DNA of 64,000 nucleotides. It comes from Psychroserpens jangbogonensis. Lineage in GTDB: Bacteria > Bacteroidota > Bacteroidia > Flavobacteriales > Flavobacteriaceae. The notes beneath the pieces were generated by a model. That model worked only from the letters and a program-made list of their open reading frames with translations, was not told the origin of the DNA and searched no databases. The stretch spans positions 1 to 64,000 of the forward strand of contig NZ_JSWG01000012.1 of the NCBI RefSeq assembly GCF_000797465.1, given 5' to 3'. Both the position numbers and the translations under genes were made by a program. Shown here piece by piece: positions 1-64,000 of the stretch; position 1 is the stretch's first letter, and each line of letters opens with the position of its first letter.

Positions 1-2700
1 ATTTACTATAACTTCTAAATCCAAAGTCGTGGTGCTGAAACATCCATTTACTGTATCAACCAATCTTACAAAAACAGTTTGTAAACTTGGAACAATATTA
101 GTGTAAGGCGAAAAGATTTCATTTGTAGCCGCATTTGCATCAACCAATGTTTCATAATAAGTAACCGCTATATTAGCTTGACCATTAATCACCTCAGTAT
201 TTGCATCAGATAATGTAAACATAGCAAAGCCATCGGTATCATCATCACATACAGATAAAGGTGTTGGCACGATTATAGTTGGCCCTGGATTTACAATTAA
301 ATCGAAAGTTATAGTTTCAAAACACAACGTATTAAAATCATTTTCTACTCTCACAAATATAGTCTGAGGATTAGTCAGGTTAGTGTAAGGGCTTACTAAA
401 GCATTAGCATTGTTATCTGCATCGGTTTGCGTTGGGTGATAAGTAAGGGTAGCATCCATTTGCCCATTAAGAATAGTAGCCGTTTGAGAATTTAAATCAA
501 AAGATTCAAAACCATCACCAGAAATATCATCACAAACTACCATATCTGCAGGTTGGGTCAACACAATTCCAGAAGCTACTAATAACTCAAAAGTTGTAGT
601 AACAAAACAATTAGGATTATTTGTGTTTACAATTCTAACAAAAATGGTTTGTGGATTTACTGTATTTGTAAACAAGTTAGCAAGCGGATTTGCATCATTA
701 TCAGCATCAGCTTGTGAAGCGTGATAAGATATTGTAACATCGACTTGTGCACCAATTACTTCAGCGTCTTTAGTAGATAAATCAAATTCTGTAAAATCAT
801 CTACAACAGCATCATCGCATAACTCATAAACCGAAATAGGATTAATTAATGGATTTGGAAAAAACGTAATCTCTATTTCTTCACTTAGCGTACAACTTTG
901 ATCAGTAACTTCAACAAGAAATGTATTTGAGTTTGGTGAAGAGACAGTAAGCGTTGGATTTATTTCTCCTGCCATTAGAATCCCGTTTTCAAACCATTGA
1001 TAAGTTGCAGTACCAGAAGCAATATCTGCATCTAGAACAACATCTGCATCACCTTCACACAAATCTAGATCTGGACCTAAATCTACAGTAAAAGGTACAT
1101 CCTTACTAACAGTAACGTCGTCTGTTATTACTACTGTATCACCATTACAATTTGTATAAGTTACTTCAGCTGTATAAGTAGTTGTACCTGTTGGACAAAC
1201 ATTTAATGTAGGTGTTGTCCCAATAACAGTTCCTGCAGAATCCAACCAAGCAAAATCAATTATACTAGGACCTGCTGGAGTAAAACGCCAAGCTTCGTCT
1301 GATGTTTGCCATTGTCCTGTATTTCTTCCAGGTGGTACAAAAGCTGTTGTACCAGCATCATTTTGAATACCAACTGCAGCATTACCACTATTCCAACCTG
1401 GACATAAAGGCTTATCTTTTATATAAATATCTATCACATTGGTCGTTTCATAAAACACAGCCATGTGTGTAGCCACTAAATCGTTACATGAAAACATTGG
1501 TACTTCAAAAAAGGATACCGCTAACACTCTATTTGGTGCTGTTCCAATAATTTCCCATGCAATCTCTTCTGCATTTCCTACAGATGGATCTATATCATGT
1601 GTAGGTGTGAAAATATTAGCTTCTCCTAAAGTATCATTGGTGTTATTTGGTAAACTCTCTGTAAATGCCCATCCGTTACTTGTATCTCCAGCATCAACAT
1701 CAAAACTAATTACACCATTAGAACCAACTTGGAATTGAGTTTCAATATTTGTGAAAAAGCAAAAGTCAAAAGGTAAATTTTCAACATCAGACCAACGGTC
1801 ATCTTGATTTGGATTCAAAGAATTTGTTAATCCTTCAAAAGCAAATGGTGGCACAAAAGGTATTTCAGATACTGTATATGTGTTTGTTTCTCCAATTTCT
1901 AAAAATTCTGCTGTAATATCTGTACAATCATCTGCGCAATCAATTATAATATCATCACCAGCTTCTACAAATGGAGTACCAGGTCCTGACGCACCAATTT
2001 GTGCCGTTAAGTCTATCATATTTGTACTAGAACAACCTGCAGGATTAGTATCCGTAATGACTAAAGTCACAGTATACAAACCAGCTGTAGCATATTGATG
2101 GGTTGTTGTTGCTCCTGCACCCATATTTGTATCTCCAAAATCCCATGTATAAGTTGCTCCTGTACCATCTATTGAAAATGTTCCACTCGCATTAAATGTA
2201 ATCACTTCGTTTACATCTGCAACGACAACATTGTTTACATCAAAAGCTGGATTAGTACTATCTAAATTTGCAACAATTGATTGACAAGGTGTTAAACAAG
2301 CGATATCTGCTTCCCAACCAGTAGTTGTACCAGAACCGTTAGACACAAACTCAATTGTTAAACATCCTGAAGGTGTGGTTGCTTCAATAATACCTGGATT
2401 ATTTCCTCCAGAAAACGAACCAAAAGATGGAAATGTATTATCTGGTCCATCATAAATAGTCAATATATCTGAATTTAACTGAGTACTAAAAGCCGTAAAA
2501 CTTAACTGAATAGCATCTCCAGCAGCTGTTGGGCAAATAGTTAACGTAAAATCTTCGTTACTGGAATAAGGTCCAAACTCACCTCCAGAATCAAAAAATC
2601 GATCAGTACATTGATTTATAGTTCCATCTTGCATCAGAATATCCTGACCATATGAAAAAACTGAAAAAGCGATAAATAATAGAGTAATTACTTTTTTCAT
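1..2700 (-). CDS. Large secreted CUB/PKD multidomain surface protein (5' part only)
   Basis: Starting from the ATG at 2700, the frame stays open for 900 codons and runs off the window start, so the C-terminus is not visible. Residues 1-18 form a signal peptide ending in FSYGQ. A CUB-like domain follows at about 27-134 (motifs LTIYDGPDN and GCLTIEFVSNG), then a PKD domain at about 147-217 (YTWDFGD, YTVTLVITD). From about residue 617 there are three divergent repeats of roughly 100 residues with the pattern LCDD...F.LS...A.V...TYH...ADAD.NAN and FVRI.N, which is common in very large flavobacterial T9SS cargo. It is probably exported by Sec and then T9SS to the cell surface or medium as an adhesin-like protein. 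The sorting domain would lie outside the window, so T9SS export is an inference. It starts 10 bp after the small secreted protein at 2711-3187 and is probably co-transcribed with it. Confidence 0.85.
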   Translation of the reverse strand, partial: MKKVITLLFIAFSVFSYGQDILMQDGTINQCTDRFFDSGGEFGPYSSNEDFTLTICPTAAGDAIQLSFTAFSTQLNSDILTIYDGPDNTFPSFGSFSGGNNPGIIEATTPSGCLTIEFVSNGSGTTTGWEADIACLTPCQSIVANLDSTNPAFDVNNVVVADVNEVITFNASGTFSIDGTGATYTWDFGDTNMGAGATTTHQYATAGLYTVTLVITDTNPAGCSSTNMIDLTAQIGASGPGTPFVEAGDDIIIDCADDCTDITAEFLEIGETNTYTVSEIPFVPPFAFEGLTNSLNPNQDDRWSDVENLPFDFCFFTNIETQFQVGSNGVISFDVDAGDTSNGWAFTESLPNNTNDTLGEANIFTPTHDIDPSVGNAEEIAWEIIGTAPNRVLAVSFFEVPMFSCNDLVATHMAVFYETTNVIDIYIKDKPLCPGWNSGNAAVGIQNDAGTTAFVPPGRNTGQWQTSDEAWRFTPAGPSIIDFAWLDSAGTVIGTTPTLNVCPTGTTTYTAEVTYTNCNGDTVVITDDVTVSKDVPFTVDLGPDLDLCEGDADVVLDADIASGTATYQWFENGILMAGEINPTLTVSSPNSNTFLVEVTDQSCTLSEEIEITFFPNPLINPISVYELCDDAVVDDFTEFDLSTKDAEVIGAQVDVTISYHASQADADNDANPLANLFTNTVNPQTIFVRIVNTNNPNCFVTTTFELLVASGIVLTQPADMVVCDDISGDGFESFDLNSQTATILNGQMDATLTYHPTQTDADNNANALVSPYTNLTNPQTIFVRVENDFNTLCFETITFDLIVNPGPTIIVPTPLSVCDDDTDGFAMFTLSDANTEVINGQANIAVTYYETLVDANAATNEIFSPYTNIVPSLQTVFVRLVDTVNGCFSTTTLDLEVIVN

Positions 2701-2710
2701 AATATGACGA

Positions 2711-3187
2711 TTATTGAGGGTTTTGAGATTTGATGATTACTAAATATGGCGAATTATCAAATCGATAGGTTTTTGAACCTTCTCTTGAATAAAAATTGAA
2801 TTGATATTTTAAAGGATTAAATGTGCTCGCGCTATAAGATGTATCGCGATTTAAAGCCTTATTATAATGATTGAAAAGTGCAACCGAAGATAAATTAGTA
2901 AAACTTGATAAATCTTTATCAGAAATCATAATTATTTCTACTCGGTTTCTAAGGATATTTTTTACATCCTTTAATCGCTGTGGTCTACTTAAAATATCTT
3001 CCTCAGCATGTTCTCCATAAACTTCGGTAATTTGCTTTAACTCATTTGCTGTGAGAGGCGCATCAACATTGTCATTATACACAACATGTTTTAATGGTTT
3101 TTGCTTTTGATTACTTTGGGAAAACGACGTGTTTATCGTTAACACACTAAAAATGAATGCCAAAGGCAAGAGGAATTTTGTATTCAT
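2711..3187 (-). CDS. Small secreted protein of unknown function
   Basis: This 158-residue protein has a signal peptide at about 1-23 (hydrophobic core LLPLAFIFSVL, cleavage near SFSQ). The mature part is polar. It contains a helix-rich stretch at about 45-75 (LTANELKQITEVYGEHAEED) followed by beta-rich sequence (VEIIMISDKDL, YQFNFYSREG). I do not recognise a named family. It lies directly upstream of the giant CUB/PKD gene with a 10-bp gap, so the two are likely one transcript. It may be a periplasmic or surface partner of that protein, but nothing in its sequence proves this. Confidence 0.75.
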   Translation of the reverse strand: MNTKFLLPLAFIFSVLTINTSFSQSNQKQKPLKHVVYNDNVDAPLTANELKQITEVYGEHAEEDILSRPQRLKDVKNILRNRVEIIMISDKDLSSFTNLSSVALFNHYNKALNRDTSYSASTFNPLKYQFNFYSREGSKTYRFDNSPYLVIIKSQNPQ

Positions 3188-3337
3188 AGCTTTCTATTGA
3201 TTAAAAGACGTGAAATTTAAGAAAATTTTAATTAAAATACTGTTAATGTTGATTGGCAATTAACGACCAATACTTACATTACTATAACATTTGAGATTAA
3301 AAAACTCCTACCTATGTATTAACTTTTTTTAATTGTT

Positions 3338-3345
3338 TATCTTTG
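3338..3345 (+). promoter_or_regulatory. Candidate -7 box upstream of folE
   Basis: TATCTTTG matches the Bacteroidetes -7 consensus TAnnTTTG. No clean TTTG lies at the usual spacing upstream. The folE ATG is 145 bp downstream, which implies an unusually long leader. No structure is recognised in that leader, and the rest of the 302-bp gap to the minus-strand gene holds nothing clear. Confidence 0.5.
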
Positions 3346-3489
3346 CAAACTCTAAAAGCAACTTTTTAAGTTGATTTAGAAATTTTTAATTTTGAGCAAT
3401 TTTATAAAAAACGCTTGACAAAAATTTGATTAAAGAATACTATTAAATTTTAATAAAAAGGTTTAGTAATGTTCAGAAATATTTAATTA

Positions 3490-4167
3490 ATGAAAATAGA
3501 AAAAGACTTGGAAGATTTTGAAGCAATAGGTGACGACCATGTAGGTTCTTCATCTGAAACACCATTACGTAATGATGCTTTCAAACTTAATAATGACGAA
3601 AAAATAGATATCATTAAAGACGATGTTCGTCATATTCTGGAAACCTTAGGACTTGATTTAACAGATGATAGTTTAAATGGAACTCCAAATCGTGTTGCAA
3701 AAATGTTTGTGAATGAGATTTTTGGCGGACTTGATCCTCAAAGAAAACCTAAAGCATCAACTTTTGATAACAAGTATAAATATGGTGAAATGCTAGTTGA
3801 AAAGAATATCACTGTTTATTCAACTTGTGAACACCACTTACTCCCTATCGTGGGAAAAGCACATGTTGCTTACATTTCAAACGGAACTGTTGTAGGACTG
3901 TCTAAAATGAATCGTATTGTGGATTATTTTGCAAAACGTCCACAAGTACAGGAGCGTCTTACCATTCAAATTGTAAAAGAATTACAAAACGTTCTTAATA
4001 CTGATGACGTCGCTTGCGTTATTGATGCTAAGCACCTTTGCGTAAATTCAAGAGGAATTAGAGATATTGACAGTAGTACAGTAACTTCAGAATTTGGTGG
4101 GAAATTCAAAGAAAAAGACACCAAAAGAGAATTTTTAGACTACATCAATCTAGATACAGCGTTTTAG
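3490..4167 (+). CDS. folE: GTP cyclohydrolase I
   Basis: This is a 225-residue type I GTP cyclohydrolase, which converts GTP to 7,8-dihydroneopterin triphosphate, the first step of folate and pterin synthesis in the cytosol. The conserved core runs from about residue 37 to 222. The zinc-site motif STCEHHLLP is near residue 112 and the second zinc Cys lies in [12 protein letters not shown] near 180; GTP-site residues follow ([18 protein letters not shown]). The first 35 residues are an acidic, poorly conserved extension, as in many bacterial FolE proteins. It leads a same-strand run with cysS (26-bp gap), yidD, lgt and a DUF192 gene. Confidence 0.97.
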
Positions 4168-4193
4168 TTTTAAGGACCTTACAATTATTCAGC

Positions 4194-5675
4194 ATGCAAC
4201 TATACCAAGACCAAACAATTCAAATTTATAATTCATTAAGCGGTAAAAAAGAAGTTTTCAAGCCTATTGAAACGGGTTATGTTGGCATGTATGTTTGTGG
4301 CCCAACAGTTTACAGTAATGTACATTTAGGTAATGTTAGAACATTTATGTCATTTGACATGGTGTTTAGATATTTAAAACATATCGATTTTAAAGTAAGA
4401 TACGTTAGAAACATTACAGATGCTGGACATTTGGAAAACGATGCAGATGAAGGTGAAGATAAAATCACTAAAAAAGCACGTTTAGAACAAATAGAACCTA
4501 TGGAAGTTGTTCAGCGTTATACTGTGGATTTTCATAATATTTTAAATACACTCAATTTCTTACCTCCAAGTATTGAACCTACAGCAACAGGACATATTAT
4601 AGAACAAATTGAACTTATCAAAACCATTATAGATAACGGTTTTGGATATGAAGTTAATGGTTCTGTTTACTTTGATGTACATAAATTTGATGAGTCTAAC
4701 GACTATGGAAAATTAAGCAAACGTAAGCTTGAAGACTTAATTCATAATACCAGAGCTCTTGAAGGGCAAAGCGACAAGAAAAATCCTCAGGATTTTGCTC
4801 TTTGGAAAAAAGCCGAACCTCAACACATTATGCGTTGGCCTTCTCCTTGGAGTGATGGTTTTCCAGGATGGCATTTGGAGTGTACGGCAATGAGCACAAA
4901 ATATTTAGGAGACAATTTTGATATTCATGGTGGTGGAATGGACTTAAAATTCCCGCATCACGAATGTGAAATCGCTCAAAGTGAAGCTGCAAAAGGAATC
5001 TCTCCAGTAAATTATTGGATGCATGCTAATATGCTTCAGTTAAATGGACAACGTATGTCTAAAACAACTGGAAACACAGTTAATCCTGATGAATTATTAT
5101 CTGGAAACAACAAATTCTTCAGTAAAGCTTATGGACCAAGCGTCATCCGATTTTTTAATGCACAATCATCGTACAGAAGTGTTTTAGATTTAACTGATGA
5201 TGGATTATTAGCGAGTGAAAAAGGCTTCTACAGATTAATGGATGCTATAAATGGTTTAGACGATTTAAAAGCAGGAACAACATCTACATTTAATGTATCC
5301 GAATGGAAACAAAAATGTTATGATGCCATGAACGATGATTTCAATTCACCCATTTTAATTGCTCATCTTTTTGAAGCCGGAAAATTAATCAATCAAATTA
5401 AAGACAATAATGCATCATTAACTTCTGAAGATTTAGAAGTATTAACACAAACTATGAATGCCTTTACCTTTGATGTCTTAGGATTGGAAAATGCTTCTAA
5501 ATCTGATAGTGGAACTGATAAACTTTCAGGAGCTGTTGATTTATTAATTCAATTACGACAGGATGCTAGAGCAAATAAAGATTTTGCCCTTTCTGATAAA
5601 ATTCGTGATGAATTAGCTGCTAAAGGGATTCAGTTAAATGATGGAAAGGATGGAACGACATTTTCGACCAACTAA
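4194..5675 (+). CDS. cysS: Cysteinyl-tRNA synthetase
   Basis: This 493-residue class I aminoacyl-tRNA synthetase charges tRNA-Cys. The HIGH-type signature is HLGN in [12 protein letters not shown] near residue 40. The zinc-binding residues characteristic of CysRS are present (CGPTVYSN near 31, GWHLECTAM near 225, [11 protein letters not shown] near 255), and the KMSKS loop is RMSKTTGN near 288. Length and domain order are normal: Rossmann catalytic core, DALR-type anticodon-binding helical domain at about 370-450, and a short C-terminal tail. It lies between folE and yidD on the same strand. Confidence 0.98.
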
Positions 5676-5719
5676 GACCATAATGGACATATAATTTTAT
5701 TTACTGTCACGCAATAGTT

Positions 5720-5956
5720 ATGAAAAAAATACTCATTGCTCCTTTTTTATTTCTTATTAAAGTCTACCAAATGTTAATTTCACCATTAACGCCAGCATCT
5801 TGTAGGTTTGAGCCTACGTGTTCTCACTACAGTAAAGAAGCACTTGAAAAGCATGGATTGTTAAAAGGCGGGAAATTAGCAATAATCAGGATTTTTAGTT
5901 GTCATCCTTGGGGGAAAAGCGGTTACGATCCTGTTCCTGAGAAGGATGACAACTAA
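5720..5956 (+). CDS. yidD: Membrane protein insertion efficiency factor YidD
   Basis: This is a 78-residue YidD protein, a small inner-membrane-associated factor that helps YidC insert membrane proteins. The family core is intact: a hydrophobic, amphipathic N-terminus ([16 protein letters not shown]), the Cys-containing [11 protein letters not shown] motif and the C-terminal [14 protein letters not shown]. The odd feature lies at the 3' end: the last ~15 codons are repeated twice more downstream within 122-bp tandem units, and the most distal copy encodes the same peptide with mainly synonymous changes. The present stop (...KDDN) is therefore probably not the ancestral one (...KED). Confidence 0.95.
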
Positions 5957-5990
5957 AAAAACATCAACACGCAAGCTCGCACGTTCACTA

Positions 5991-6011
5991 AAAATGTACA
6001 CTGTACATTTT
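5991..6011. repeat. Perfect inverted repeat in tandem unit 1
   Basis: Ten-base arms AAAATGTACA and TGTACATTTT flank one C. The arms form a hairpin or a dyad-symmetric binding site. The same element recurs in unit 2. Confidence 0.9.
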
Positions 6012-6113
6012 CTTTTTCGTTCCGTCGCCTTAGGGAAAAAGCGGTTACGATCCTGTTCCTGAGAAAGATGACAACTAAAAAAAACATCAACACGCAAGCT
6101 CGCACGTTCACTA

Positions 6114-6134
6114 AAAATGTACACTGTACATTTT
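6114..6134. repeat. Perfect inverted repeat in tandem unit 2
   Basis: Identical to the inverted repeat of unit 1, 123 bp downstream. It lies between the second and third copies of the yidD gene end. Confidence 0.9.
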
Positions 6135-6236
6135 CTTTTTCGTTCCGTCGCCTTGGGGAAAAAGTGGTTACGACCCTGTACCTGAGAAAGAAGATTAAAA
6201 CTATCTTAAGGTTTACTGCCATTCGAGCATAAATAT

Positions 6237-6244
6237 TATCTTTA
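6237..6244 (+). promoter_or_regulatory. Candidate -7 box for lgt
   Basis: TATCTTTA is one base from TAnnTTTG and sits 20 bp upstream of the lgt ATG. It would give lgt its own start downstream of the yidD repeats. Confidence 0.45.
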
Positions 6245-6264
6245 CCCAACACAAAACAAAACAT

Positions 6265-7188
6265 ATGTACGCTTTAGATATCGTCTGGAACCCTTCTAAA
6301 GGAATTGATTTAGGATTTTATACACTTCATTTCTACAGTTTAATGTGGATAACGGCCTTTCTATTAGGCTTCTTTATTATTAAACGTATTTTCAAAAACG
6401 AAAAGCAATCTAATGAAGCTCTAGATTCTCTATTTATCTACTCCGTTATTGGTATTATGCTAGGTGCACGTTTAGGCCATGTTATTTTTTATCAGCCTGA
6501 ATTAATCAATGATGATTTCTTTAGCATTTTTCTTCCATTCAAATTTAAAGGAGGTATTGAATTTACAGGCTTTCAAGGCTTGGCAAGTCATGGAGCTGCC
6601 ATAGGTATGATTTTATCTATGTATTTGTACAACAAAAAAGTAATCAAGAAAAGTGTGCTTTGGGTTCTCGATCGTGTTGTAGTTCCAGTTTCGTTAGGTG
6701 CCGTATTTGTGCGGTTAGGAAATTTTATCAATTCTGAAATTATAGGTAAAGCCACCGATTCTTCTTTTGGAATACAATTTATTCAAGACACCTACAATAA
6801 GTACGATGTTGTAAAAATCACAGGTATTAAAGACGTTAAAGATGCCTATACAGCTTTAGGTAGTGATCCTAAATACGCTGAGCTATTAGAAAAAGTACCA
6901 TTTAGACATCCTGCTCAATTGTATGAGGCGTTTAGTTATGTATTTGTATTTTTAATATTGATGTATATCTATTGGAAAACGAATAAAAGTGAGCAACAAG
7001 GCTTTTTATTTGGTTTGTTTTTAGTCCTACTCTGGACCGTTCGTTTCTTTGTAGAATATGTAAAGGAACCTCAAAATATTGAACGAGCAGATTGGCTTTT
7101 AAATACAGGGCAGTTATTAAGTATTCCTTTTGTTTTAATAGGATTATATTTCATGTTTGTTTATAAAGCGAAACAGAAATTGAGCTAG
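6265..7188 (+). CDS. lgt: Prolipoprotein diacylglyceryl transferase
   Basis: Lgt transfers a diacylglyceryl group from phosphatidylglycerol to the lipobox Cys of prolipoproteins at the outer face of the inner membrane. The 307-residue protein has about seven hydrophobic segments. It shows the family motifs GARLGHVIFY (near 75), the HG-loop region GLASHGAAIGM (near 112), the Lgt signature GNFINSEIIGKAT (near 152), HPAQLYEA (near 215) and the C-terminal RFFVEYVKEPQ. It is followed after 2 bp by a DUF192 lipoprotein, which is itself an Lgt substrate. Confidence 0.97.
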   Translation: MYALDIVWNPSKGIDLGFYTLHFYSLMWITAFLLGFFIIKRIFKNEKQSNEALDSLFIYSVIGIMLGARLGHVIFYQPELINDDFFSIFLPFKFKGGIEFTGFQGLASHGAAIGMILSMYLYNKKVIKKSVLWVLDRVVVPVSLGAVFVRLGNFINSEIIGKATDSSFGIQFIQDTYNKYDVVKITGIKDVKDAYTALGSDPKYAELLEKVPFRHPAQLYEAFSYVFVFLILMYIYWKTNKSEQQGFLFGLFLVLLWTVRFFVEYVKEPQNIERADWLLNTGQLLSIPFVLIGLYFMFVYKAKQKLS

Positions 7189-7190
7189 TT

Positions 7191-7694
7191 ATGAAACGTC
7201 AATGGCTTAAACTATTCGCTATTTCTACAATTGGTGTTTTGTGTTTCTCTAGTATTGCTTGTAAAGGAAATGAGCAAAATACTACAGTAAAACAAGCTAC
7301 TATTCTTTTTAAAAAAGAAGGAGAAATTAAGATTAGAAAAGCGACTTCAGATTCTATTATCGCAACTCTTGATATTGAAATTGCTGATGATGACTATTCA
7401 ACCCAAACGGGATTGATGTATCGTAAAAGCATGCAAGACAGTCAAGGCATGTTATTTATCTTTCCAGATTCTGAATTTAGAAGTTTCTATATGAAGAACA
7501 CTGAAATCTCATTAGACATTATATATATTTCAGAAGAGAAACAAATTGTAAGCATTCAGAAAAATGCCAAACCAATGGACGAAACCTCTTTACCATCTGA
7601 TGCACCTGCAAAATATGTATTAGAGGTCAATGCTGGCTTAAGTGAAACTTGGAGCTTAGAAAAAGGAGATACTATTGAATTCACATACAACTAA
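7191..7694 (+). CDS. DUF192 family lipoprotein
   Basis: A 167-residue protein with a lipoprotein signal peptide (LCFSSIACKG, lipidated Cys at about 24) and a DUF192 domain at about 48-165. Family hallmarks are the TQTGLMYRKSM motif, GMLFIFPDSEFRSFYMKNTEISLDIIYIS, and the late VLEVNAG. The biochemical role of DUF192 is not established. It is the last gene of the plus-strand run and ends at a strong hairpin (7715-7744). Confidence 0.9.
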   Translation: MKRQWLKLFAISTIGVLCFSSIACKGNEQNTTVKQATILFKKEGEIKIRKATSDSIIATLDIEIADDDYSTQTGLMYRKSMQDSQGMLFIFPDSEFRSFYMKNTEISLDIIYISEEKQIVSIQKNAKPMDETSLPSDAPAKYVLEVNAGLSETWSLEKGDTIEFTYN

Positions 7695-7714
7695 ACCTTT
7701 ATAATCTAAAAACA

Positions 7715-7744
7715 AAAAAGCCATTCAAATTGAATGGCTTTTTG
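7715..7744. terminator. Bidirectional terminator between the DUF192 gene and secDF
   Basis: The arms GCCATTCAA (7720-7728) and TTGAATGGC (7730-7738) are flanked by an A-run and a T-run. The hairpin therefore has a U-tract on both strands and separates two convergent transcripts. Confidence 0.9.
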
Positions 7745-7764
7745 TTTTTATAAAGACTAATGAA

Positions 7765-10734
7765 TTATTCCTCTTCTTTAGGAGCTTCACCTTTATCATT
7801 TAATGTATCATACATAATTGGTGTAGCAATAAACACAGACGAATATGTACCAACAACAACACCTATGATTAATGCAAATAATAACCCTCTTAGCGAATCT
7901 GCACCAAAAGTAAACATTGCTATTAACACCACTAATGTTGTTAACGATGTATTTAATGTTCTACTTAATGTACTGTTGATTGCAGAGTTAATATTAGTTC
8001 CACCTTTAAATCCTGCTCTTTCAGCAATCACTTCTCTAATTCTATCAAATACAACAACTGTATCATTTAAAGAGTAACCAATTACTGTTAAGATCGCTGC
8101 AATGAAGGCTTGATCAATCTCCATACTAAATGGCATGAACTTATAAAGTAAAGAGAAAATACCCAATACAATTATCACATCATGGAATACAGCTACAACT
8201 GCACCAATTGAGAATTGCCATCTTTTAAATCTGAATAAGATGTAAAGGAATACCACAACTAAAGACCCTAAAACTGCCCAGAATGATTCTTTTTTGATAT
8301 CATCGGCAATTGTTGGACTTACTTTACTTGATAATACTTTACCTACTCCATTTGTAGCTTCAGAGAATTCAGTATAAGAAATATCTGCTGGCAAGTAAGA
8401 CTGTAATCCATTAAATAACATGGTTTGAATTTCTTCATCTGCTTCAGCTGAATTTTCATCTACTTTATACTTCGTTGAAATCTTTAATTGATTAGCAGAA
8501 CCAATAGTTTTCACTTCAGCACTTCCAAATACGGCAGTTAAATCTTTTGCAACATCTTCAGAACTTACAGCTTTATCAAATCGTACTTGATAGGTTCTTC
8601 CTCCGACAAAATCAATACCTTGATCTAGTTTGTTAGTAAATAAAGACACCAAACTCACTACAATTAAAATACTAGAAATTACATAAGCAACTTTACGCTT
8701 AGAGATAAATTTGATATTTATATTCTTGAATAAGTTCTTAGTAATAGACGTAGAGAAATCTAAATTCTTTCCGCTGTTCACATACCAATCAACTAATAAA
8801 CGTGTAATAAATATTGCTGTAAACAATGATGTTACGATACCAATAAGTAAAGTGGTAGCGAAACCTTTAATAGGACCTGTACCAAATACAAATAATATTA
8901 AAGCTGTTAAACCTGTTGTAATGTTAGCATCTAAAATTGAAGATAAGGCATTTGCAAAACCATCTTTAACAGCTTCTTTCATTCCTTTACCTTTTCCTAT
9001 TTCTTCACGTATACGTTCAAAAATAAGCACGTTTGCATCCACAGACATACCAATTGTTAAAACGATACCAGCTAAACCAGGAAGTGTTAATACAGCTCCT
9101 AATCCAGAAAGCACACCAAAGATTAATAAGATGTTCAGCATTAAGGCGATATCAGCAAAAATACCAGCTTTACCATAGTACATAATCATCCATAGTAAGA
9201 CTAAAGACAATGCAATTAAGAATGACTTTGTACCACTCTCAATAGCTTCTTTTCCTAACGAAGGACCAACTTGATCCGCTTGAACGATATCTGCAGAAGC
9301 TGGTAACTTACCTGCTCTTAAAACGTTTGCTAAATCGACAGCTTCATTCACTGAGAAGTTTCCAGAGATTTCAGTATTTCCACCAGAAATAGCTCCATTT
9401 GATGCTGTTGGTGCAGAATATACAATATCATCTAATACAATCGCAATCTGAGATTTATTAGTAAATGCTCTACCAGTAATCTCTTCCCATACTTTAGCTC
9501 CTTTAGCATTCATCTGCATTGTAACAGATGGCTTATTCGTTACACTATATGATTGACGTGCATCAGTAATTACTGCTCCACTTAGTTCTGGCTCATCAGC
9601 TCTATTTCCTTTTAAAGTATATAAATCTACATACTCAACTCCAGTGTCAACATCTAAAGAAGGTAAACCAAAAGCGAATCTAATATTTCTTGCATCTGCA
9701 GGAAGGTTAGCTCTTACTTGAGGCATTTCAAGATAAGACTGTAATTTCTCTTTATCTTCTAATTTAATTCCAATCATTCCACCAGAACGTGGAGGTCCCA
9801 TCATATCAAATAATGGATTTACTTGAGCAACAGTTGTCGAATCAGTTGATGTATCACCTAATAAGTCATCAATTGTGCTATCTACAGAAGTTGAATCTTG
9901 TGTTTCAGCAGCTTCTTCTTTTTCATCAAGTCCTAAAACTTTTTTAAGTGTTTCATTTGATGCTACGAAGAAGTTTCCAATGGCTTGACCATTATCAACA
10001 TCCCAGAATTGTAATTGTGCAGTAGTTGTAATTAACTCTGTTGCACGTTTTACATCCTTAACACCTGGAAGCTCAACTAATACACGACCTGAGTTACCTA
10101 AACGTTGAATGTTTGGAGATGTCACACCAAACTGGTCAATACGTTTACGTAATACTTCGAAAGCAGAAACGATAGACTCATCTACTTTTTCTTCAATTTT
10201 AGCTTTCACTTCATCATCAGTCATATTGATGTTTATCACATCATCTAAACTTCTGTTAGCAAATATATCTGGAGAGGCTAATTTTTGATCTCCTTTGGTT
10301 GCATCCCATGCTTGGTAAAACGATTCTAAGTAAGATTCCTGCGCATCTTTCTGAAGTTCTTCAGCATCAGCTAAAGCTTTATTAAAAGCTGGATCTTTAC
10401 TTTTGTTTGCGAGACCACTTAAGATATCTTTTACTGAAATCTCTAAAATCACATTAAGTCCACCTTTAAGGTCAAGACCAAGATTCATCGATTTTTCTTT
10501 TACTTCTTTAAATGTGAAGTTTGCAACTCCTATATCAAATACTTCTTTACTTGAAAGAGAATCTAAATAGCGAACTTCAGCTTCGCTGATTGCTTCACTA
10601 TCTTGAAATTTACTTTCGGCATAGATTTTTGCCTCTTTTTCAACTTGGTTAGCTTTGAATGTAAATGATAATTGGTAAATACTTACCAATCCAAATAACA
10701 GTGCAAAAAGCTTTACTAATCCTTTGTTTTGCAT
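7765..10734 (-). CDS. secDF: Fused protein-export membrane protein SecDF
   Basis: This 989-residue SecD-SecF fusion is the usual Bacteroidetes form. It assists Sec translocation from the periplasmic side using the proton gradient. The SecD half is about 1-630: N-terminal TM at about 8-26, the P1 head near 180-250 (VLRKRIDQFGV, GRVLVELPGVKD), the DYSAPTASNG-type region near 440, then a TM bundle containing TIGMSVDANVLIFERIREE. The SecF half is about 650-989 (KVAYVISSILIVVSLVSL, GIDFVGGRTYQVRF, SLNDTVVVFDRIRE). Residues ~270-300 form a low-complexity acidic Ser/Thr/Asp insert within P1. It precedes no gene on its strand and stops at a shared terminator. Confidence 0.98.
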   Translation of the reverse strand: MQNKGLVKLFALLFGLVSIYQLSFTFKANQVEKEAKIYAESKFQDSEAISEAEVRYLDSLSSKEVFDIGVANFTFKEVKEKSMNLGLDLKGGLNVILEISVKDILSGLANKSKDPAFNKALADAEELQKDAQESYLESFYQAWDATKGDQKLASPDIFANRSLDDVININMTDDEVKAKIEEKVDESIVSAFEVLRKRIDQFGVTSPNIQRLGNSGRVLVELPGVKDVKRATELITTTAQLQFWDVDNGQAIGNFFVASNETLKKVLGLDEKEEAAETQDSTSVDSTIDDLLGDTSTDSTTVAQVNPLFDMMGPPRSGGMIGIKLEDKEKLQSYLEMPQVRANLPADARNIRFAFGLPSLDVDTGVEYVDLYTLKGNRADEPELSGAVITDARQSYSVTNKPSVTMQMNAKGAKVWEEITGRAFTNKSQIAIVLDDIVYSAPTASNGAISGGNTEISGNFSVNEAVDLANVLRAGKLPASADIVQADQVGPSLGKEAIESGTKSFLIALSLVLLWMIMYYGKAGIFADIALMLNILLIFGVLSGLGAVLTLPGLAGIVLTIGMSVDANVLIFERIREEIGKGKGMKEAVKDGFANALSSILDANITTGLTALILFVFGTGPIKGFATTLLIGIVTSLFTAIFITRLLVDWYVNSGKNLDFSTSITKNLFKNINIKFISKRKVAYVISSILIVVSLVSLFTNKLDQGIDFVGGRTYQVRFDKAVSSEDVAKDLTAVFGSAEVKTIGSANQLKISTKYKVDENSAEADEEIQTMLFNGLQSYLPADISYTEFSEATNGVGKVLSSKVSPTIADDIKKESFWAVLGSLVVVFLYILFRFKRWQFSIGAVVAVFHDVIIVLGIFSLLYKFMPFSMEIDQAFIAAILTVIGYSLNDTVVVFDRIREVIAERAGFKGGTNINSAINSTLSRTLNTSLTTLVVLIAMFTFGADSLRGLLFALIIGVVVGTYSSVFIATPIMYDTLNDKGEAPKEEE

Positions 10735-10770
10735 TACTTTAATTTTTTTAGGTCAAATTTTTAAAACGAG

Positions 10771-10803
10771 CAAATATATACTTTACTCCCGATTTGACAA
10801 TTA
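10771..10803 (-). promoter_or_regulatory. secDF promoter
   Basis: On the minus strand, TATATTTG (10778-10771) is preceded by TTG at a 19-base distance, matching the Bacteroidetes sigma-A pattern. It would give a leader of about 30 nt before the secDF ATG. Confidence 0.7.
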
Positions 10804-10953
10804 TTTTCAATGATTATATGCGTAATTGTGATAGCTTTTCGATTAAACACATATGGCTATCTTTTAAGTGAATGACTAAAGCGATAAACTACTTTGAGTC
10901 AATATATTTCGAAATTTTTAAGGATGTCTTAAGCTGTATAAGAAAATCTTTGC

Positions 10954-11592
10954 TTAGACTATTGATCCCATGAGCATTGGTCCTGCTCGAACCTCTGGGA
11001 TTTTGTTAGACTTATGATCTATAGTAATTCCAGAATATTTATGGAATTTATAGGCAACTTTTACTTGTTGTTCAAGATAATTAAAATCAACCGCCTTAGT
11101 ATTAGCATACGGATTAGTATTTGAAAGACGTTCATTATCTGTTTTATTCTCTAAACCAAGTTTTCCCGAAATGTTGAATACTGTATCAGATCCATTTTGG
11201 ATTTCATATACATCAAGATTATAGGCAACAGAGCTTTCTTTAGAAGGGATTTCAAAAGGGATGTTATTATTATCCGCTCCAGAATCGTTTAATTCGAATG
11301 TCTGTTCTTTTGAAAGTATCTTCTTTATACTTACAATATCAGTAGTACTGAAATAGGTGATTTTTAACTGACCACTTTCATTTTGAGACACCTGAACATC
11401 ATGTACACCAACTGTTTGCAACTGTTGTTTTACAGTCGCAATAGCATTTTGCGCTTCGTCACTTGTAACAGTTTCGCTGGTAAACTGTAATACTATTTCT
11501 TGATTAGGTGTAATGTTCTGCTCATGAGAAGCTATACCACCTAATAAGGCTAGAATTATGACTAAAGCACTAATGTACCATCTTTTATTCAT
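10954..11592 (-). CDS. Membrane-anchored SecD-P1-like protein of unknown function
   Basis: A 212-residue protein with one N-terminal hydrophobic segment (about 5-21, ISALVIILALLGGIA) that serves as signal anchor or uncleaved signal; the rest should be periplasmic. Residues ~32-98 resemble the P1 head of SecD: EIVLQFTS, then the helix AIATVKQQLQTVGV, then GQLKITYFSTTDI and a hydrophobic EQTFEL strand. The neighbouring SecDF has AFEVLRKRIDQFGV, GRVLVELPGVKDV and AQLQFWDV in the same order. The C-terminal half has no recognised domain. The gene lies between secDF and mdh on the same strand. A role beside SecDF is inferred from fold resemblance and position only. Confidence 0.75.
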   Translation of the reverse strand: MNKRWYISALVIILALLGGIASHEQNITPNQEIVLQFTSETVTSDEAQNAIATVKQQLQTVGVHDVQVSQNESGQLKITYFSTTDIVSIKKILSKEQTFELNDSGADNNNIPFEIPSKESSVAYNLDVYEIQNGSDTVFNISGKLGLENKTDNERLSNTNPYANTKAVDFNYLEQQVKVAYKFHKYSGITIDHKSNKIPEVRAGPMLMGSIV

Positions 11593-11596
11593 GAGC

Positions 11597-11604
11597 CAAA
11601 TATA
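11597..11604 (-). promoter_or_regulatory. -7 box next to the start of the SecD-P1-like gene
   Basis: TATATTTG on the minus strand ends 4 bases before the ATG at 11592. Transcription from it would start at or beside the ATG, predicting a leaderless mRNA. It abuts the mdh terminator. Confidence 0.5.
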
Positions 11605-11606
11605 TA

Positions 11607-11640
11607 AAAAAATAAAGACTGTATTTCTACAGTCTTTATT
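11607..11640 (-). terminator. mdh terminator
   Basis: A perfect 13-bp stem (11611-11623 with 11628-11640, loop TTTC) is followed on the minus strand by a T-rich tract. It ends the mdh transcript just before the promoter of the next gene. Confidence 0.9.
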
Positions 11641-11659
11641 TCAATGTATGTTATATGAA

Positions 11660-12586
11660 TTATAGTTCTAATAATCCGTTAGTTTTCTTTACACCTTCTG
11701 CACTTTCAATCATATGTGCTTTTTCAGCATCACTTAATGGTACATCAACAATACTTTCAATACCGTTTCTTCCAAGAATTACTGGAACACCAATACAAAG
11801 GTCATTTAAACCATACTCACCTTCTAATAATGTAGAACATGGGAACATTTTCTTCTGATCACAAGCAATAGCTTGAACTAATCCGCTTACTGCAGCTCCT
11901 GGAGCATACCATGCAGAAGTTCCTAATAACTTTGTTAATGTAGCACCACCTACTTTAGTATCTTCTTTTACCTGGTTTAAACGGTCTTCTGAAATAAACT
12001 CAGATACGTTAATACTGTTTCTAGTAGCATGAGATGTTAAAGGCACCATTCCTTTATCACTATGTCCACCTATAACCATTCCGTCAATATCGCTAATAGG
12101 AGCGTCTAAAGCTTCAGCCAATCTATATTTGAAACGAGCAGAATCTAAAGCGCCACCCATACCAATAATTCTATGTTTTGGTAAATCAGTAGTTTTGTGA
12201 ACTAAATATGTCATCGTATCCATTGGATTACTAACAACAATTATGATAGTATTTGGTGAATGTGCAACCAAACTAGAAGACACCGTTTTAACTATACCAG
12301 CATTAATACCAATAAGTTCTTCACGAGTCATTCCTGGTTTACGAGGAATACCAGAAGTAATCACACAAATATCACTATTTGATGTTTTTGAATAATCACT
12401 AGTACTACCTGTAATTTTAGTATCAAATCCGTTTAATGAGGCACATTGCATTAAGTCCATTGCTTTCCCTTCAGCATATCCTTCTTTAATGTCTAATATC
12501 ACGACTTCTGAAGCAAAGTTTTTAATTGCAATATATTCTGCACAACTTGCTCCAACTGCTCCTGCACCAACTACTGTTACTTTCAT
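11660..12586 (-). CDS. mdh: Malate dehydrogenase (LDH-like type)
   Basis: This 308-residue NAD-dependent malate dehydrogenase interconverts malate and oxaloacetate in the TCA cycle. The Rossmann glycine motif is VVGAGAVGAS (residues 4-13), with the acidic NAD-ribose residue in VVILDIKEG near 31. The substrate-binding loop carries R residues in GIPRKPGMTREE near 80-90, VVSNPMDTMTYL is near 117, and the catalytic His lies in MVIGGHSDKGMVP near 176. Length and motifs are those of the LDH-like MDH group used by Bacteroidetes. It has its own promoter and terminator. Confidence 0.97.
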   Translation of the reverse strand: MKVTVVGAGAVGASCAEYIAIKNFASEVVILDIKEGYAEGKAMDLMQCASLNGFDTKITGSTSDYSKTSNSDICVITSGIPRKPGMTREELIGINAGIVKTVSSSLVAHSPNTIIIVVSNPMDTMTYLVHKTTDLPKHRIIGMGGALDSARFKYRLAEALDAPISDIDGMVIGGHSDKGMVPLTSHATRNSINVSEFISEDRLNQVKEDTKVGGATLTKLLGTSAWYAPGAAVSGLVQAIACDQKKMFPCSTLLEGEYGLNDLCIGVPVILGRNGIESIVDVPLSDAEKAHMIESAEGVKKTNGLLEL

Positions 12587-12632
12587 ATTCTTATTTTTTA
12601 ATATTTTAAAATTGTGTTGTTATTTGAGTGTG

Positions 12633-12640
12633 CAAAATTA
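12633..12640 (-). promoter_or_regulatory. -7 box of mdh
   Basis: TAATTTTG on the minus strand matches TAnnTTTG and lies about 47 bp upstream of the mdh ATG. Confidence 0.6.
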
Positions 12641-12771
12641 CGAATTATTCTAGTCTTAAGGAAGAAAGTAAATAGATAATTCTTTCTGATTTTCTAATGG
12701 TATTTATTGTTTATTCAGTTTGAAATGAAAACCTTAAGGGTCTAAAATAGAAATCAAAGTTGCACCAACAG

Positions 12772-12800
12772 AAAGAGCTACCAAAATCTGGTAGCTCTTT
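12772..12800 (-). terminator. Hairpin after the 245-residue secreted protein gene
   Basis: A 12-bp stem, AAAGAGCTACCA (12772-12783) with TGGTAGCTCTTT (12789-12800), follows the stop of the gene at 12824-13561. The U-tract is short (three T), so termination is likely but not certain. Confidence 0.7.
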
Positions 12801-12823
12801 TATAACTGCTTAATATCTTAAAT

Positions 12824-13561
12824 TTATTTGATACTCATTTTGGTATACATAAATACATATTCACCTAGCATTTTCCATTTGACTCCCTTTTTAGGGTATT
12901 TCGCCATGAAATCAGCATTATCTCCAAACAAGCTATCGTAATAGTCTTTTAAATTTTTCTTTTCTAACCAAAAGATATCATCTCCTTTTTTGAAGTAATA
13001 GGACTTAGCCAAACCACCAGCAACATTAAAACCACCAATACCGAGGCCTGTAGTTTTTTTCGCCATAGGATCTCCATAAACTTCAATAAAAGAACTAAAC
13101 TTGGCATTAATTAACTGCATCAGTAGTTCTCTTTCATCTTTTTTGTTTTTTAAAGAGACCGTCTGCTTTTTAAAAAAGATAAACCCCTTATCTATTAAAT
13201 CAGATTGTAAGTCTTGATTTTCCCATTGACGAGCGTCAAATATATGACTTGTTGTTTTTGTGAATTTCTCAAATCCTCCAGGAAACAAATACATTTCTTT
13301 AATTTCTGTTGCATTAAATTCACTCTTTTTACCCGTAATACTGTCTTTAAGTTTTACATAATAAATCTGTCCTTTTTTTCTATCAACATCGTCTCTAAAA
13401 CCTTTAATAACGTTTCCGTTTTCTAAAATAACGGTTGAAACTACATTAGGAGAGTAGCTATTAAAAACAGGCTCAAACATAAGCATATCAACCTTTTTGT
13501 CTTGAGCATTACCAATGCATACTGTGGCAATTAAAAATGCGCTTAAAAATCTTAATTTCAT
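12824..13561 (-). CDS. Secreted protein of unknown function
   Basis: A 245-residue protein with a signal peptide at about 1-19 (FLSAFLIATVCIGNAQ). The mature part has beta-rich stretches such as VVSTVILENGNVIKGFRDDV and QIYYVKLKDSITGKKSEFNATEIKEMYLFPGG, a pattern common in Bacteroidetes periplasmic or outer-membrane-associated proteins of unknown role. A Lys/Phe-rich tail ends in KWKMLGEYVFMYTKMSIK. It stands alone, with a terminator on its 3' side and gyrB upstream. Confidence 0.75.
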   Translation of the reverse strand: MKLRFLSAFLIATVCIGNAQDKKVDMLMFEPVFNSYSPNVVSTVILENGNVIKGFRDDVDRKKGQIYYVKLKDSITGKKSEFNATEIKEMYLFPGGFEKFTKTTSHIFDARQWENQDLQSDLIDKGFIFFKKQTVSLKNKKDERELLMQLINAKFSSFIEVYGDPMAKKTTGLGIGGFNVAGGLAKSYYFKKGDDIFWLEKKNLKDYYDSLFGDNADFMAKYPKKGVKWKMLGEYVFMYTKMSIK

Positions 13562-13673
13562 ATTATTTTATTTTTCTTATTAGTTAATAGTAGCCAATGA
13601 TACAGATTAAATCGCTGTAAACGAATAAAATATACAGATAATTCTTACAGTGATTTAAGTGTAAGAACTAATA

Positions 13674-13706
13674 AAAAAGGCGCTTATAATTATAAGCGCC
13701 TTTTTA
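13674..13706 (-). terminator. gyrB terminator
   Basis: Arms GGCGCTTATA and TATAAGCGCC form a near-perfect palindrome (13679-13700) flanked by A and T runs. On the minus strand it is followed by a U-tract just past the gyrB stop. Confidence 0.9.
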
Positions 13707-13722
13707 CTTTAATGATTATAAA

Positions 13723-15678
<1,956 letters not shown>

Positions 15679-15707
15679 TTATTTATTTTGAATTATACGT
15701 CGCATAA

Positions 15708-15732
15708 AAAAAGATGCACTAAGCATCCTTTT
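15708..15732 (-). terminator. Terminator-like hairpin in the gyrB leader
   Basis: On the minus strand AAAGGATGC and GCATCTTTT pair (one G-T wobble, loop TTAGT) and run into a T-run. It lies between the gyrB -7 box and the ATG, so it could act as an attenuator. It is not needed to end asnB, which has its own hairpin at 15902-15927. Confidence 0.5.
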
Positions 15733-15741
15733 GAATACAAA

Positions 15742-15749
15742 CAAAGATA
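15742..15749 (-). promoter_or_regulatory. -7 box of gyrB
   Basis: TATCTTTG on the minus strand matches TAnnTTTG. It would give a leader of about 65 nt that includes the hairpin at 15708-15732. Confidence 0.6.
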
Positions 15750-15901
15750 CGAAATCAGAAGGCTTTTTAAAAGCTTTTTATTGAATGAGATCAATAATTA
15801 TCAACATTTGTTAATTACTCAAAAGTGTCTTAAATCGAATAAAAAATAGCTTAAAATGAATTTTGTTGCTTTTTAACATCTTCGGAAAAGTGCTAAAAAC
15901 A

Positions 15902-15927
15902 CAAAATCTCGCAGAAGCGAGATTTTG
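15902..15927 (-). terminator. asnB terminator
   Basis: Arms CAAAATCTCGC (15902-15912) and GCGAGATTTTG (15917-15927) form an 11-bp stem with loop AGAA, located 40 bp past the asnB stop. Confidence 0.8.
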
Positions 15928-15966
15928 ATTTCAATTATTAATACTAATAGGCTCTAATTATACCTT

Positions 15967-17628
15967 TTAATAAGCTTTATCGTGAACTTTAGAAACAGCT
16001 CTTCCTGAAGGGTCATTCATATTTTTAAATGCCTCATCCCACTCTAATGCAATTTGTGTACTACAAGCTACACTAGCTTCTTGTGGAACAGATAAAGCAG
16101 CTGCATCACTAGGGAAATGCTCCGCAAAAATTGTTCTGTAATAAAACTCTTCTTTGTTAGCAGGCGTTTGTAATGGAAACTTATATTTGGCATTTGCCAA
16201 TTGCTCATCAGAAACTTCAGCATCTACCACTTCTTTTAAAGTATCAATCCAACTATAACCTACGCCATCACTAAACTGTTCTTTTTGTCTCCAAGCTACA
16301 CTTTCAGGTAACATATCTTCAAACGCTTTTCTAAGCACCCATTTTTCCATACGTTCGCCATTAATCATCTTATCTTTAGGATTGATCCTCATAGCCACAT
16401 CCATAAATTCTTTGTCTAAAAAAGGAACACGTCCTTCAATTCCCCAAGCAGCTAAACTTTTATTTGCTCTTAAGCAATCGTACATGTGTAGTTTTTCTAA
16501 TTTACGAACCGTTTCTTCATGAAACTCTTGAGCATTTGGTGCTTTATGGAAATACAAATAACCACCAAGTAATTCATCGGCTCCTTCACCAGACAATACC
16601 ATTTTAATTCCCATTGACTTAATAACACGAGCCATTAAATACATTGGCGTACTTGACCGAATAGTAGTAATATCATAAGTCTCAAGGTTATATATGACAT
16701 CTTTTATTGCGTCTAAACCTTCTTGAATGGTAAATTTTATTTCGTGATGCACTGTACCAATATGATCTGCTACTTTTTGTGCTGCAGCCAAATCTGGCGA
16801 ACCTTCTAATCCTACAGAGAAACTGTGTAATTGTGGCCACCATGCTTCGGACTTATCATCAGATTCAATTCGTTTTTGTGCATATTTTTTTGCTATTGCA
16901 GACGTGATAGACGAATCTAATCCACCAGATAATAAAACACCATAAGGTACATCACTCATTAATTGTCTATGAACGGCAGCTTCAAGCGCTTCCTTAATTT
17001 CAGCAATACTTGTTTCGTTATCTTTTACGGCATTATAGTCTGTCCAATCACGCTTATACCATTGCACAAACTTGCCATCTTTACTACTCAAATAATGTCC
17101 AGGAGGAAATAATTCAATTTTTGTACATACGCCTTCCAAAGCTTTTAATTCTGAAGCGACATAAAAGGTTCCATTTTGATCCCAACCAATATATAATGGA
17201 ATAATGCCCATATGATCGCGAGCAATAAAATACTCGTCTTTCTCGACATCATAAATAGCGAAGCCAAAAATACCATTAAGTTCGTCTAAAAAACTCACTC
17301 CCTTTTCTTGGTACAAAGCCAAAATTACTTCGCAATCACTTTCGGTTTGAAATTGATAAGAAGGAAACTGTTTACGCAACTCACGATGGTTATAAATCTC
17401 TCCATTAGCTGCTAAAATGAGTTGTTTATCTTCGCTCAATAAAGGTTGTTTACCTGAAGCTGGATCAACAATTGCTAATCGCTCATGAGCCATTATGGTT
17501 TTTTCATCACTATATATTCCACTCCAATCTGGTCCACGATGACGAATACGTTTAGCCATCTCCAATAACTGAGGTCTTAATTCTTCTGATTTCTGTTTTA
17601 GATCAAACGCACATACAATTCCGCACAT
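15967..17628 (-). CDS. asnB: Asparagine synthetase B (glutamine-hydrolysing)
   Basis: This 553-residue enzyme makes asparagine from aspartate, glutamine and ATP. The start at 17628 is chosen because it gives MCGIVCAF, where the Cys after the removed Met is the glutaminase nucleophile; a longer in-frame start at 17664 would bury it. The N-terminal class II glutaminase domain is about 1-200 (RHRGPDWSG, HERLAIVDP, NGEIYNHRELR, SDCEVILALY). The synthetase domain has the PP-loop LLSGGLDSSI near 235 and VLSGEGADELLGGY near 340. Length matches E. coli AsnB. Confidence 0.97.
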   Translation of the reverse strand: MCGIVCAFDLKQKSEELRPQLLEMAKRIRHRGPDWSGIYSDEKTIMAHERLAIVDPASGKQPLLSEDKQLILAANGEIYNHRELRKQFPSYQFQTESDCEVILALYQEKGVSFLDELNGIFGFAIYDVEKDEYFIARDHMGIIPLYIGWDQNGTFYVASELKALEGVCTKIELFPPGHYLSSKDGKFVQWYKRDWTDYNAVKDNETSIAEIKEALEAAVHRQLMSDVPYGVLLSGGLDSSITSAIAKKYAQKRIESDDKSEAWWPQLHSFSVGLEGSPDLAAAQKVADHIGTVHHEIKFTIQEGLDAIKDVIYNLETYDITTIRSSTPMYLMARVIKSMGIKMVLSGEGADELLGGYLYFHKAPNAQEFHEETVRKLEKLHMYDCLRANKSLAAWGIEGRVPFLDKEFMDVAMRINPKDKMINGERMEKWVLRKAFEDMLPESVAWRQKEQFSDGVGYSWIDTLKEVVDAEVSDEQLANAKYKFPLQTPANKEEFYYRTIFAEHFPSDAAALSVPQEASVACSTQIALEWDEAFKNMNDPSGRAVSKVHDKAY

Positions 17629-17756
17629 AACTAAATTTCTTTTTTGATTATTAATAGAATACAAATATCAATTATAAGTTTAATATTTAAAACATAAAGC
17701 ATAATTTAACTTACACTTTGTAACCAAAAAGTCAATTTTAATACTAAAAATAATTC

Positions 17757-17785
17757 TTTGACTAAAATTCAGATTCTTAACTTTG
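17757..17785 (+). promoter_or_regulatory. Consensus promoter of the YCF48-like gene
   Basis: TTTG (17757-17760), 17 bases, then TAACTTTG (17778-17785) is a full match to the Bacteroidetes vegetative promoter. The ATG follows 24 bp downstream. Confidence 0.85.
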
Positions 17786-17809
17786 TAATTTGAAAGTAGA
17801 AATAAGCTC

Positions 17810-19084
17810 ATGAAATTAGCAAAACTGTTCTTCCTGTTATTTAGCATTAGTATTGGTGCACAATCCACATGGCAACCTGCTCCAAACATTCTCTCAAATC
17901 CTAATGGTCAACGTTTTGACGACGTGTTTTTTTTAAATGAAAATTTAGGCTGGGCAGCTAATGGATACTATGCAGCTGTTTACAAAACTACTGATGGAGG
18001 TTTGAATTGGACTGAACAGCTCAATGAAAATGATATACCTGGTGGATACTATTTTAGAAACATCGAATTTTTAAATGAAGACATTGGTTTTATTGGAACA
18101 CTAAACGGTACGTTCTTCAAAACCATTGATGGAGGAACAAATTGGACTGAAGTCACAAACATAACTCCAAATCCTAATGCACTTTGTGGCCTTGATGCTG
18201 TTGGAACTTCAACCGTTTATGGCTGTGGTGCTTATTTTAATCCAGCTCACATTATAAAATCAATAGATAGTGGAGATACTTGGACCTTTACTGATATGTC
18301 CAGTTATGCCAATGGTTTGGTAGAAGTTTTATTTTTAGATGAACTTACAGGATTCGCTTCTGGAAGTGGCGCTGATGGTGGACTGATTTTAAAAACAATA
18401 GATGGCGGAATATCTTGGACAGAGATTTACAACACAAATTTAAGTGGTGAATACGTATGGAAATTACAAACTCTTGAAGGCAATACTGATGTCATGTTTG
18501 GAGCCGTATCATCTGTAGGAGGAATTAATGGAAAATTAATTAAATCAATTGATGGCGGTGTTAATTGGGACAGCTTTGAAGCTGCAGAAACCGAAATTCA
18601 AGCGGTTGGCTTTATTACAGAAAACCATGGATGGATGGGTGGACATACTACAGGTTTTCAAGAAACTTTAGATGGAGGTCAAACTTGGAATGACTTAAAT
18701 ATTGGTAATAATTTAAATCGGATTTTCATTATTAACTCTACTACAGCGTATGCCTCTGGAACTACAGTTTACAAATACACGGAAGATACCTTAAGTGTTG
18801 AAGACTTAAGTCAAGAAGACAATGAACATTTAGATATTTCAATTTTTCAAAATCCCGTGGAAACTAATTTAGAATTTACCATTAATTTTAAGAGTGACGA
18901 CAATATTCTTATTGAGCTTTACGACATAAACGGAAAATTCGTAAAACGGTTATCTCGAGACATCATAGTTCAAAAGACTTTAAAGAGCTACAACTTTAAT
19001 GTTTCAGAATTAGCATCGGGAACTTACTTTATTGATTTTCATAACAATTCTGGAAGGTCCTCTTTAAAGTTTATAAAGAAGTAA
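17810..19084 (+). CDS. YCF48/BNR-repeat beta-propeller protein, T9SS cargo
   Basis: A 424-residue protein with a signal peptide (LFFLLFSISIGAQS). Residues ~20-330 are repeated propeller blades with the BNR/Asp-box-like pattern KT.DGG.NWTE (for example KTTDGGLNWTEQ, KTIDGGTNWTEV, KSIDGGVNWDSF), the arrangement of YCF48/photosystem II stability factor-like proteins. In Bacteroidetes such domains are common in secreted proteins and do not imply photosynthesis. The last ~80 residues (ISIFQNPVETNLEFTI, ELYDINGKFVKRL, LASGTYFIDF, SLKFIKK) are a T9SS type A sorting domain, so it should be exported across the outer membrane. Its ligand is unknown. Confidence 0.9.
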   Translation: MKLAKLFFLLFSISIGAQSTWQPAPNILSNPNGQRFDDVFFLNENLGWAANGYYAAVYKTTDGGLNWTEQLNENDIPGGYYFRNIEFLNEDIGFIGTLNGTFFKTIDGGTNWTEVTNITPNPNALCGLDAVGTSTVYGCGAYFNPAHIIKSIDSGDTWTFTDMSSYANGLVEVLFLDELTGFASGSGADGGLILKTIDGGISWTEIYNTNLSGEYVWKLQTLEGNTDVMFGAVSSVGGINGKLIKSIDGGVNWDSFEAAETEIQAVGFITENHGWMGGHTTGFQETLDGGQTWNDLNIGNNLNRIFIINSTTAYASGTTVYKYTEDTLSVEDLSQEDNEHLDISIFQNPVETNLEFTINFKSDDNILIELYDINGKFVKRLSRDIIVQKTLKSYNFNVSELASGTYFIDFHNNSGRSSLKFIKK

Positions 19085-19185
19085 TCTTTTATTGTAAACT
19101 TTAACATGTAATTGCGACATTTAATATAATATTAAGACCAATAGGTTCTAAATTTAGAAAAAATTCAAAAACACCTAAAACAATT

Positions 19186-19731
19186 ATGAAGAAATCAACG
19201 CTTATTTCAACTATTTCTATGGCATTTTTAATGCTTGTATCTATTAATATCAATGCACAGGATTATGCTGACTTAGATAAAAGCCCGATGGATGCGGCAT
19301 CATACCCTACAAGTTATAAAGAATCTAAAAAGCTAATTAAAATTGTATACAGCAGACCACAGTTAAAAGAACGTCCACTTGAAAAACTAGCTCCTAACGG
19401 CGAAGTATGGAGAACTGGAGCAAATGAAGCTGCTGAATTAACTCTTTACACTACAATGGTGTTCGGTGAAAAGAAAGTAGATGCTGGCACTTACACATTT
19501 TATGTGATTCCTGGCGAAACAGAATGGACAGCTATTATTAGTAAAGACCTTAATGTTTGGGGGAGTTATTCTTACAATGAAGAAAACGATTTTGCTAGAG
19601 TAACCGTTCCGGTTGTAATAGCAAAGGAGTCAATGGAAGTATTTTCTATTGCTTTCTCAGAAGCAGATAAAGGCATAGAAATGCACTTAGCTTGGGATGA
19701 CGTACGTATTACTATTCCTTTTGCAAGATAA
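19186..19731 (+). CDS. DUF2911 domain secreted protein
   Basis: A 181-residue protein with a signal peptide ending near ININAQ. The body matches DUF2911: SPMDAASYP near 28, IVYSRPQLKER near 50, the central GEVWRTGANEAAELTL, GTYTFYVIPGE and NVWGSYSYNEENDFARVTVPV. The family is widespread in Bacteroidetes and its molecular role is not established. It ends at a strong hairpin convergent with the lamin-tail protein gene. Confidence 0.9.
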   Translation: MKKSTLISTISMAFLMLVSININAQDYADLDKSPMDAASYPTSYKESKKLIKIVYSRPQLKERPLEKLAPNGEVWRTGANEAAELTLYTTMVFGEKKVDAGTYTFYVIPGETEWTAIISKDLNVWGSYSYNEENDFARVTVPVVIAKESMEVFSIAFSEADKGIEMHLAWDDVRITIPFAR

Positions 19732-19760
19732 AAAACAATTACTCTGATATTTCAGAACAT

Positions 19761-19797
19761 AAAAAAAAACGCCTTAAGATTTTTAAGGCGTTTTTTT
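19761..19797. terminator. Bidirectional terminator between DUF2911 and lamin-tail genes
   Basis: Stem ACGCCTTAA (19769-19777) with TTAAGGCGT (19783-19791), preceded by an A-run and followed by a T-run. It can serve both convergent genes. Confidence 0.92.
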
Positions 19798-19811
19798 ATG
19801 TCTAATTCTAA

Positions 19812-22124
19812 CTATCTAATAATTACTTTTTGAGTTTTTGCTTGACTTGAATTATCAAGTTGAACTATATACACACCATCTTCTAAACTTGCCACATCTA
19901 TTGTATGAACGTTCAAAGTAGGTTCTAAATCAGTTTCTAAAACCAATCGACCTCTTACATCAAATAACTGCAATTGTGTTTTTTCAAACAACTGACCACT
20001 AATTGTTAACGCTCGTGGCGTTTTAGTTGTGAAAATCTTCAAATCCTCTAACTCGTTTTCAGATGTGCCAAGAGTTTCATCAGCAAATCTTAAAAAGAAA
20101 CGACCTGTGCCAACTAAATTCAAATTGGGAGTCATTACAAAATCAGTTTGATTTAATAAGGTAAAGGTATTATTCAATCGATCTTCTAAAAACACATCTG
20201 TTGATGCTAGTAAATCTGATTCTAAAATACTAACCGTTATTTGTTCGCTTGCATTTGAATTGATTCCTAAAGGAATGACTATGGATTCAAAATCTTCATT
20301 TGGCAAGGATTGAATAGCCATATCAATACCTGTATTGTCTTCGACAAGTTCAGAATAAATTGAAAAACCGCCAGCATTGTTTCCCCAAACTCCAGCGTCA
20401 TACCCTGGATCTAATCCTAAGGTTGTGTTTTCAATAAAATAAAAATCGGTGCTTTTAGACGTATTGTTATTTGACAATTGTAATTTTAAATGGGTATTTA
20501 CAAATTCATTATTTCGACCTAAAATAAAATCATCACTTGCACCTGTAGCTCTCATTGCTGGAGTAAATTCTAAATCATAAAGAGGAGCATTAGTTGGATC
20601 TGCACTCACAAAAAATCCTTGACCTGGAGCAATTACCGTAGAAGCTGTTGTATTTGCCAAATTATAAATGGTCCAGCCATCTAATACAGTTCCGTCATAG
20701 CCATATATTGCAGCAGTTCCAAAGTTCATTAAACTTAAATTGCTAACACCAGTACTAACTTCATGAAGAAGGAAATCCTGAACATTTAAATATGAAGGAT
20801 AAGGATTTCCAACAAGGTTCCATTCTACTTCTGTTGGTCCAGAATTTGTAATGTCATGAGTTATAGTGCCATTATTAGCAGTTCCAGTAAATGTAAATGT
20901 ACCATTATCGTCAGAGGCAGCTCTGTAGCCAACTCCAGCATCTAGAGTTGCAGTTTCAGTATCAGCATATGTAAGGTATTCACCAACTGTTTTATCATAA
21001 GGACCAAACAAGAATAAAGTTCCACCAGAATTACTTAAAATATTTGGATTAGCAGAAGCAAACGTATTAAATGCTTGACCTGTCAAAGGCGGAGAAATTA
21101 AATCATTACTACCAGTTTCACCAGAACCATTAATATTTACATGGCGATTGTAGTAAATTGTTCCAGTTATTGAACCATCAAGAATTAAACTAGAGTATGA
21201 TGTTGATGACGATTCTAAAGTCACTGTTGGTGCTGTTAAAGTCACTCCAGTATTAATCGTGGCATCTGCGCCTTCTCTCACTTTTAAGCTTAATACAGAA
21301 ACATCTGACGCTATGATAGTAGATTCACCTTCCATAACTACAGCATTTTTAATACCAGTATTTGGTGTTGGTGTTTCATTCCACGCATCATTGTCATACA
21401 CTAAATGGTTAACGATTTGGTTAGAACCACTAGTTCCTGGCGACCCTAAATCTGGTGCATCAATGCCTTCTGATCTTTTGGCTGCTGCCCATAAGTTTCC
21501 ATCGTTATTATCTTGAATGTTACTACCAACATATTCCATAGAAGCGCCAACTGGATTTGGCCAAACTGGTCCTCCATCGTAAGACGTAATATCTATTTGC
21601 GTGTTTTCGCCGTCTTCCAAAATAAGAACATCTGCCGTGTTATTGAGTATCGTACTTGCATACTGATAATCAACCACTACATTTCCATTGCTTGCTAAAA
21701 CACTATTACGTGCTAAGACTACAAAACCATCTGAAGGTATAATCACATCACTCGCAATAACATGTGGTGAGGCATCTGCCAAATCATCTTTTATAGTCCA
21801 ACCTTTTAAATTAATAGGCAGCTTTGTTGGGTTATACACCTCAAAATATTCGCCATTGGCATCAGTAACCGCATCTGGATTTTGCATGATTTCGGTGATG
21901 ATGACCTCTATTTTTTCTTGTGGACTTATAAAGCCTTCAGATACATAGGTGTTAGCAACGGTTAACTCTTGCACATGGACTTCACCAATAGTGTAGAGCA
22001 CTTTGGTATTGCCCACTTTTACATTATCTCCTCCACTGTCTATGCTTGTTTTATAAAGCGTTTGCGCTTGGCAAAAACTTATGGCAATCAAGCTGGTAAT
22101 TACTGTTTTTAATATGTGTTTCAT
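19812..22124 (-). CDS. Lamin-tail-domain surface protein, T9SS cargo
   Basis: A 770-residue protein with a signal peptide (SLIAISFCQAQ). A lamin-tail (LTD) domain occupies about 72-210 (VIITEIMQNPDAVTDANGEY, LKGWTIKDD, FVVLARN). The central part (~230-640) is beta-rich, with VVMEGESTIIASDVSVLSLKVREGADATI followed by a WNLVGNPYPSYL motif common in Bacteroidetes secreted proteins. The last ~75 residues (LKIFTTKTPRALTI, QLFDVRGRLV, LEDGVYIVQLD, KTQKVIIR) are a T9SS type A sorting domain. Its ATG lies 18 bp after the stop of the YadA-head/DUF1566 gene, indicating co-transcription. Confidence 0.9.
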   Translation of the reverse strand: MKHILKTVITSLIAISFCQAQTLYKTSIDSGGDNVKVGNTKVLYTIGEVHVQELTVANTYVSEGFISPQEKIEVIITEIMQNPDAVTDANGEYFEVYNPTKLPINLKGWTIKDDLADASPHVIASDVIIPSDGFVVLARNSVLASNGNVVVDYQYASTILNNTADVLILEDGENTQIDITSYDGGPVWPNPVGASMEYVGSNIQDNNDGNLWAAAKRSEGIDAPDLGSPGTSGSNQIVNHLVYDNDAWNETPTPNTGIKNAVVMEGESTIIASDVSVLSLKVREGADATINTGVTLTAPTVTLESSSTSYSSLILDGSITGTIYYNRHVNINGSGETGSNDLISPPLTGQAFNTFASANPNILSNSGGTLFLFGPYDKTVGEYLTYADTETATLDAGVGYRAASDDNGTFTFTGTANNGTITHDITNSGPTEVEWNLVGNPYPSYLNVQDFLLHEVSTGVSNLSLMNFGTAAIYGYDGTVLDGWTIYNLANTTASTVIAPGQGFFVSADPTNAPLYDLEFTPAMRATGASDDFILGRNNEFVNTHLKLQLSNNNTSKSTDFYFIENTTLGLDPGYDAGVWGNNAGGFSIYSELVEDNTGIDMAIQSLPNEDFESIVIPLGINSNASEQITVSILESDLLASTDVFLEDRLNNTFTLLNQTDFVMTPNLNLVGTGRFFLRFADETLGTSENELEDLKIFTTKTPRALTISGQLFEKTQLQLFDVRGRLVLETDLEPTLNVHTIDVASLEDGVYIVQLDNSSQAKTQKVIIR

Positions 22125-22142
22125 ATTCTTTTATTTTTTTAA

Positions 22143-24392
22143 TTAAAAAGCCCGAACTGGACGTACTTGCAAAGAATGGATTTTACTGAAATTGTTTTCA
22201 TTTCCAGAACCAAATCCCCTAATAAACGCGTTATTACTTCCGTTTTCAAAAGAACTCCAATAGTTACCCGTCTGAAAACCACCAATATTTCCTGAATCTC
22301 CTGGACCAGTATTAATTCCATTTTGATCTGAATCCGCGAGATTAGTCCACATTAATTGTAACTCGAATCTTGAGGGTAAAAACCAATCACTATAGGTGCC
22401 ATCATCATAGTTATCACATGCCTCGCCTGCCAATGTAAAACCGTCTGCCATATGACAAGCATTATTAACAATAGCCGTTGTATTAGCCTGTCCACTGCCT
22501 ACTGCAGCAGCCGTACCAACACCTGTCCCAACGCATCCCCAAGAACTTGCTGGCAAGTCTGCAGTTGCAGCTATCAAACCATGTTCACCACTAGCATCTA
22601 AGTAAAAAATATAACCTCCTTTATAGAAATCTCCTAAGGCTGGAGCTGCACTAGCTGTGCCTCCAATGATATTAGTCCATTCTGTACCGTTATATACTTG
22701 AACTTCTCCATTGTCACCACAATTGGTACACCAGACGATTAAACCTGCAGCCACTGGTGCTGCAATTGAATTACGCTCAACCTCTGACATACGTGGCGGT
22801 AGAAATCCTTTTGTTGTAGAGTTTACATCTAATTGTGCTGAAGGGTCTGGACTTGTAGTACCAATTCCTATATCTCCATCGACATCAGATATAGAACCGT
22901 CCACTAAACTTGTACCATCCCATTTAGGAACTGTATTGGTTGTAACCGAAGCAACTTTTGGATCTGTTTCATCTGCAGAAGTGAATAATACTGGTAAATC
23001 AGTTAAATTATTATAACTTCCACTAAAGAGCGTTGGCTGATTGGTTAAATTGTTATAATCACCATTAAACAGAACTGGTACATTAGAAAGATCATTATAA
23101 TTACCGCTAAATGTAGCATCTATATAATTAGCATCTGCATACTCTTTCGTCACTAAAGCTTTCGCATTTGTAATTTCTGAGATCTCAAAACTTGGCGCCG
23201 TAATCACACCATCATCATTTACTTTAAAAACCTGATTAGCTGAACCATTTTGGACAACGAAATCACCCGTTTCATTTTCATCATAATCCAACTGTATATG
23301 GACAGCATCATAACTACGAAGAAAAATATCACTTCCTAAATAATTCGGGTCTGAAGAAATAATACCATCATCGCCAGAAGTTGTATTTTGAGTACCACTT
23401 ACAATAATATCTGGAGCAGAATCAACACTTGCTGTTAAGGTTCCGTTTAGTGTTGCATTACCATTTTTAAGTATGGTTAAGGCATTACTCTTATTACTAT
23501 TATTAGATCCATTACCAATTTCAAATAAGGGATCAGTTTCTACCCAGCTATCTGTTGTACCTCCACCAACATTAAAACGACCAAGAGCTACAACATCATA
23601 GGCACGAGCAATAGTATTAATACCCATTGCGGTTGAATATTGACCTAGAGAATTTGTAAAGAATCCCATTGCGGTCGAAATTGTCCCTGTTGATGTTGAA
23701 CCAAAGCCCATTGCTATTGATGTTGCACCTGATGCTTCGTTATTATGACCAAGAGCTGTTGAACGACTTCCAGAAGCCATTGTGCCATCTCCTAATGCTG
23801 TTGAATTATATCCTGACGCTTCTGTGTTTGCTCCCATTACGGCTGAGTACTGACCAGTGGCTCCTTTTGTTAAACTAGCAGTTGAAGAATAGCTCAAATC
23901 CACAGCATTCGCACCAACATTCCCAAAATTAGCAGCGATTCTGTCTATTTTTACTAAGCCATCGCCATTGCCTTCGTCTATAGCTTCTAAACCTGTGACA
24001 TTAGCAGCAGTTTTAGCACTCAAGGCATAAGGTACTGCATTAAAACCTGTTGTACCCATATCTGTAAGACCAGAGCCTGAGTTAATTTGTGTGTTTAAAA
24101 AATAGTCGTCATTTGACCAGTTGATATTGGCATAAATACCACTGTTAACTGTACCATCACCTATATTAATAATGATGATACCATTGGCATCAGTCGTTGG
24201 TGTGTGCGTTTCTTGATACACATTATTAGTTTCTCCTGCACCTTGATAAATAATAAATTGCACAGTCACTTGTGTATTAGCCACAACAGCGTTGTTGCCA
24301 TCTTTAATAAGCGCTTTGTAATTGATACTGTTAGATTGTGCCATTGTTGTTATTGTAAACAATAAGAGCACTGCGAGCGAAATTTTTTTCAT
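22143..24392 (-). CDS. YadA-head-like repeat protein with C-terminal DUF1566/Lcl domain
   Basis: A 749-residue secreted protein (signal peptide ending TTMAQS). The N-terminal ~125 residues are a beta-sandwich-like region (INYKALIKDG...VNVYQETHTPTTDANG...PYALSAKTA) seen in many Bacteroidetes fibre proteins. Residues ~180-270 hold YadA-head-type repeats (STALGDGTMASGSRSTALGHNNEASG), which form left-handed beta-roll trimers in YadA. Short NYNDL(S/T)N repeats follow. The C-terminus (~590-749) is a DUF1566/Lcl-type domain (GGYIFYLD, GLIAATADLPASSWGC, DWFLPSRFELQLMW, YWSSFE, VRPVRAF). No T9SS sorting domain or YadA beta-barrel is present, so its export route is unclear. Its first ~170 residues are paralogous to the next gene. 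Confidence 0.88.
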   Translation of the reverse strand: MKKISLAVLLLFTITTMAQSNSINYKALIKDGNNAVVANTQVTVQFIIYQGAGETNNVYQETHTPTTDANGIIIINIGDGTVNSGIYANINWSNDDYFLNTQINSGSGLTDMGTTGFNAVPYALSAKTAANVTGLEAIDEGNGDGLVKIDRIAANFGNVGANAVDLSYSSTASLTKGATGQYSAVMGANTEASGYNSTALGDGTMASGSRSTALGHNNEASGATSIAMGFGSTSTGTISTAMGFFTNSLGQYSTAMGINTIARAYDVVALGRFNVGGGTTDSWVETDPLFEIGNGSNNSNKSNALTILKNGNATLNGTLTASVDSAPDIIVSGTQNTTSGDDGIISSDPNYLGSDIFLRSYDAVHIQLDYDENETGDFVVQNGSANQVFKVNDDGVITAPSFEISEITNAKALVTKEYADANYIDATFSGNYNDLSNVPVLFNGDYNNLTNQPTLFSGSYNNLTDLPVLFTSADETDPKVASVTTNTVPKWDGTSLVDGSISDVDGDIGIGTTSPDPSAQLDVNSTTKGFLPPRMSEVERNSIAAPVAAGLIVWCTNCGDNGEVQVYNGTEWTNIIGGTASAAPALGDFYKGGYIFYLDASGEHGLIAATADLPASSWGCVGTGVGTAAAVGSGQANTTAIVNNACHMADGFTLAGEACDNYDDGTYSDWFLPSRFELQLMWTNLADSDQNGINTGPGDSGNIGGFQTGNYWSSFENGSNNAFIRGFGSGNENNFSKIHSLQVRPVRAF

Positions 24393-24667
24393 TTTAGTAT
24401 TGGTTTCGGTTTGTAAAATCTTTAGTTAACATATAAGACCTTTGCATGAATTAGCACGCTAGGATTCTTTGATTCTACTCGAATGTAGACTTAAATAAAA
24501 TGACATCAACATCTATTGTACGAATGGAAAATCAAGTGGTTATGTTACCGTTAGATCAACGAATTAACCGTTGGATAGCTCATGTTGTAATTATAAACAA
24601 CAGGAACAATGCTCTTCATTTATGTATTGGTTTTGATTAGTATTGTTTTAAATATATGTTTCATAAG
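24393..24667. other. Gap between the two YadA-head genes, no feature recognised
   Basis: 275 bp without a supported gene, clear TAnnTTTG box or terminator on the minus strand. The last 20 bases before both YadA-head ATGs are similar (ACC-AAACCAATA-TAAA pattern), suggesting duplicated upstream DNA. Confidence 0.5.
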
Positions 24668-27160
24668 TTACTCTTTTGTTGTTTCTATTGTTGCTACAGC
24701 AACCTCATCTTCATTTGTTTTTGCAGTTTCTAAAGCAGAAAGCCTTGCCTCTAAACTGGCATATAATTTTTCTTTTTTCTCTAGCGCTTCAATTTTTTTG
24801 GCTTGTGTTTCAATAATAGCTTGCTGCTCTTGCATGCCTTTTATTAACACAGGTACTAAACTCACATAGTCTAGACTTAAGGTTTTATTCTCATCCCTTC
24901 CAACGCTAATCAACTCCTTTAAAATTGGCTGAACCTCTTGTGCTATAAGTCCTAAACTTCTGTGACTTTGAGAATCTCTATGTTTTTTCCAGTAATAACT
25001 TACAGGATTAAGTTGTAAAATGGTATTTAGCCCATAGTTCAAATCCTTTATGTCTGTTTTTAAGCGACGGTCTGAGTTTTGAGTTAATGAACCTGCTAAT
25101 GTGGCATTACCATTTTTTAAAATGACTAAGGCGTCACTATGTGCTAGGTAATAGCCATTACCAACAACTAATAAACGATCTAAAGGATCAAAAGCTGTAG
25201 TATTTAGTGGTGTTGTTGCAACATTATAGTTTCCTAAAGTGGTTTGCCCCCAACTCTCGGCTATTGCTAGACTACCTAATGCCATTGAATTATCCCCAGA
25301 AGCGGTTGATCCGGCACCCATTGCTGTTGATCTAGTTCCTGAGGCTGTTGTTCCTTGACCTATTGCAGTGGAAAAATGCCCTGATGCTGTGTTTGTACGA
25401 CCCATTGCTGTGGAATAATCACCTGAGGCTGTATTAGAGCTACCAAACGCTGTTGCACCTACTCCACTTGCGGTATTAGAAGCAGATTCAATTCCTGTGT
25501 TGCTGGTGGTATTGAAAGTAAACGGTGTATCAGGTGTATTCGTTAAATCATTATAATCACCGCTAAAGCCAGCATCGATATAATTAGCATCTGCAAACTC
25601 TTTAGTTACTAAAGCTTTAGCGTCTGTAATTTCTGAAATACCTAAACTTGGCGCTGTAATGGTACCATTTTTTAAAATGACTAAGGCGTCACTATGTGAA
25701 TTGAATACTCCATTACCAACAACTAATAAACGATCTAAAGGATCAAAAGCTGTAGTATTTTGTGCTGTTGTTGCAACATTATAGTTTCCTAAAGTGGTTT
25801 GCCCCCAACTCTCGGCTATTGCTAGATGACCTAATGCCATTGAATTATCCCCAGAAGCGGTTGATCCGGCACCCATTGCCGTTGATCTAGTTCCTGAGGC
25901 TGTTGTTCCTATACCAATTGCAGTGGAAAAAAGCCCTGATGCTATTGTTTGACGACCCATTGCTGTGGAATAATCACCTGAGGCTTCTGTTAACCATCCC
26001 ATTGCGATAGAATAATCTCCTATTGCTGTGTTAGTAGTCGATTCAATTCCTGTGTTGCTGGTGGTATTGAAACTAAGAGGTGTATCAGGTGCATTCGTTA
26101 AATCGTTATAATCTCCACTAAATACAGCATCTATATAATTAGCATCTGCAAACTCTTTAGTCACTAAAGCTTTAGCGTCTGTAATTTCTGCTATACCAAA
26201 ACTTGGTGCTGTAATTGTACCATTTTTTAAAATGACTAAGGCGTCACTATGTGAATTGAATACTCCATTACCAACAACTAATAAACGATCTAAAGGATCA
26301 AAAGCTGTAGTATTTTGTGCTGTTGTTGCAACATTATAGTTTCCTAAAGTGGTTTGCCCCCAACTCTCGGCTATTGCTAGATGACCTAATGCCATTGAAT
26401 TATCCCCCGAAGCGGTTGATCCTGCACCCATTGCTGTTGATCTAATTCCTGAGGCTTGATTACTTATACCCATTGCAGTGGAAAAATGCCCTGATGCTGT
26501 GTTTGTACGACCCATTGCTGTGGAATAATCACCTGAGGCTTCTGTTAACCATCCCATTGCTGTAGAATAATCTCCTATTGCAGTGGTTTGAAAACCAGTA
26601 GCCGCTGAATAGAGACCAGTAGCTCCTAGAGTCGTACTCGCGCCGGAAGAATAAGTCAAATCCACAGCATTTAAACCAATAGATCCATAATTAGCAGCAA
26701 CTCTACCTACTTTTACTAAACCATTGCCATTGCCTTCATTTATGGTTTCTAAACCTGTGACATTGGATGCTGTTTCTGCAGTTTTAGCACTCAAGGCATA
26801 AGGCACAGCATTAAAACCTGTGGTCCCCATGTTTGTTAAACCACTACCAGAATCTATTTGAGTGTTTAAAAAATGATCGTCGCTAGACCAATCAATATTG
26901 GCATAGACACCACTATTAACTACACCATCTCCAATATTAATAATAATGATACCATTGGCATCTGTGGTTGGTGTGTGTGTTTCTTGATACACGTTGGCTT
27001 GTGCAACACCTTGTAAAACACGAAACTGCACAGTGACTTGTGTGTTGGCAACGACTGCATTACTGGCATCTTTAATTAAGGCTTTGTAATTGATACTGTT
27101 TGATTGGGCAACTGTTGTTAAAGTAAACAACATGAGCAATGCTAGAGTAATTCTCTTCAT
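24668..27160 (-). CDS. YadA-head-like repeat fibre with C-terminal peptidase S74 chaperone domain
   Basis: An 830-residue secreted protein (signal peptide ending TTVAQS). After the same N-terminal region as its neighbour come three copies of a 185-residue module, each with YadA-head repeats (DYSTAMG, ASGxxSTAMG), a constant AESWGQTTLGNYNVATT segment and a DPLDRLLVVGNG strand. The C-terminus (~690-830) is an intramolecular chaperone/peptidase S74 domain: SDRRLKTDIKDL with the Ser-Lys pair expected for self-cleavage, NPVSYYWK, LGLIAQEVQPIL, and a trimerising coiled coil (MQEQQAIIETQAKKIEALEKKEK). Phage tail spikes use this domain to fold as trimers and then cut it off. No sorting domain is present. 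It directly follows the response regulator gene. Confidence 0.9.
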   Translation of the reverse strand: MKRITLALLMLFTLTTVAQSNSINYKALIKDASNAVVANTQVTVQFRVLQGVAQANVYQETHTPTTDANGIIIINIGDGVVNSGVYANIDWSSDDHFLNTQIDSGSGLTNMGTTGFNAVPYALSAKTAETASNVTGLETINEGNGNGLVKVGRVAANYGSIGLNAVDLTYSSGASTTLGATGLYSAATGFQTTAIGDYSTAMGWLTEASGDYSTAMGRTNTASGHFSTAMGISNQASGIRSTAMGAGSTASGDNSMALGHLAIAESWGQTTLGNYNVATTAQNTTAFDPLDRLLVVGNGVFNSHSDALVILKNGTITAPSFGIAEITDAKALVTKEFADANYIDAVFSGDYNDLTNAPDTPLSFNTTSNTGIESTTNTAIGDYSIAMGWLTEASGDYSTAMGRQTIASGLFSTAIGIGTTASGTRSTAMGAGSTASGDNSMALGHLAIAESWGQTTLGNYNVATTAQNTTAFDPLDRLLVVGNGVFNSHSDALVILKNGTITAPSLGISEITDAKALVTKEFADANYIDAGFSGDYNDLTNTPDTPFTFNTTSNTGIESASNTASGVGATAFGSSNTASGDYSTAMGRTNTASGHFSTAIGQGTTASGTRSTAMGAGSTASGDNSMALGSLAIAESWGQTTLGNYNVATTPLNTTAFDPLDRLLVVGNGYYLAHSDALVILKNGNATLAGSLTQNSDRRLKTDIKDLNYGLNTILQLNPVSYYWKKHRDSQSHRSLGLIAQEVQPILKELISVGRDENKTLSLDYVSLVPVLIKGMQEQQAIIETQAKKIEALEKKEKLYASLEARLSALETAKTNEDEVAVATIETTKE
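25080..26600 (-). repeat. Three in-frame tandem modules, period 555 bp
   Basis: The block CCAACTCTCGG recurs at 25250, 25805 and 26360, exactly 555 bp apart, and long flanking stretches are nearly identical. The third module, in coding order, is cut short by the S74 domain. The near-identity points to recent duplication inside the fibre gene. Confidence 0.92.
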
Positions 27161-27289
27161 TTTAATATTGGTTTTGGTTGGTTAGTATTATAAAGCAGCC
27201 CGATTCTCTGGGGAAGAAGAAAACGAATCTTTAGATATCATCTAAGACCTTAGCGGCTATCAGTTGGCAAGGAATATACTTTTATGATA

Positions 27290-27317
27290 CAAACATAATT
27301 TAAATTCTTGGTGCAAA
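27290..27317 (-). promoter_or_regulatory. Promoter of the YadA-head/S74 gene
   Basis: On the minus strand TTTG (27317-27314), 16 bases, then TATGTTTG (27297-27290) fits the Bacteroidetes promoter. The leader to the ATG at 27160 would be about 120 nt, much longer than its neighbours. Confidence 0.65.
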
Positions 27318-27320
27318 CAA

Positions 27321-27346
27321 TACGTAGTTAACGCAAAAACTACGTA
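27321..27346. promoter_or_regulatory. Inverted repeat upstream of the YadA-head/S74 promoter
   Basis: TACGTAGTT (27321-27329) and AACTACGTA (27338-27346) form a perfect 9-bp inverted repeat with 8 bases between, a few bases upstream of the -33 element. The inner motif TACGTAGT reappears overlapping at 27341. Its position and symmetry suit the dimeric LuxR-type regulator encoded next door. Binding is an inference. Confidence 0.5.
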
Positions 27347-27377
27347 GTACTACTTAGTAATAAACTAGAGTAAATTA

Positions 27378-28019
27378 CTAATAATTAACGAATTCAATAT
27401 TTTCTTTTGCCCAATTGGTAAGTATATCTTTCTCTTTAACAAGACCTAATTTTGAAATAATATTAGAACGGTGTTTGTCTATCGTTCTCATGGACAAGGA
27501 CAACAATTCTGCGATATCTTTGGTAGATTTTCCTTCGGCAACTAACTTCACAATAGTTCGTTCTGAAGCCGAAAGTAATTTTAATTTTTGCATTTGTGGA
27601 GCGACTTCATCATTAAAAATAGTATCAAAAACAAGGCTAAAGTATGGTGTTCCTTTATGCACACTTTGAATACAGTTATGTAATTCTTCAAACGGTTCGT
27701 CTTTTAAGATGTAACCCCAAATATTCAATTTTTTCGCTTTATAAACAAAGGCTTTTTCTTTATGTGAGCTGAGGATGATAAATTTAGTATCTGAGCCTTT
27801 TTCTTTGCATTTCTGGATGACTTCAAATCCTGTGAGTAATGGCATTTGTTCGTCTAAAACAGCTATATCTGGTTTTAAATCCATAATCTTATCTAAAGCT
27901 ACTGCACCATTTTCTGCGACAGCAAGGACCTCGTAATTATAATCTTTAAGTTGATTGACTAAACCATTTAATAAAATAGGATGATCGTCTGCTACAATTA
28001 ATGTGATATTGCTATTCAT
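27378..28019 (-). CDS. NarL/FixJ-type response regulator
   Basis: A 213-residue two-component response regulator. The receiver domain is about 4-120: acidic pocket ADDHP (11-15), phospho-acceptor Asp at about 56 in AVLDEQMPLLTG, conserved Thr/Ser and Lys in IILSSHKEKAF and GYILKDEP. A LuxR-type helix-turn-helix follows at about 148-200 (LSASERTIVKLVAEGKSTKDIAELL, then MRTIDKHRSNII). The ATG is 2 bp after the stop of the histidine kinase gene, so they form a cognate pair. The first gene downstream is the YadA-head/S74 fibre, a plausible target. Confidence 0.95.
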   Translation of the reverse strand: MNSNITLIVADDHPILLNGLVNQLKDYNYEVLAVAENGAVALDKIMDLKPDIAVLDEQMPLLTGFEVIQKCKEKGSDTKFIILSSHKEKAFVYKAKKLNIWGYILKDEPFEELHNCIQSVHKGTPYFSLVFDTIFNDEVAPQMQKLKLLSASERTIVKLVAEGKSTKDIAELLSLSMRTIDKHRSNIISKLGLVKEKDILTNWAKENIEFVNY

Positions 28020-28021
28020 TT

Positions 28022-30040
28022 TTAAACTGGGATTTGAACTAATATGGATGTGCCTTCTGCTCTTTTACTTTTAATGGAAAAACTGCCTTTTAACATGCTG
28101 ATACGCTCTGCCATGGTTTTTAAACCCAAACTGTTTTGTGTAATCTTATCACCAACATCAAAACCTTGACCGTTATCTTTTATTAAGATTTTAATGCCGT
28201 CAGTTTGTTTCAAAATATTGACAATTAATGTTTTTGCATTGGCATGTTTCAGCACATTATTCACAGATTCTTGAATAAACCTGTAAAAATTGAGTGATTC
28301 AATTTCATTAAAACGCTCATTAACATCGTCGATTTCTAAAGATATAAACATCTCAGTTTCTTCGTCTAAATCTAATAATAATTGTTCAATACTATCTGTA
28401 AGTCCGAGTTTAGCCAATGTTACAGGATACAAATCTCTAGAAATACTGCGCACTTCTTCTAAAGCATCATGAGCAAGGTTAGACAATTCTGTTTGATTTG
28501 TATTTTGAGCCTTCATTTTCAGCAATGTTATTTGTTGCCCAACGCCATCGTGTAAATCTTTTGCTATTCGGGTACGTTCTTCTTCTTGAGTTTTAATGAG
28601 CTCTTGTGAAAATACTTGTTGTCTTAATTCTCTTCGCTTGGCAGTTAAAAAAGAACGATAAAATATGATTCCACCAAACAGCACTAGTAAGCCCAAAGAC
28701 CCAAAAAGTAAGAGTTGGTTTTTATTTTTATTTTTAAGATTTAGGACACTAATACTTGCCTTTTGGTTTTCAATTTCAAGATCTCGCTTTTCTGTTTCGT
28801 AGAGTGTTTGGTAATAGGCTAGGGATTTTAACTTTTGAACACTTGAAATCGAATCTTTAATGGCATAATGATTTAAAATGTGCTTTTTATAATTAATCTC
28901 GTCTCCATTTGCCTTATAAGCTTTTGCCAAGTATTGTTCGGCTGAAACAATATCTCCAATATGTGCTTTTTTGTTTTTTAATATTGATAATAACTCTGCG
29001 CTATTTTTTATCGCATTTTCGTAATCGCCCTTTGTAAATGCTAGAACTCGTTTTGCTTTTACAAGTTCTTCTTTTAGCCTATCCGTTTCATCTTTTTGGT
29101 AAATAATCTTCAGCTCTTCAAAATATGTTTCAGCTTGTACTATGCTATCGTTTTCACAATAGGCATGGACTAATTGCGTTAAAATTCTAGGCTTTACCAC
29201 AAAACTATTATTTGTTTTTTCATTTGCTAAAAAGCACGCTTTAATATTTACTAATTGTTGTTCAAAACTTTCTATTCTTTTATTGTCTTCAGCTGCATTG
29301 AAATATAAGTTGGATAGAGCTCTATATCGATCTGTATCACCAATCATTATGATAGATTCATTCCGTTCTTTTTCGGCCTCTTCATAAAAAGCATTTCTAC
29401 TATAGAGAATCGCTAATGCATTTTTTGCTCCAAGAATATTAGTGGTGTCTTTCAATTTTGAGAATATACTTGATGCTTCTTTTAAATGCTTAGAGGCTTC
29501 AGCGAATTCTCCTAATTCAGATTCATTATAACCTGTATACATAATGGCATAGCCCTTTAAACGCTCATCTTTTGCTTTTGAAGCGTAATCCTTGGCGATT
29601 GCATAATACTCAAATGACGTATCGAAATCTCCAGTATAGTAATAACTATCTGCTGCATTTAAATACATATAACCAATTGGACCAAAATCTGTTCCTTTAC
29701 TTAATTTTTCATGATAGGTTTTGAATAGTTTGAGTCCTTCTTCTGGCTTTCCTAAATAATTATTTTGAAACCCAATTAAATCGGATACTCTTTGAGATGC
29801 TAATCTTAAGGAATCTAATGATATCGCTAAAGAAATGGTTTGACGTACAATTGAATCGTATTTTAATTCAGAATTACGATATGTGAGTTTTGTTAAGCTA
29901 TCTAACCAAAAAAGACGTTCCCTTTTTTGAGTTTGCTGAATCTTAGAATTTGCAAATTCAATTTTGGTTTGTAATTCTATATCCTGAGCTGTTATTTGGA
30001 ACCCAAATAATAAAATAACGGCGATAAGAATGTACTTCAT
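28022..30040 (-). CDS. TPR-containing sensor histidine kinase (HisKA_3 type)
   Basis: A 672-residue kinase with a signal sequence (ILIAVILLFGFQITAQ), a periplasmic region of tetratricopeptide-like helical repeats at about 40-400 (for example IGYMYLNAADSYYYTGDFDTSFEYYAIAKDYA), a TM segment at about 441-462 (LLLFGSLGLLVLFGGIIFY) and a cytoplasmic kinase. The phospho-acceptor His is in RIAKDLHDGVGQQI near 495 (HisKA_3). The HATPase_c domain follows, with N box ESVNNVLKHANA, G1 IKDNGQGFDVG and G2 SLGLKTMAERI. It is coupled to the response regulator with a 2-bp gap. Confidence 0.95.
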   Translation of the reverse strand: MKYILIAVILLFGFQITAQDIELQTKIEFANSKIQQTQKRERLFWLDSLTKLTYRNSELKYDSIVRQTISLAISLDSLRLASQRVSDLIGFQNNYLGKPEEGLKLFKTYHEKLSKGTDFGPIGYMYLNAADSYYYTGDFDTSFEYYAIAKDYASKAKDERLKGYAIMYTGYNESELGEFAEASKHLKEASSIFSKLKDTTNILGAKNALAILYSRNAFYEEAEKERNESIIMIGDTDRYRALSNLYFNAAEDNKRIESFEQQLVNIKACFLANEKTNNSFVVKPRILTQLVHAYCENDSIVQAETYFEELKIIYQKDETDRLKEELVKAKRVLAFTKGDYENAIKNSAELLSILKNKKAHIGDIVSAEQYLAKAYKANGDEINYKKHILNHYAIKDSISSVQKLKSLAYYQTLYETEKRDLEIENQKASISVLNLKNKNKNQLLLFGSLGLLVLFGGIIFYRSFLTAKRRELRQQVFSQELIKTQEEERTRIAKDLHDGVGQQITLLKMKAQNTNQTELSNLAHDALEEVRSISRDLYPVTLAKLGLTDSIEQLLLDLDEETEMFISLEIDDVNERFNEIESLNFYRFIQESVNNVLKHANAKTLIVNILKQTDGIKILIKDNGQGFDVGDKITQNSLGLKTMAERISMLKGSFSIKSKRAEGTSILVQIPV

Positions 30041-30143
30041 AAGAACCTAGATAGATTTGTAAGATAATTCTTTTAGACCCCAAAATAGGGCTTAAATGGG
30101 TTTAGTTTAGAAACCCACACTCAACACATTGACTATAACTAAT

Positions 30144-30776
30144 TTAAGGTATGTTTAAATATTTATGTGTTTGTAGAGACACCTTCCATTTTGGGTTTGC
30201 CATGACATAATCTACAATTTGCGGAACTACTTTATCTCGCTTACTCCATTCTGGTTGTAGATACAAAATGCAATCTTTATTTACTTTTTCCGCTTGTTCT
30301 TCAGCAAAACGAAAATCATCTTTATTATAGATGATGCACTTCAATTCGTGCGCTTTTTCATAGACTTCATCTGTAGGTAGTTTCATCTTTTTTGGAGATA
30401 GACAAATCCAATCCCAAGTACCTGTTAATTTATAAGCTCCTGAGGTCTCAATATGAGTTTGAACACCTTTAGCTTTTAACTGCTCAGTTAATGGTCCCAT
30501 ATCCCAAGTTAATGGCTCACCACCTGTGACAACAATGGTATTACTATACTTTACAGCATTCTCGACAATGGTTGAAGTTTCAGTAGGTGGATGCAATTCA
30601 GCTAACCAGCTTTCTTTCACATCACACCAATGACAACCAACATCGCAGCCACCAATTCTTACAAAATATGCAGCGGTACCTTTATGAAAACCTTCACCTT
30701 GAATGGTATAAAATTCTTCCATCAAAGGCAATAGTAATCCTTTGTCGATTTGTTCTTGTCGTTCTCTTCTTGTCAT
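30144..30776 (-). CDS. queE: 7-carboxy-7-deazaguanine synthase (radical SAM)
   Basis: QueE rearranges 6-carboxytetrahydropterin to 7-carboxy-7-deazaguanine in queuosine synthesis. The protein has the N-terminal LMEEFYTIQGEGFHKGTAAYFVRIGGCD signature region, a CxxxCxxC iron-sulfur motif (CDVGCHWC) for the 4Fe-4S cluster, and VVTGGEPLTW near 92. I set the start at the ATG 30776 (210 residues). An upstream in-frame TTG at 30785 falls inside a TATATTTG promoter box and is unlikely to be translated. It is divergent from the DUF853 ATPase gene. Confidence 0.95.
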   Translation of the reverse strand: MTRRERQEQIDKGLLLPLMEEFYTIQGEGFHKGTAAYFVRIGGCDVGCHWCDVKESWLAELHPPTETSTIVENAVKYSNTIVVTGGEPLTWDMGPLTEQLKAKGVQTHIETSGAYKLTGTWDWICLSPKKMKLPTDEVYEKAHELKCIIYNKDDFRFAEEQAEKVNKDCILYLQPEWSKRDKVVPQIVDYVMANPKWKVSLQTHKYLNIP

Positions 30777-30782
30777 AGCCTG

Positions 30783-30790
30783 CAAATATA
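30783..30790 (-). promoter_or_regulatory. -7 box abutting the queE start
   Basis: TATATTTG on the minus strand ends 6 bases before the queE ATG. Transcription would begin within a few bases of the ATG, so the mRNA should have almost no leader. This box also decides the start codon. Confidence 0.55.
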
Positions 30791-30886
30791 TTGATTACTT
30801 GGCAGTATTCACTAGCAATATATTTTTCATTTTAGTACATTTTAAACTTGATTAAAATTATGCTATTTTTATGCAAATTTTGAATT

Positions 30887-32416
30887 ATGAGTAGAGCGGA
30901 CGATTTTTTAAAAGAAATCACAGAAGGAAACACCAATAAAGGTGAGTATATCACTTTAGGTTCTGCCATGTTAGATGGTGAAACATTGGCGAATGCATTT
31001 GTTAATGTGCCATTAAAAACCATGAATAGACATGGATTAATTGCTGGTGCAACTGGTACTGGTAAAACAAAAACATTACAGGTTTTAGCTGAAAATTTAA
31101 GTGAAAAAGGCGTTCCTGTTTTATTGATGGATATTAAAGGTGATTTGAGTGGTTTGGCAAAGCCAAGTCCAGGACACCCCAAAATTGATGAACGTCACGA
31201 AAAAATCGGAATACCATTTGATCCCAAGTCATTTCCAGTTGAAGTCATGACACTTTCTGAACAAGATGGTGTACGTTTAAGAGCAACCGTAAGTGAATTT
31301 GGACCCGTTTTATTATCTCGGATTTTAGACCTTTCTGATGCGCAATCTGGAGTAGTTGCAGTGATTTTTAAATACTGTGATGACAACAAATTACCATTAC
31401 TAGATTTAAAAGATTTCAAAAAAATATTACAATATGCTACCCAAGAAGGTAAAGCTGAATTCACAGAAGCTTACGGAAGAATTTCAACGGCATCTACAGG
31501 AGCTATTTTGAGAAAAATAGTTGAGCTAGAACAGCAAGGTGCTAACTTATTCTTTGGTGAGGCCTCGTTTGAAGTTGATGATTTATTGCGTGTTAATGAC
31601 GAAGGAAAAGGGTATATCAACATTATCAGATTAACTGATATTCAAGATAGACCAAAATTATTTTCAACATTTATGTTGAGTTTATTGGCTGAAATATATT
31701 CTACATTTCCTGAACAAGGTGATAGTGGTCGTCCAGAACTTATTATGTTTATTGACGAAGCGCATTTAATTTTCAATGAAGCTTCAAAAGCCTTATTAAA
31801 TCAAATTGAAAGTATCGTTAAATTGATTCGTAGTAAAGGTGTTGGTTTATATTTTGTAACCCAAAATCCAACTGATGTTCCAGAAGCTGTTTTAGGTCAA
31901 CTCGGACTGAAAGTTCAGCATGCACTTAGAGCATTTACAGCGAAAGACAGAAAAGCGATTAAACTCACAGCACAGAATTATCCTGATACAGAGTTTTACG
32001 ATACTGCAGATGTATTAACTTCTTTAGGAATTGGTGAAGCACTTGTTTCCGCTTTAAACGAAAAAGGAAAACCTACGCCTTTGGCTGCTACTATGATGCG
32101 AGCTCCAATGAGCAGAATGGACATTTTAAGTGAGAGTGAATTAGGTGCGCTTTTAGCAAAATCTAAATTAGCAAGAAAATACAACAAAGAAGTAGATAGA
32201 GAAAGTGCTTATGAAATGCTCAATAAAAAAATTGAGGTTGCAGAAGCAGAAGAAGCTAAAGAAAAAGCACTTAAGGAAAAAGAAGCACTTAAAAAGGCCG
32301 AAACGAAACAACGCACAAGACGAACAAGCACAAGACAAAACCCAATTATTAAAGTATTAACAAGTCCAACTGTTATTAGAAGTGTTCTTGGTATCCTGAC
32401 AAAATTATTAAAATAA
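30887..32416 (+). CDS. HerA-like DUF853 ATPase (YjgR type)
   Basis: A 509-residue P-loop ATPase of the DUF853 family, related to HerA/FtsK helicases. Walker A is GATGTGKTKTL at about 54-64 and Walker B is IMFIDEAHL at about 286-294. ITLGSAMLDGETLANAF and RHGLIAG precede Walker A; LLMDIKGDLSGLAKPS follows it. Sensor-like motifs FVTQNPTDVPEAVLGQLGLKVQHALRAFT are near 325. A charged coiled coil (about 430-475, EAEEAKEKALKEKEALKKAE) and a short hydrophobic tail end the protein. The cellular role of this family is not established. It begins a plus-strand run. Confidence 0.92.
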   Translation: MSRADDFLKEITEGNTNKGEYITLGSAMLDGETLANAFVNVPLKTMNRHGLIAGATGTGKTKTLQVLAENLSEKGVPVLLMDIKGDLSGLAKPSPGHPKIDERHEKIGIPFDPKSFPVEVMTLSEQDGVRLRATVSEFGPVLLSRILDLSDAQSGVVAVIFKYCDDNKLPLLDLKDFKKILQYATQEGKAEFTEAYGRISTASTGAILRKIVELEQQGANLFFGEASFEVDDLLRVNDEGKGYINIIRLTDIQDRPKLFSTFMLSLLAEIYSTFPEQGDSGRPELIMFIDEAHLIFNEASKALLNQIESIVKLIRSKGVGLYFVTQNPTDVPEAVLGQLGLKVQHALRAFTAKDRKAIKLTAQNYPDTEFYDTADVLTSLGIGEALVSALNEKGKPTPLAATMMRAPMSRMDILSESELGALLAKSKLARKYNKEVDRESAYEMLNKKIEVAEAEEAKEKALKEKEALKKAETKQRTRRTSTRQNPIIKVLTSPTVIRSVLGILTKLLK

Positions 32417-32438
32417 CAATACCCAATTTTTTATATTT

Positions 32439-32996
32439 ATGAATAAATCCCTAGTTACATTAGTACTTATTGCCTTACTCATTGTTGGTTGTACTAAAGA
32501 AAAAAAACAAGATCCATTTCAAATTGGGAAGCAACACATTGGTTTGCTAACCGATTCTACTCAGGTTAAAGATTTAGAATTAATTTTCCCTTCAGATTCT
32601 ATTGTGAAAAATATCATGGGAGATGAGTTTACAGGAGACATCAATGACATAGAAATTTACGATACAACTGGAAAACAACTCTTAACCCTTACTCCTACGC
32701 AATCTTTAGATTCTACTGCTGTAATTAAAAGCATTCATATTACAGATTCACGATATAAAACGGATAAAAATGTATCTACAATGAGCACATTTGGAGATAT
32801 AAAGAACAACTATAAAATTTCGGGAATTTCAACACTAATTAATTCAATAGTCATTTCGGTGAATGAGATTAATGCCTCATTTACTATAGACAAAAAACAA
32901 TTACCAGCTAGTTTACAGTTTAACATGGACTTAAAAATTGAAGCTGTCCAAATACCTGATAATGCTGAAATTAAATATTTCATGGTATATTGGTAG
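32439..32996 (+). CDS. Lipoprotein of unknown function
   Basis: A 185-residue protein with a clear lipobox (LIALLIVGCTKEKKQD, lipidated Cys near 18). Residues ~28-185 are beta-rich and Asp/Thr-rich (VKDLELIFPSDSIVKNIMGDEFTGDINDIEIYDTTGKQL), without a family I recognise. It follows the DUF853 gene after 22 bp and precedes the cupin gene, so it may be co-transcribed. Lys/Glu follow the Cys; Bacteroidetes lipoprotein-export signals for surface display are also charged at this point, so the final location cannot be told. Confidence 0.8.
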   Translation: MNKSLVTLVLIALLIVGCTKEKKQDPFQIGKQHIGLLTDSTQVKDLELIFPSDSIVKNIMGDEFTGDINDIEIYDTTGKQLLTLTPTQSLDSTAVIKSIHITDSRYKTDKNVSTMSTFGDIKNNYKISGISTLINSIVISVNEINASFTIDKKQLPASLQFNMDLKIEAVQIPDNAEIKYFMVYW

Positions 32997-33046
32997 CAGA
33001 ATAACAGTCTTTGACACGCTGTGATTTTGAAAAATTAAACTTAATA

Positions 33047-33409
33047 ATGAGAAAATACACTGTACAAAACTCCCCATTTGTTGTACCTACTACTGATGGA
33101 AAAGTTATTAATGAGCACTTCGGACTAGCCACAGATGGCAATTCTGAAATAAGCATTGCTCATATGATTGCTCCTCCAGGTTGGAGTGAACCTTTTCAAA
33201 CTCCAAAATTTGACGAATATACTTTTATAATTAAAGGTAAAAAACAATTTATAATTGAAGGAGAAACAGTGGTCTTAGCAGAAGGTCAGTCAATTAAAAT
33301 TGAAAAAAACACTAAAGTTCAATACTCAAATCCATTTACCGACGTTTGTGAATATATTGCTATTTGTAAGCCAGCTTTTTCAATGGAATTAGTTAATAGA
33401 GAAGAGTAG
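33047..33409 (+). CDS. Cupin domain protein
   Basis: A 120-residue single-domain cupin. A beta-barrel core is visible (ISIAHMIAPPGWSEPFQTPKFDEYTFIIKGKKQFIIEGETVVLAEGQSIKIEKNTKVQYSN). In place of the classical HxH...E metal site there are P-x-FDE and few His residues, so it may bind metal weakly or not at all. The start is set at the ATG 33047, since an upstream in-frame TTG (33011) adds an unlikely prefix. The stop is directly followed by the ATG of the alpha/beta hydrolase, showing tight coupling. The substrate is unknown. Confidence 0.85.
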   Translation: MRKYTVQNSPFVVPTTDGKVINEHFGLATDGNSEISIAHMIAPPGWSEPFQTPKFDEYTFIIKGKKQFIIEGETVVLAEGQSIKIEKNTKVQYSNPFTDVCEYIAICKPAFSMELVNREE

Positions 33410-34237
33410 ATGAAATATATAATTGCAAAATTCATAGGTAGTATAATCAATTTTATTAGTCTATTTTCTTCGCTAACAGCAGGAAAAATGGCTATTAAAT
33501 TATTTTCATCACCTAAGAGAAAAAGATTAAAAGAATCAGAGAAAGACTTCTTAGAAACTGCATTTATTGAAGACATAAAATACAATGACATGAGTATCAT
33601 GACCTACCGATGGTTGGGCAAAAAAGATACAGTTTTGTTGGTGCATGGTTGGGAAAGCAATTCGTTTAGATGGAAAGACTTAATTGTAAAACTTACAGCT
33701 TCAGATTTTAATGTCATTGCACTTGATGCTCCGGCTCATGGTAGATCAAGCGGAAAGCTCTTCAATGCTGTAATATATTCTGAATGTATTAATGTTGTAG
33801 CACAAAAGTTTAATGCAAATATTGTTATTGGGCATTCTGTTGGTGGAATGGCAACAACGTTTTTTCAACATAAATATCAATTACCTACAATTGAAAAACT
33901 AGTATTGCTTGGAGCACCTTCAAATTTTGTAGATGTTTTTGGAAGATATATTGATATGATGGGTTACAACACTAGAATTTCAAAAGCTATGAATAACATT
34001 ATTCATGAACGTTTTAATTATAAACCAGAACATTTTAATGCTGCGAAGTTTTCAGAAACCATAGCAGCTGAAGGCCTATTAATTCATGATAAACACGATT
34101 CTATAATTCCATATAGTGATGCCGAAGATTTTAAAAATTTCTACAAAAATTCTAAATTAATAACTACTGAAGGATTTGGTCACGGATTAAAGTCTGAAAC
34201 TGTTGATGAACATATTTTGGCATTTGTAAGTAATTAG
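33410..34237 (+). CDS. Alpha/beta hydrolase
   Basis: A 275-residue alpha/beta-hydrolase-fold protein. The oxyanion region is LLVHGWESNSFRW (about 75-87), a conserved DAPAHGRSSG follows (near 106), and the nucleophile elbow is GHSVGG with Ser at about 142. The likely acid and base are Asp in HDKHDSIIPYSD (near 225) and His in GFGHGLKSE (near 256), so the triad looks complete. An N-terminal hydrophobic stretch (about 1-30) may anchor it to the membrane. It is adjacent to the cupin gene with no gap. The substrate cannot be told. Confidence 0.9.
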   Translation: MKYIIAKFIGSIINFISLFSSLTAGKMAIKLFSSPKRKRLKESEKDFLETAFIEDIKYNDMSIMTYRWLGKKDTVLLVHGWESNSFRWKDLIVKLTASDFNVIALDAPAHGRSSGKLFNAVIYSECINVVAQKFNANIVIGHSVGGMATTFFQHKYQLPTIEKLVLLGAPSNFVDVFGRYIDMMGYNTRISKAMNNIIHERFNYKPEHFNAAKFSETIAAEGLLIHDKHDSIIPYSDAEDFKNFYKNSKLITTEGFGHGLKSETVDEHILAFVSN

Positions 34238-34252
34238 TTTGTTGTACTTTTG
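34223..34252 (+). promoter_or_regulatory. Consensus promoter abutting rluF
   Basis: TTTG (34223-34226), 18 bases, TACTTTTG (34245-34252) matches the Bacteroidetes promoter. It begins inside the alpha/beta hydrolase gene and ends 3 bases before the rluF ATG, predicting a leaderless rluF mRNA. Confidence 0.65.
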
Positions 34253-34255
34253 AAT

Positions 34256-35008
34256 ATGTCTGAAGAATTAAAAAGAATCAATAAATACCTTAGCGAAGCT
34301 GGTCATTGCTCACGTCGTGAAGCAGACAAACTCATTGAAGCTAGACGCGTAACCATTAACGGAACTGTACCTGAAATGGGAACAAAAGTTGGACCTACTG
34401 ATGAAGTCCATGTAGATGGTGAACTCATAAAAAACACTAAAGAGGCTTTTGTTTATTTGGCTTTTAATAAGCCAATTGGCATTGTTTGTACCACAGACAC
34501 TCGAGTTGAAAAAGACAACATAATAGATTTTATAAATTATCCCAAACGAATTTTCCCTATAGGTCGATTAGATAAACCTAGTGAAGGATTGATTCTTTTA
34601 ACTGATGATGGTGATATTGTAAATAAGATTCTACGTGCCAGTAATAATCACGAAAAAGAATACTTAGTAACCGTCGACAAACCTATTTCTCAAACTTTTA
34701 TTACACGAATGTCTGGTGGTATTTTCCTTGATGAATTAAAAAAAACAACGAAGAAGTGTGAGGTTGAAAAACTAAGCAAGTATTCTTTCAGAATTGTATT
34801 AACTCAAGGTCTTAACAGACAAATTAGACGTATGTGTGATTATCTAAATTACGATGTACACACTCTAAAACGTGTTAGAATTATGAACATTGGTTTAGAT
34901 ATTCCAGTTGGAGAATACCGAGAACTAACACAAGAAGAATTTAAAGAACTGACTGTTTTACTTGAAAATTCACAAATGAATTATCAAGCAAATTCAACTA
35001 GAAGATAA
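34256..35008 (+). CDS. rluF: 23S rRNA pseudouridine synthase of the RluF type
   Basis: A 250-residue RsuA-family pseudouridine synthase. The N-terminal S4 RNA-binding domain is at about 5-50 (RINKYLSEAGHCSRREADKLIEARRVTING). The catalytic domain has the Asp in GRLDKPSEGLILLT at about 106 and a C-terminal QGLNRQIRRMCDYLNYDV motif. The MSGGIFLDELKKTTKKC and RVRIMNIGL stretches resemble RluF, which modifies U2604 of E. coli 23S rRNA, more than RsuA or RluB. The start at 34256 is preferred because the in-frame TTG at 34250 lies inside the promoter -7 box. Confidence 0.93.
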   Translation: MSEELKRINKYLSEAGHCSRREADKLIEARRVTINGTVPEMGTKVGPTDEVHVDGELIKNTKEAFVYLAFNKPIGIVCTTDTRVEKDNIIDFINYPKRIFPIGRLDKPSEGLILLTDDGDIVNKILRASNNHEKEYLVTVDKPISQTFITRMSGGIFLDELKKTTKKCEVEKLSKYSFRIVLTQGLNRQIRRMCDYLNYDVHTLKRVRIMNIGLDIPVGEYRELTQEEFKELTVLLENSQMNYQANSTRR

Positions 35009-35038
35009 TAGTTAATTTTGAATAATTAGTTTTAAACT

Positions 35039-35461
35039 ATGTCCAAAATCTCACCCTTTCATATAGCAATTCCTGTTCATAATTTAGAGGAATGTCGAAC
35101 CTTTTACAGAAACATTCTTAACTGTGAAGAAGGCAGAAGTAGTGATCATTGGGTCGATTTTAATTTATTTGGGCATCAATTAGTTATTCATTACAAACCA
35201 AAAACAGAAGAAAAACTTCACACAAATGCTGTTGATGGAAAATCTGTTCCAGTGCCTCATTATGGTGTTGTACTGCCATGGCAGATATTTGAAGAGTTTT
35301 CGAAATCACTAATACAAAAAGAGGTTCACTTTATTATTAAACCATACATCAGATTTGAAGGGCAAATTGGTGAGCAAGCCACTATGTTTTTTTTAGATCC
35401 AGCGGGAAATGCTTTAGAATTTAAATCCTTTAAAGATATCACTCAACTTTTTGCTAAATAA
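35039..35461 (+). CDS. VOC (glyoxalase/bleomycin-resistance fold) protein
   Basis: A 140-residue vicinal-oxygen-chelate protein with two beta-alpha-beta-beta-beta halves. [23 protein letters not shown] starts the first half, [14 protein letters not shown] closes it, and [18 protein letters not shown] with [17 protein letters not shown] forms the second. Candidate metal ligands are His8, His near 60 and Glu near 128. It is likely a small metal-dependent enzyme; the substrate is unknown. TAATTTTG at 35013-35020 may be its own -7 box. Confidence 0.88.
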
Positions 35462-35468
35462 AAAAAAA

Positions 35469-35498
35469 CACCTCTAATCTTTTTACAGATTAAAGGTG
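35469..35498 (-). terminator. Terminator of the giant VWA adhesin gene
   Basis: A 12-bp stem with one mismatch (35469-35480 with 35487-35498) is followed on the minus strand by eight T. It overlaps the end of the convergent VOC gene. Confidence 0.8.
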
Positions 35499-35533
35499 CT
35501 GAAAGTTGCTAAAAAATCAATTACTTTGGTTGG

Positions 35534-38500
35534 TTATTTATCTAAAACAACTTTTTTAATTTTAGTTCCATCTTTAGTAATCACTTTTAAGTAATATACT
35601 TGACTTGCTAAGCCAGACAGATTAATATTTATTTCCTTGTCTCTTATCTTATTAAATGATTGACTAAATATTCTAGTTCCAATCAAATCAAAGAGTTCTA
35701 CTGTTGCACTATCATCAGACAATCTATTAGGCTTGATAGTCAGTTTACCACTAGTTGGATTAGGATACAAATCAAAATCAAAACTACCGTTTCTACCAAA
35801 CATATTATTGTAATAATCAGCTTTAGTACATGTTGAATTCAATGTGATTTCACAAGTTGTTGTGCATCCATTTGCATCTGTAACTTCAACGATAAAAGTT
35901 GCATAACTCAGACCTGGGATATAAGTCATCTCTTGATTTTCAGATCCAGACTCAATTTCCCACATTCCCATGTATCCTGACTTATCCATAGACCATGAAT
36001 AGGTATAAGGTCCTACACCTCCTAATTGAAGTACATTTATACTATTATTAACCCTATCATTACATCTAATCTCATTTCCGCCAAAAGATTTACCAATTTT
36101 ACAACTCAACTCATCTGGTTGTCCAATTTCAACTAATCTTCCATCAACACATGGATTCTGAGATCTTGAAGAAAAGTCTTTTTTACTATTAGAGCTCATT
36201 CGAGTCAATTCGTTTGCAATTAACTTAGCTTCTACAACATAACTTCCAGGAGCAAAGTATTCTTGTCCACTTAAATCTGGACCAATCCCATTCAATCTAA
36301 TTGTATAAAATGCGCCTTCGCTCAAACTTTCTATAGTTATTGTCCCGTCATCAAGTCCATAACAAGTGGCATCCGTAGAGCTTACTTGAACATCAACAAG
36401 AACCGGTTCAACTATTATTATCTCTTGAGAAGTCATACAATCAACATCATTATTACCATCAAAATAAGCCACAACTGTGTAAGTTCCTGGCACATAAAGC
36501 ATATTTGCATCATAAGGGTTTCCATTTACGGTAACTGTTGCTCCATTTGTAACAAGATCTACTGTTATTGTACCATCATTAAGTCCAAAGCATGTAACAT
36601 CTGTATAAGACAATTGTAAATCAATCACCTCTTTAGTCAATTCTGAACTACTCATTGCTGAACAACCGTTATCATTATCTGTAACTGTTAAGGTATATGT
36701 TCCAACTTCATCAACTGTGATATTTTCTGTAGCTGCAGAATAACCGTTTGGTCCACTCCAAGAATAAGATAAATCTGCATCTGGATTAGTAGAACTTCCA
36801 CTTCCATCAAATGTTACTTCAAAAACTGTACAAGTTAATTCTGCATTTGCACCTGCATCAGCTGTTGGTGCTGTTGTATCTGATGTTACCTCAGCATTGC
36901 TCATTGCTGAACAACCATTATCATTATCCGTAACCGTTAAAGTATACGTACCAATTTCACTTACTGTGATTTCTTCTGTTATAGCTGAATATCCATTTGG
37001 CCCACTCCATTCGTATGATAAATTTGCGTCTGGATTAGTTGAACTTCCTGAACCTGTTAATGTCACCTCTAAAGTTGTACACGTCAGTTCTGCATCTGCT
37101 CCTGCATCTGCACTTGGTTTGATATTATCAATAGTTACTTCTGTAGTACTCGATGCTGAACAACCAGTTAATGTTTCGGTAACCGTTAATGTGTAACTTC
37201 CAATTGCGTCTACTGATGGATTCTGTTCATTAGAAGAATATCCATTAGGACCTGACCAAGAATAAGTAACACCTGCTGTGGTACTAGATCCAGATAACTG
37301 AACACTTAAAGTTGAACAGCTCAATTCTCCACCTGAGGCAGTTACTTCTGGTAAAGCATTTACAACTACAGTAACGGTTGCAGAAGCGTCATCACAAACA
37401 ATACCTTCAGATTCTCTAGTATATGTATATACCCCAACTAATTCACCTGATTGGAAAGTTCCATCTGTTGGATCTCCATTAGGATCAGCCCAAGTACCTC
37501 CAGTCTCAGCTCCTGTCAATTCACTAAATAAGTCATATTCAATTGTATCATCAGAACAGATAGTCAATGAACCATTCTGTCCAGCATTTACTGGTGAATC
37601 AAAGTCTACTACTAAATCCATTGAATCATCACCACAAACACCTAATGCAGATTGTATTGTGTATCGTAATCTAAATTGACCTGCACCATTATCTGGGAAA
37701 TCTACGCTAGATGCGTTATTTAAATCTAACTGTGAAGGTCCATTAATTTGAGTCCAACCTCCATTAGCAGGTATTCCATTCTCTAAATAAGAGAATAAAT
37801 CTACATCAAATTTATCTGAACCACATAATAGATCATCATTATCATTTCCAGCATCAGGTGGTGTATCAAATGTTATGTCTAAATCCATTGCGTCGTCATC
37901 ACAAACACCTAATTCAGACTGAACAGTATATCGTAATTTGAAATTTCCTGCACCATTATCTGGGAAATCAACATTTGCAGCATTGCTTAAATCTAAATTA
38001 ACCAATCCTGATACTTGACTCCATTCTCCATTGGTAGCAACTCCATTCTCTAAATAAGAGAATAAATCTATTCCAAATTGTTCGCCACAGAAATCATCTG
38101 AATTATCATCACCAGCACCAACTGGTAAATCGAATGCTATTGCTAAATCCATTGAATCCTCATCACAAACTCCTAATGCTGACTGAACAGTATATCGTAA
38201 TGTGAAGTTTCCTGCTCCATTATCTGGGAAATCAACATTTGAAGCATTACTTAAATTTAAATTAAATGGTCCATTAATTTGAGTCCATGCTCCATTGGAA
38301 GCAACGCCTCCATCTAAATAAGAGAATAAATCTAGTCCAAATTGTTCGCCACAGAATTCATCTGAATTATCATCACCAGCACTAACTGGTAAATCGAATG
38401 CTATTGCTAAATCCATTGAATCACTTGCACAAATACCTAAATCTGATTGAAGCGTATATCTCAATGCAAAGTTACCTGCACCATTATCTGGAAAATCAAC

Positions 38501-41500
38501 ACTTGAAGCATTATTTAAATCTAATGCAAATGGTCCGTTAATTTGAGTCCATTCCCCATTAGTAGCAACTCCAGCTTCTAAATAAGAGAATAAGTCTAGT
38601 CCAAATTGTTCGCCACAGAATTCATCTGAATTATCATCACCAGCACTAACTGGTAAATCGAATGCTATTGCTAAATCCATTGAATCACTTGCACAAATAC
38701 CTAAATCTGATTGAAGCGTATATCTCAATGCAAAGTTACCTGCACCATTATCTGGAAAATCAACACTTGAAGCATTATTTAAATCTAATGCAAATGGTCC
38801 GTTAATTTGAGTCCATTCCCCATTAGTAGCAACGCCTCCATCTAAATAAGAGAATAAGTCTAGTCCAAATTGTTCGCCACAGAAATCATCTGAATTATCA
38901 TCACCAGCACTAACTGGTAAATCGAATGCTATTGCTAAATCCATTGAATCACTTGCACAAATACCTAAATCTGATTGAAGCGTATATCTCAATGCAAAGT
39001 TACCTGCACCATTATCTGGAAAATCAACACTTGAAGCATTATTTAAATCTAATGCAAATGGTCCGTTAATTTGAGTCCATTCCCCATTAGTAGCAACTCC
39101 AGCTTCTAAATAAGAGAATAAATCTAGTCCAAATTGTTCGCCACAGAATTCATCTGAATTATCATCACCTGCATCCAAAGACTCGCTTCCTTCAACATTA
39201 AACGTTGAACTACAGCTTACACCATCTGGATTACAACGATCTATTGCTCTAAAGTTAAATGACAATTCAATATTCGTATCACAAGAAGAATCTGGTAAGC
39301 TAGGGAATGTTCCTAAATTATCTGTTGCATTACATCCTCCTGTTTTAGTGAAGCCTAACTTCCATGCATCATATGCATCTTGAATTTCTTGAACTGTTGA
39401 AGATGAATCTAAATTAACTCCTGCAGGGCAGTCTACCTGTAAATTAGGTGATCTTGTAATAGTAAAACTTGCCGTCTCACTCTTATTCTCACATAAATCT
39501 GTTACATTATATGTTACTTCAACTGTACCTCCCGAACATAAGCCTGGTGCACTATAAGCACTTGCTAATTGTCCTGAAGCATCACATCCTCCAGTGAAAC
39601 CAAACTTATCTAAAAACGCTTGGAAAACTACATTTAATGCTGCATCATCATAATCACAGGATGCATAACTCTCGTCTGCTACTTCTGTAGCTTCTAAAGT
39701 TGACACAAAAGCTTTTACTGTAAAACTGCAAGTAATAGCCAATGTCTTTGCACAATCATCACTAGCATTTACATCTACTGAGATTATTTGATCTGCACTA
39801 CCACATTGTGTTGGTGCTTGTAAGGCTGATACATCAGTAGAATATTCTACCTCTGCATTACAACCTCCCGTTGCACTAAAGTTTGCTAATACTGCTGCTT
39901 TCCAAATATTAAACGCAGCCAATATCTCTGCATCTGTTGAACAACCATCTACTTCATTGACTGTTGGACAGTCACCAACTAAAGCTAAATCATTTGAATA
40001 AGCAGGAACTGTAAAAGTCGCTGTTACTGGTGTTGTTTCACCGCAATCATCTTTTGCATTTATATCTACTGACAATACTTGTGCTGAATTATTACAATAA
40101 CCATCTACTGAAAGTGTCGTTAAATCTACTGAATACTCAACAGTAGCAGCACAACCACCTGATGCCGTCATATTTTGTAGTGCAAGCATCCATGCTGCAA
40201 ACTCATCTGCTGGGTTTACACAAGCTAATGTTGTAACATCTGTTGGCTTTGGACTTAATGATAAGTCATTTGAATATGCACCTAAAGTAAATGTACATTC
40301 AGTACCAGCTTGACCACATAGATCAGAAGCACTTATAAATACAGATATTTGTTGTTCACTTAAACCACATTTCGTAGGCTTCACTAAAGAATTCAAAGCA
40401 GGATTAATATCGACATTGATAGCTCCACAAGAACCATTAGCTGTCATTGCTTGGATACCTGAAACCCAAGTATTCCATGCATTATCTATATCTGTATCAC
40501 TAGCACACCCATCCAAATTAGGATCTGATGGACAATCTGAGATTACTATATTTTCTACATAAGCACCTAGTGTAAAAGTACATTCAATTGGAGAAGTTAC
40601 TCCACAATCGTCTTTTGCATTAATACTTATTGATACTACTTGTTCTGAATTCCCACAAACAGTTGGTTTAATTAATTGACCAATTGGTGTAGAATATTCT
40701 GTTATCGGGTTACATCCTCCTGCTGCTGAAATCGCATTTAATCCATTAATCCATGTTGTCCAAGCTGAGTCAATTTCTGAAGGTGTAGCACAACCTGTCA
40801 GTTCGGGATCTCCAAGACAGTTTCCAGATAAAGTTAATGCTGGCACTGTAAATATAAAATCACGAGTACAAGTTACACCTGTTATATCCTGACCATCATC
40901 AGTTAAATAATAAGTTCTAGTAATAGTTATTCCATTACAAATATCTCCTGGATTACTATCTTCATGTCTAATACCTGCTGTTCCACAAGTTTCTACATTT
41001 GAAAATACATCAGTAAGTTCTCCTTCAGAATCTCCAGAATCATAATTAGATGGTATGGTAGCTGTACAACTTTCAATTGGCACATCTGCTAAACTATTAC
41101 ATGTTGCTGTTGGGTTACATAAAGACTCAGTCACTTCTGCTTGTGAAGAATCACTTAATGGATCTCCTACTGGTGTTTGTCCTGAAACATTAGCCGTATT
41201 AATAAAAGGAAATGCTTGTCCTCCTGTAAATGTATGCTCATAATAGTAGGTTATCGATTGACCAGATGTCATAGAAGTTTGAAAAACTGGTAACAAATTG
41301 GTGTCATCTATACTTATATCTAAATCTGAAAAATCCATATTACTTATGGTTTGCTGACCGTCATTTGAAATGGTAAAGCAATACGTCACTTTAGAATCAT
41401 TTGGATTAGGAATGGTTTTAGCACCATCACAAGTTACTCCTCCATTATGTCCTGCATATACTGTTTTCTCTAGTGACAAATCGTTATTACATCCACTTTG

Positions 41501-42628
41501 AGCAATATCTAAGAAACATTGCGTTAAATCACCTTCAGAAATTAAACCATAATCTGCAGTTAACACTGTTAAGGCTGGATTTGTTGGTCCATCATCAACA
41601 ATTGATCCTGAAATTGCTGCAAGATTAGATGCCGTAATTCCTGTACCTACACCTAACATAAACATATGTGAGCCATCTTCTTTTACTTCACAAGCTTCAT
41701 CTAATGCATTACTTAAAGAAATGGCTGCTCCTTGACTTGTTAGAATAACTCCATCGGAATCTCTTATATAAGCCGTAGGATTACCATCAGTCATAAATAA
41801 AACAATATCTGCCGTTTGGATCGCGTTAAGATCTAAAACTTTATTTAAAGCATCTTCCCAATTGGTATATTGACTAGTCGTATTATTTCGATTTCCATAT
41901 TGCGCCACAAGACCTGTTGTAGCATTTTCTAACCCATTAATATAAGCTTGATTTACGGTATTCCAATTTGTAAATCCACCATATGTTGGGATATCTGCAC
42001 TAGAAGCGAATTCAACAAAAGCCATTTGAGCTCCTGTATCTTTTAATGCATTAGCCAATGCCAAAGAAGCAGCTTCAACCTGAGCCTCTGTTGAAGCACC
42101 TATTGAACCTGATTCATCTAAAACTACAGCTACATTTAATGCATTACACGAAGGTGAGGGGTTTATTGGATTTAAACATACATTTCCAACTGTTGTGGTA
42201 TGATTTGAGCTAGTTGTATCACAACTTCCATTATCAGTCCAATGCGCACGAATATTTCCGTTAATAGTAGACACCCACGTGAAAGGTGAGGGTCCATGAG
42301 CAAGAACATTGTCTGATGTATCTGTAATTGTAACATATTTATCAGCTCCATTACGCACACAACTGAAATCATAAGATTCTCCTAAAATAGCTCCTGAGAG
42401 ATTGGTATATTCTTTAGTATAACTGTTAGTTGCTATTGTAGTTAAACCAATTGAAGGAATTGCTACAGTAGCAGCTGGATATAAATCAGTATTAATACAT
42501 TGAGCATATCCAAATTGAATTGAACTAATAGAAATAAAAAACAGTAACAAGATTTTACTGAATAAAGTCACTTGTTTCTGACAACAACTCGCATCCAACT
42601 TAGTTGAACTAATAGCAAAGGTTTTCAT
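35534..42628 (-). CDS. Giant T9SS adhesin with VWA domain and tandem repeats
   Basis: About 2364 residues. I set the start at the ATG 42628; the upstream ATG at 42658 lies within a TATGTTTG promoter box. A signal peptide follows a long polar n-region (LFSKILLLFFISISSIQFGYAQ). Domains in order: VWA at about 161-376 with MIDAS motif DESGS and TDGNPTAY; a DUF11-like region at about 380-500; seven or so HYR-like Cys-rich repeats to about 1150; six 88-residue repeats at about 1154-1681 (AGDDNSDEFCGEQFGLDLFSYL); three Ig/PKD-like modules at 1750-2000; two SprB-type repeats; and a T9SS type A sorting domain from about 2276 (DLYPNPTSGKL...KKVVLDK). It is probably a surface adhesin involved in attachment or gliding. 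SprB-like modules suggest the latter, but no gld/spr partners are in view. Confidence 0.93.
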   Translation of the reverse strand: MKTFAISSTKLDASCCQKQVTLFSKILLLFFISISSIQFGYAQCINTDLYPAATVAIPSIGLTTIATNSYTKEYTNLSGAILGESYDFSCVRNGADKYVTITDTSDNVLAHGPSPFTWVSTINGNIRAHWTDNGSCDTTSSNHTTTVGNVCLNPINPSPSCNALNVAVVLDESGSIGASTEAQVEAASLALANALKDTGAQMAFVEFASSADIPTYGGFTNWNTVNQAYINGLENATTGLVAQYGNRNNTTSQYTNWEDALNKVLDLNAIQTADIVLFMTDGNPTAYIRDSDGVILTSQGAAISLSNALDEACEVKEDGSHMFMLGVGTGITASNLAAISGSIVDDGPTNPALTVLTADYGLISEGDLTQCFLDIAQSGCNNDLSLEKTVYAGHNGGVTCDGAKTIPNPNDSKVTYCFTISNDGQQTISNMDFSDLDISIDDTNLLPVFQTSMTSGQSITYYYEHTFTGGQAFPFINTANVSGQTPVGDPLSDSSQAEVTESLCNPTATCNSLADVPIESCTATIPSNYDSGDSEGELTDVFSNVETCGTAGIRHEDSNPGDICNGITITRTYYLTDDGQDITGVTCTRDFIFTVPALTLSGNCLGDPELTGCATPSEIDSAWTTWINGLNAISAAGGCNPITEYSTPIGQLIKPTVCGNSEQVVSISINAKDDCGVTSPIECTFTLGAYVENIVISDCPSDPNLDGCASDTDIDNAWNTWVSGIQAMTANGSCGAINVDINPALNSLVKPTKCGLSEQQISVFISASDLCGQAGTECTFTLGAYSNDLSLSPKPTDVTTLACVNPADEFAAWMLALQNMTASGGCAATVEYSVDLTTLSVDGYCNNSAQVLSVDINAKDDCGETTPVTATFTVPAYSNDLALVGDCPTVNEVDGCSTDAEILAAFNIWKAAVLANFSATGGCNAEVEYSTDVSALQAPTQCGSADQIISVDVNASDDCAKTLAITCSFTVKAFVSTLEATEVADESYASCDYDDAALNVVFQAFLDKFGFTGGCDASGQLASAYSAPGLCSGGTVEVTYNVTDLCENKSETASFTITRSPNLQVDCPAGVNLDSSSTVQEIQDAYDAWKLGFTKTGGCNATDNLGTFPSLPDSSCDTNIELSFNFRAIDRCNPDGVSCSSTFNVEGSESLDAGDDNSDEFCGEQFGLDLFSYLEAGVATNGEWTQINGPFALDLNNASSVDFPDNGAGNFALRYTLQSDLGICASDSMDLAIAFDLPVSAGDDNSDDFCGEQFGLDLFSYLDGGVATNGEWTQINGPFALDLNNASSVDFPDNGAGNFALRYTLQSDLGICASDSMDLAIAFDLPVSAGDDNSDEFCGEQFGLDLFSYLEAGVATNGEWTQINGPFALDLNNASSVDFPDNGAGNFALRYTLQSDLGICASDSMDLAIAFDLPVSAGDDNSDEFCGEQFGLDLFSYLDGGVASNGAWTQINGPFNLNLSNASNVDFPDNGAGNFTLRYTVQSALGVCDEDSMDLAIAFDLPVGAGDDNSDDFCGEQFGIDLFSYLENGVATNGEWSQVSGLVNLDLSNAANVDFPDNGAGNFKLRYTVQSELGVCDDDAMDLDITFDTPPDAGNDNDDLLCGSDKFDVDLFSYLENGIPANGGWTQINGPSQLDLNNASSVDFPDNGAGQFRLRYTIQSALGVCGDDSMDLVVDFDSPVNAGQNGSLTICSDDTIEYDLFSELTGAETGGTWADPNGDPTDGTFQSGELVGVYTYTRESEGIVCDDASATVTVVVNALPEVTASGGELSCSTLSVQLSGSSTTAGVTYSWSGPNGYSSNEQNPSVDAIGSYTLTVTETLTGCSASSTTEVTIDNIKPSADAGADAELTCTTLEVTLTGSGSSTNPDANLSYEWSGPNGYSAITEEITVSEIGTYTLTVTDNDNGCSAMSNAEVTSDTTAPTADAGANAELTCTVFEVTFDGSGSSTNPDADLSYSWSGPNGYSAATENITVDEVGTYTLTVTDNDNGCSAMSSSELTKEVIDLQLSYTDVTCFGLNDGTITVDLVTNGATVTVNGNPYDANMLYVPGTYTVVAYFDGNNDVDCMTSQEIIIVEPVLVDVQVSSTDATCYGLDDGTITIESLSEGAFYTIRLNGIGPDLSGQEYFAPGSYVVEAKLIANELTRMSSNSKKDFSSRSQNPCVDGRLVEIGQPDELSCKIGKSFGGNEIRCNDRVNNSINVLQLGGVGPYTYSWSMDKSGYMGMWEIESGSENQEMTYIPGLSYATFIVEVTDANGCTTTCEITLNSTCTKADYYNNMFGRNGSFDFDLYPNPTSGKLTIKPNRLSDDSATVELFDLIGTRIFSQSFNKIRDKEININLSGLASQVYYLKVITKDGTKIKKVVLDK
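37585..39169 (-). repeat. Six 264-bp tandem repeats in the adhesin gene
   Basis: Each unit encodes 88 residues. The block ATTGTTCGCC lies at 38341, 38605 and 38869, spaced exactly 264 bp. The first three units in coding order (about 38380-39169) are almost identical in DNA. Units 1 and 3 share the residues DEF and LEAG, while unit 2 has DDF and LDGG, which points to duplication of a two-unit, 528-bp block. Confidence 0.92.
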
Positions 42629-42651
42629 AATGATTGGTTTTTTTGTTAAAC

Positions 42652-42682
42652 CAAACATAAATGTGTTACAGGTTAGTGTAAA
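42652..42682 (-). promoter_or_regulatory. Promoter of the giant adhesin
   Basis: On the minus strand TTTA, 19 bases, TATGTTTG (42659-42652). It implies a leader of roughly 15-20 nt to the ATG at 42628 and excludes the ATG at 42658 as the start. Confidence 0.65.
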
Positions 42683-42912
42683 CTTGGGTTGATAGGCTAT
42701 TAATCAACCATAAAAAAAATGCTATTGTATGTTAAATAATATCTGTAGGGAAAATATGATATTAAATCCGATGAAATGTACAACAAAATGAACATGAACA
42801 ACTCACTTTTAGACTATTCCCAAAAAAAATAGTTTAAAAGATTAGGGTTGTAGGAAAATTCTTTAACACTATCAAATAAACTAAAAAACTGTTTAGCAAC
42901 AGTATACATAAA

Positions 42913-43635
42913 TTATATTTTAAAGCTTTTTCGTAGCGAAGACAAATAAAAACCTAAATAAATAATTAAAAATAAAGGAACAATTATTAATTGAGTCATA
43001 ATTATATAATATGGCCACTCACCAAAATAATCTAGTAGAGATGCTGAATTTGGCTTTTCATTAAGGTAAAAATAATTTGCATCAAGGAGAAAATTTATAG
43101 TCACCATAAAAACAACATACAACTGAAGCGCAAAAAATGAAATAAAAACACTTTTAAATCTAGGTCTCATTTCTAGAACAAAAATGGCATAAAAAATTAT
43201 AGATAATAGCCCTAGATGCACAATCCAGTATCTGAAATAATCAAAACTTGGAAATCCAAATGCAATATCTGGGGTTAATACAGCTTGTAAGGTTCCGGCT
43301 ATAATCCAAAACACTAAAATTTCGAACATCCAATACTTTCTATAATAAGAGAAAATTGGGATTAATAATGCCATTAAACTACATAGATAGAGTGGTAAAT
43401 CTGTTCTAAAATCATAAGATTTAAAAAAAATATGATAAAAATGATATAGAAAAACGGTTAGTGAGACAAATATTGTCAATCCATTAAAAAGGTTTTGTTT
43501 CACTTTCGGGTTTGAAGATTGTTTTCCATACCTGATAAATAAAACAGAAAACGAAACAGCAATTATAATAGGAAGAACATGTTCTAAACTACCAATACTT
43601 ACACGTTGTAATGATAAAAAACCTATAAAGTTCAT
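42913..43635 (-). CDS. YwaF/TIGR02206-like integral membrane protein
   Basis: About 240 residues with six or seven hydrophobic segments (for example LPIIIAVSFSVLFIRYG, LFNGLTIFVSLTVFLYHFYHIFF, IVHLGLLSIIFYAIFVLE, MTQLIIVPLFLIIYLGFYL). The LPLYLCSLMALLIPI, TPDIAFGFPSFDYFRYWIVHLGL and NYFYLNEKP motifs match the TIGR02206/YwaF family, whose role is not known. The start is set at the ATG 43635; the longer frame begins at a TTG. It follows folD by 22 bp and is likely the last gene of an ffh-folD-ywaF transcript. Confidence 0.88.
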   Translation of the reverse strand: MNFIGFLSLQRVSIGSLEHVLPIIIAVSFSVLFIRYGKQSSNPKVKQNLFNGLTIFVSLTVFLYHFYHIFFKSYDFRTDLPLYLCSLMALLIPIFSYYRKYWMFEILVFWIIAGTLQAVLTPDIAFGFPSFDYFRYWIVHLGLLSIIFYAIFVLEMRPRFKSVFISFFALQLYVVFMVTINFLLDANYFYLNEKPNSASLLDYFGEWPYYIIMTQLIIVPLFLIIYLGFYLSSLRKSFKI

Positions 43636-43657
43636 AAAGCAATTTAGCAAAATTGAT

Positions 43658-44533
43658 TTACATACGTTGTTCTCTAGCTAGTAAGGTATTTTTAAGTAGC
43701 ATTGCAATTGTCATTGGACCAACACCTCCTGGCACTGGCGTAATGAAGCTTGCTTTTTTACTTACATTCTCAAAGTCTACATCTCCAGTAATTCTATATC
43801 CTTTTGGAGAACTTTCATCAGGAACTCTAGTAATTCCAACATCAATAATAACAACATCATCTTTAACCATTTCTGCTTTTAAAAAATTAGGAACTCCAAG
43901 TGCTGAAATGATAATATCTGCTTGAGATGTAATCTGCGTGATGTTTTTTGTATGGCTATGGGTTAAAGTAACTGTAGAGTTTCCAGGGAATCCTTTACGT
44001 CCCATTAAAATACTCATAGGTCTTCCAACGATATGACTTCTTCCAATAACAACAGTATGCTTACCATTAGTTTCTACTCCATAACGATCTAGCAATTCTA
44101 GAATTCCAAAAGGTGTTGCTGGAATAAACGTACTCATATCTAAGGCCATTTTTCCGAAGTTTTCAGGATGAAATCCATCAACATCCTTACTTGGGTCTAC
44201 GGCCATTAATACTTTTTGTGTATTAATTTGAGGAGGCAATGGCAACTGAATTATAAAACCATCAATATCATCATTTTGGTTTAATTCTTCAATTTGATCT
44301 AATAACTCAATCTCACTAGTTGTATTAGACATGCGTACCATTGTAGATTCAAAACCTACACGTTCACATGCTCTAACTTTACTACCAACATAAGTTAAAC
44401 TTGCTCCATCATTACCAACAATAACTGCAGCTAAATGCGGTACTTTTTCACCTTTAGCTTTCATTTTTCTGACTTGCTCAGTAATTTCATCTTTAATGTC
44501 ATTACTTACTTTTTTTCCATCTAAGAGTGTCAT
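43658..44533 (-). CDS. folD: Methylenetetrahydrofolate dehydrogenase/cyclohydrolase
   Basis: This 291-residue bifunctional enzyme interconverts 5,10-methylene- and 10-formyl-tetrahydrofolate. Catalytic Lys lies in TYVGSKVRACERVG near 55 (YxxxK pattern), IDGFIIQLPLPPQIN is near 93, and the NADP-binding region has VVIGRSHIVGRPMSILM near 167 and the C-terminal TPVPGGVGPMTIAMLL signature. It is a normal-length family member, 38 bp downstream of ffh. Confidence 0.97.
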   Translation of the reverse strand: MTLLDGKKVSNDIKDEITEQVRKMKAKGEKVPHLAAVIVGNDGASLTYVGSKVRACERVGFESTMVRMSNTTSEIELLDQIEELNQNDDIDGFIIQLPLPPQINTQKVLMAVDPSKDVDGFHPENFGKMALDMSTFIPATPFGILELLDRYGVETNGKHTVVIGRSHIVGRPMSILMGRKGFPGNSTVTLTHSHTKNITQITSQADIIISALGVPNFLKAEMVKDDVVIIDVGITRVPDESSPKGYRITGDVDFENVSKKASFITPVPGGVGPMTIAMLLKNTLLAREQRM

Positions 44534-44571
44534 GTTGGTCTGTTTTTATAATATTATTTTCTAAAGAGCTA

Positions 44572-45900
44572 TTATTTCATTCCTTTCATAGCTTGCATCA
44601 TCGCTTTTCCTTTTCCACCTTGCATCATCTTCATCATTTTGCTCATTTGATTGAATTGCTTTAATAATTGATTAACTTCTTGAACAGAAGTTCCTGAACC
44701 TTTTCCGATTCGTTTTTTTCTACTAGCATTAATAACTGAAGGATTAGATCTTTCATCTGGTGTCATAGAATGAATAATCGCTTCAATTCCTTGAAAGGCA
44801 TCATCATCAATATCAACATCTTTCATCATTTTTCCAGCACCAGGAATCATTCCGATAAGGTCTTTCATATTACCCATCTTTTTGATTTGCTGAATCTGCT
44901 TTAAGAAATCATCAAAACCAAACTGATTTTTTGCAATTTTCTTCTGAATCTTTCTTGCTTCTTCTTCATCGTATTGCTCTTGAGCTCTTTCAACAAGAGA
45001 TACAACATCTCCCATTCCAAGAATACGATCTGCCATACGTGATGGATAGAACACATCAATAGCTTCCATCTTCTCACCTGTACCAATAAATTTAATTGGT
45101 TTATTAACTACGGATTTAATAGATATTGCTGCTCCACCTCGAGTATCACCATCTAATTTGGTCAAAATAACACCATCAAAATTTAAGATGTCATTAAATG
45201 CTTTAGCCGTATTTACTGCATCCTGACCTGTCATAGAATCCACAACAAATAGTGTTTCTTGAGGCTGAATCGCTTTATGAATATTCGATATTTCGGTCAT
45301 CATAGCTTCATCAACTGCTAGACGACCAGCAGTATCAATGATTACTACATTATGGCCATTTGACTTTGCATGAGCTATACCTGCTTGTGCAATAGCTACT
45401 GGATCATTGTTTCCTTTATCACTATAAACATCAATTCCTATTTGGTCTCCAACGATATGCAATTGATCAATTGCTGCAGGTCGATACACATCACAGGCAA
45501 CTAATAAAGGGTTTTTAGTTTTCTTGTTTTTTAAATAATTCGCTAGTTTTCCTGAAAAAGTTGTTTTACCAGAACCCTGAAGACCTGACATTAAAATAAT
45601 ACTAGGAGTTCCAGAAAGGTTAATCCCTTCAGCATCTCCTCCCATCAACTCAGTAAGTTCATCTTTTACAAGCTTCACCATTAACTGTCCTGGCTGTAAA
45701 CTTGTTAAAACGTCTTGACCTAAAGCTTTTTCTTTAACTCTATTAGTAAATTCTTTAGCTATTTTAAAGTTAACATCGGCATCTAGTAACGCTCTTCTAA
45801 CCTCTTTTAAAGTTTCAGCAACATTGACTTCAGTAATACTTCCATGTCCTTTTAAAACATGTAACGCCTTATCTAACTTTTCACTTAAATTATTAAACAT
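44572..45900 (-). CDS. ffh: Signal recognition particle protein Ffh
   Basis: The SRP GTPase of 442 residues, which with the 4.5S RNA binds signal sequences of membrane proteins at the ribosome. The N domain is at about 1-90 and the G domain at about 95-295, with G1 GLQGSGKTTFSGKLA near 107, G3 DTAGRL near 190 and G4 TKLDGD near 248. The M domain is at about 320-442, with the RNA-binding SRKKRIGKGSGTSVQEVN motif and a Met-rich tail. It leads a transcript with folD and the YwaF-like gene. Confidence 0.98.
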   Translation of the reverse strand: MFNNLSEKLDKALHVLKGHGSITEVNVAETLKEVRRALLDADVNFKIAKEFTNRVKEKALGQDVLTSLQPGQLMVKLVKDELTELMGGDAEGINLSGTPSIILMSGLQGSGKTTFSGKLANYLKNKKTKNPLLVACDVYRPAAIDQLHIVGDQIGIDVYSDKGNNDPVAIAQAGIAHAKSNGHNVVIIDTAGRLAVDEAMMTEISNIHKAIQPQETLFVVDSMTGQDAVNTAKAFNDILNFDGVILTKLDGDTRGGAAISIKSVVNKPIKFIGTGEKMEAIDVFYPSRMADRILGMGDVVSLVERAQEQYDEEEARKIQKKIAKNQFGFDDFLKQIQQIKKMGNMKDLIGMIPGAGKMMKDVDIDDDAFQGIEAIIHSMTPDERSNPSVINASRKKRIGKGSGTSVQEVNQLLKQFNQMSKMMKMMQGGKGKAMMQAMKGMK

Positions 45901-45958
45901 AGTCTTTCTTCAGATTAATTAATACGCCATAATTATTCTAGGTGTATTTGGAAAGATG

Positions 45959-45966
45959 CAAATTTA
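45959..45966 (-). promoter_or_regulatory. -7 box of ffh
   Basis: TAAATTTG on the minus strand matches TAnnTTTG, about 58 bp upstream of the ffh ATG. Confidence 0.55.
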
Positions 45967-46013
45967 AGGATTTGTGATGTATTTATAAAGTGATGAACTA
46001 TAAATTAAAACAG

Positions 46014-46046
46014 AAAAAAGGATTGCTATGACCACAATCCTTTTTT
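46014..46046. terminator. Terminator between two divergent genes
   Basis: Stem AAAAAAGGATTG (46014-46025) with CAATCCTTTTTT (46035-46046), loop of 9 bases. A-runs and T-runs make it usable on both strands. Neither flanking gene ends here; ffh starts at 45900 and the sigma gene at 46253. The rest of the 352-bp gap holds no supported gene. Confidence 0.8.
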
Positions 46047-46210
46047 ACCAACTAAAAACTAAAACTAAAAACCAAGCGGTTCAGCTTTAATAACTATTTA
46101 TGAATTTTTTAAACAATAGTTATTATTGACATCCATTTTATGAACTATTCAACAGAATCAATAAATTATACTATTGTTTTATTATATAACAGCTAAATAT
46201 AAAAATCCCC

Positions 46211-46218
46211 TACCTTTA
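46211..46218 (+). promoter_or_regulatory. Candidate -7 box of the ECF sigma gene
   Basis: TACCTTTA is one base off TAnnTTTG and lies 35 bp upstream of the ATG. Confidence 0.4.
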
Positions 46219-46252
46219 GCAAAATTTCAAACTTAGCTTCAAGTTTCAAACT

Positions 46253-46768
46253 ATGTCAAAACCGCTTAATGACAACATCTGTGAAGAACGGTTATTCTCA
46301 TCACTGTTCAACAAATACTCCGAAGACCTAAATAACTTCTTGTTTTATAAGTTTGGTAGCACACTGAGTCCTAGCGATAAAGTTCAAGAAGCCTTTGTTA
46401 AACTTTGGGAAAACTGTGGAAAAATAGCGCCTGACAAAGCCAAAAGCTTTTTATTTACTACTGCTAATAATTTAATGCTTAATGCCTATGCGCATCAAAA
46501 AGTAGTTCGTAAACACGAGCAAATAAAACCAAAATTTAGCACAAATGAAACGCCTGAATTCCTCTTACAGGAAAAGGAATACCATGCAAAATTAAATAAA
46601 GCCATTGCAAATTTAACCGAAGCGCAACGCGTTGCATTTTTAATGAATCGAGTTGAAGGGAAACGCTTTAAAGAAATTGCCCAACTCCTAGACATTTCAA
46701 CTAAAGCAGTTGAAAAAAGAATCTATGGTGCATTAAAAAAATTGAGAAAAGATATTGAAGAATTATAA
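46253..46768 (+). CDS. ECF RNA polymerase sigma factor (FecI-like)
   Basis: A 171-residue sigma-70 family ECF factor. Region 2 is at about 13-75 (LFNKYSEDLNNFLFYKFG, DKVQEAFVKLWENCGK). Region 4 is at about 112-165 (LTEAQRVAFLMNRVEGKRFKEIAQLLDISTKAVEKRIYGALKKLRK), which contains a helix-turn-helix. In Bacteroidetes such factors sit next to FecR anti-sigma and TonB receptor genes, as here: the FecR gene follows after 60 bp. It should activate this operon in response to the ligand sensed by the receptor. Confidence 0.95.
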   Translation: MSKPLNDNICEERLFSSLFNKYSEDLNNFLFYKFGSTLSPSDKVQEAFVKLWENCGKIAPDKAKSFLFTTANNLMLNAYAHQKVVRKHEQIKPKFSTNETPEFLLQEKEYHAKLNKAIANLTEAQRVAFLMNRVEGKRFKEIAQLLDISTKAVEKRIYGALKKLRKDIEEL

Positions 46769-46828
46769 TGAAATAATAAAGGGTAGGAATTTTATGCTTA
46801 TAACTGTTATATAGATGTAAACCAAATC

Positions 46829-47725
46829 ATGAATAAAGAAGAACTCATACAAAAGTGGTTAGATCACGAACTTAATACTCAAGAACTTGAGGCTTTTAAA
46901 CAGCTTGAAGATTATGAAGCATTAACGAAGTTAGATACTAGCCTTAAATACTTTAAAGCTCCAGAATATAACACTTCTGAGAATTTAGAGCAGGTAATGA
47001 GTACTATTAAAACTGATAAACAAAACAATATAAATTGGTTATCTGCAGCCATTAAAATAGCAGCAGTTTTTGTGATTTGCTTTAGTGCATACTATTACAC
47101 AACTACTTTAGATACCACGATTAACACAATTGCCTCTCAAAAGCAAACAGTTGAATTACCTGATGCTTCTATAGTAGAGCTTAATGCAGTGTCTTTACTT
47201 GCTTTTAATGAAAGTAGTTGGACCAACAATAGAGAAGTGACTTTACAAGGTGAAGCATTCTTTAAAGTTGCAAAAGGGTCGCGATTTGATGTAAAGACTG
47301 AAGATGGTATTATTTCAGTTTTAGGAACACAGTTTAACATAAAACAGCGTGACAATTATTTTGAAGTTATTTGTTACGAAGGAAAAGTTGCTGTAACGCA
47401 CAACGCAAAGACTACCAAATTATTACCAGGAGATTCATTCTTCGTTTTAGATGGGAAATTATTTACTACTGAAAAAGAAAATCAATCTACTCCATCATGG
47501 TTACTTAACCAAAGTCGTTTTAAAAGCTTACCATACCGAGAGGTTATTGCTGAATTTGAAAGACAACATAATGTATTTATTTCTCTTAAAAATATTGACG
47601 ATTCGCAATTATTTACAGGAAGTTTTACTCATAATGATATTGAAATTGCCTTAAAATCCATTACTTTACCGTTACATTTAACGCATAGTAAAATTGACAA
47701 TATCATTACATTAAAACGTGAGTAA
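46829..47725 (+). CDS. FecR-type anti-sigma/sigma-regulator
   Basis: A 298-residue single-pass protein. The N-terminal cytoplasmic part (1-70) should bind the sigma factor. A TM lies at about 74-92 (AAIKIAAVFVICFSAYYYT). The periplasmic FecR domain is at about 100-205 (LPDASIVELNAVSLLAFNES, GEAFFKVAKGSRFDVKTEDG, VLGTQFNIKQRDN, LLPGDSFFV). A DUF4974 domain is at about 225-298 (SLPYREVIAEFERQHNVFI, FTGSFTHNDIEIALKSITLPL), which is thought to contact the receptor's STN domain. Its 3' end overlaps the receptor start by 8 bp. Confidence 0.95.
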   Translation: MNKEELIQKWLDHELNTQELEAFKQLEDYEALTKLDTSLKYFKAPEYNTSENLEQVMSTIKTDKQNNINWLSAAIKIAAVFVICFSAYYYTTTLDTTINTIASQKQTVELPDASIVELNAVSLLAFNESSWTNNREVTLQGEAFFKVAKGSRFDVKTEDGIISVLGTQFNIKQRDNYFEVICYEGKVAVTHNAKTTKLLPGDSFFVLDGKLFTTEKENQSTPSWLLNQSRFKSLPYREVIAEFERQHNVFISLKNIDDSQLFTGSFTHNDIEIALKSITLPLHLTHSKIDNIITLKRE

Positions 47726-50033
47726 GAAAGGTATCATTTATCTTTTTCTAATTTTATTTTTCTCGAGTATAAACAGCAGTATAGCTCAAAATACATCTGA
47801 AGAGATACAACCTCTTGCCAAAATCTTAGTAGAATTAGAAACACAATACAGTATCAATTTTACCTATGTTGATCAGACTATTGCTGATATTAGTATCTTA
47901 AAACCAGATAAAAACTATACACTAGAAGAGCTTTTAGACTACTTACAAACACACGCCAATCTAGATTTTATTCTAATTGACAATTATAATGTTGTCATTT
48001 CTAAACGAATTAATCCATTGAGTAAATTCATTACTCAAAAATTGGAAGAAGTCGTCATCACCAATTATTTAACCAAAGGAATTTCTAGAAAAAGTGATGG
48101 TAAAACACAGATTAAAACTGAAGACTTCGGAATTCTTCCAGGACTCATTGAACCAGACATATTACAGACCATACAAGCACTACCAGGAATTTTAAGTGTA
48201 GACGAAACAGTTTCAAACATTAATGTTAGAGGTGGCACACATGATCAAAATCTTATCCTTTGGGATGGTATAAAGATGTATCAGTCTGGTCACTTTTTTG
48301 GATTAGTCTCTGCTTTCAATCCATACCTCACTACCGATATTAACGTTTCAAAAAATGGTTCTAGTGTCATTTATGGTGATGGTGTTTCAAGTGTTATAGA
48401 CATGCAACAATCTAATAGTTTAGATCAAGACTTTAAAGCTGGAGCAGGTTTTAATCTCATCCATGCTGATGGATTTGCCAAAGTCCCATTGACCAAACAA
48501 GCGGAAATTCAGGTTTCTGCTAGACGTTCGATAACTGATTTTATTTTCACACCAACCTATGATCAGTATTTACAGCGTGTTTTTCAAGATTCAGATTTTT
48601 CAAACTCACTACAAAATCCAACGCAAATTGTATCTAACAACGAACGTTTTTACTTTTACGACATTGCAGCGAAATTGTTATTCGACATAACCGATCAAGA
48701 TCAAATTCGGTTTAATTTTTCTACCATTAATAATAATCTAACCTATGATCAACTTTCAATAGCCGACGAAAACGAATCGTTAACTAACACTTTAGAGCAA
48801 AATAATTTTGCGGCAGGTATGCAGTACTTAAAGTATTGGAATAGTAAACTCACAACAACAGCTCAAGTCTATATTTCTAATTATGACCTCAAATCAACCA
48901 ATTTTGATGTTATAAATAGTCAGCGCCAAAATCAAGAAAATGAGGTAAAGGATTTAGGCATCAAAATAAATGCTACAAATCATATAGATGACAACCTAAA
49001 GTTACATGGAGGTTATCAATTTAATGAAGTCATTATTAGCAATTTCGAAGAAGTGAATCTTATCGACTTTACCAGTTTTGTTAAAGAGGTTAATCGAACA
49101 CACTCTATTTATGGTGAAGCTGAATTTACTTCTGCAGATAAGAACACGTATGCTAGAATAGGGATTAGAACTAATTATATTGAAAAATTTTCAGAGTTTT
49201 TCACAGAACCTAGACTTTCAGTAAGCCATAAGCTGAGCAACAACTTTAGATTAGAATTTCTGGCAGAATTTAAAAGCCAAACCACTTCCCAAATAATTGA
49301 TTTACAGAATGACTTTTTAGGTATAGAAAAACGACGATGGATTCTATCAAACAACGAAGACATTCCTATTATTAAAAGTGCCCAAGGTGCTTTCGGAATT
49401 CATTATAACAAAAACAAATTGTTTATTAGTGCCGAAGCATTTATTAAAAATGTTGAAGGGATAACAAGCAGAAGTCAAGGGTTTCAAAACCAATTTCAAT
49501 TTATTAACGACATAGGCAAATACCAAGTGAAAGGGGTTGACTTTTTAATCAATAAACAGTTTGAAACGTTCAGCACATGGTTGAGTTATTCGTTTAGTAA
49601 CAATGATTATACCTTTGATAATTTAAATGATAATAACGCATTTCGGAATAATTTAGATGTTAGACATGCCATAACTTTTGCCAACACCTATTCAATTAAT
49701 AATCTTAATCTTGCTTTTGGTTTTAATTGGCATTCAGGAAAACCAATAACACTTCCATCAAGTGTGCAAAATACAGCTAACAATTCTATAGAATACAAGT
49801 CTCCCAATACTGATAACTTGAGTAGCTATTTTAGAACAGATATTTCAGCAACCTATAAATTAAAGTTTGGAAAAAAGTTAGATGCCTCCATAGGAGCTTC
49901 TATTTGGAATTTATTTGATAGAAAAAATATTATTAATACCTATTTTGCTACCGACGAAAATGGTGAGATTGTCACTATTGATAATTTATCGTTAGGCATT
50001 ACTCCAAACTTTAGCTTTAGAGTTCGTTTTTAG
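47718..50033 (+). CDS. STN-domain TonB-dependent outer-membrane receptor
   Basis: A 771-residue TonB-dependent receptor. The GTG start at 47718 overlaps the FecR stop and gives a good signal peptide (IIYLFLILFFSSINSSIAQ). An STN signalling domain is at about 30-95 (YSINFTYVDQTIADISIL, DFILIDNYNVVISK), then a TonB-box-like EEVVIT and plug at about 105-230 (LQTIQALPGILSVDETVSNINVRGGTHDQNLILWDGIKMY). The remainder is a 22-stranded barrel with a C-terminal FSFRVRF. There is no SusD partner, so it is a stand-alone transducing receptor. The substrate is unknown (iron chelate, vitamin or oligosaccharide are possible). Confidence 0.93.
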   Translation: MSKKGIIYLFLILFFSSINSSIAQNTSEEIQPLAKILVELETQYSINFTYVDQTIADISILKPDKNYTLEELLDYLQTHANLDFILIDNYNVVISKRINPLSKFITQKLEEVVITNYLTKGISRKSDGKTQIKTEDFGILPGLIEPDILQTIQALPGILSVDETVSNINVRGGTHDQNLILWDGIKMYQSGHFFGLVSAFNPYLTTDINVSKNGSSVIYGDGVSSVIDMQQSNSLDQDFKAGAGFNLIHADGFAKVPLTKQAEIQVSARRSITDFIFTPTYDQYLQRVFQDSDFSNSLQNPTQIVSNNERFYFYDIAAKLLFDITDQDQIRFNFSTINNNLTYDQLSIADENESLTNTLEQNNFAAGMQYLKYWNSKLTTTAQVYISNYDLKSTNFDVINSQRQNQENEVKDLGIKINATNHIDDNLKLHGGYQFNEVIISNFEEVNLIDFTSFVKEVNRTHSIYGEAEFTSADKNTYARIGIRTNYIEKFSEFFTEPRLSVSHKLSNNFRLEFLAEFKSQTTSQIIDLQNDFLGIEKRRWILSNNEDIPIIKSAQGAFGIHYNKNKLFISAEAFIKNVEGITSRSQGFQNQFQFINDIGKYQVKGVDFLINKQFETFSTWLSYSFSNNDYTFDNLNDNNAFRNNLDVRHAITFANTYSINNLNLAFGFNWHSGKPITLPSSVQNTANNSIEYKSPNTDNLSSYFRTDISATYKLKFGKKLDASIGASIWNLFDRKNIINTYFATDENGEIVTIDNLSLGITPNFSFRVRF

Positions 50034-50052
50034 TGTCAAAAAAACTTGAAAA

Positions 50053-50595
50053 ATGGAAGAAGAACTTATAAAACTAAAATTCCCAATAGGAGAATTCACA
50101 AAACCGGACAACATCAATAATAACCAAATTTCTCAATGGATTGATGACATTGAAGGGTTTCCAAATAAAGTAGAGCATCACACAAAAAATCTAAGTGTTG
50201 AACAATTAAATTGGAAGTACAGACCAGAAGGATGGACAATCAAACAGGTAGTTCACCATTGTGCAGACAGTCATATGAATAGCATAATTCGATTTAAATT
50301 AGCACTTACAGAAGACACACCAACCGTAAGGCCTTATTATGAAGGACGTTGGGCGAATTTGATAGATGGAAACGATGACAAATTAGATGACACCATGCTC
50401 CTTTTAAAAGGATTACATGCAAAACTCGGAACGCTACTTCGCAACCTATCACCAGAAGATCTACCAAAGGAATTTGTACATCCAGAACATGGAAAACACT
50501 TTAGACTTGACGAAACTATAGGAGTTTATTCCTGGCATTGCAATCATCATTTAGCACACATAAAGCAAGCTATTGAGTACAAGGGAAATTTTTAA
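50053..50595 (+). CDS. DinB/YfiT-like putative metal-dependent transferase or hydrolase
   Basis: A 180-residue four-helix-bundle protein of the DinB superfamily, YfiT/BstA type. It carries the family's three-His metal site: His in VVHHCADSH (near 67) and two His in SWHCNHHLAHIKQ (near 160-164). Other YfiT hallmarks are the WKYRPEGWTIKQ motif and the RPYYEGRWA stretch. BstA in Bacillus uses bacillithiol as a thiol donor; whether this protein does so is unknown. It follows the TonB receptor by 19 bp. Confidence 0.88.
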   Translation: MEEELIKLKFPIGEFTKPDNINNNQISQWIDDIEGFPNKVEHHTKNLSVEQLNWKYRPEGWTIKQVVHHCADSHMNSIIRFKLALTEDTPTVRPYYEGRWANLIDGNDDKLDDTMLLLKGLHAKLGTLLRNLSPEDLPKEFVHPEHGKHFRLDETIGVYSWHCNHHLAHIKQAIEYKGNF

Positions 50596-50597
50596 GA

Positions 50598-52388
50598 TTA
50601 CATACGTTCAGGAACCTCAACTCCTAACAAACCAAATGTGTTTTTAATGACGTTTGCAACTGTTTGAGATAATTGTACTCTAAATCCTTTTTCATTGTCG
50701 TTATCTGCTCCTAGAATAGATACATTTTGATAAAATGAATTGAACTCTTTAACCAAATCATATGTATAATTTGCAATTAGTGCAGGACTGTGATGTGCTG
50801 CTGCATTCTGAATCACTTCAGGAAATAATTCTAACTGTTTGATTAACTCCTTTTCTTTAGGATGTAACGTTAATCCTGTAAAATTCGTTGAATTATTTTC
50901 TAAAGCTGACTTTCTCAAAATAGATTGAATTCTTGCATACGTATACTGAATGAAAGGCCCTGTGTTTCCTTGAAAATCAATAGAATCTTTAGGATCGAAT
51001 AAGATTCGTTTTTTTGGATCGACCTTTAAAATATAATACTTTAAAGCGCCTAATCCAATGGTTTTATAAAGCACTTGTTTTTCTTCAGTAGAATAACCAT
51101 CTAATTTCCCTAACTCTTCTGAAATCTCTTCAGCAGTTTGAGTCATTTCAACAATTAAATCATCAGCATCAACAACAGTTCCTTCTCTACTCTTCATTTT
51201 TCCTGAAGGTAAGTCTACCATTCCGTAGCTTAAATGAAACAAGTTTTTAGCCCAATCAAAACCTAATTTTTTAATGATTAGGAATAATACCTGAAAATGA
51301 TACTCTTGCTCATTTCCAACGGTATATACCATGCCTCCAACATCTGGAAAATCTTTCACACGTTGAATTGCTGTTCCAATATCTTGAGTCATATAAACTG
51401 CAGTACCATCACTACGCAAGACGATTTTCTCATCCAAACCATCTTCGGTTAAATCGCACCAAACAGAACCATCTTCTTTTTGAAAAAATACGTCAGTTTT
51501 TAAACCTTCTGCTACAAATTCTTTACCTAATAAATAGGTTTCACTTTCGTAATAGAGTTTATCAAAATCAACACCTAAGTTTTTATAGGTTTCACCAAAA
51601 CCAGCATATACCCAACTGTTCATTTCTTTCCAAAGCGACACAACATCATCATCACCAGCTTCCCATTTTTGAAGCATTTGTTGGGCTTCCAATAATAGTG
51701 GTGCATTTTTCTTAGCGTCATCTTCAGTCTGTCCTTCTGAAATTAACTGTTGTATTTCTTTTTTATACTCTTGGTCAAACTTCACGTAGTAATTTCCAAC
51801 AAGCTTATCACCTTTTAATCCAGTAGACTCTGGAGTTTCTTCATTTCCGAATCGTTTCCAAGCCAACATACTCTTACAAATATGAATACCTCTATCATTA
51901 ATAATTTGAGTCTTGTATACTTTCTTTCCTGAAGCCTTTAAAATTTCAGAAACACTATAACCTAATAAGTTATTTCTAATATGACCTAAGTGTAATGGTT
52001 TATTAGTATTTGGTGAGGAATATTCTACCATCACTGCTTTTTCAGAAGCATTTGGAGATACAAATCCGAAGTCTTGTTTGTCTTTAATTGCATTGAAGAA
52101 ATTGACGTAATATGATTCATCAATTTCAATATTTAGAAACCCTTTTACAACATTAAAGGCTTTAACTTCTGAAACATTTTCAACCAAATAATTCCCTAAT
52201 TGCTCTCCAATTTGAACTGGGTTCCCTTTAACCACTCTCAACATTGGAAACACTACAACAGTAATATCTCCTGCAAACTCCTTACGAGTTGCTTGAAATT
52301 CAACCGATTCTAATTCAGCGCTATAAATTGAATTTATAGCCTTTTTCACATGCTTTGAAAGTGTATCCTGAAGATTCATTTTAGTCAT
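50598..52388 (-). CDS. argS: Arginyl-tRNA synthetase
   Basis: This 596-residue class I synthetase charges tRNA-Arg. It has the N-terminal ArgRS-specific add-1 domain (about 1-110), the HIGH-type HLGHIRNN near 136 within SSPNTNKPLHLGH, the KMSKS-equivalent GKMKSREGTV near 393, and a DALR anticodon-binding C-terminal domain (about 470-596, ending VEVPERM). The length is normal. The start is ATG 52388; an in-frame ATG at 52379 cannot be excluded. Its stop lies 2 bp from the convergent DinB gene. Confidence 0.97.
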   Translation of the reverse strand: MTKMNLQDTLSKHVKKAINSIYSAELESVEFQATRKEFAGDITVVVFPMLRVVKGNPVQIGEQLGNYLVENVSEVKAFNVVKGFLNIEIDESYYVNFFNAIKDKQDFGFVSPNASEKAVMVEYSSPNTNKPLHLGHIRNNLLGYSVSEILKASGKKVYKTQIINDRGIHICKSMLAWKRFGNEETPESTGLKGDKLVGNYYVKFDQEYKKEIQQLISEGQTEDDAKKNAPLLLEAQQMLQKWEAGDDDVVSLWKEMNSWVYAGFGETYKNLGVDFDKLYYESETYLLGKEFVAEGLKTDVFFQKEDGSVWCDLTEDGLDEKIVLRSDGTAVYMTQDIGTAIQRVKDFPDVGGMVYTVGNEQEYHFQVLFLIIKKLGFDWAKNLFHLSYGMVDLPSGKMKSREGTVVDADDLIVEMTQTAEEISEELGKLDGYSTEEKQVLYKTIGLGALKYYILKVDPKKRILFDPKDSIDFQGNTGPFIQYTYARIQSILRKSALENNSTNFTGLTLHPKEKELIKQLELFPEVIQNAAAHHSPALIANYTYDLVKEFNSFYQNVSILGADNDNEKGFRVQLSQTVANVIKNTFGLLGVEVPERM

Positions 52389-52439
52389 TATTTATAAGTC
52401 TGCAAAGATAGGTTTTTTATTATTTTTTTATGAATATGA

Positions 52440-52690
52440 CTAGTTTTAATTGATGATGATAAAATTGACACCTTATATAAGGAAACAAAACATCAAGGTG
52501 TGATTCTTTCTGAAGAATCACATGAAGATAACCCTATAGGAATACGTGTTTTTGCTATTGGGCACCAGATTGGATCGCGTTTCCAGGTAATGAAAACACC
52601 TCTACATCAGGAAGCTCGTGGGAAAATCAATGTATGTTTGATTTTAATGGTAATGCATTGCCTCTTTTTGACGTTTACAAAAGTAATTAG
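52440..52690 (+). pseudogene. Decayed C-terminal fragment of a GH53 endo-beta-1,4-galactanase
   Basis: No intact ORF, but conceptual translation gives ...NPIGIRVF, then, after a one-frame shift near 52555, YWAPDWI, FPGNENTSTSGSSWENQ and FDFNGNALP, ending at a TAG at 52688-52690. These match the conserved end of GH53 arabinogalactan endo-galactanases (typical: GLGIFYWEPAWI ... GSSWENQALFDFNGNALPSL). The rest of the enzyme (over 250 residues) is absent between here and argS, so this is a remnant. The call rests on motif recognition, not on a search. Confidence 0.75.
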
Positions 52691-53015
52691 CTGATAATCA
52701 ATATTTTAACTTAAAACATGCATTTCGTCGACCAAAGTGTAGTTTTTCTATGTTTTTTGCCGTTCATCTATTCGTCGATTTTTTCATAAAATCTAAAGAC
52801 CACTTTATCTAGTTTTTAGGTATTAAAACCCGAAAATTAGCATTTTAGAACCCTTTTATCCATTTTTGGAAAGCTATTAATCAAGAGTCCCAAACATTGA
52901 TGAAACTTAATATTCAATCATTATTGAGGTTGCCCTTGACTTTTTTAAACTTGTTTACCCTTTCCCTCAGGGCCAAAAAGTGTTTAAATAACTCGGTAAC
53001 TTTTAATACAACGCT
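52691..53015. other. Non-coding stretch upstream of the TPR histidine kinase
   Basis: 325 bp without a gene. TTCGTCGA occurs twice (52724-52731 and 52771-52778), 47 bp apart, in a region otherwise low in CG. TAACTTTTA near 52997 is a weak -7 box for the kinase. Nothing else is recognised. Confidence 0.5.
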
Positions 53016-55076
53016 ATGAAGCAGTTAATCACATTAGCTGTTTTATGTTCTTCGCTTTTTTGTTTCTCCCAAACAAATGAGATCGATAGTCTTACCATAC
53101 AATTAGCTTATCAAAAACAAGACTCGTCTAAAGTAGATACGTCGTTATATTTGATTAAAGCATTGTATAAAAGTAAGAACTTTAAAAAGGCGCTTTTGTA
53201 TATTGACCAAACTGAAAGACTTTCAAAATTCTTAAATCATACTAAAGGTATTGCTGATGTAAATTACTACAAAGCTTTAATCTATTCTAAAAAAGATGAT
53301 TATTACAATGCCATAGATGGTTACAATAAATCACGAAAATACTACAGACAATTAGGTGACACCTTAGGAATTGCCAAAGTAAATAATAGTATTGGACTCA
53401 TTGAAATTAAACGTGGTAACTATAGCGTTGGACTTGAAAACTCATTATCTGCTATCCAAACATTTGAAACTAGGAATCTACTTGATGAACTGAGTTCGGC
53501 ATATAATAATTTAGCTGAAGCATACTATAATACGCATCAGGTAGACAAAGCTTTAGAATTTAATATCAAAGCTTTAAATGTAAGAGAACAACTTAAGGAC
53601 AGTTCTGGAATTAAAAACTCTACCAAAAATATTGCATCCTTATATTCAGACAGAAAAGAACATAGACGAGCTATTGAATATTACGAGAAAGTATTAAAGC
53701 TTTTAAACCCAAAAGAAGATCAAGCCCTTAGAGGAGAAGTTCTCCCAAGAATTGGTAGCGAATATTTACAGTTTAAAGACTATGACAAAGCTGCCGAATA
53801 TCTAATTGAAGGATTGAAATTTAATAGAAGCACTAATAATGAAGATGGTATTTTAAGAACTTTAAATGCAATTGGAGAGCTTAACATGCTACAAAGAAAA
53901 GTAAAGCTCGCTGAAATTCAACTAAATGAGGCATACTCGATCGCTTCTAGAATAAACAACAAACCTGAACTTCTAAAAAATTACAGATTACGTAAGGAGC
54001 TGGATTCGACTAATGGTAAATTTCAAAATGCTTTTTTCTGGCAAAGTAAATTCTACGATTTAAAAACAGAATTAGACAACGCGAAACAACCTAAAATTCC
54101 AGTAAACACTAACGTAATTAAAAGTGAAGTTGTTGAAGCAATTAATGACAACGAATTTAATTCTATTGCAAAACAAAAATCAGATCTTAAAAGTGAAGAA
54201 GAAGTTAAACGATTAAAAGCGATATCATATGTTTTGATTGCTGCCTTTTTAATTGTGTCTACAATTTTACTTCTCATTTATTTAAAACGTCAAAGTACTT
54301 TAAGATTCAATAGAGAATTACAAGCGAAAAACGAACAAATAGTTTTACAAAACGAAGTTTTTTCTGAGCAAACCAAAAACTTAGAAGACATTAACAAAGT
54401 AAAAGATCGTTTATTCTCAATAGTTTCTCATGACTTGAAAGATTCTATATCATCTATTAAAGCGTTTATTGACCTTTTAAAAGAAGATAGTATATCGCGT
54501 GAAGAGTTTTATAATTTGGTGCCAGAACTAAGTGAAAATGCAGATAGTGCTTCGTCATTATTGTACAATCTTTTAAACTGGTCTAAGTCTCAAATGCAAA
54601 ATCTTGAACCAAAAGCTGAGCTATTCAATATACAAGATGTATTCCAAAATAAGATGGCACTTGTCGAACAAAAAGTAGAGCAAAAACGTATTGTACTAAT
54701 TGATGAATCTCATAGAGACTTTATCTATGCAGATAAGAGTATGATAGAAATCGTTATTCAAAACTTAATTACAAATGCTGTAAAATTTACACGTGTTGGA
54801 GATGTGATTACAGTATCTAATAATGATCACAATGGAAAAACTCTAATTTGCGTTGAAGATACAGGTGTTGGTATCTCACGTGAAAATGTCGATAAACTGT
54901 TCCAAAATGGAACCTTTACAACTAGAGGAACGAACAACGAAAAAGGAACAGGTCTCGGACTAAGTATTTGTAAAGAATTGGTAGAACTTAATAATGGTCG
55001 TATTTGGGTTGAAAGCACACCTAACGTTGGTACAAAGTTCTATGTTGAACTCCCTAAAAATAAGCCTACAGAGTAA
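53016..55076 (+). CDS. TPR-containing sensor histidine kinase (HisKA type)
   Basis: A 686-residue kinase with a signal sequence (ITLAVLCSSLFCFSQ) and a periplasmic tetratricopeptide-repeat region at about 25-330 (for example SSAYNNLAEAYYNTHQVDKALEFNIKAL). A TM segment follows at about 403-424 (ISYVLIAAFLIVSTILLLIYL), then a coiled-coil linker, a HisKA domain with His at about 471 (SIVSHDLKDSISSIK) and HATPase_c at about 565-683 (NLITNAVKFT, VEDTGVGIS, KGTGLGLSI). No response regulator is adjacent, so it is an orphan here. The architecture differs from the HisKA_3 kinase at 28022-30040. Confidence 0.95.
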   Translation: MKQLITLAVLCSSLFCFSQTNEIDSLTIQLAYQKQDSSKVDTSLYLIKALYKSKNFKKALLYIDQTERLSKFLNHTKGIADVNYYKALIYSKKDDYYNAIDGYNKSRKYYRQLGDTLGIAKVNNSIGLIEIKRGNYSVGLENSLSAIQTFETRNLLDELSSAYNNLAEAYYNTHQVDKALEFNIKALNVREQLKDSSGIKNSTKNIASLYSDRKEHRRAIEYYEKVLKLLNPKEDQALRGEVLPRIGSEYLQFKDYDKAAEYLIEGLKFNRSTNNEDGILRTLNAIGELNMLQRKVKLAEIQLNEAYSIASRINNKPELLKNYRLRKELDSTNGKFQNAFFWQSKFYDLKTELDNAKQPKIPVNTNVIKSEVVEAINDNEFNSIAKQKSDLKSEEEVKRLKAISYVLIAAFLIVSTILLLIYLKRQSTLRFNRELQAKNEQIVLQNEVFSEQTKNLEDINKVKDRLFSIVSHDLKDSISSIKAFIDLLKEDSISREEFYNLVPELSENADSASSLLYNLLNWSKSQMQNLEPKAELFNIQDVFQNKMALVEQKVEQKRIVLIDESHRDFIYADKSMIEIVIQNLITNAVKFTRVGDVITVSNNDHNGKTLICVEDTGVGISRENVDKLFQNGTFTTRGTNNEKGTGLGLSICKELVELNNGRIWVESTPNVGTKFYVELPKNKPTE

Positions 55077-55113
55077 TTGCTTTTATCTGTATATTCGTCA
55101 AAAGCAATTTAAA

Positions 55114-55749
55114 ATGAAACACCTTATCCTCTCTCTTGCTATTCTAGCATCTATGTTTAACTGTAAAAATGCTGAAACAAAACCTGAAATCAGTAAAGCT
55201 GAAATAAATGGTCTAGATGATTTATTTGTTATGATGCAAGGTTCTTTTAATTCTGAAATACAATCTGAAATAGATACTACTTATTTCAATATCTCACTTC
55301 ATATGTATCCAATTTGGGAAGAAAAGGGTAATTTTTTATATGTAGAACAAGCACTAAACGCAAGACAAAACAAACCTTACAGACAACGTGTTTACGAAGT
55401 AACACAATTAAATGATAGTGTTTTTAGTTCTGCCATCTATTCTATAGAGCATGATTCATTATGGATTGGGAAATGGAAAACTCCTGAGGCTTTTGACTCA
55501 CTAACTATGGATCAAGTGACTAAAAAAGAAGGTTGTGAAGTAGTCCTTACAAGAATCAAATCTGATTATTATAAAGGCGAAACAGGAGAAAAGACTTGTG
55601 AAAGCACATTATATGGCGCATCATATGCAACAAGTGAAGTAGAAATTTTATCAGACAAAATCATCTCTTGGGATCGAGGTTTTGACGATAAAGACGAACA
55701 TATTTGGGGAGCCGAAAAAGGGGGTTATATTTTTAATAGACTCGATTAA
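55114..55749 (+). CDS. CpcT/CpeT-like lipoprotein
   Basis: A 211-residue protein whose start at 55114 gives a lipoprotein signal (LSLAILASMFNCKNAE, Cys near 15). The body matches the CpcT/CpeT family: GLDDLFVMMQGSFNS, HMYPIWEEKGNFLYVEQALNARQNKPYRQR, GCEVVLTRI, KTCESTLYGASYATSEVEI and WDRGFDDKDEHIWGAEKGGYIFNR. In cyanobacteria this fold attaches bilins to phycobiliproteins. No phycobiliproteins are expected here, so this is a family member of unknown role in the envelope. A longer frame from 54994 lies within the kinase gene and is not used. It shares TTAA with the convergent CtlX-like gene's stop. Confidence 0.85.
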   Translation: MKHLILSLAILASMFNCKNAETKPEISKAEINGLDDLFVMMQGSFNSEIQSEIDTTYFNISLHMYPIWEEKGNFLYVEQALNARQNKPYRQRVYEVTQLNDSVFSSAIYSIEHDSLWIGKWKTPEAFDSLTMDQVTKKEGCEVVLTRIKSDYYKGETGEKTCESTLYGASYATSEVEILSDKIISWDRGFDDKDEHIWGAEKGGYIFNRLD

Positions 55750-56678
55750 ATTTTAGGCAAAAACACTTCTGCCATCATACATCGTGCACTACCACCACCA
55801 CAAGTTTCTATAGTTTCAAGAGAACTCGATATAATTGGACAGAATTTTTCTATAGTGGCTACTTGCTTTTGAGTTAAACTATCATGAGCTGCTTTACTCA
55901 TTACCAAATAGCGTTGGTTTAGATGTCCTTTTACCTGTAACATGTTTCCTGCGAACTGATGCATCTGTGCCTCAGAAATCTCAATAATTGCTTTACCGTC
56001 TTGTATGAGGTGCTTAATTACATTTTTACGTTCCTTTTTATCATCAATACTATCCAGGCAAATCACAGCAAATTTTTCGGCTAAACACATCATTACATTC
56101 GTATGATATATCGCTAAACGTTTTCCTTCAACAGTTTGGTTAGCTGTAAAGACAACTGGTGTGTATTCAAAATCTTCGCAAAACTCAATGAATAATTCCT
56201 CATCTGCTCGTGCCGATAAGGCACAATATGCTTTATGATTTACTCTATCAAGAAGTAAGCTTCCAGTGCCTTCTAAAAACACGCCTTCTTCTTCGGCGTT
56301 GGTGTAATCAATTATATTTTCAATTCTAAAACCTTCTTGCTCCAATCGTAAAAAGACTTCGTCTCGACGTTCTTGTCTTCTATTTTCAGCAAACATAGGA
56401 TACAAACCAATATCTCCATTTGAATGAAAACTCACCCAATTATTGGGGAAAATAGAATCAGGAGTATCCATTAATTTATCATCATCCTCAACAATAACAT
56501 TCACACCAACAGCTCTCAACTTTTCAACAAAAGCATCAAATTCTGCTTGCGCTTTTGTGTTAATTTCAGCATTTTTAATATCAATATCTTCCTGAAAATA
56601 GTTATTGATAGATGTTTGTTCGTTCATCCTAAAGTTTATAGGACGAATCATTAAAATCGTATTTGTGGTCTGTGACAT
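55746..56678 (-). CDS. ctlX: CtlX-like guanidino-group hydrolase (citrulline/arginine deiminase-related)
   Basis: A 310-residue member of the guanidino-modifying superfamily, CtlX type. Substrate-site motifs are PDSIFPNNWVSFH near 74-86 and EGVFLEGTGSLLLDR near 134. The catalytic His is likely in AIYHTNVMMCL near 196, and the nucleophile Cys in CGGGSARCMMAE at about 300. In Francisella ctlX was linked to citrulline use, but the exact substrate here is not shown. TAATTTTG (56699-56706) lies about 20 bp upstream of the ATG. The stop overlaps that of the CpeT-like gene by 4 bp. Confidence 0.88.
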   Translation of the reverse strand: MSQTTNTILMIRPINFRMNEQTSINNYFQEDIDIKNAEINTKAQAEFDAFVEKLRAVGVNVIVEDDDKLMDTPDSIFPNNWVSFHSNGDIGLYPMFAENRRQERRDEVFLRLEQEGFRIENIIDYTNAEEEGVFLEGTGSLLLDRVNHKAYCALSARADEELFIEFCEDFEYTPVVFTANQTVEGKRLAIYHTNVMMCLAEKFAVICLDSIDDKKERKNVIKHLIQDGKAIIEISEAQMHQFAGNMLQVKGHLNQRYLVMSKAAHDSLTQKQVATIEKFCPIISSSLETIETCGGGSARCMMAEVFLPKI

Positions 56679-56698
56679 TGCTTATAAATAGAGTAGTG

Positions 56699-56706
56699 CA
56701 AAATTA
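56699..56706 (-). promoter_or_regulatory. -7 box of the CtlX-like gene
   Basis: TAATTTTG on the minus strand, about 20 bp upstream of the ATG at 56678. Confidence 0.55.
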
Positions 56707-56726
56707 ATTAATTTTAATGTAGAAAA

Positions 56727-57116
56727 TCACATTGCACTTTTATTATTTTGATTTTGAAGTAACCATTCGATGGCAAGTTTTCGCTCACGAAATATTTTTA
56801 TATTCCAATTGTTGTTTTTATTAATATTCATGACTATTTGAGTTGCCATTTCGGCACTCTGACTATAGACAACAACTGCTCGAAACGCAACATCATCATT
56901 TAATTGACCCATAATCAATTGGGCATCAAATGTGTATGAATAACCATTTTCTTTATTAATTAATAATGAATATGGCGTCTTTAATTGAGCTTGCATAATG
57001 TTACGATATTTGATGACCATAGACTCGTCAAGAACGACAGCATCATTTATTATAATTTCTGCGATATTAGATTCAAGAAGAATAATCTTTCCGAAGGGTA
57101 AGAGAAAAGTTTTCAT
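56727..57116 (-). CDS. STAS/SEC14-like domain protein of unknown function
   Basis: A 129-residue cytosolic protein with no signal or TM segment. The pattern of alternating strands and helices (GKIILLESNIAEIIIND, YSLLINKENGYSYTF, FRAVVVYSQSAEMATQIVMNI) and the end motif IFRERKLAIEWLLQ resemble small SpoIIAA/STAS-SEC14-like proteins common in Bacteroidetes. The assignment is tentative. Its promoter overlaps that of the divergent M14 peptidase. Confidence 0.7.
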   Translation of the reverse strand: MKTFLLPFGKIILLESNIAEIIINDAVVLDESMVIKYRNIMQAQLKTPYSLLINKENGYSYTFDAQLIMGQLNDDVAFRAVVVYSQSAEMATQIVMNINKNNNWNIKIFRERKLAIEWLLQNQNNKSAM

Positions 57117-57141
57117 TTAGTTATTAGTTTAAAGGGATAAT

Positions 57142-57160
57142 CAAATTTAGATTAACTTTG
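57142..57160. promoter_or_regulatory. Paired divergent -7 boxes
   Basis: TAAATTTG on the minus strand (57149-57142) serves the gene starting at 57116. TAACTTTG on the plus strand (57153-57160) could serve the M14 gene at 57241. They are 3 bp apart, so the two promoters would compete. Confidence 0.5.
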
Positions 57161-57240
57161 AATTGTTTTTCATCAATTTTGCTAAAGAAATAAACAAGAA
57201 TGTTAACAATTAAAAAATCATCTTCACTATCTAATGACAA

Positions 57241-58986
57241 ATGAATAAATTAGCCCTTCTCTTTCTCGTTTTAATTTTAGTTTCTTGTTCTTCGAAAAAA
57301 AAACAGCAAACCGATAACTTCACAACTGTTTTCGAAACTTCAAACGGTACAGAAACAGCAACCTACGAACAAACTATAGGTTTCTATTCAGATTTAGCTG
57401 AAACTTATCCTGAAATTTCTATTCAAGCCATTGGTGAAACTGATTCTGGCAAACCTTTACACATTGTAACTCTTAATTCTAACAATGAATTTAATTTTGA
57501 AGCCATAAGAAAAAACGGCAAACGAATTTTGCTAATTAACAATGGTATTCACCCTGGAGAATCTGATGGAATTGATGCTACAATGCTTTTATTTAGAGAT
57601 ATCGTACAAGGTAAAATCAATCTCCCTAAACAAACAGTGCTAGTCACCATTCCTATTTATAATGTAGGTGGAAGTCTAAATCGAAATTCAACTACAAGAA
57701 CTAATCAAAATGGGCCTAAATCATATGGATTTAGAGGAAATGCTCGCAATTTTGATCTTAACAGAGACTTTATTAAGAGTGACACAAAAAACGCAAGAAC
57801 TTTTGCTGAAATTTTTCATTTAGTAAAACCAGATGTCTTTATTGACAACCATGTAAGCAATGGAGCTGACTACCAATATACTTTAACACATTTATTTACA
57901 CAGCATGATAAATTAGGTGGTAGTCTAGGTGATTTTTTACATACTAAAATGATGCCTCAACTCGAGCAAAAATTACAAGATAAGAATTGGGACATCACTC
58001 CATATGTGAATGTATTCAACAGAACTCCTGAAAAAGGATTCAGTCAGTTTATGGATTCTCCGAGGTACTCAACTGGCTACACAACACTCTGGAACACTTT
58101 AGGAATGATGGTTGAGACTCATATGCTAAAACCGTATAAGCAACGTGTTGAAGGCACCTATGAACTCATGAAAAGCATGATTGAAATCACAGAATCTGAA
58201 GGCGATGAAATTTCAAATTTAAGAGCAAATGCAGTTCAAGAATTACAAAAAAATTCAACATATCCAATACAATGGTCTATTGACACCACACAAACAACTA
58301 CACTTCAGTTTAAAGGTTTTGAAGGTAATATGATTGATAGTGATGTAACAGATTCACAACGTTTAAAATACGATTCAACTAAACCATTTACTAAAGAAAT
58401 AAGGTATAGTAATTATATGAAATCTACTTTAGAAGTTGATGTTCCAAAAGCTTATGTGATTCCGAAAAATTGGTGGACTGTTATTGATTTATTAAAGTTG
58501 AATGCTGTAGAGATGACTCCGTTTAAAAATGATACAACACTCATCGTGAAATCTTATAAAATAATAAGCTACGACACCAGAAAACAAGCTTATGAAGGTC
58601 ATTACCAACACTACAATGTGGAGTTAGATCATACTGAGGAAGAAGTTACTTTCACAAAAGGAGACTATTTGGTGTTGACAAACCAAAATGCATTTAGGTA
58701 TCTGATTGAAACTCTAGAACCACAAGCGCCAGATTCATTTTTTATTTGGAACTTCTTTGACACTATTCTACAGCAAAAGGAAGGTTTCTCTCCTTATGTA
58801 TGGGAAGATAAAGCAAAATTAATTTTAGAACAGAATCCTGAACTCAATAAAGAATTCAATATAAAAAAGACAAACGACCAGGAATTTGCAAACAATTGGT
58901 ATGCGCAATTAGATTGGCTGCATAAACAAAGTGAACATTATGAAAAAGCGCATTTACAATATCCAGTGTATCGCTTATTCAAATAA
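57241..58986 (+). CDS. M14 zinc carboxypeptidase-like lipoprotein
   Basis: A 581-residue M14-family metallopeptidase with a lipobox (FLVLILVSCSSKKK, Cys near 16). The zinc ligands are His and Glu of GIHPGESDG at about 104 and 107 and a His in FIDNHVSNGADYQYT near 203. The catalytic Glu is likely in MVETHML near 291. RNFDLNRDFI near 175 supplies the substrate-binding Arg/Asn-Asp region. A ~260-residue C-terminal extension of unknown function follows. It probably trims peptides in the periplasm or at the cell surface. Confidence 0.9.
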   Translation: MNKLALLFLVLILVSCSSKKKQQTDNFTTVFETSNGTETATYEQTIGFYSDLAETYPEISIQAIGETDSGKPLHIVTLNSNNEFNFEAIRKNGKRILLINNGIHPGESDGIDATMLLFRDIVQGKINLPKQTVLVTIPIYNVGGSLNRNSTTRTNQNGPKSYGFRGNARNFDLNRDFIKSDTKNARTFAEIFHLVKPDVFIDNHVSNGADYQYTLTHLFTQHDKLGGSLGDFLHTKMMPQLEQKLQDKNWDITPYVNVFNRTPEKGFSQFMDSPRYSTGYTTLWNTLGMMVETHMLKPYKQRVEGTYELMKSMIEITESEGDEISNLRANAVQELQKNSTYPIQWSIDTTQTTTLQFKGFEGNMIDSDVTDSQRLKYDSTKPFTKEIRYSNYMKSTLEVDVPKAYVIPKNWWTVIDLLKLNAVEMTPFKNDTTLIVKSYKIISYDTRKQAYEGHYQHYNVELDHTEEEVTFTKGDYLVLTNQNAFRYLIETLEPQAPDSFFIWNFFDTILQQKEGFSPYVWEDKAKLILEQNPELNKEFNIKKTNDQEFANNWYAQLDWLHKQSEHYEKAHLQYPVYRLFK

Positions 58987-58987
58987 C

Positions 58988-59428
58988 TTATTTCATTAGT
59001 TTTTTCAAATATTTCTTTACCATATTTCCTGAAGAAGGATGATAATATACTGTATTTGTACTTCTATCTACAAGTTGGAATGAATATTCTGTGTTTCCAG
59101 AAAAACTTTTAGAACTCTGAATAAATATCATATATTTATAAGTCTCTATAGGATATTTGTCATCACCATATCCTGTTGTAACGTCAGAAACATCTGCAAT
59201 ATAAAACGGCTTTCCGTAGTTTTTATCAAATTGTTTTGTCAGCCATTTTTTAGTACCTCTAGCTTTAAATGCAGGCATGACAAGAACTGTTCCTTCATAA
59301 TTTTTAAAATCTGCTGGTGCTATTTCCCCAACCATTGCAGCCTCCTGTGTTGGAAGTCCTGTTTGAGCAAAACTTGAATTAAATGAAACAATAAGAAAAA
59401 CTATAATTAGGAATGTAAATTTTCTCAT
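58988..59428 (-). CDS. Secreted protein of unknown function
   Basis: A 146-residue protein with a signal peptide (FLIIVFLIVSFNSSFAQ). The mature part is small and beta-rich (FKNYEGTVLVMPAFKARG, YKYMIFIQSSKSFSGNTEYSFQLVDRSTNTVYYH) with a basic C-terminus (MVKKYLKKLMK). I do not recognise a family. Its stop is 1 bp from that of the convergent M14 gene. Confidence 0.75.
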   Translation of the reverse strand: MRKFTFLIIVFLIVSFNSSFAQTGLPTQEAAMVGEIAPADFKNYEGTVLVMPAFKARGTKKWLTKQFDKNYGKPFYIADVSDVTTGYGDDKYPIETYKYMIFIQSSKSFSGNTEYSFQLVDRSTNTVYYHPSSGNMVKKYLKKLMK

Positions 59429-59548
59429 GTATTGTGATTTATAAATTACTAACTAAAATTAGCATTAATAATTCATAAAAAAACTAACCCATAGGGTTTT
59501 ATTTGAAAAAAAAATCTAAAAACGGCGTTGAAAAAAATTAATCCTGAA

Positions 59549-60130
59549 TTAAACTAATATTTTAATATTAGCATAACTATTCTCTAGAGCTTTTATAGAT
59601 TCTTCTTCATTTAGCCATGCAACTTTAGTGATCCCTTCATTTTCCTGAGGAGACAATGATCCTTTATAAGACGTTTTCATTTCAAACCAATACGTAATTT
59701 TAATTTTGTGCTTGCCATTACGTTTGAAGATATGATATGTTATATCAATAGGTTTTGTAATCGACAAGCCAGAAACACCAGTTTCTTCTTCCACTTCTCT
59801 TAAAGCAGTTTCTTCAATAGTTTCTTTATGTTCAGCTTTTCCCTTTGGTAAATCCCATTTATCATTTCTGTAGATAAAAAGGACTTCTCCTTTGTCATTA
59901 ATGACTTTTCCTCCTCCAGCAATAACATTAGGAAGTGTTTTTAAGAACTTATTGATTAGACCTTCGTTTGTTCTTCCAATAAGACGAATTTCTTTCAAAG
60001 ACGTTGAATTTAATTCTCTTACTACCTTACCTATATTTACGGTAGACAGTAGGTAATTTTTAAAATTACGTTCAGGACTAACTTGGGTAGTTAGAATTAT
60101 AGGTTTATCATTTACAAAAACGCGGTACAT
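59549..60130 (-). CDS. Nudix hydrolase
   Basis: A 193-residue protein with a Nudix box at about 98-120 (G of GKAEHKET, then ALREVEEETGV, matching Gx5Ex7REUxEExGU). The domain spans about 65-190 and follows an N-terminal ~65-residue extension. It should cleave nucleoside diphosphate-linked substrates using Mg ions; the specific substrate is not indicated. It is divergent from pyrE. Confidence 0.92.
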   Translation of the reverse strand: MYRVFVNDKPIILTTQVSPERNFKNYLLSTVNIGKVVRELNSTSLKEIRLIGRTNEGLINKFLKTLPNVIAGGGKVINDKGEVLFIYRNDKWDLPKGKAEHKETIEETALREVEEETGVSGLSITKPIDITYHIFKRNGKHKIKITYWFEMKTSYKGSLSPQENEGITKVAWLNEEESIKALENSYANIKILV

Positions 60131-60242
60131 TAGTTTGCTCGTATAGTATTTGGAAAGTAAAAATATAATTTTTTATACTACTATGCTCCATTTTAATATT
60201 AATTTTATATTAAGTTTAAAATCAAATTAGGTTTAAATTATG

Positions 60243-60250
60243 TAATTTTG
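60243..60250 (+). promoter_or_regulatory. -7 box abutting pyrE
   Basis: TAATTTTG ends 4 bases before the pyrE ATG, so the transcript should begin at or next to the start codon. Confidence 0.55.
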
Positions 60251-60254
60251 CGCT

Positions 60255-60899
60255 ATGATTTTTGACAAAAAAACCGCAAAACAAACTGCCGAAGTTTTAC
60301 TACAGGTAAATGCTATAAAATTGCAACCTAATAATCCCTTCACATGGGCTTCAGGCTGGAAGTCTCCTATTTATTGTGACAATAGAATTGTACTCTCTTT
60401 TCCTAAGATTAGAAATTACATTCGTACCACAATGGCTAAACAAATTGAAGAAAAATATGGTAATATCGATGTTATTGCTGGCGTTGCTACAGGTGCTATT
60501 GGAATTGGCATCTTGGTTGCGGAAGAACTAGGACTACCATTCGTTTATGTTAGACCAGAAGCAAAGTCTCATGGTCGTCAAAACCAAATTGAAGGGTTTA
60601 TAGAGAGTGGGCAAAATGTTGTAGTTGTTGAGGATTTAATTAGCACAGGAAAAAGTAGCCTAAACGCTGTTAAAGCTCTAGAAGAAGCCAAGGTGAATGT
60701 CAAAGGCATGGTTGCTATATTTTCATACGGTTTTGAAGTAGCAAGCGATAATTTTGAGAAAGCAAATGTCGAGTTGTATACGCTAAGTAACTATGAAAAC
60801 TTATTAGAACAAGCACTAGACACAAAATATATTACTTCAAAAGAACAGGACATTTTAGCACTTTGGAATGCCAATCCGAGTGAATGGAACGGATTTTGA
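60255..60899 (+). CDS. pyrE: Orotate phosphoribosyltransferase
   Basis: This 214-residue enzyme makes orotidine 5'-phosphate from orotate and PRPP in pyrimidine synthesis. The PRPP motif is VVVVEDLISTGKSS near 121-134, and the catalytic loop region is VRPEAKSHGRQNQIEG near 100. The N-terminal FTWASGWKSPIYCDNRIVLSFPKIR is typical of PyrE. It is normal in length and stands alone, with a likely leaderless start. Confidence 0.97.
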   Translation: MIFDKKTAKQTAEVLLQVNAIKLQPNNPFTWASGWKSPIYCDNRIVLSFPKIRNYIRTTMAKQIEEKYGNIDVIAGVATGAIGIGILVAEELGLPFVYVRPEAKSHGRQNQIEGFIESGQNVVVVEDLISTGKSSLNAVKALEEAKVNVKGMVAIFSYGFEVASDNFEKANVELYTLSNYENLLEQALDTKYITSKEQDILALWNANPSEWNGF

Positions 60900-60935
60900 A
60901 TACATACTTAATAATTAATACAAATATTTAAAAGA

Positions 60936-61331
60936 ATGAATTTAGAATCACCAAAAACAACTATAAATAAATCGGCTAAAGAAACTTTTGATTTTTTATC
61001 TGATGTGAAAAATTTCGAAAAGTTAATGCCTGAAAACATTAGCAAATTTGAAGTTCTTGACGACGACAAATTTTTGTTTGCCTTAAAAGGAATGCCAGAA
61101 ATTATACTCAAAAAGAAGGAAGCCATTTCACCTAGCAAAATTGTTTTGGGTGCAGCTGGAGGTAAATTAGATTTCTCACTTACTGCAGATATAACTGCTA
61201 TTGACGAAAACTCAAGTGAAACTCAATTAGCTTTTGAAGGAGAATTTAATGCCATGATGGCCATGATGATAAAAGGGCCAATCACTAAATTTATTGAAAC
61301 CTTGGCTACCAATATTCCAAAAGCGGTTTAA
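60936..61331 (+). CDS. SRPBCC (START-like) domain protein
   Basis: A 131-residue single-domain protein of the SRPBCC/polyketide-cyclase fold. It begins TTINKSAKETFDFLSDVKNFEKLMPENI, the usual first strand and helix, and continues with strands FEVLDDDKFLFALKGM and LAFEGEFNAMMAMMIKGPI before the C-terminal helix ITKFIETLATNI. Such proteins bind hydrophobic ligands; none is indicated. It follows pyrE by 36 bp and shares TTAA with the convergent birA stop. Confidence 0.85.
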   Translation: MNLESPKTTINKSAKETFDFLSDVKNFEKLMPENISKFEVLDDDKFLFALKGMPEIILKKKEAISPSKIVLGAAGGKLDFSLTADITAIDENSSETQLAFEGEFNAMMAMMIKGPITKFIETLATNIPKAV

Positions 61332-62059
61332 AAAAGTAATTGCACATCTTTAAGTTCAAACGATTTCACAATATCATCTTCAATCAACACCTTGAGATGA
61401 CCAGAATCATCTACGCCTCTAATAAATCCGGAGAATAGAGTACCTTCCTTGTCCTTAAACGTGGATGGTTTATCTTTTCTGAATAAGTTATTTTCATAAG
61501 CTAACTTTAAATCTCCATATGATTTAGATTCTAAGATTGAAAAATACTTCTTTAACTGTTTTAACACTTCTTGAAGCACTTGATCACGATCAAAATGCTT
61601 TCCAGATATCAATTGCATTGACGTTGCATTAGGCAAATCATTGAATATTGTTTGGTTTACATTGATGCCAATTCCAATAATTGATGACTGTAATTGATTC
61701 TGTTTAATGACATTTTCAATTAAAATACCACATAGTTTTTGCTGTTCTGACAAAATGTCGTTAGGCCATTTAATTTTTAGTGTCTTAATTTGAAACGCCT
61801 TTAAGGCATCAAAAACAGCAAGAGACACAGCCATACTTAAGTAAAAATGGGACTCTGCACTCAAACCAGACATCTCTTTAAAGACACTAAACATAAGGTT
61901 TTTAGCGTTTTGAGATTGCCATTGCGTACCCATTTGCCCACGACCATTAGTTTGGTTATCGGCTACAACTACTGTGAAATCTTCAACGGATTCTTCAGCA
62001 CTAAGCTGTCGTAAAAAAGAGTTAGTAGAGTCAATGGCATTAAGTTTGATTATACGCAT
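61328..62059 (-). CDS. birA: Biotin--[acetyl-CoA-carboxylase] ligase
   Basis: A 243-residue biotin protein ligase that attaches biotin to carboxyl carrier protein. The biotinyl-AMP motif is NGRGQMGTQWQS near 38-49, with IKWPNDILSEQQKLCGILIEN near 97-118 and IIGIGINVNQ near 128. There is no N-terminal helix-turn-helix, so this form is enzymatic only and not a repressor, as in many Bacteroidetes. It is divergent from rsfS. Confidence 0.95.
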   Translation of the reverse strand: MRIIKLNAIDSTNSFLRQLSAEESVEDFTVVVADNQTNGRGQMGTQWQSQNAKNLMFSVFKEMSGLSAESHFYLSMAVSLAVFDALKAFQIKTLKIKWPNDILSEQQKLCGILIENVIKQNQLQSSIIGIGINVNQTIFNDLPNATSMQLISGKHFDRDQVLQEVLKQLKKYFSILESKSYGDLKLAYENNLFRKDKPSTFKDKEGTLFSGFIRGVDDSGHLKVLIEDDIVKSFELKDVQLLF

Positions 62060-62127
62060 AGTATTGTGTTAAAAAAATTTAAGAATTTCTTATCAGTATT
62101 AAAACTTAATAAGAGTAAAAAAAATAA

Positions 62128-62135
62128 TAACTTTG
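62128..62135 (+). promoter_or_regulatory. -7 box of rsfS
   Basis: TAACTTTG matches TAnnTTTG and lies 20 bp upstream of the rsfS ATG. Confidence 0.6.
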
Positions 62136-62155
62136 CACAAAATTAAATCAATTTA

Positions 62156-62527
62156 ATGGCGAAAAAAAATACGAGTCCAGACGAACTAATTGCAACAGTA
62201 ATTGCTGGTATTGAAGATGTAAAAGGAAAAGAGATTACAATTCTTGATTTAAGAGAAATTGAGAATACAGTTTGTGATTATTTCATCATATGTGAAGGTA
62301 CTTCGAATACTCAAGTAAACGCCATAGTAAATTCCATACAGAAAAAAGTAAGTAAAGAACTTAAAGATAACCCTTGGCACGTTGAAGGTGTTGATAATGC
62401 TGAATGGGTATTAATGGATTATGTTAATGTGGTTGTGCATGTATTTCAAAAGCACATAAGATCTTACTACGACATTGAAAGCCTTTGGGGAGATGCAAAG
62501 ACGACAGTTATAGAAACTAGTTACTAA
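62156..62527 (+). CDS. rsfS: Ribosomal silencing factor RsfS
   Basis: A 123-residue RsfS/Iojap protein. It binds L14 on the 50S subunit and blocks subunit joining when nutrients are short. Motifs are the EITILDLREIENTVCDYFIICEGTS core, VNAIVNSIQKKV and the C-terminal GVDNAEWVLMDYVNVVVHVFQKHIRSYYDIESLW, which is diagnostic. It precedes ftsH by 30 bp, a pairing common in Bacteroidetes. A short GCCAC/GTGGC hairpin lies in between. Confidence 0.96.
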   Translation: MAKKNTSPDELIATVIAGIEDVKGKEITILDLREIENTVCDYFIICEGTSNTQVNAIVNSIQKKVSKELKDNPWHVEGVDNAEWVLMDYVNVVVHVFQKHIRSYYDIESLWGDAKTTVIETSY

Positions 62528-62557
62528 CAAAATTAGCCACTTCGTGGCATTTATATA

Positions 62558-64000
62558 ATGGCAAAAGACAATAAAAACATAAATAAGAAACCAAAAATAA
62601 ATCCGTATTGGATTTACGGAATTATAATTGCTGCTTTTTTAGGTATTCAATTATTTTCTGGTGGATTTGGTGGTTCGACTACAAAACAAATAATCCCTTC
62701 TGAGTTTTTCGAATACTTTGATAAAGGTGATGTTGCTAAACTTGTAATAGTTAATGGGCGAGAAGCTCGTGTTTATTTAACTAAGGAGGCTCAAGAGCAA
62801 GAAGTTCATAAAAAATCAAAACCGAGTAACTTATTACCTTCGGTAACACCTCAACCAAATTACACATTTGAGTTTGGTGAATTAGAGTTATTTCAACAAG
62901 AATTAAAAAATATTAAAGACAGTAATAGCAGTCTAAATGTTCCTGTGTCTTTTAAAACTGAAGAAAATCATTGGGGCAACTTTATATTCTCTTTACTCCC
63001 ATTCATTTTAATTATTGGTGTTTGGATCTTTATCATGAGACGTATGTCTGGAGGTTCTGGAGGAGGAGCAGGTGGACAGATTTTCAACATTGGAAAATCT
63101 AAAGCAAAGCTATTTGATGAAAAAACAGATGTAAAAACATCATTTAAAGATGTTGCTGGTCTTGAGGGTGCAAAAGAAGAAGTACAAGAAATTGTAGACT
63201 TCCTTAAAAATCCTGAAAAATATACTTCACTTGGTGGTAAAATACCAAAAGGAGCATTGTTAATTGGTCAGCCAGGGACTGGTAAAACTTTATTAGCTAA
63301 GGCCGTCGCTGGAGAAGCTCAAGTACCTTTCTTCTCATTATCTGGTTCAGATTTCGTAGAAATGTTTGTTGGAGTTGGAGCTTCAAGAGTTCGTGATTTA
63401 TTCAAACAAGCTAAAGAAAAGTCGCCAGCTATAATCTTTATTGATGAGATAGATGCTATTGGTAGAGCTCGTGGAAAAAATAACTTCTCAGGTTCTAATG
63501 ATGAACGTGAAAACACGCTTAACCAATTGCTTACAGAAATGGATGGTTTTGGAACTAATACTAATGTTATTGTTCTAGCTGCAACCAACAGAGCAGATGT
63601 TCTGGATAAAGCCTTAATGCGTGCTGGTCGTTTCGACAGACAAATTTTTGTGGATTTACCAGATGTAAGAGAACGTAAAGAAATTTTTGAAGTACACTTA
63701 AGACCAATAAAACAATCTGAAAAACTAGATGTCGATTTCCTTGCTAAGCAAACACCAGGTTTCTCTGGAGCAGATATTGCTAACGTTTGTAACGAAGCCG
63801 CTCTTATTGCAGCTCGTGGTGGTAAAAAGGCTGTTGGTAAACAAGATTTCTTAGATGCTGTTGACAGAATTGTTGGTGGTCTTGAAAAGAAAAATAAAAT
63901 CATCACTGTTGAAGAGAAAAAAGCGGTTGCATACCATGAAGCTGGTCACGCAACTGTGAGTTGGATGCTTGAGCATGCTGCGCCTTTAGTAAAAGTAACT
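62558..64000 (+). CDS. ftsH: ATP-dependent zinc metalloprotease FtsH (3' end beyond window)
   Basis: 481 codons are present from the ATG at 62558 to the window end. FtsH degrades membrane and some soluble proteins. An N-terminal TM ([17 protein letters not shown]), a periplasmic domain and a second TM ([18 protein letters not shown]) precede the AAA+ domain, with Walker A GQPGTGKT near 233, Walker [12 protein letters not shown] near 290, [22 protein letters not shown] and the second region of homology. The zinc motif HEAGH is at about 463-467. Walker A has Gln where GPPGTGKT is usual. The C-terminal protease part lies outside the window. Confidence 0.98.

Follow-up and report, generated by a model that had tools for sequence, protein, structure and literature searches.

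Integrase-type elements that insert at the 3' ends of tRNA and tmRNA genes supply the gene with a replacement end and leave the old end behind as a direct repeat, and large integrative elements use the same kinds of sites, the ends of genes. The array behind yidD described here shares with them the insertion at a gene 3' end and the direct repeat, which is a likeness of sequence layout, and differs from them in that its units are only ~122 bp long and lack a gene of their own. Rickettsia palindromic elements, according to PMC2229807, are 105–146 bp long, carry no transposase gene, and are located between genes, in frame within protein genes, and in tmRNA genes. The palindromic family E, to which the spacers of the yidD array belong, is likewise short, dispersed and without a transposase gene, occurs in several insertion contexts, and is present in frame within RHS genes. 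Compared with the Rickettsia elements, E has a different sequence, lies after the tmRNA gene rather than inside it, and brings a copy of the gene end at yidD and at some tRNA and tmRNA ends. REP/REPIN sequences and GTAG/CGTC palindromes (PMC3733652) resemble E in being short, dispersed and present in many copies. They differ from E in that the Y1 (IS200-like) transposase PF01797 is missing from the genome of Psychroserpens jangbogonensis and from the genome G043, which contains 61 copies of E. No constant GTAG/CGTC tag was seen by eye in the alignment of the family, whereas the E of the window, which is the whole 64,000-nucleotide stretch of P. jangbogonensis DNA that was analysed, has CGTC near its end. 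No description of this palindromic element was recognised in the literature searched.

The array has the appearance of a tiny mobile element by which gene ends are exchanged. Our preferred reading, to which we assign a probability of roughly 45%, is that a non-autonomous palindromic mini-element of a flavobacterial family (E) is located at the 3' end of yidD, where it arrived with a gene end and then underwent tandem change. This is the best explanation on hand, and homologous import is its close rival. If the mini-element reading is true, elements of ~120 bp without genes are able to replace a conserved gene's end and leave its function intact, at sites of the kind used by large integrative elements.

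Structure of the array behind yidD

The array consists of two units, of 122 and 123 bp, followed by a final copy of the gene end, so that the insert is flanked on both sides by a direct repeat of the gene 3' end. Each unit contains, in this order, CORE with the last yidD codons, ARM', which is the inverted form of the in-gene stretch preceding CORE, and the palindromic E of ~64 nt. The features are, in window coordinates:

4194–5675: cysS, upstream of yidD (name assigned by reading)
5720–5956, plus strand: yidD, 78 aa; its last codons, KDDN and stop, are supplied by the inverted repeat of unit 1
5892–5909, plus strand: ARM, the in-gene left arm, codons for IFSCHPW, sequence TTTTTAGTTGTCATCCTT
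5908–5941, plus strand: CORE1, in-gene copy of the duplicated gene end
5942–5959, plus strand: ARM', perfect inverted copy of ARM, bearing the yidD stop codon
5965–6029, plus strand: E copy 1, from the dispersed palindromic family, with its palindrome at 5991–6011
6030–6063, plus strand: CORE2, with a TGG codon changed to TAG
6064–6081, plus strand: ARM' of unit 2, 94% complementary to ARM
6088–6152, plus strand: E copy 2, palindrome at 6114–6134
6153–6198, plus strand: CORE3 and the native yidD tail, frame still open
6265–7188: lgt, downstream of yidD (name assigned by reading)
5876–6264, minus strand: two open reading frames, 82 and 103 aa long, that cross the array, probably by chance

The original prediction, made from the letters of the window, held that the end of yidD is present three times and is separated by two near-identical spacers, each with an inverted repeat. 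The copies start at positions 5908, 6030 and 6153, and a scan of the whole window at ≤8 mismatches in 30 found no fourth. The spacer palindrome AAAATGTACA-C-TGTACATTTT is present in both units, and direct repeats of 117 nt (5955–6071 and 6078–6194) are 96% identical. The perfect 18-bp inverted repeat formed by ARM and ARM' (5892–5909 and 5942–5959) was absent from the prediction. The distal copy still reads as an open frame, as the prediction stated. Six synonymous changes and one D/E change had been reported between the distal and in-gene copies. These counts are correct; however, the D/E change and two of the synonymous ones lie outside the duplicated part, because ARM' encodes the in-gene ending KDDN-stop.

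The layout of the array is not due to chance, because other genera have it too, in the same register. Within the genome of P. jangbogonensis, a 361-bp query spanning the array matched a single place, and a spacer query matched both units and otherwise gave only short weak matches. No tyrosine or serine recombinase of its own was found in the unit, where yidD and the two minus-strand frames of 82 and 103 aa are the only frames.

Occurrence of the unit in related genomes

YidD was found in 93 of 97 related genomes. The named yidD loci were the best 80 of 497, the others came from further relatives, and the sample was enriched for the unit, as the query carried the KDDN ending. A model of ARM' and E (R1) gave a match at the end of yidD in 36 of the 95 loci searched; L015 was not among these 95 sources, and L087 and L099 lie in the same metagenome-assembled genome. 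A script read 96 yidD loci, one of which (L117) had no ARM match to the pattern, and detected E in 33 of 95 loci and ARM' in seven more. Four of the seven (L053, L059, L078 and L107) show ARM' without a visible E, contig ends truncate two others (L042 and L060), and the E of L068 has diverged. The unit occurs in many genera of the Flavobacteriaceae; among the named carriers are members of Psychroserpens, Formosa, Xanthomarina, Bizionia, Hanstruepera, Algibacter, Lacinutrix, Pontimicrobium, Flavivirga, Winogradskyella and Subsaximicrobium.

The comparison of yidD loci among relatives proposed in the original prediction showed that the number of units varies from none to several: the yidD end of some close relatives is clean, and assembled carrier loci contain one to three units, the latter in L083. 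The end of one contig and the start of another fall within the unit in Xanthomarina spongicola, and the assembly of Bizionia echini has a gap at the unit. These breaks suggest longer arrays, but the palindrome could also cause them. Carriers and non-carriers alternate on the CysS tree of 94 rows, as exemplified by Winogradskyella L074 and L098 and by Xanthomarina L049 and L076. Since close relatives differ in having no unit, one unit or a tandem array, the ends of yidD and ssrA in these bacteria would provide a simple PCR system for studying the movement of tiny palindromic elements. Neither a larger element, for which the prediction had suggested a search, nor a second gene end at ≤8 mismatches was found up to ~3 kb downstream of yidD in the 62 loci without a script-found E.

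The alignment from ARM to ARM' is free of gaps in 39 of the 40 loci with a script-found ARM', and in L070 it is shifted by one base. The unit might be a functional RNA structure at the 3' end of yidD, in which ARM-CORE-ARM' and E would fold to end or protect the transcript and the duplication would be a by-product. The 18-bp stem is consistent with this model, as are the predicted fold of positions 5880–6210 (z = −3.89, none of 100 shuffles as stable) and the pairing of ARM with ARM' in 93.5% of cells in 39 loci, compared to at most 61.3% in slid controls. Five cells in ARM and ARM' contain two-sided changes, a number that none of 500 shuffles reached; however, slid controls gave up to four such cells, and covariation that looked convincing in single cases became weak once it was counted against them. 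The pairing is conserved rather than proven by covariation. In addition, R1 leaves 59 of 95 loci without the unit, and Rfam gave no relevant match for the array or the flanks of E. We consider the RNA structure a very unlikely explanation of the array.

Divergence of the duplicated gene ends

The front, in-gene CORE and the rear CORE were compared over 30 nt in 28 genomes, with the best ungapped match taken as the rear copy; L052, L063, L070 and L071, in which the rear end is decayed or absent, and L079, which has no second copy, were left out. The pairs contain 48 synonymous and 17 nonsynonymous codon differences, among them AGT/TCA and CGT/AGA exchanges, and six of the 28 pairs are identical. 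The synonymous fraction of 0.738 was matched in none of 1000 simulated runs of a simple duplication with a selected front copy and a neutral rear copy (mean 0.346, maximum 0.515). This speaks against a simple duplication and supports the reasoning of the original prediction that the two ends diverged under coding constraint, as two functional alleles; the observation on which it was built is real.

In 20 of the 28 genomes, the rear copy is still open and runs into a short tail and a stop codon, with one residue changed in L016, L045 and L048. Therefore, most rear ends look as if they had been coding until recently. Among the other eight, the first codon is a stop in L018, L086 and L104, the frame is changed or lengthened in L077, L082, L083 and L112, and L049 is cut by a contig end. 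The mean distances of front and rear ends to unit-free relatives, calculated from pairs that are not independent, were 0.203 and 0.177 (10 pairs), 0.186 and 0.181 (26 pairs), and 0.195 and 0.201 (58 pairs). On average, the two ends are equally far from unit-free relatives, and therefore the front end does not come from a distant species. For the window, G020 is the nearest relative, and each of the two ends differs from it at 2 of 30 nt. The proposal that the current gene end came from another allele is thus partly supported: the divergence is of the coding type, but the front end is on average no more foreign than the rear one.

In the mini-element reading, a functional yidD end (CORE), the inverted preceding segment (ARM') and the hairpin of E together make up a unit. 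The CORE of a newly gained unit would take over as the gene end, and the prior intact end would be pushed downstream. Since the incoming CORE would serve as the gene end, yidD would stay functional. Later, recombination or slippage between the direct repeats of ~30 bp could add or remove units. We infer that the unit arrives together with the gene end, and its gain was probably repeated and recent.

The genomes G004 and G007 both contain the unit, and their E sequences differ by 14% and their CysS by 1.4%. Within each of the two, the front and rear CORE are identical and contain lineage-specific bases, which points to turnover of CORE copies. The whole array could be a local minisatellite, derived from one ancient insertion in this clade by vertical inheritance, tandem turnover, homogenisation of CORE and frequent exact loss. 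The three-unit array of L083 and the contigs that break within the array agree with this explanation. In the simple form of the minisatellite, however, the rear copy should gather nonsynonymous changes, contrary to the synonymous fraction reported above, and we regard this origin as unlikely.

Homologous import would spread an old tandem unit between strains and species by recombination of transformed yidD DNA within the conserved ARM and CORE, and the element itself would no longer be mobile. In L054, the front end and the upstream part of yidD differ from L043 by 0.27–0.29 and from L046 by 0.23–0.28, whereas the rear end differs from them by only 0.07 and 0.13, respectively. The E copies at yidD are also alike across genera, with a TGTACA stem and a TCGCC-like end, as judged by eye and not from a tree. 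It is therefore unlikely that E inserted anew in each case. However, L054 is the one clear case of import, and the synonymous sites of yidD are too diverged for the limits of imported tracts to be read. Import is a possible source of the array, if a somewhat doubtful one. The distances among E sequences did not track those among hosts (Mantel r 0.095, 753 of 5000 permutations as high, n = 25), which a short fast-evolving sequence could likewise yield. The alignment of E for this comparison was made without L077 and L079, and the Mantel test without L052, L063, L070 and L071 and without L056 and L075, which have no CysS row.

The E family, its junctions and candidate enzymes

The spacer, for which the original prediction had proposed a search for further copies, belongs to a dispersed family, and at a few places the family abuts duplicated tRNA or tmRNA ends. 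The model of E (A2) has 64 positions and was built from 23 sequences, of which the row L140:1405–1468 was cut out of register. Two-sided changes occur in eight of the nine pairs of its hairpin (34 cells), which none of 500 shuffles reached. The family was matched in 15 of 18 chosen genomes, with 1 to 61 copies each, and in 20 of 296 genomes of the order at an E-value ≤1e-7. A regular expression recovered only 14 copies, and model coordinates were used in its place. A single pattern scan of viral contigs gave no matches to E, and a BLAST search with one E copy for carriage by phages or plasmids gave short matches only, with E-values of at least 0.4.

The contexts of E are diverse. Positions 4478–8611 of L150 contain E in frame within two RHS-like paralogues; it is missing from the third paralogue, relative to which E replaced ~13 bp. 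In L167 and L241, which represent two families, E is located 9 nt from the end of a match to group II intron domains D1–D4, and in L240 it is found at CGTC-type repeats (name assigned by reading). A flank with the look of a TPP riboswitch in L144, L160 and L208 was unreported by Rfam at the gathering score.

E also takes part in larger repeat arrangements. In G043, the genome of which is a single contig, E forms the central part of a ~200-bp dispersed repeat (for example L182–L201). Five tandem copies of E with steps of 90–138 bp are present in G321 (L232, 4323–4794). Further along L232 (6512–14138), seven copies, all in the same orientation, are interspersed with one or two genes each over ~8 kb, and the arrangement is cassette-array-like.

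The first 45 nt to the right of E were sought within the 260 nt upstream for 84 copies, which came from fetched, non-random loci, with five of the 20 G043 stretches used, and without L133–L136, L140 and the contig-end copy in L169. The right flank recurs upstream of 12 of the 84 copies, compared to 4 of 84 control stretches, and the other 72 copies have no flanking duplication at the threshold. After removal of three simple-repeat cases in L232, eight of nine repeats begin exactly at the right edge of E, and that of L149 is one base off. The exact-edge duplications are those of tRNA-Asn (L145 and L154), a repeat region near tRNA-Ser (L163), tmRNA (L138, L146 and L219), yidD (L226), and a 19-bp repeat around 85 bp in L217. 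The right edge of E can thus be the junction of a duplication. The duplications at E range from 12 to ~39 bp, or there are none.

At tmRNA, the sequence GGGATTCGAA or a near form of it lies to the left of E and is the inverse of TTCGAATCCC, which precedes the duplicated end. The inverted match spans 7–10 nt in L138, L146 and L219, to which the contig-end locus L169 can be added by likeness. The tmRNA cases may share a single origin. E might pick its targets by pairing, with the hairpin and a short guide directing insertion at gene 3' ends by means of a hypothetical partner enzyme. The segment to the left of E does invert the sequence 5' of the duplicated gene end, over 18 nt at yidD. However, the inverted likeness extends over a few bases only at tRNA-Asn and L217 and is missing at L163, and the T arm comes close to being its own inverse. 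Such guiding is highly improbable.

Searches for enzymes were directed at several classes. PF01797 was absent from 10 of 14 genomes, including those of P. jangbogonensis and the E-rich G043, and an origin of the REP/RAYT type was therefore ruled out. Reverse transcriptase PF00078 is present in P. jangbogonensis, G010 and G043; it is absent from nine of 12 genomes, including the unit- or E-bearing G004, G007, G012, G021, G047 and G321, and a need for it in the origin of E was not shown. Tyrosine recombinase PF00589 was found in 12 of 12 genomes, including G036, G045 and G054, in which no E reached the threshold. A putative integrase acting in trans is possible. No terminal inverted repeats of the MITE type were seen by eye, and a parent insertion sequence was sought only as the Y1 transposase.

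The tRNA-Asn ends of G004 and G007, inspected by eye, have duplications without E. Short tandem copies of the tRNA-Asn end with terminator-like trailers are present in G007 (L246), G004 (L248) and G008 (L242). By eye, the trailers swap places between the species, and E is present there only in G008.
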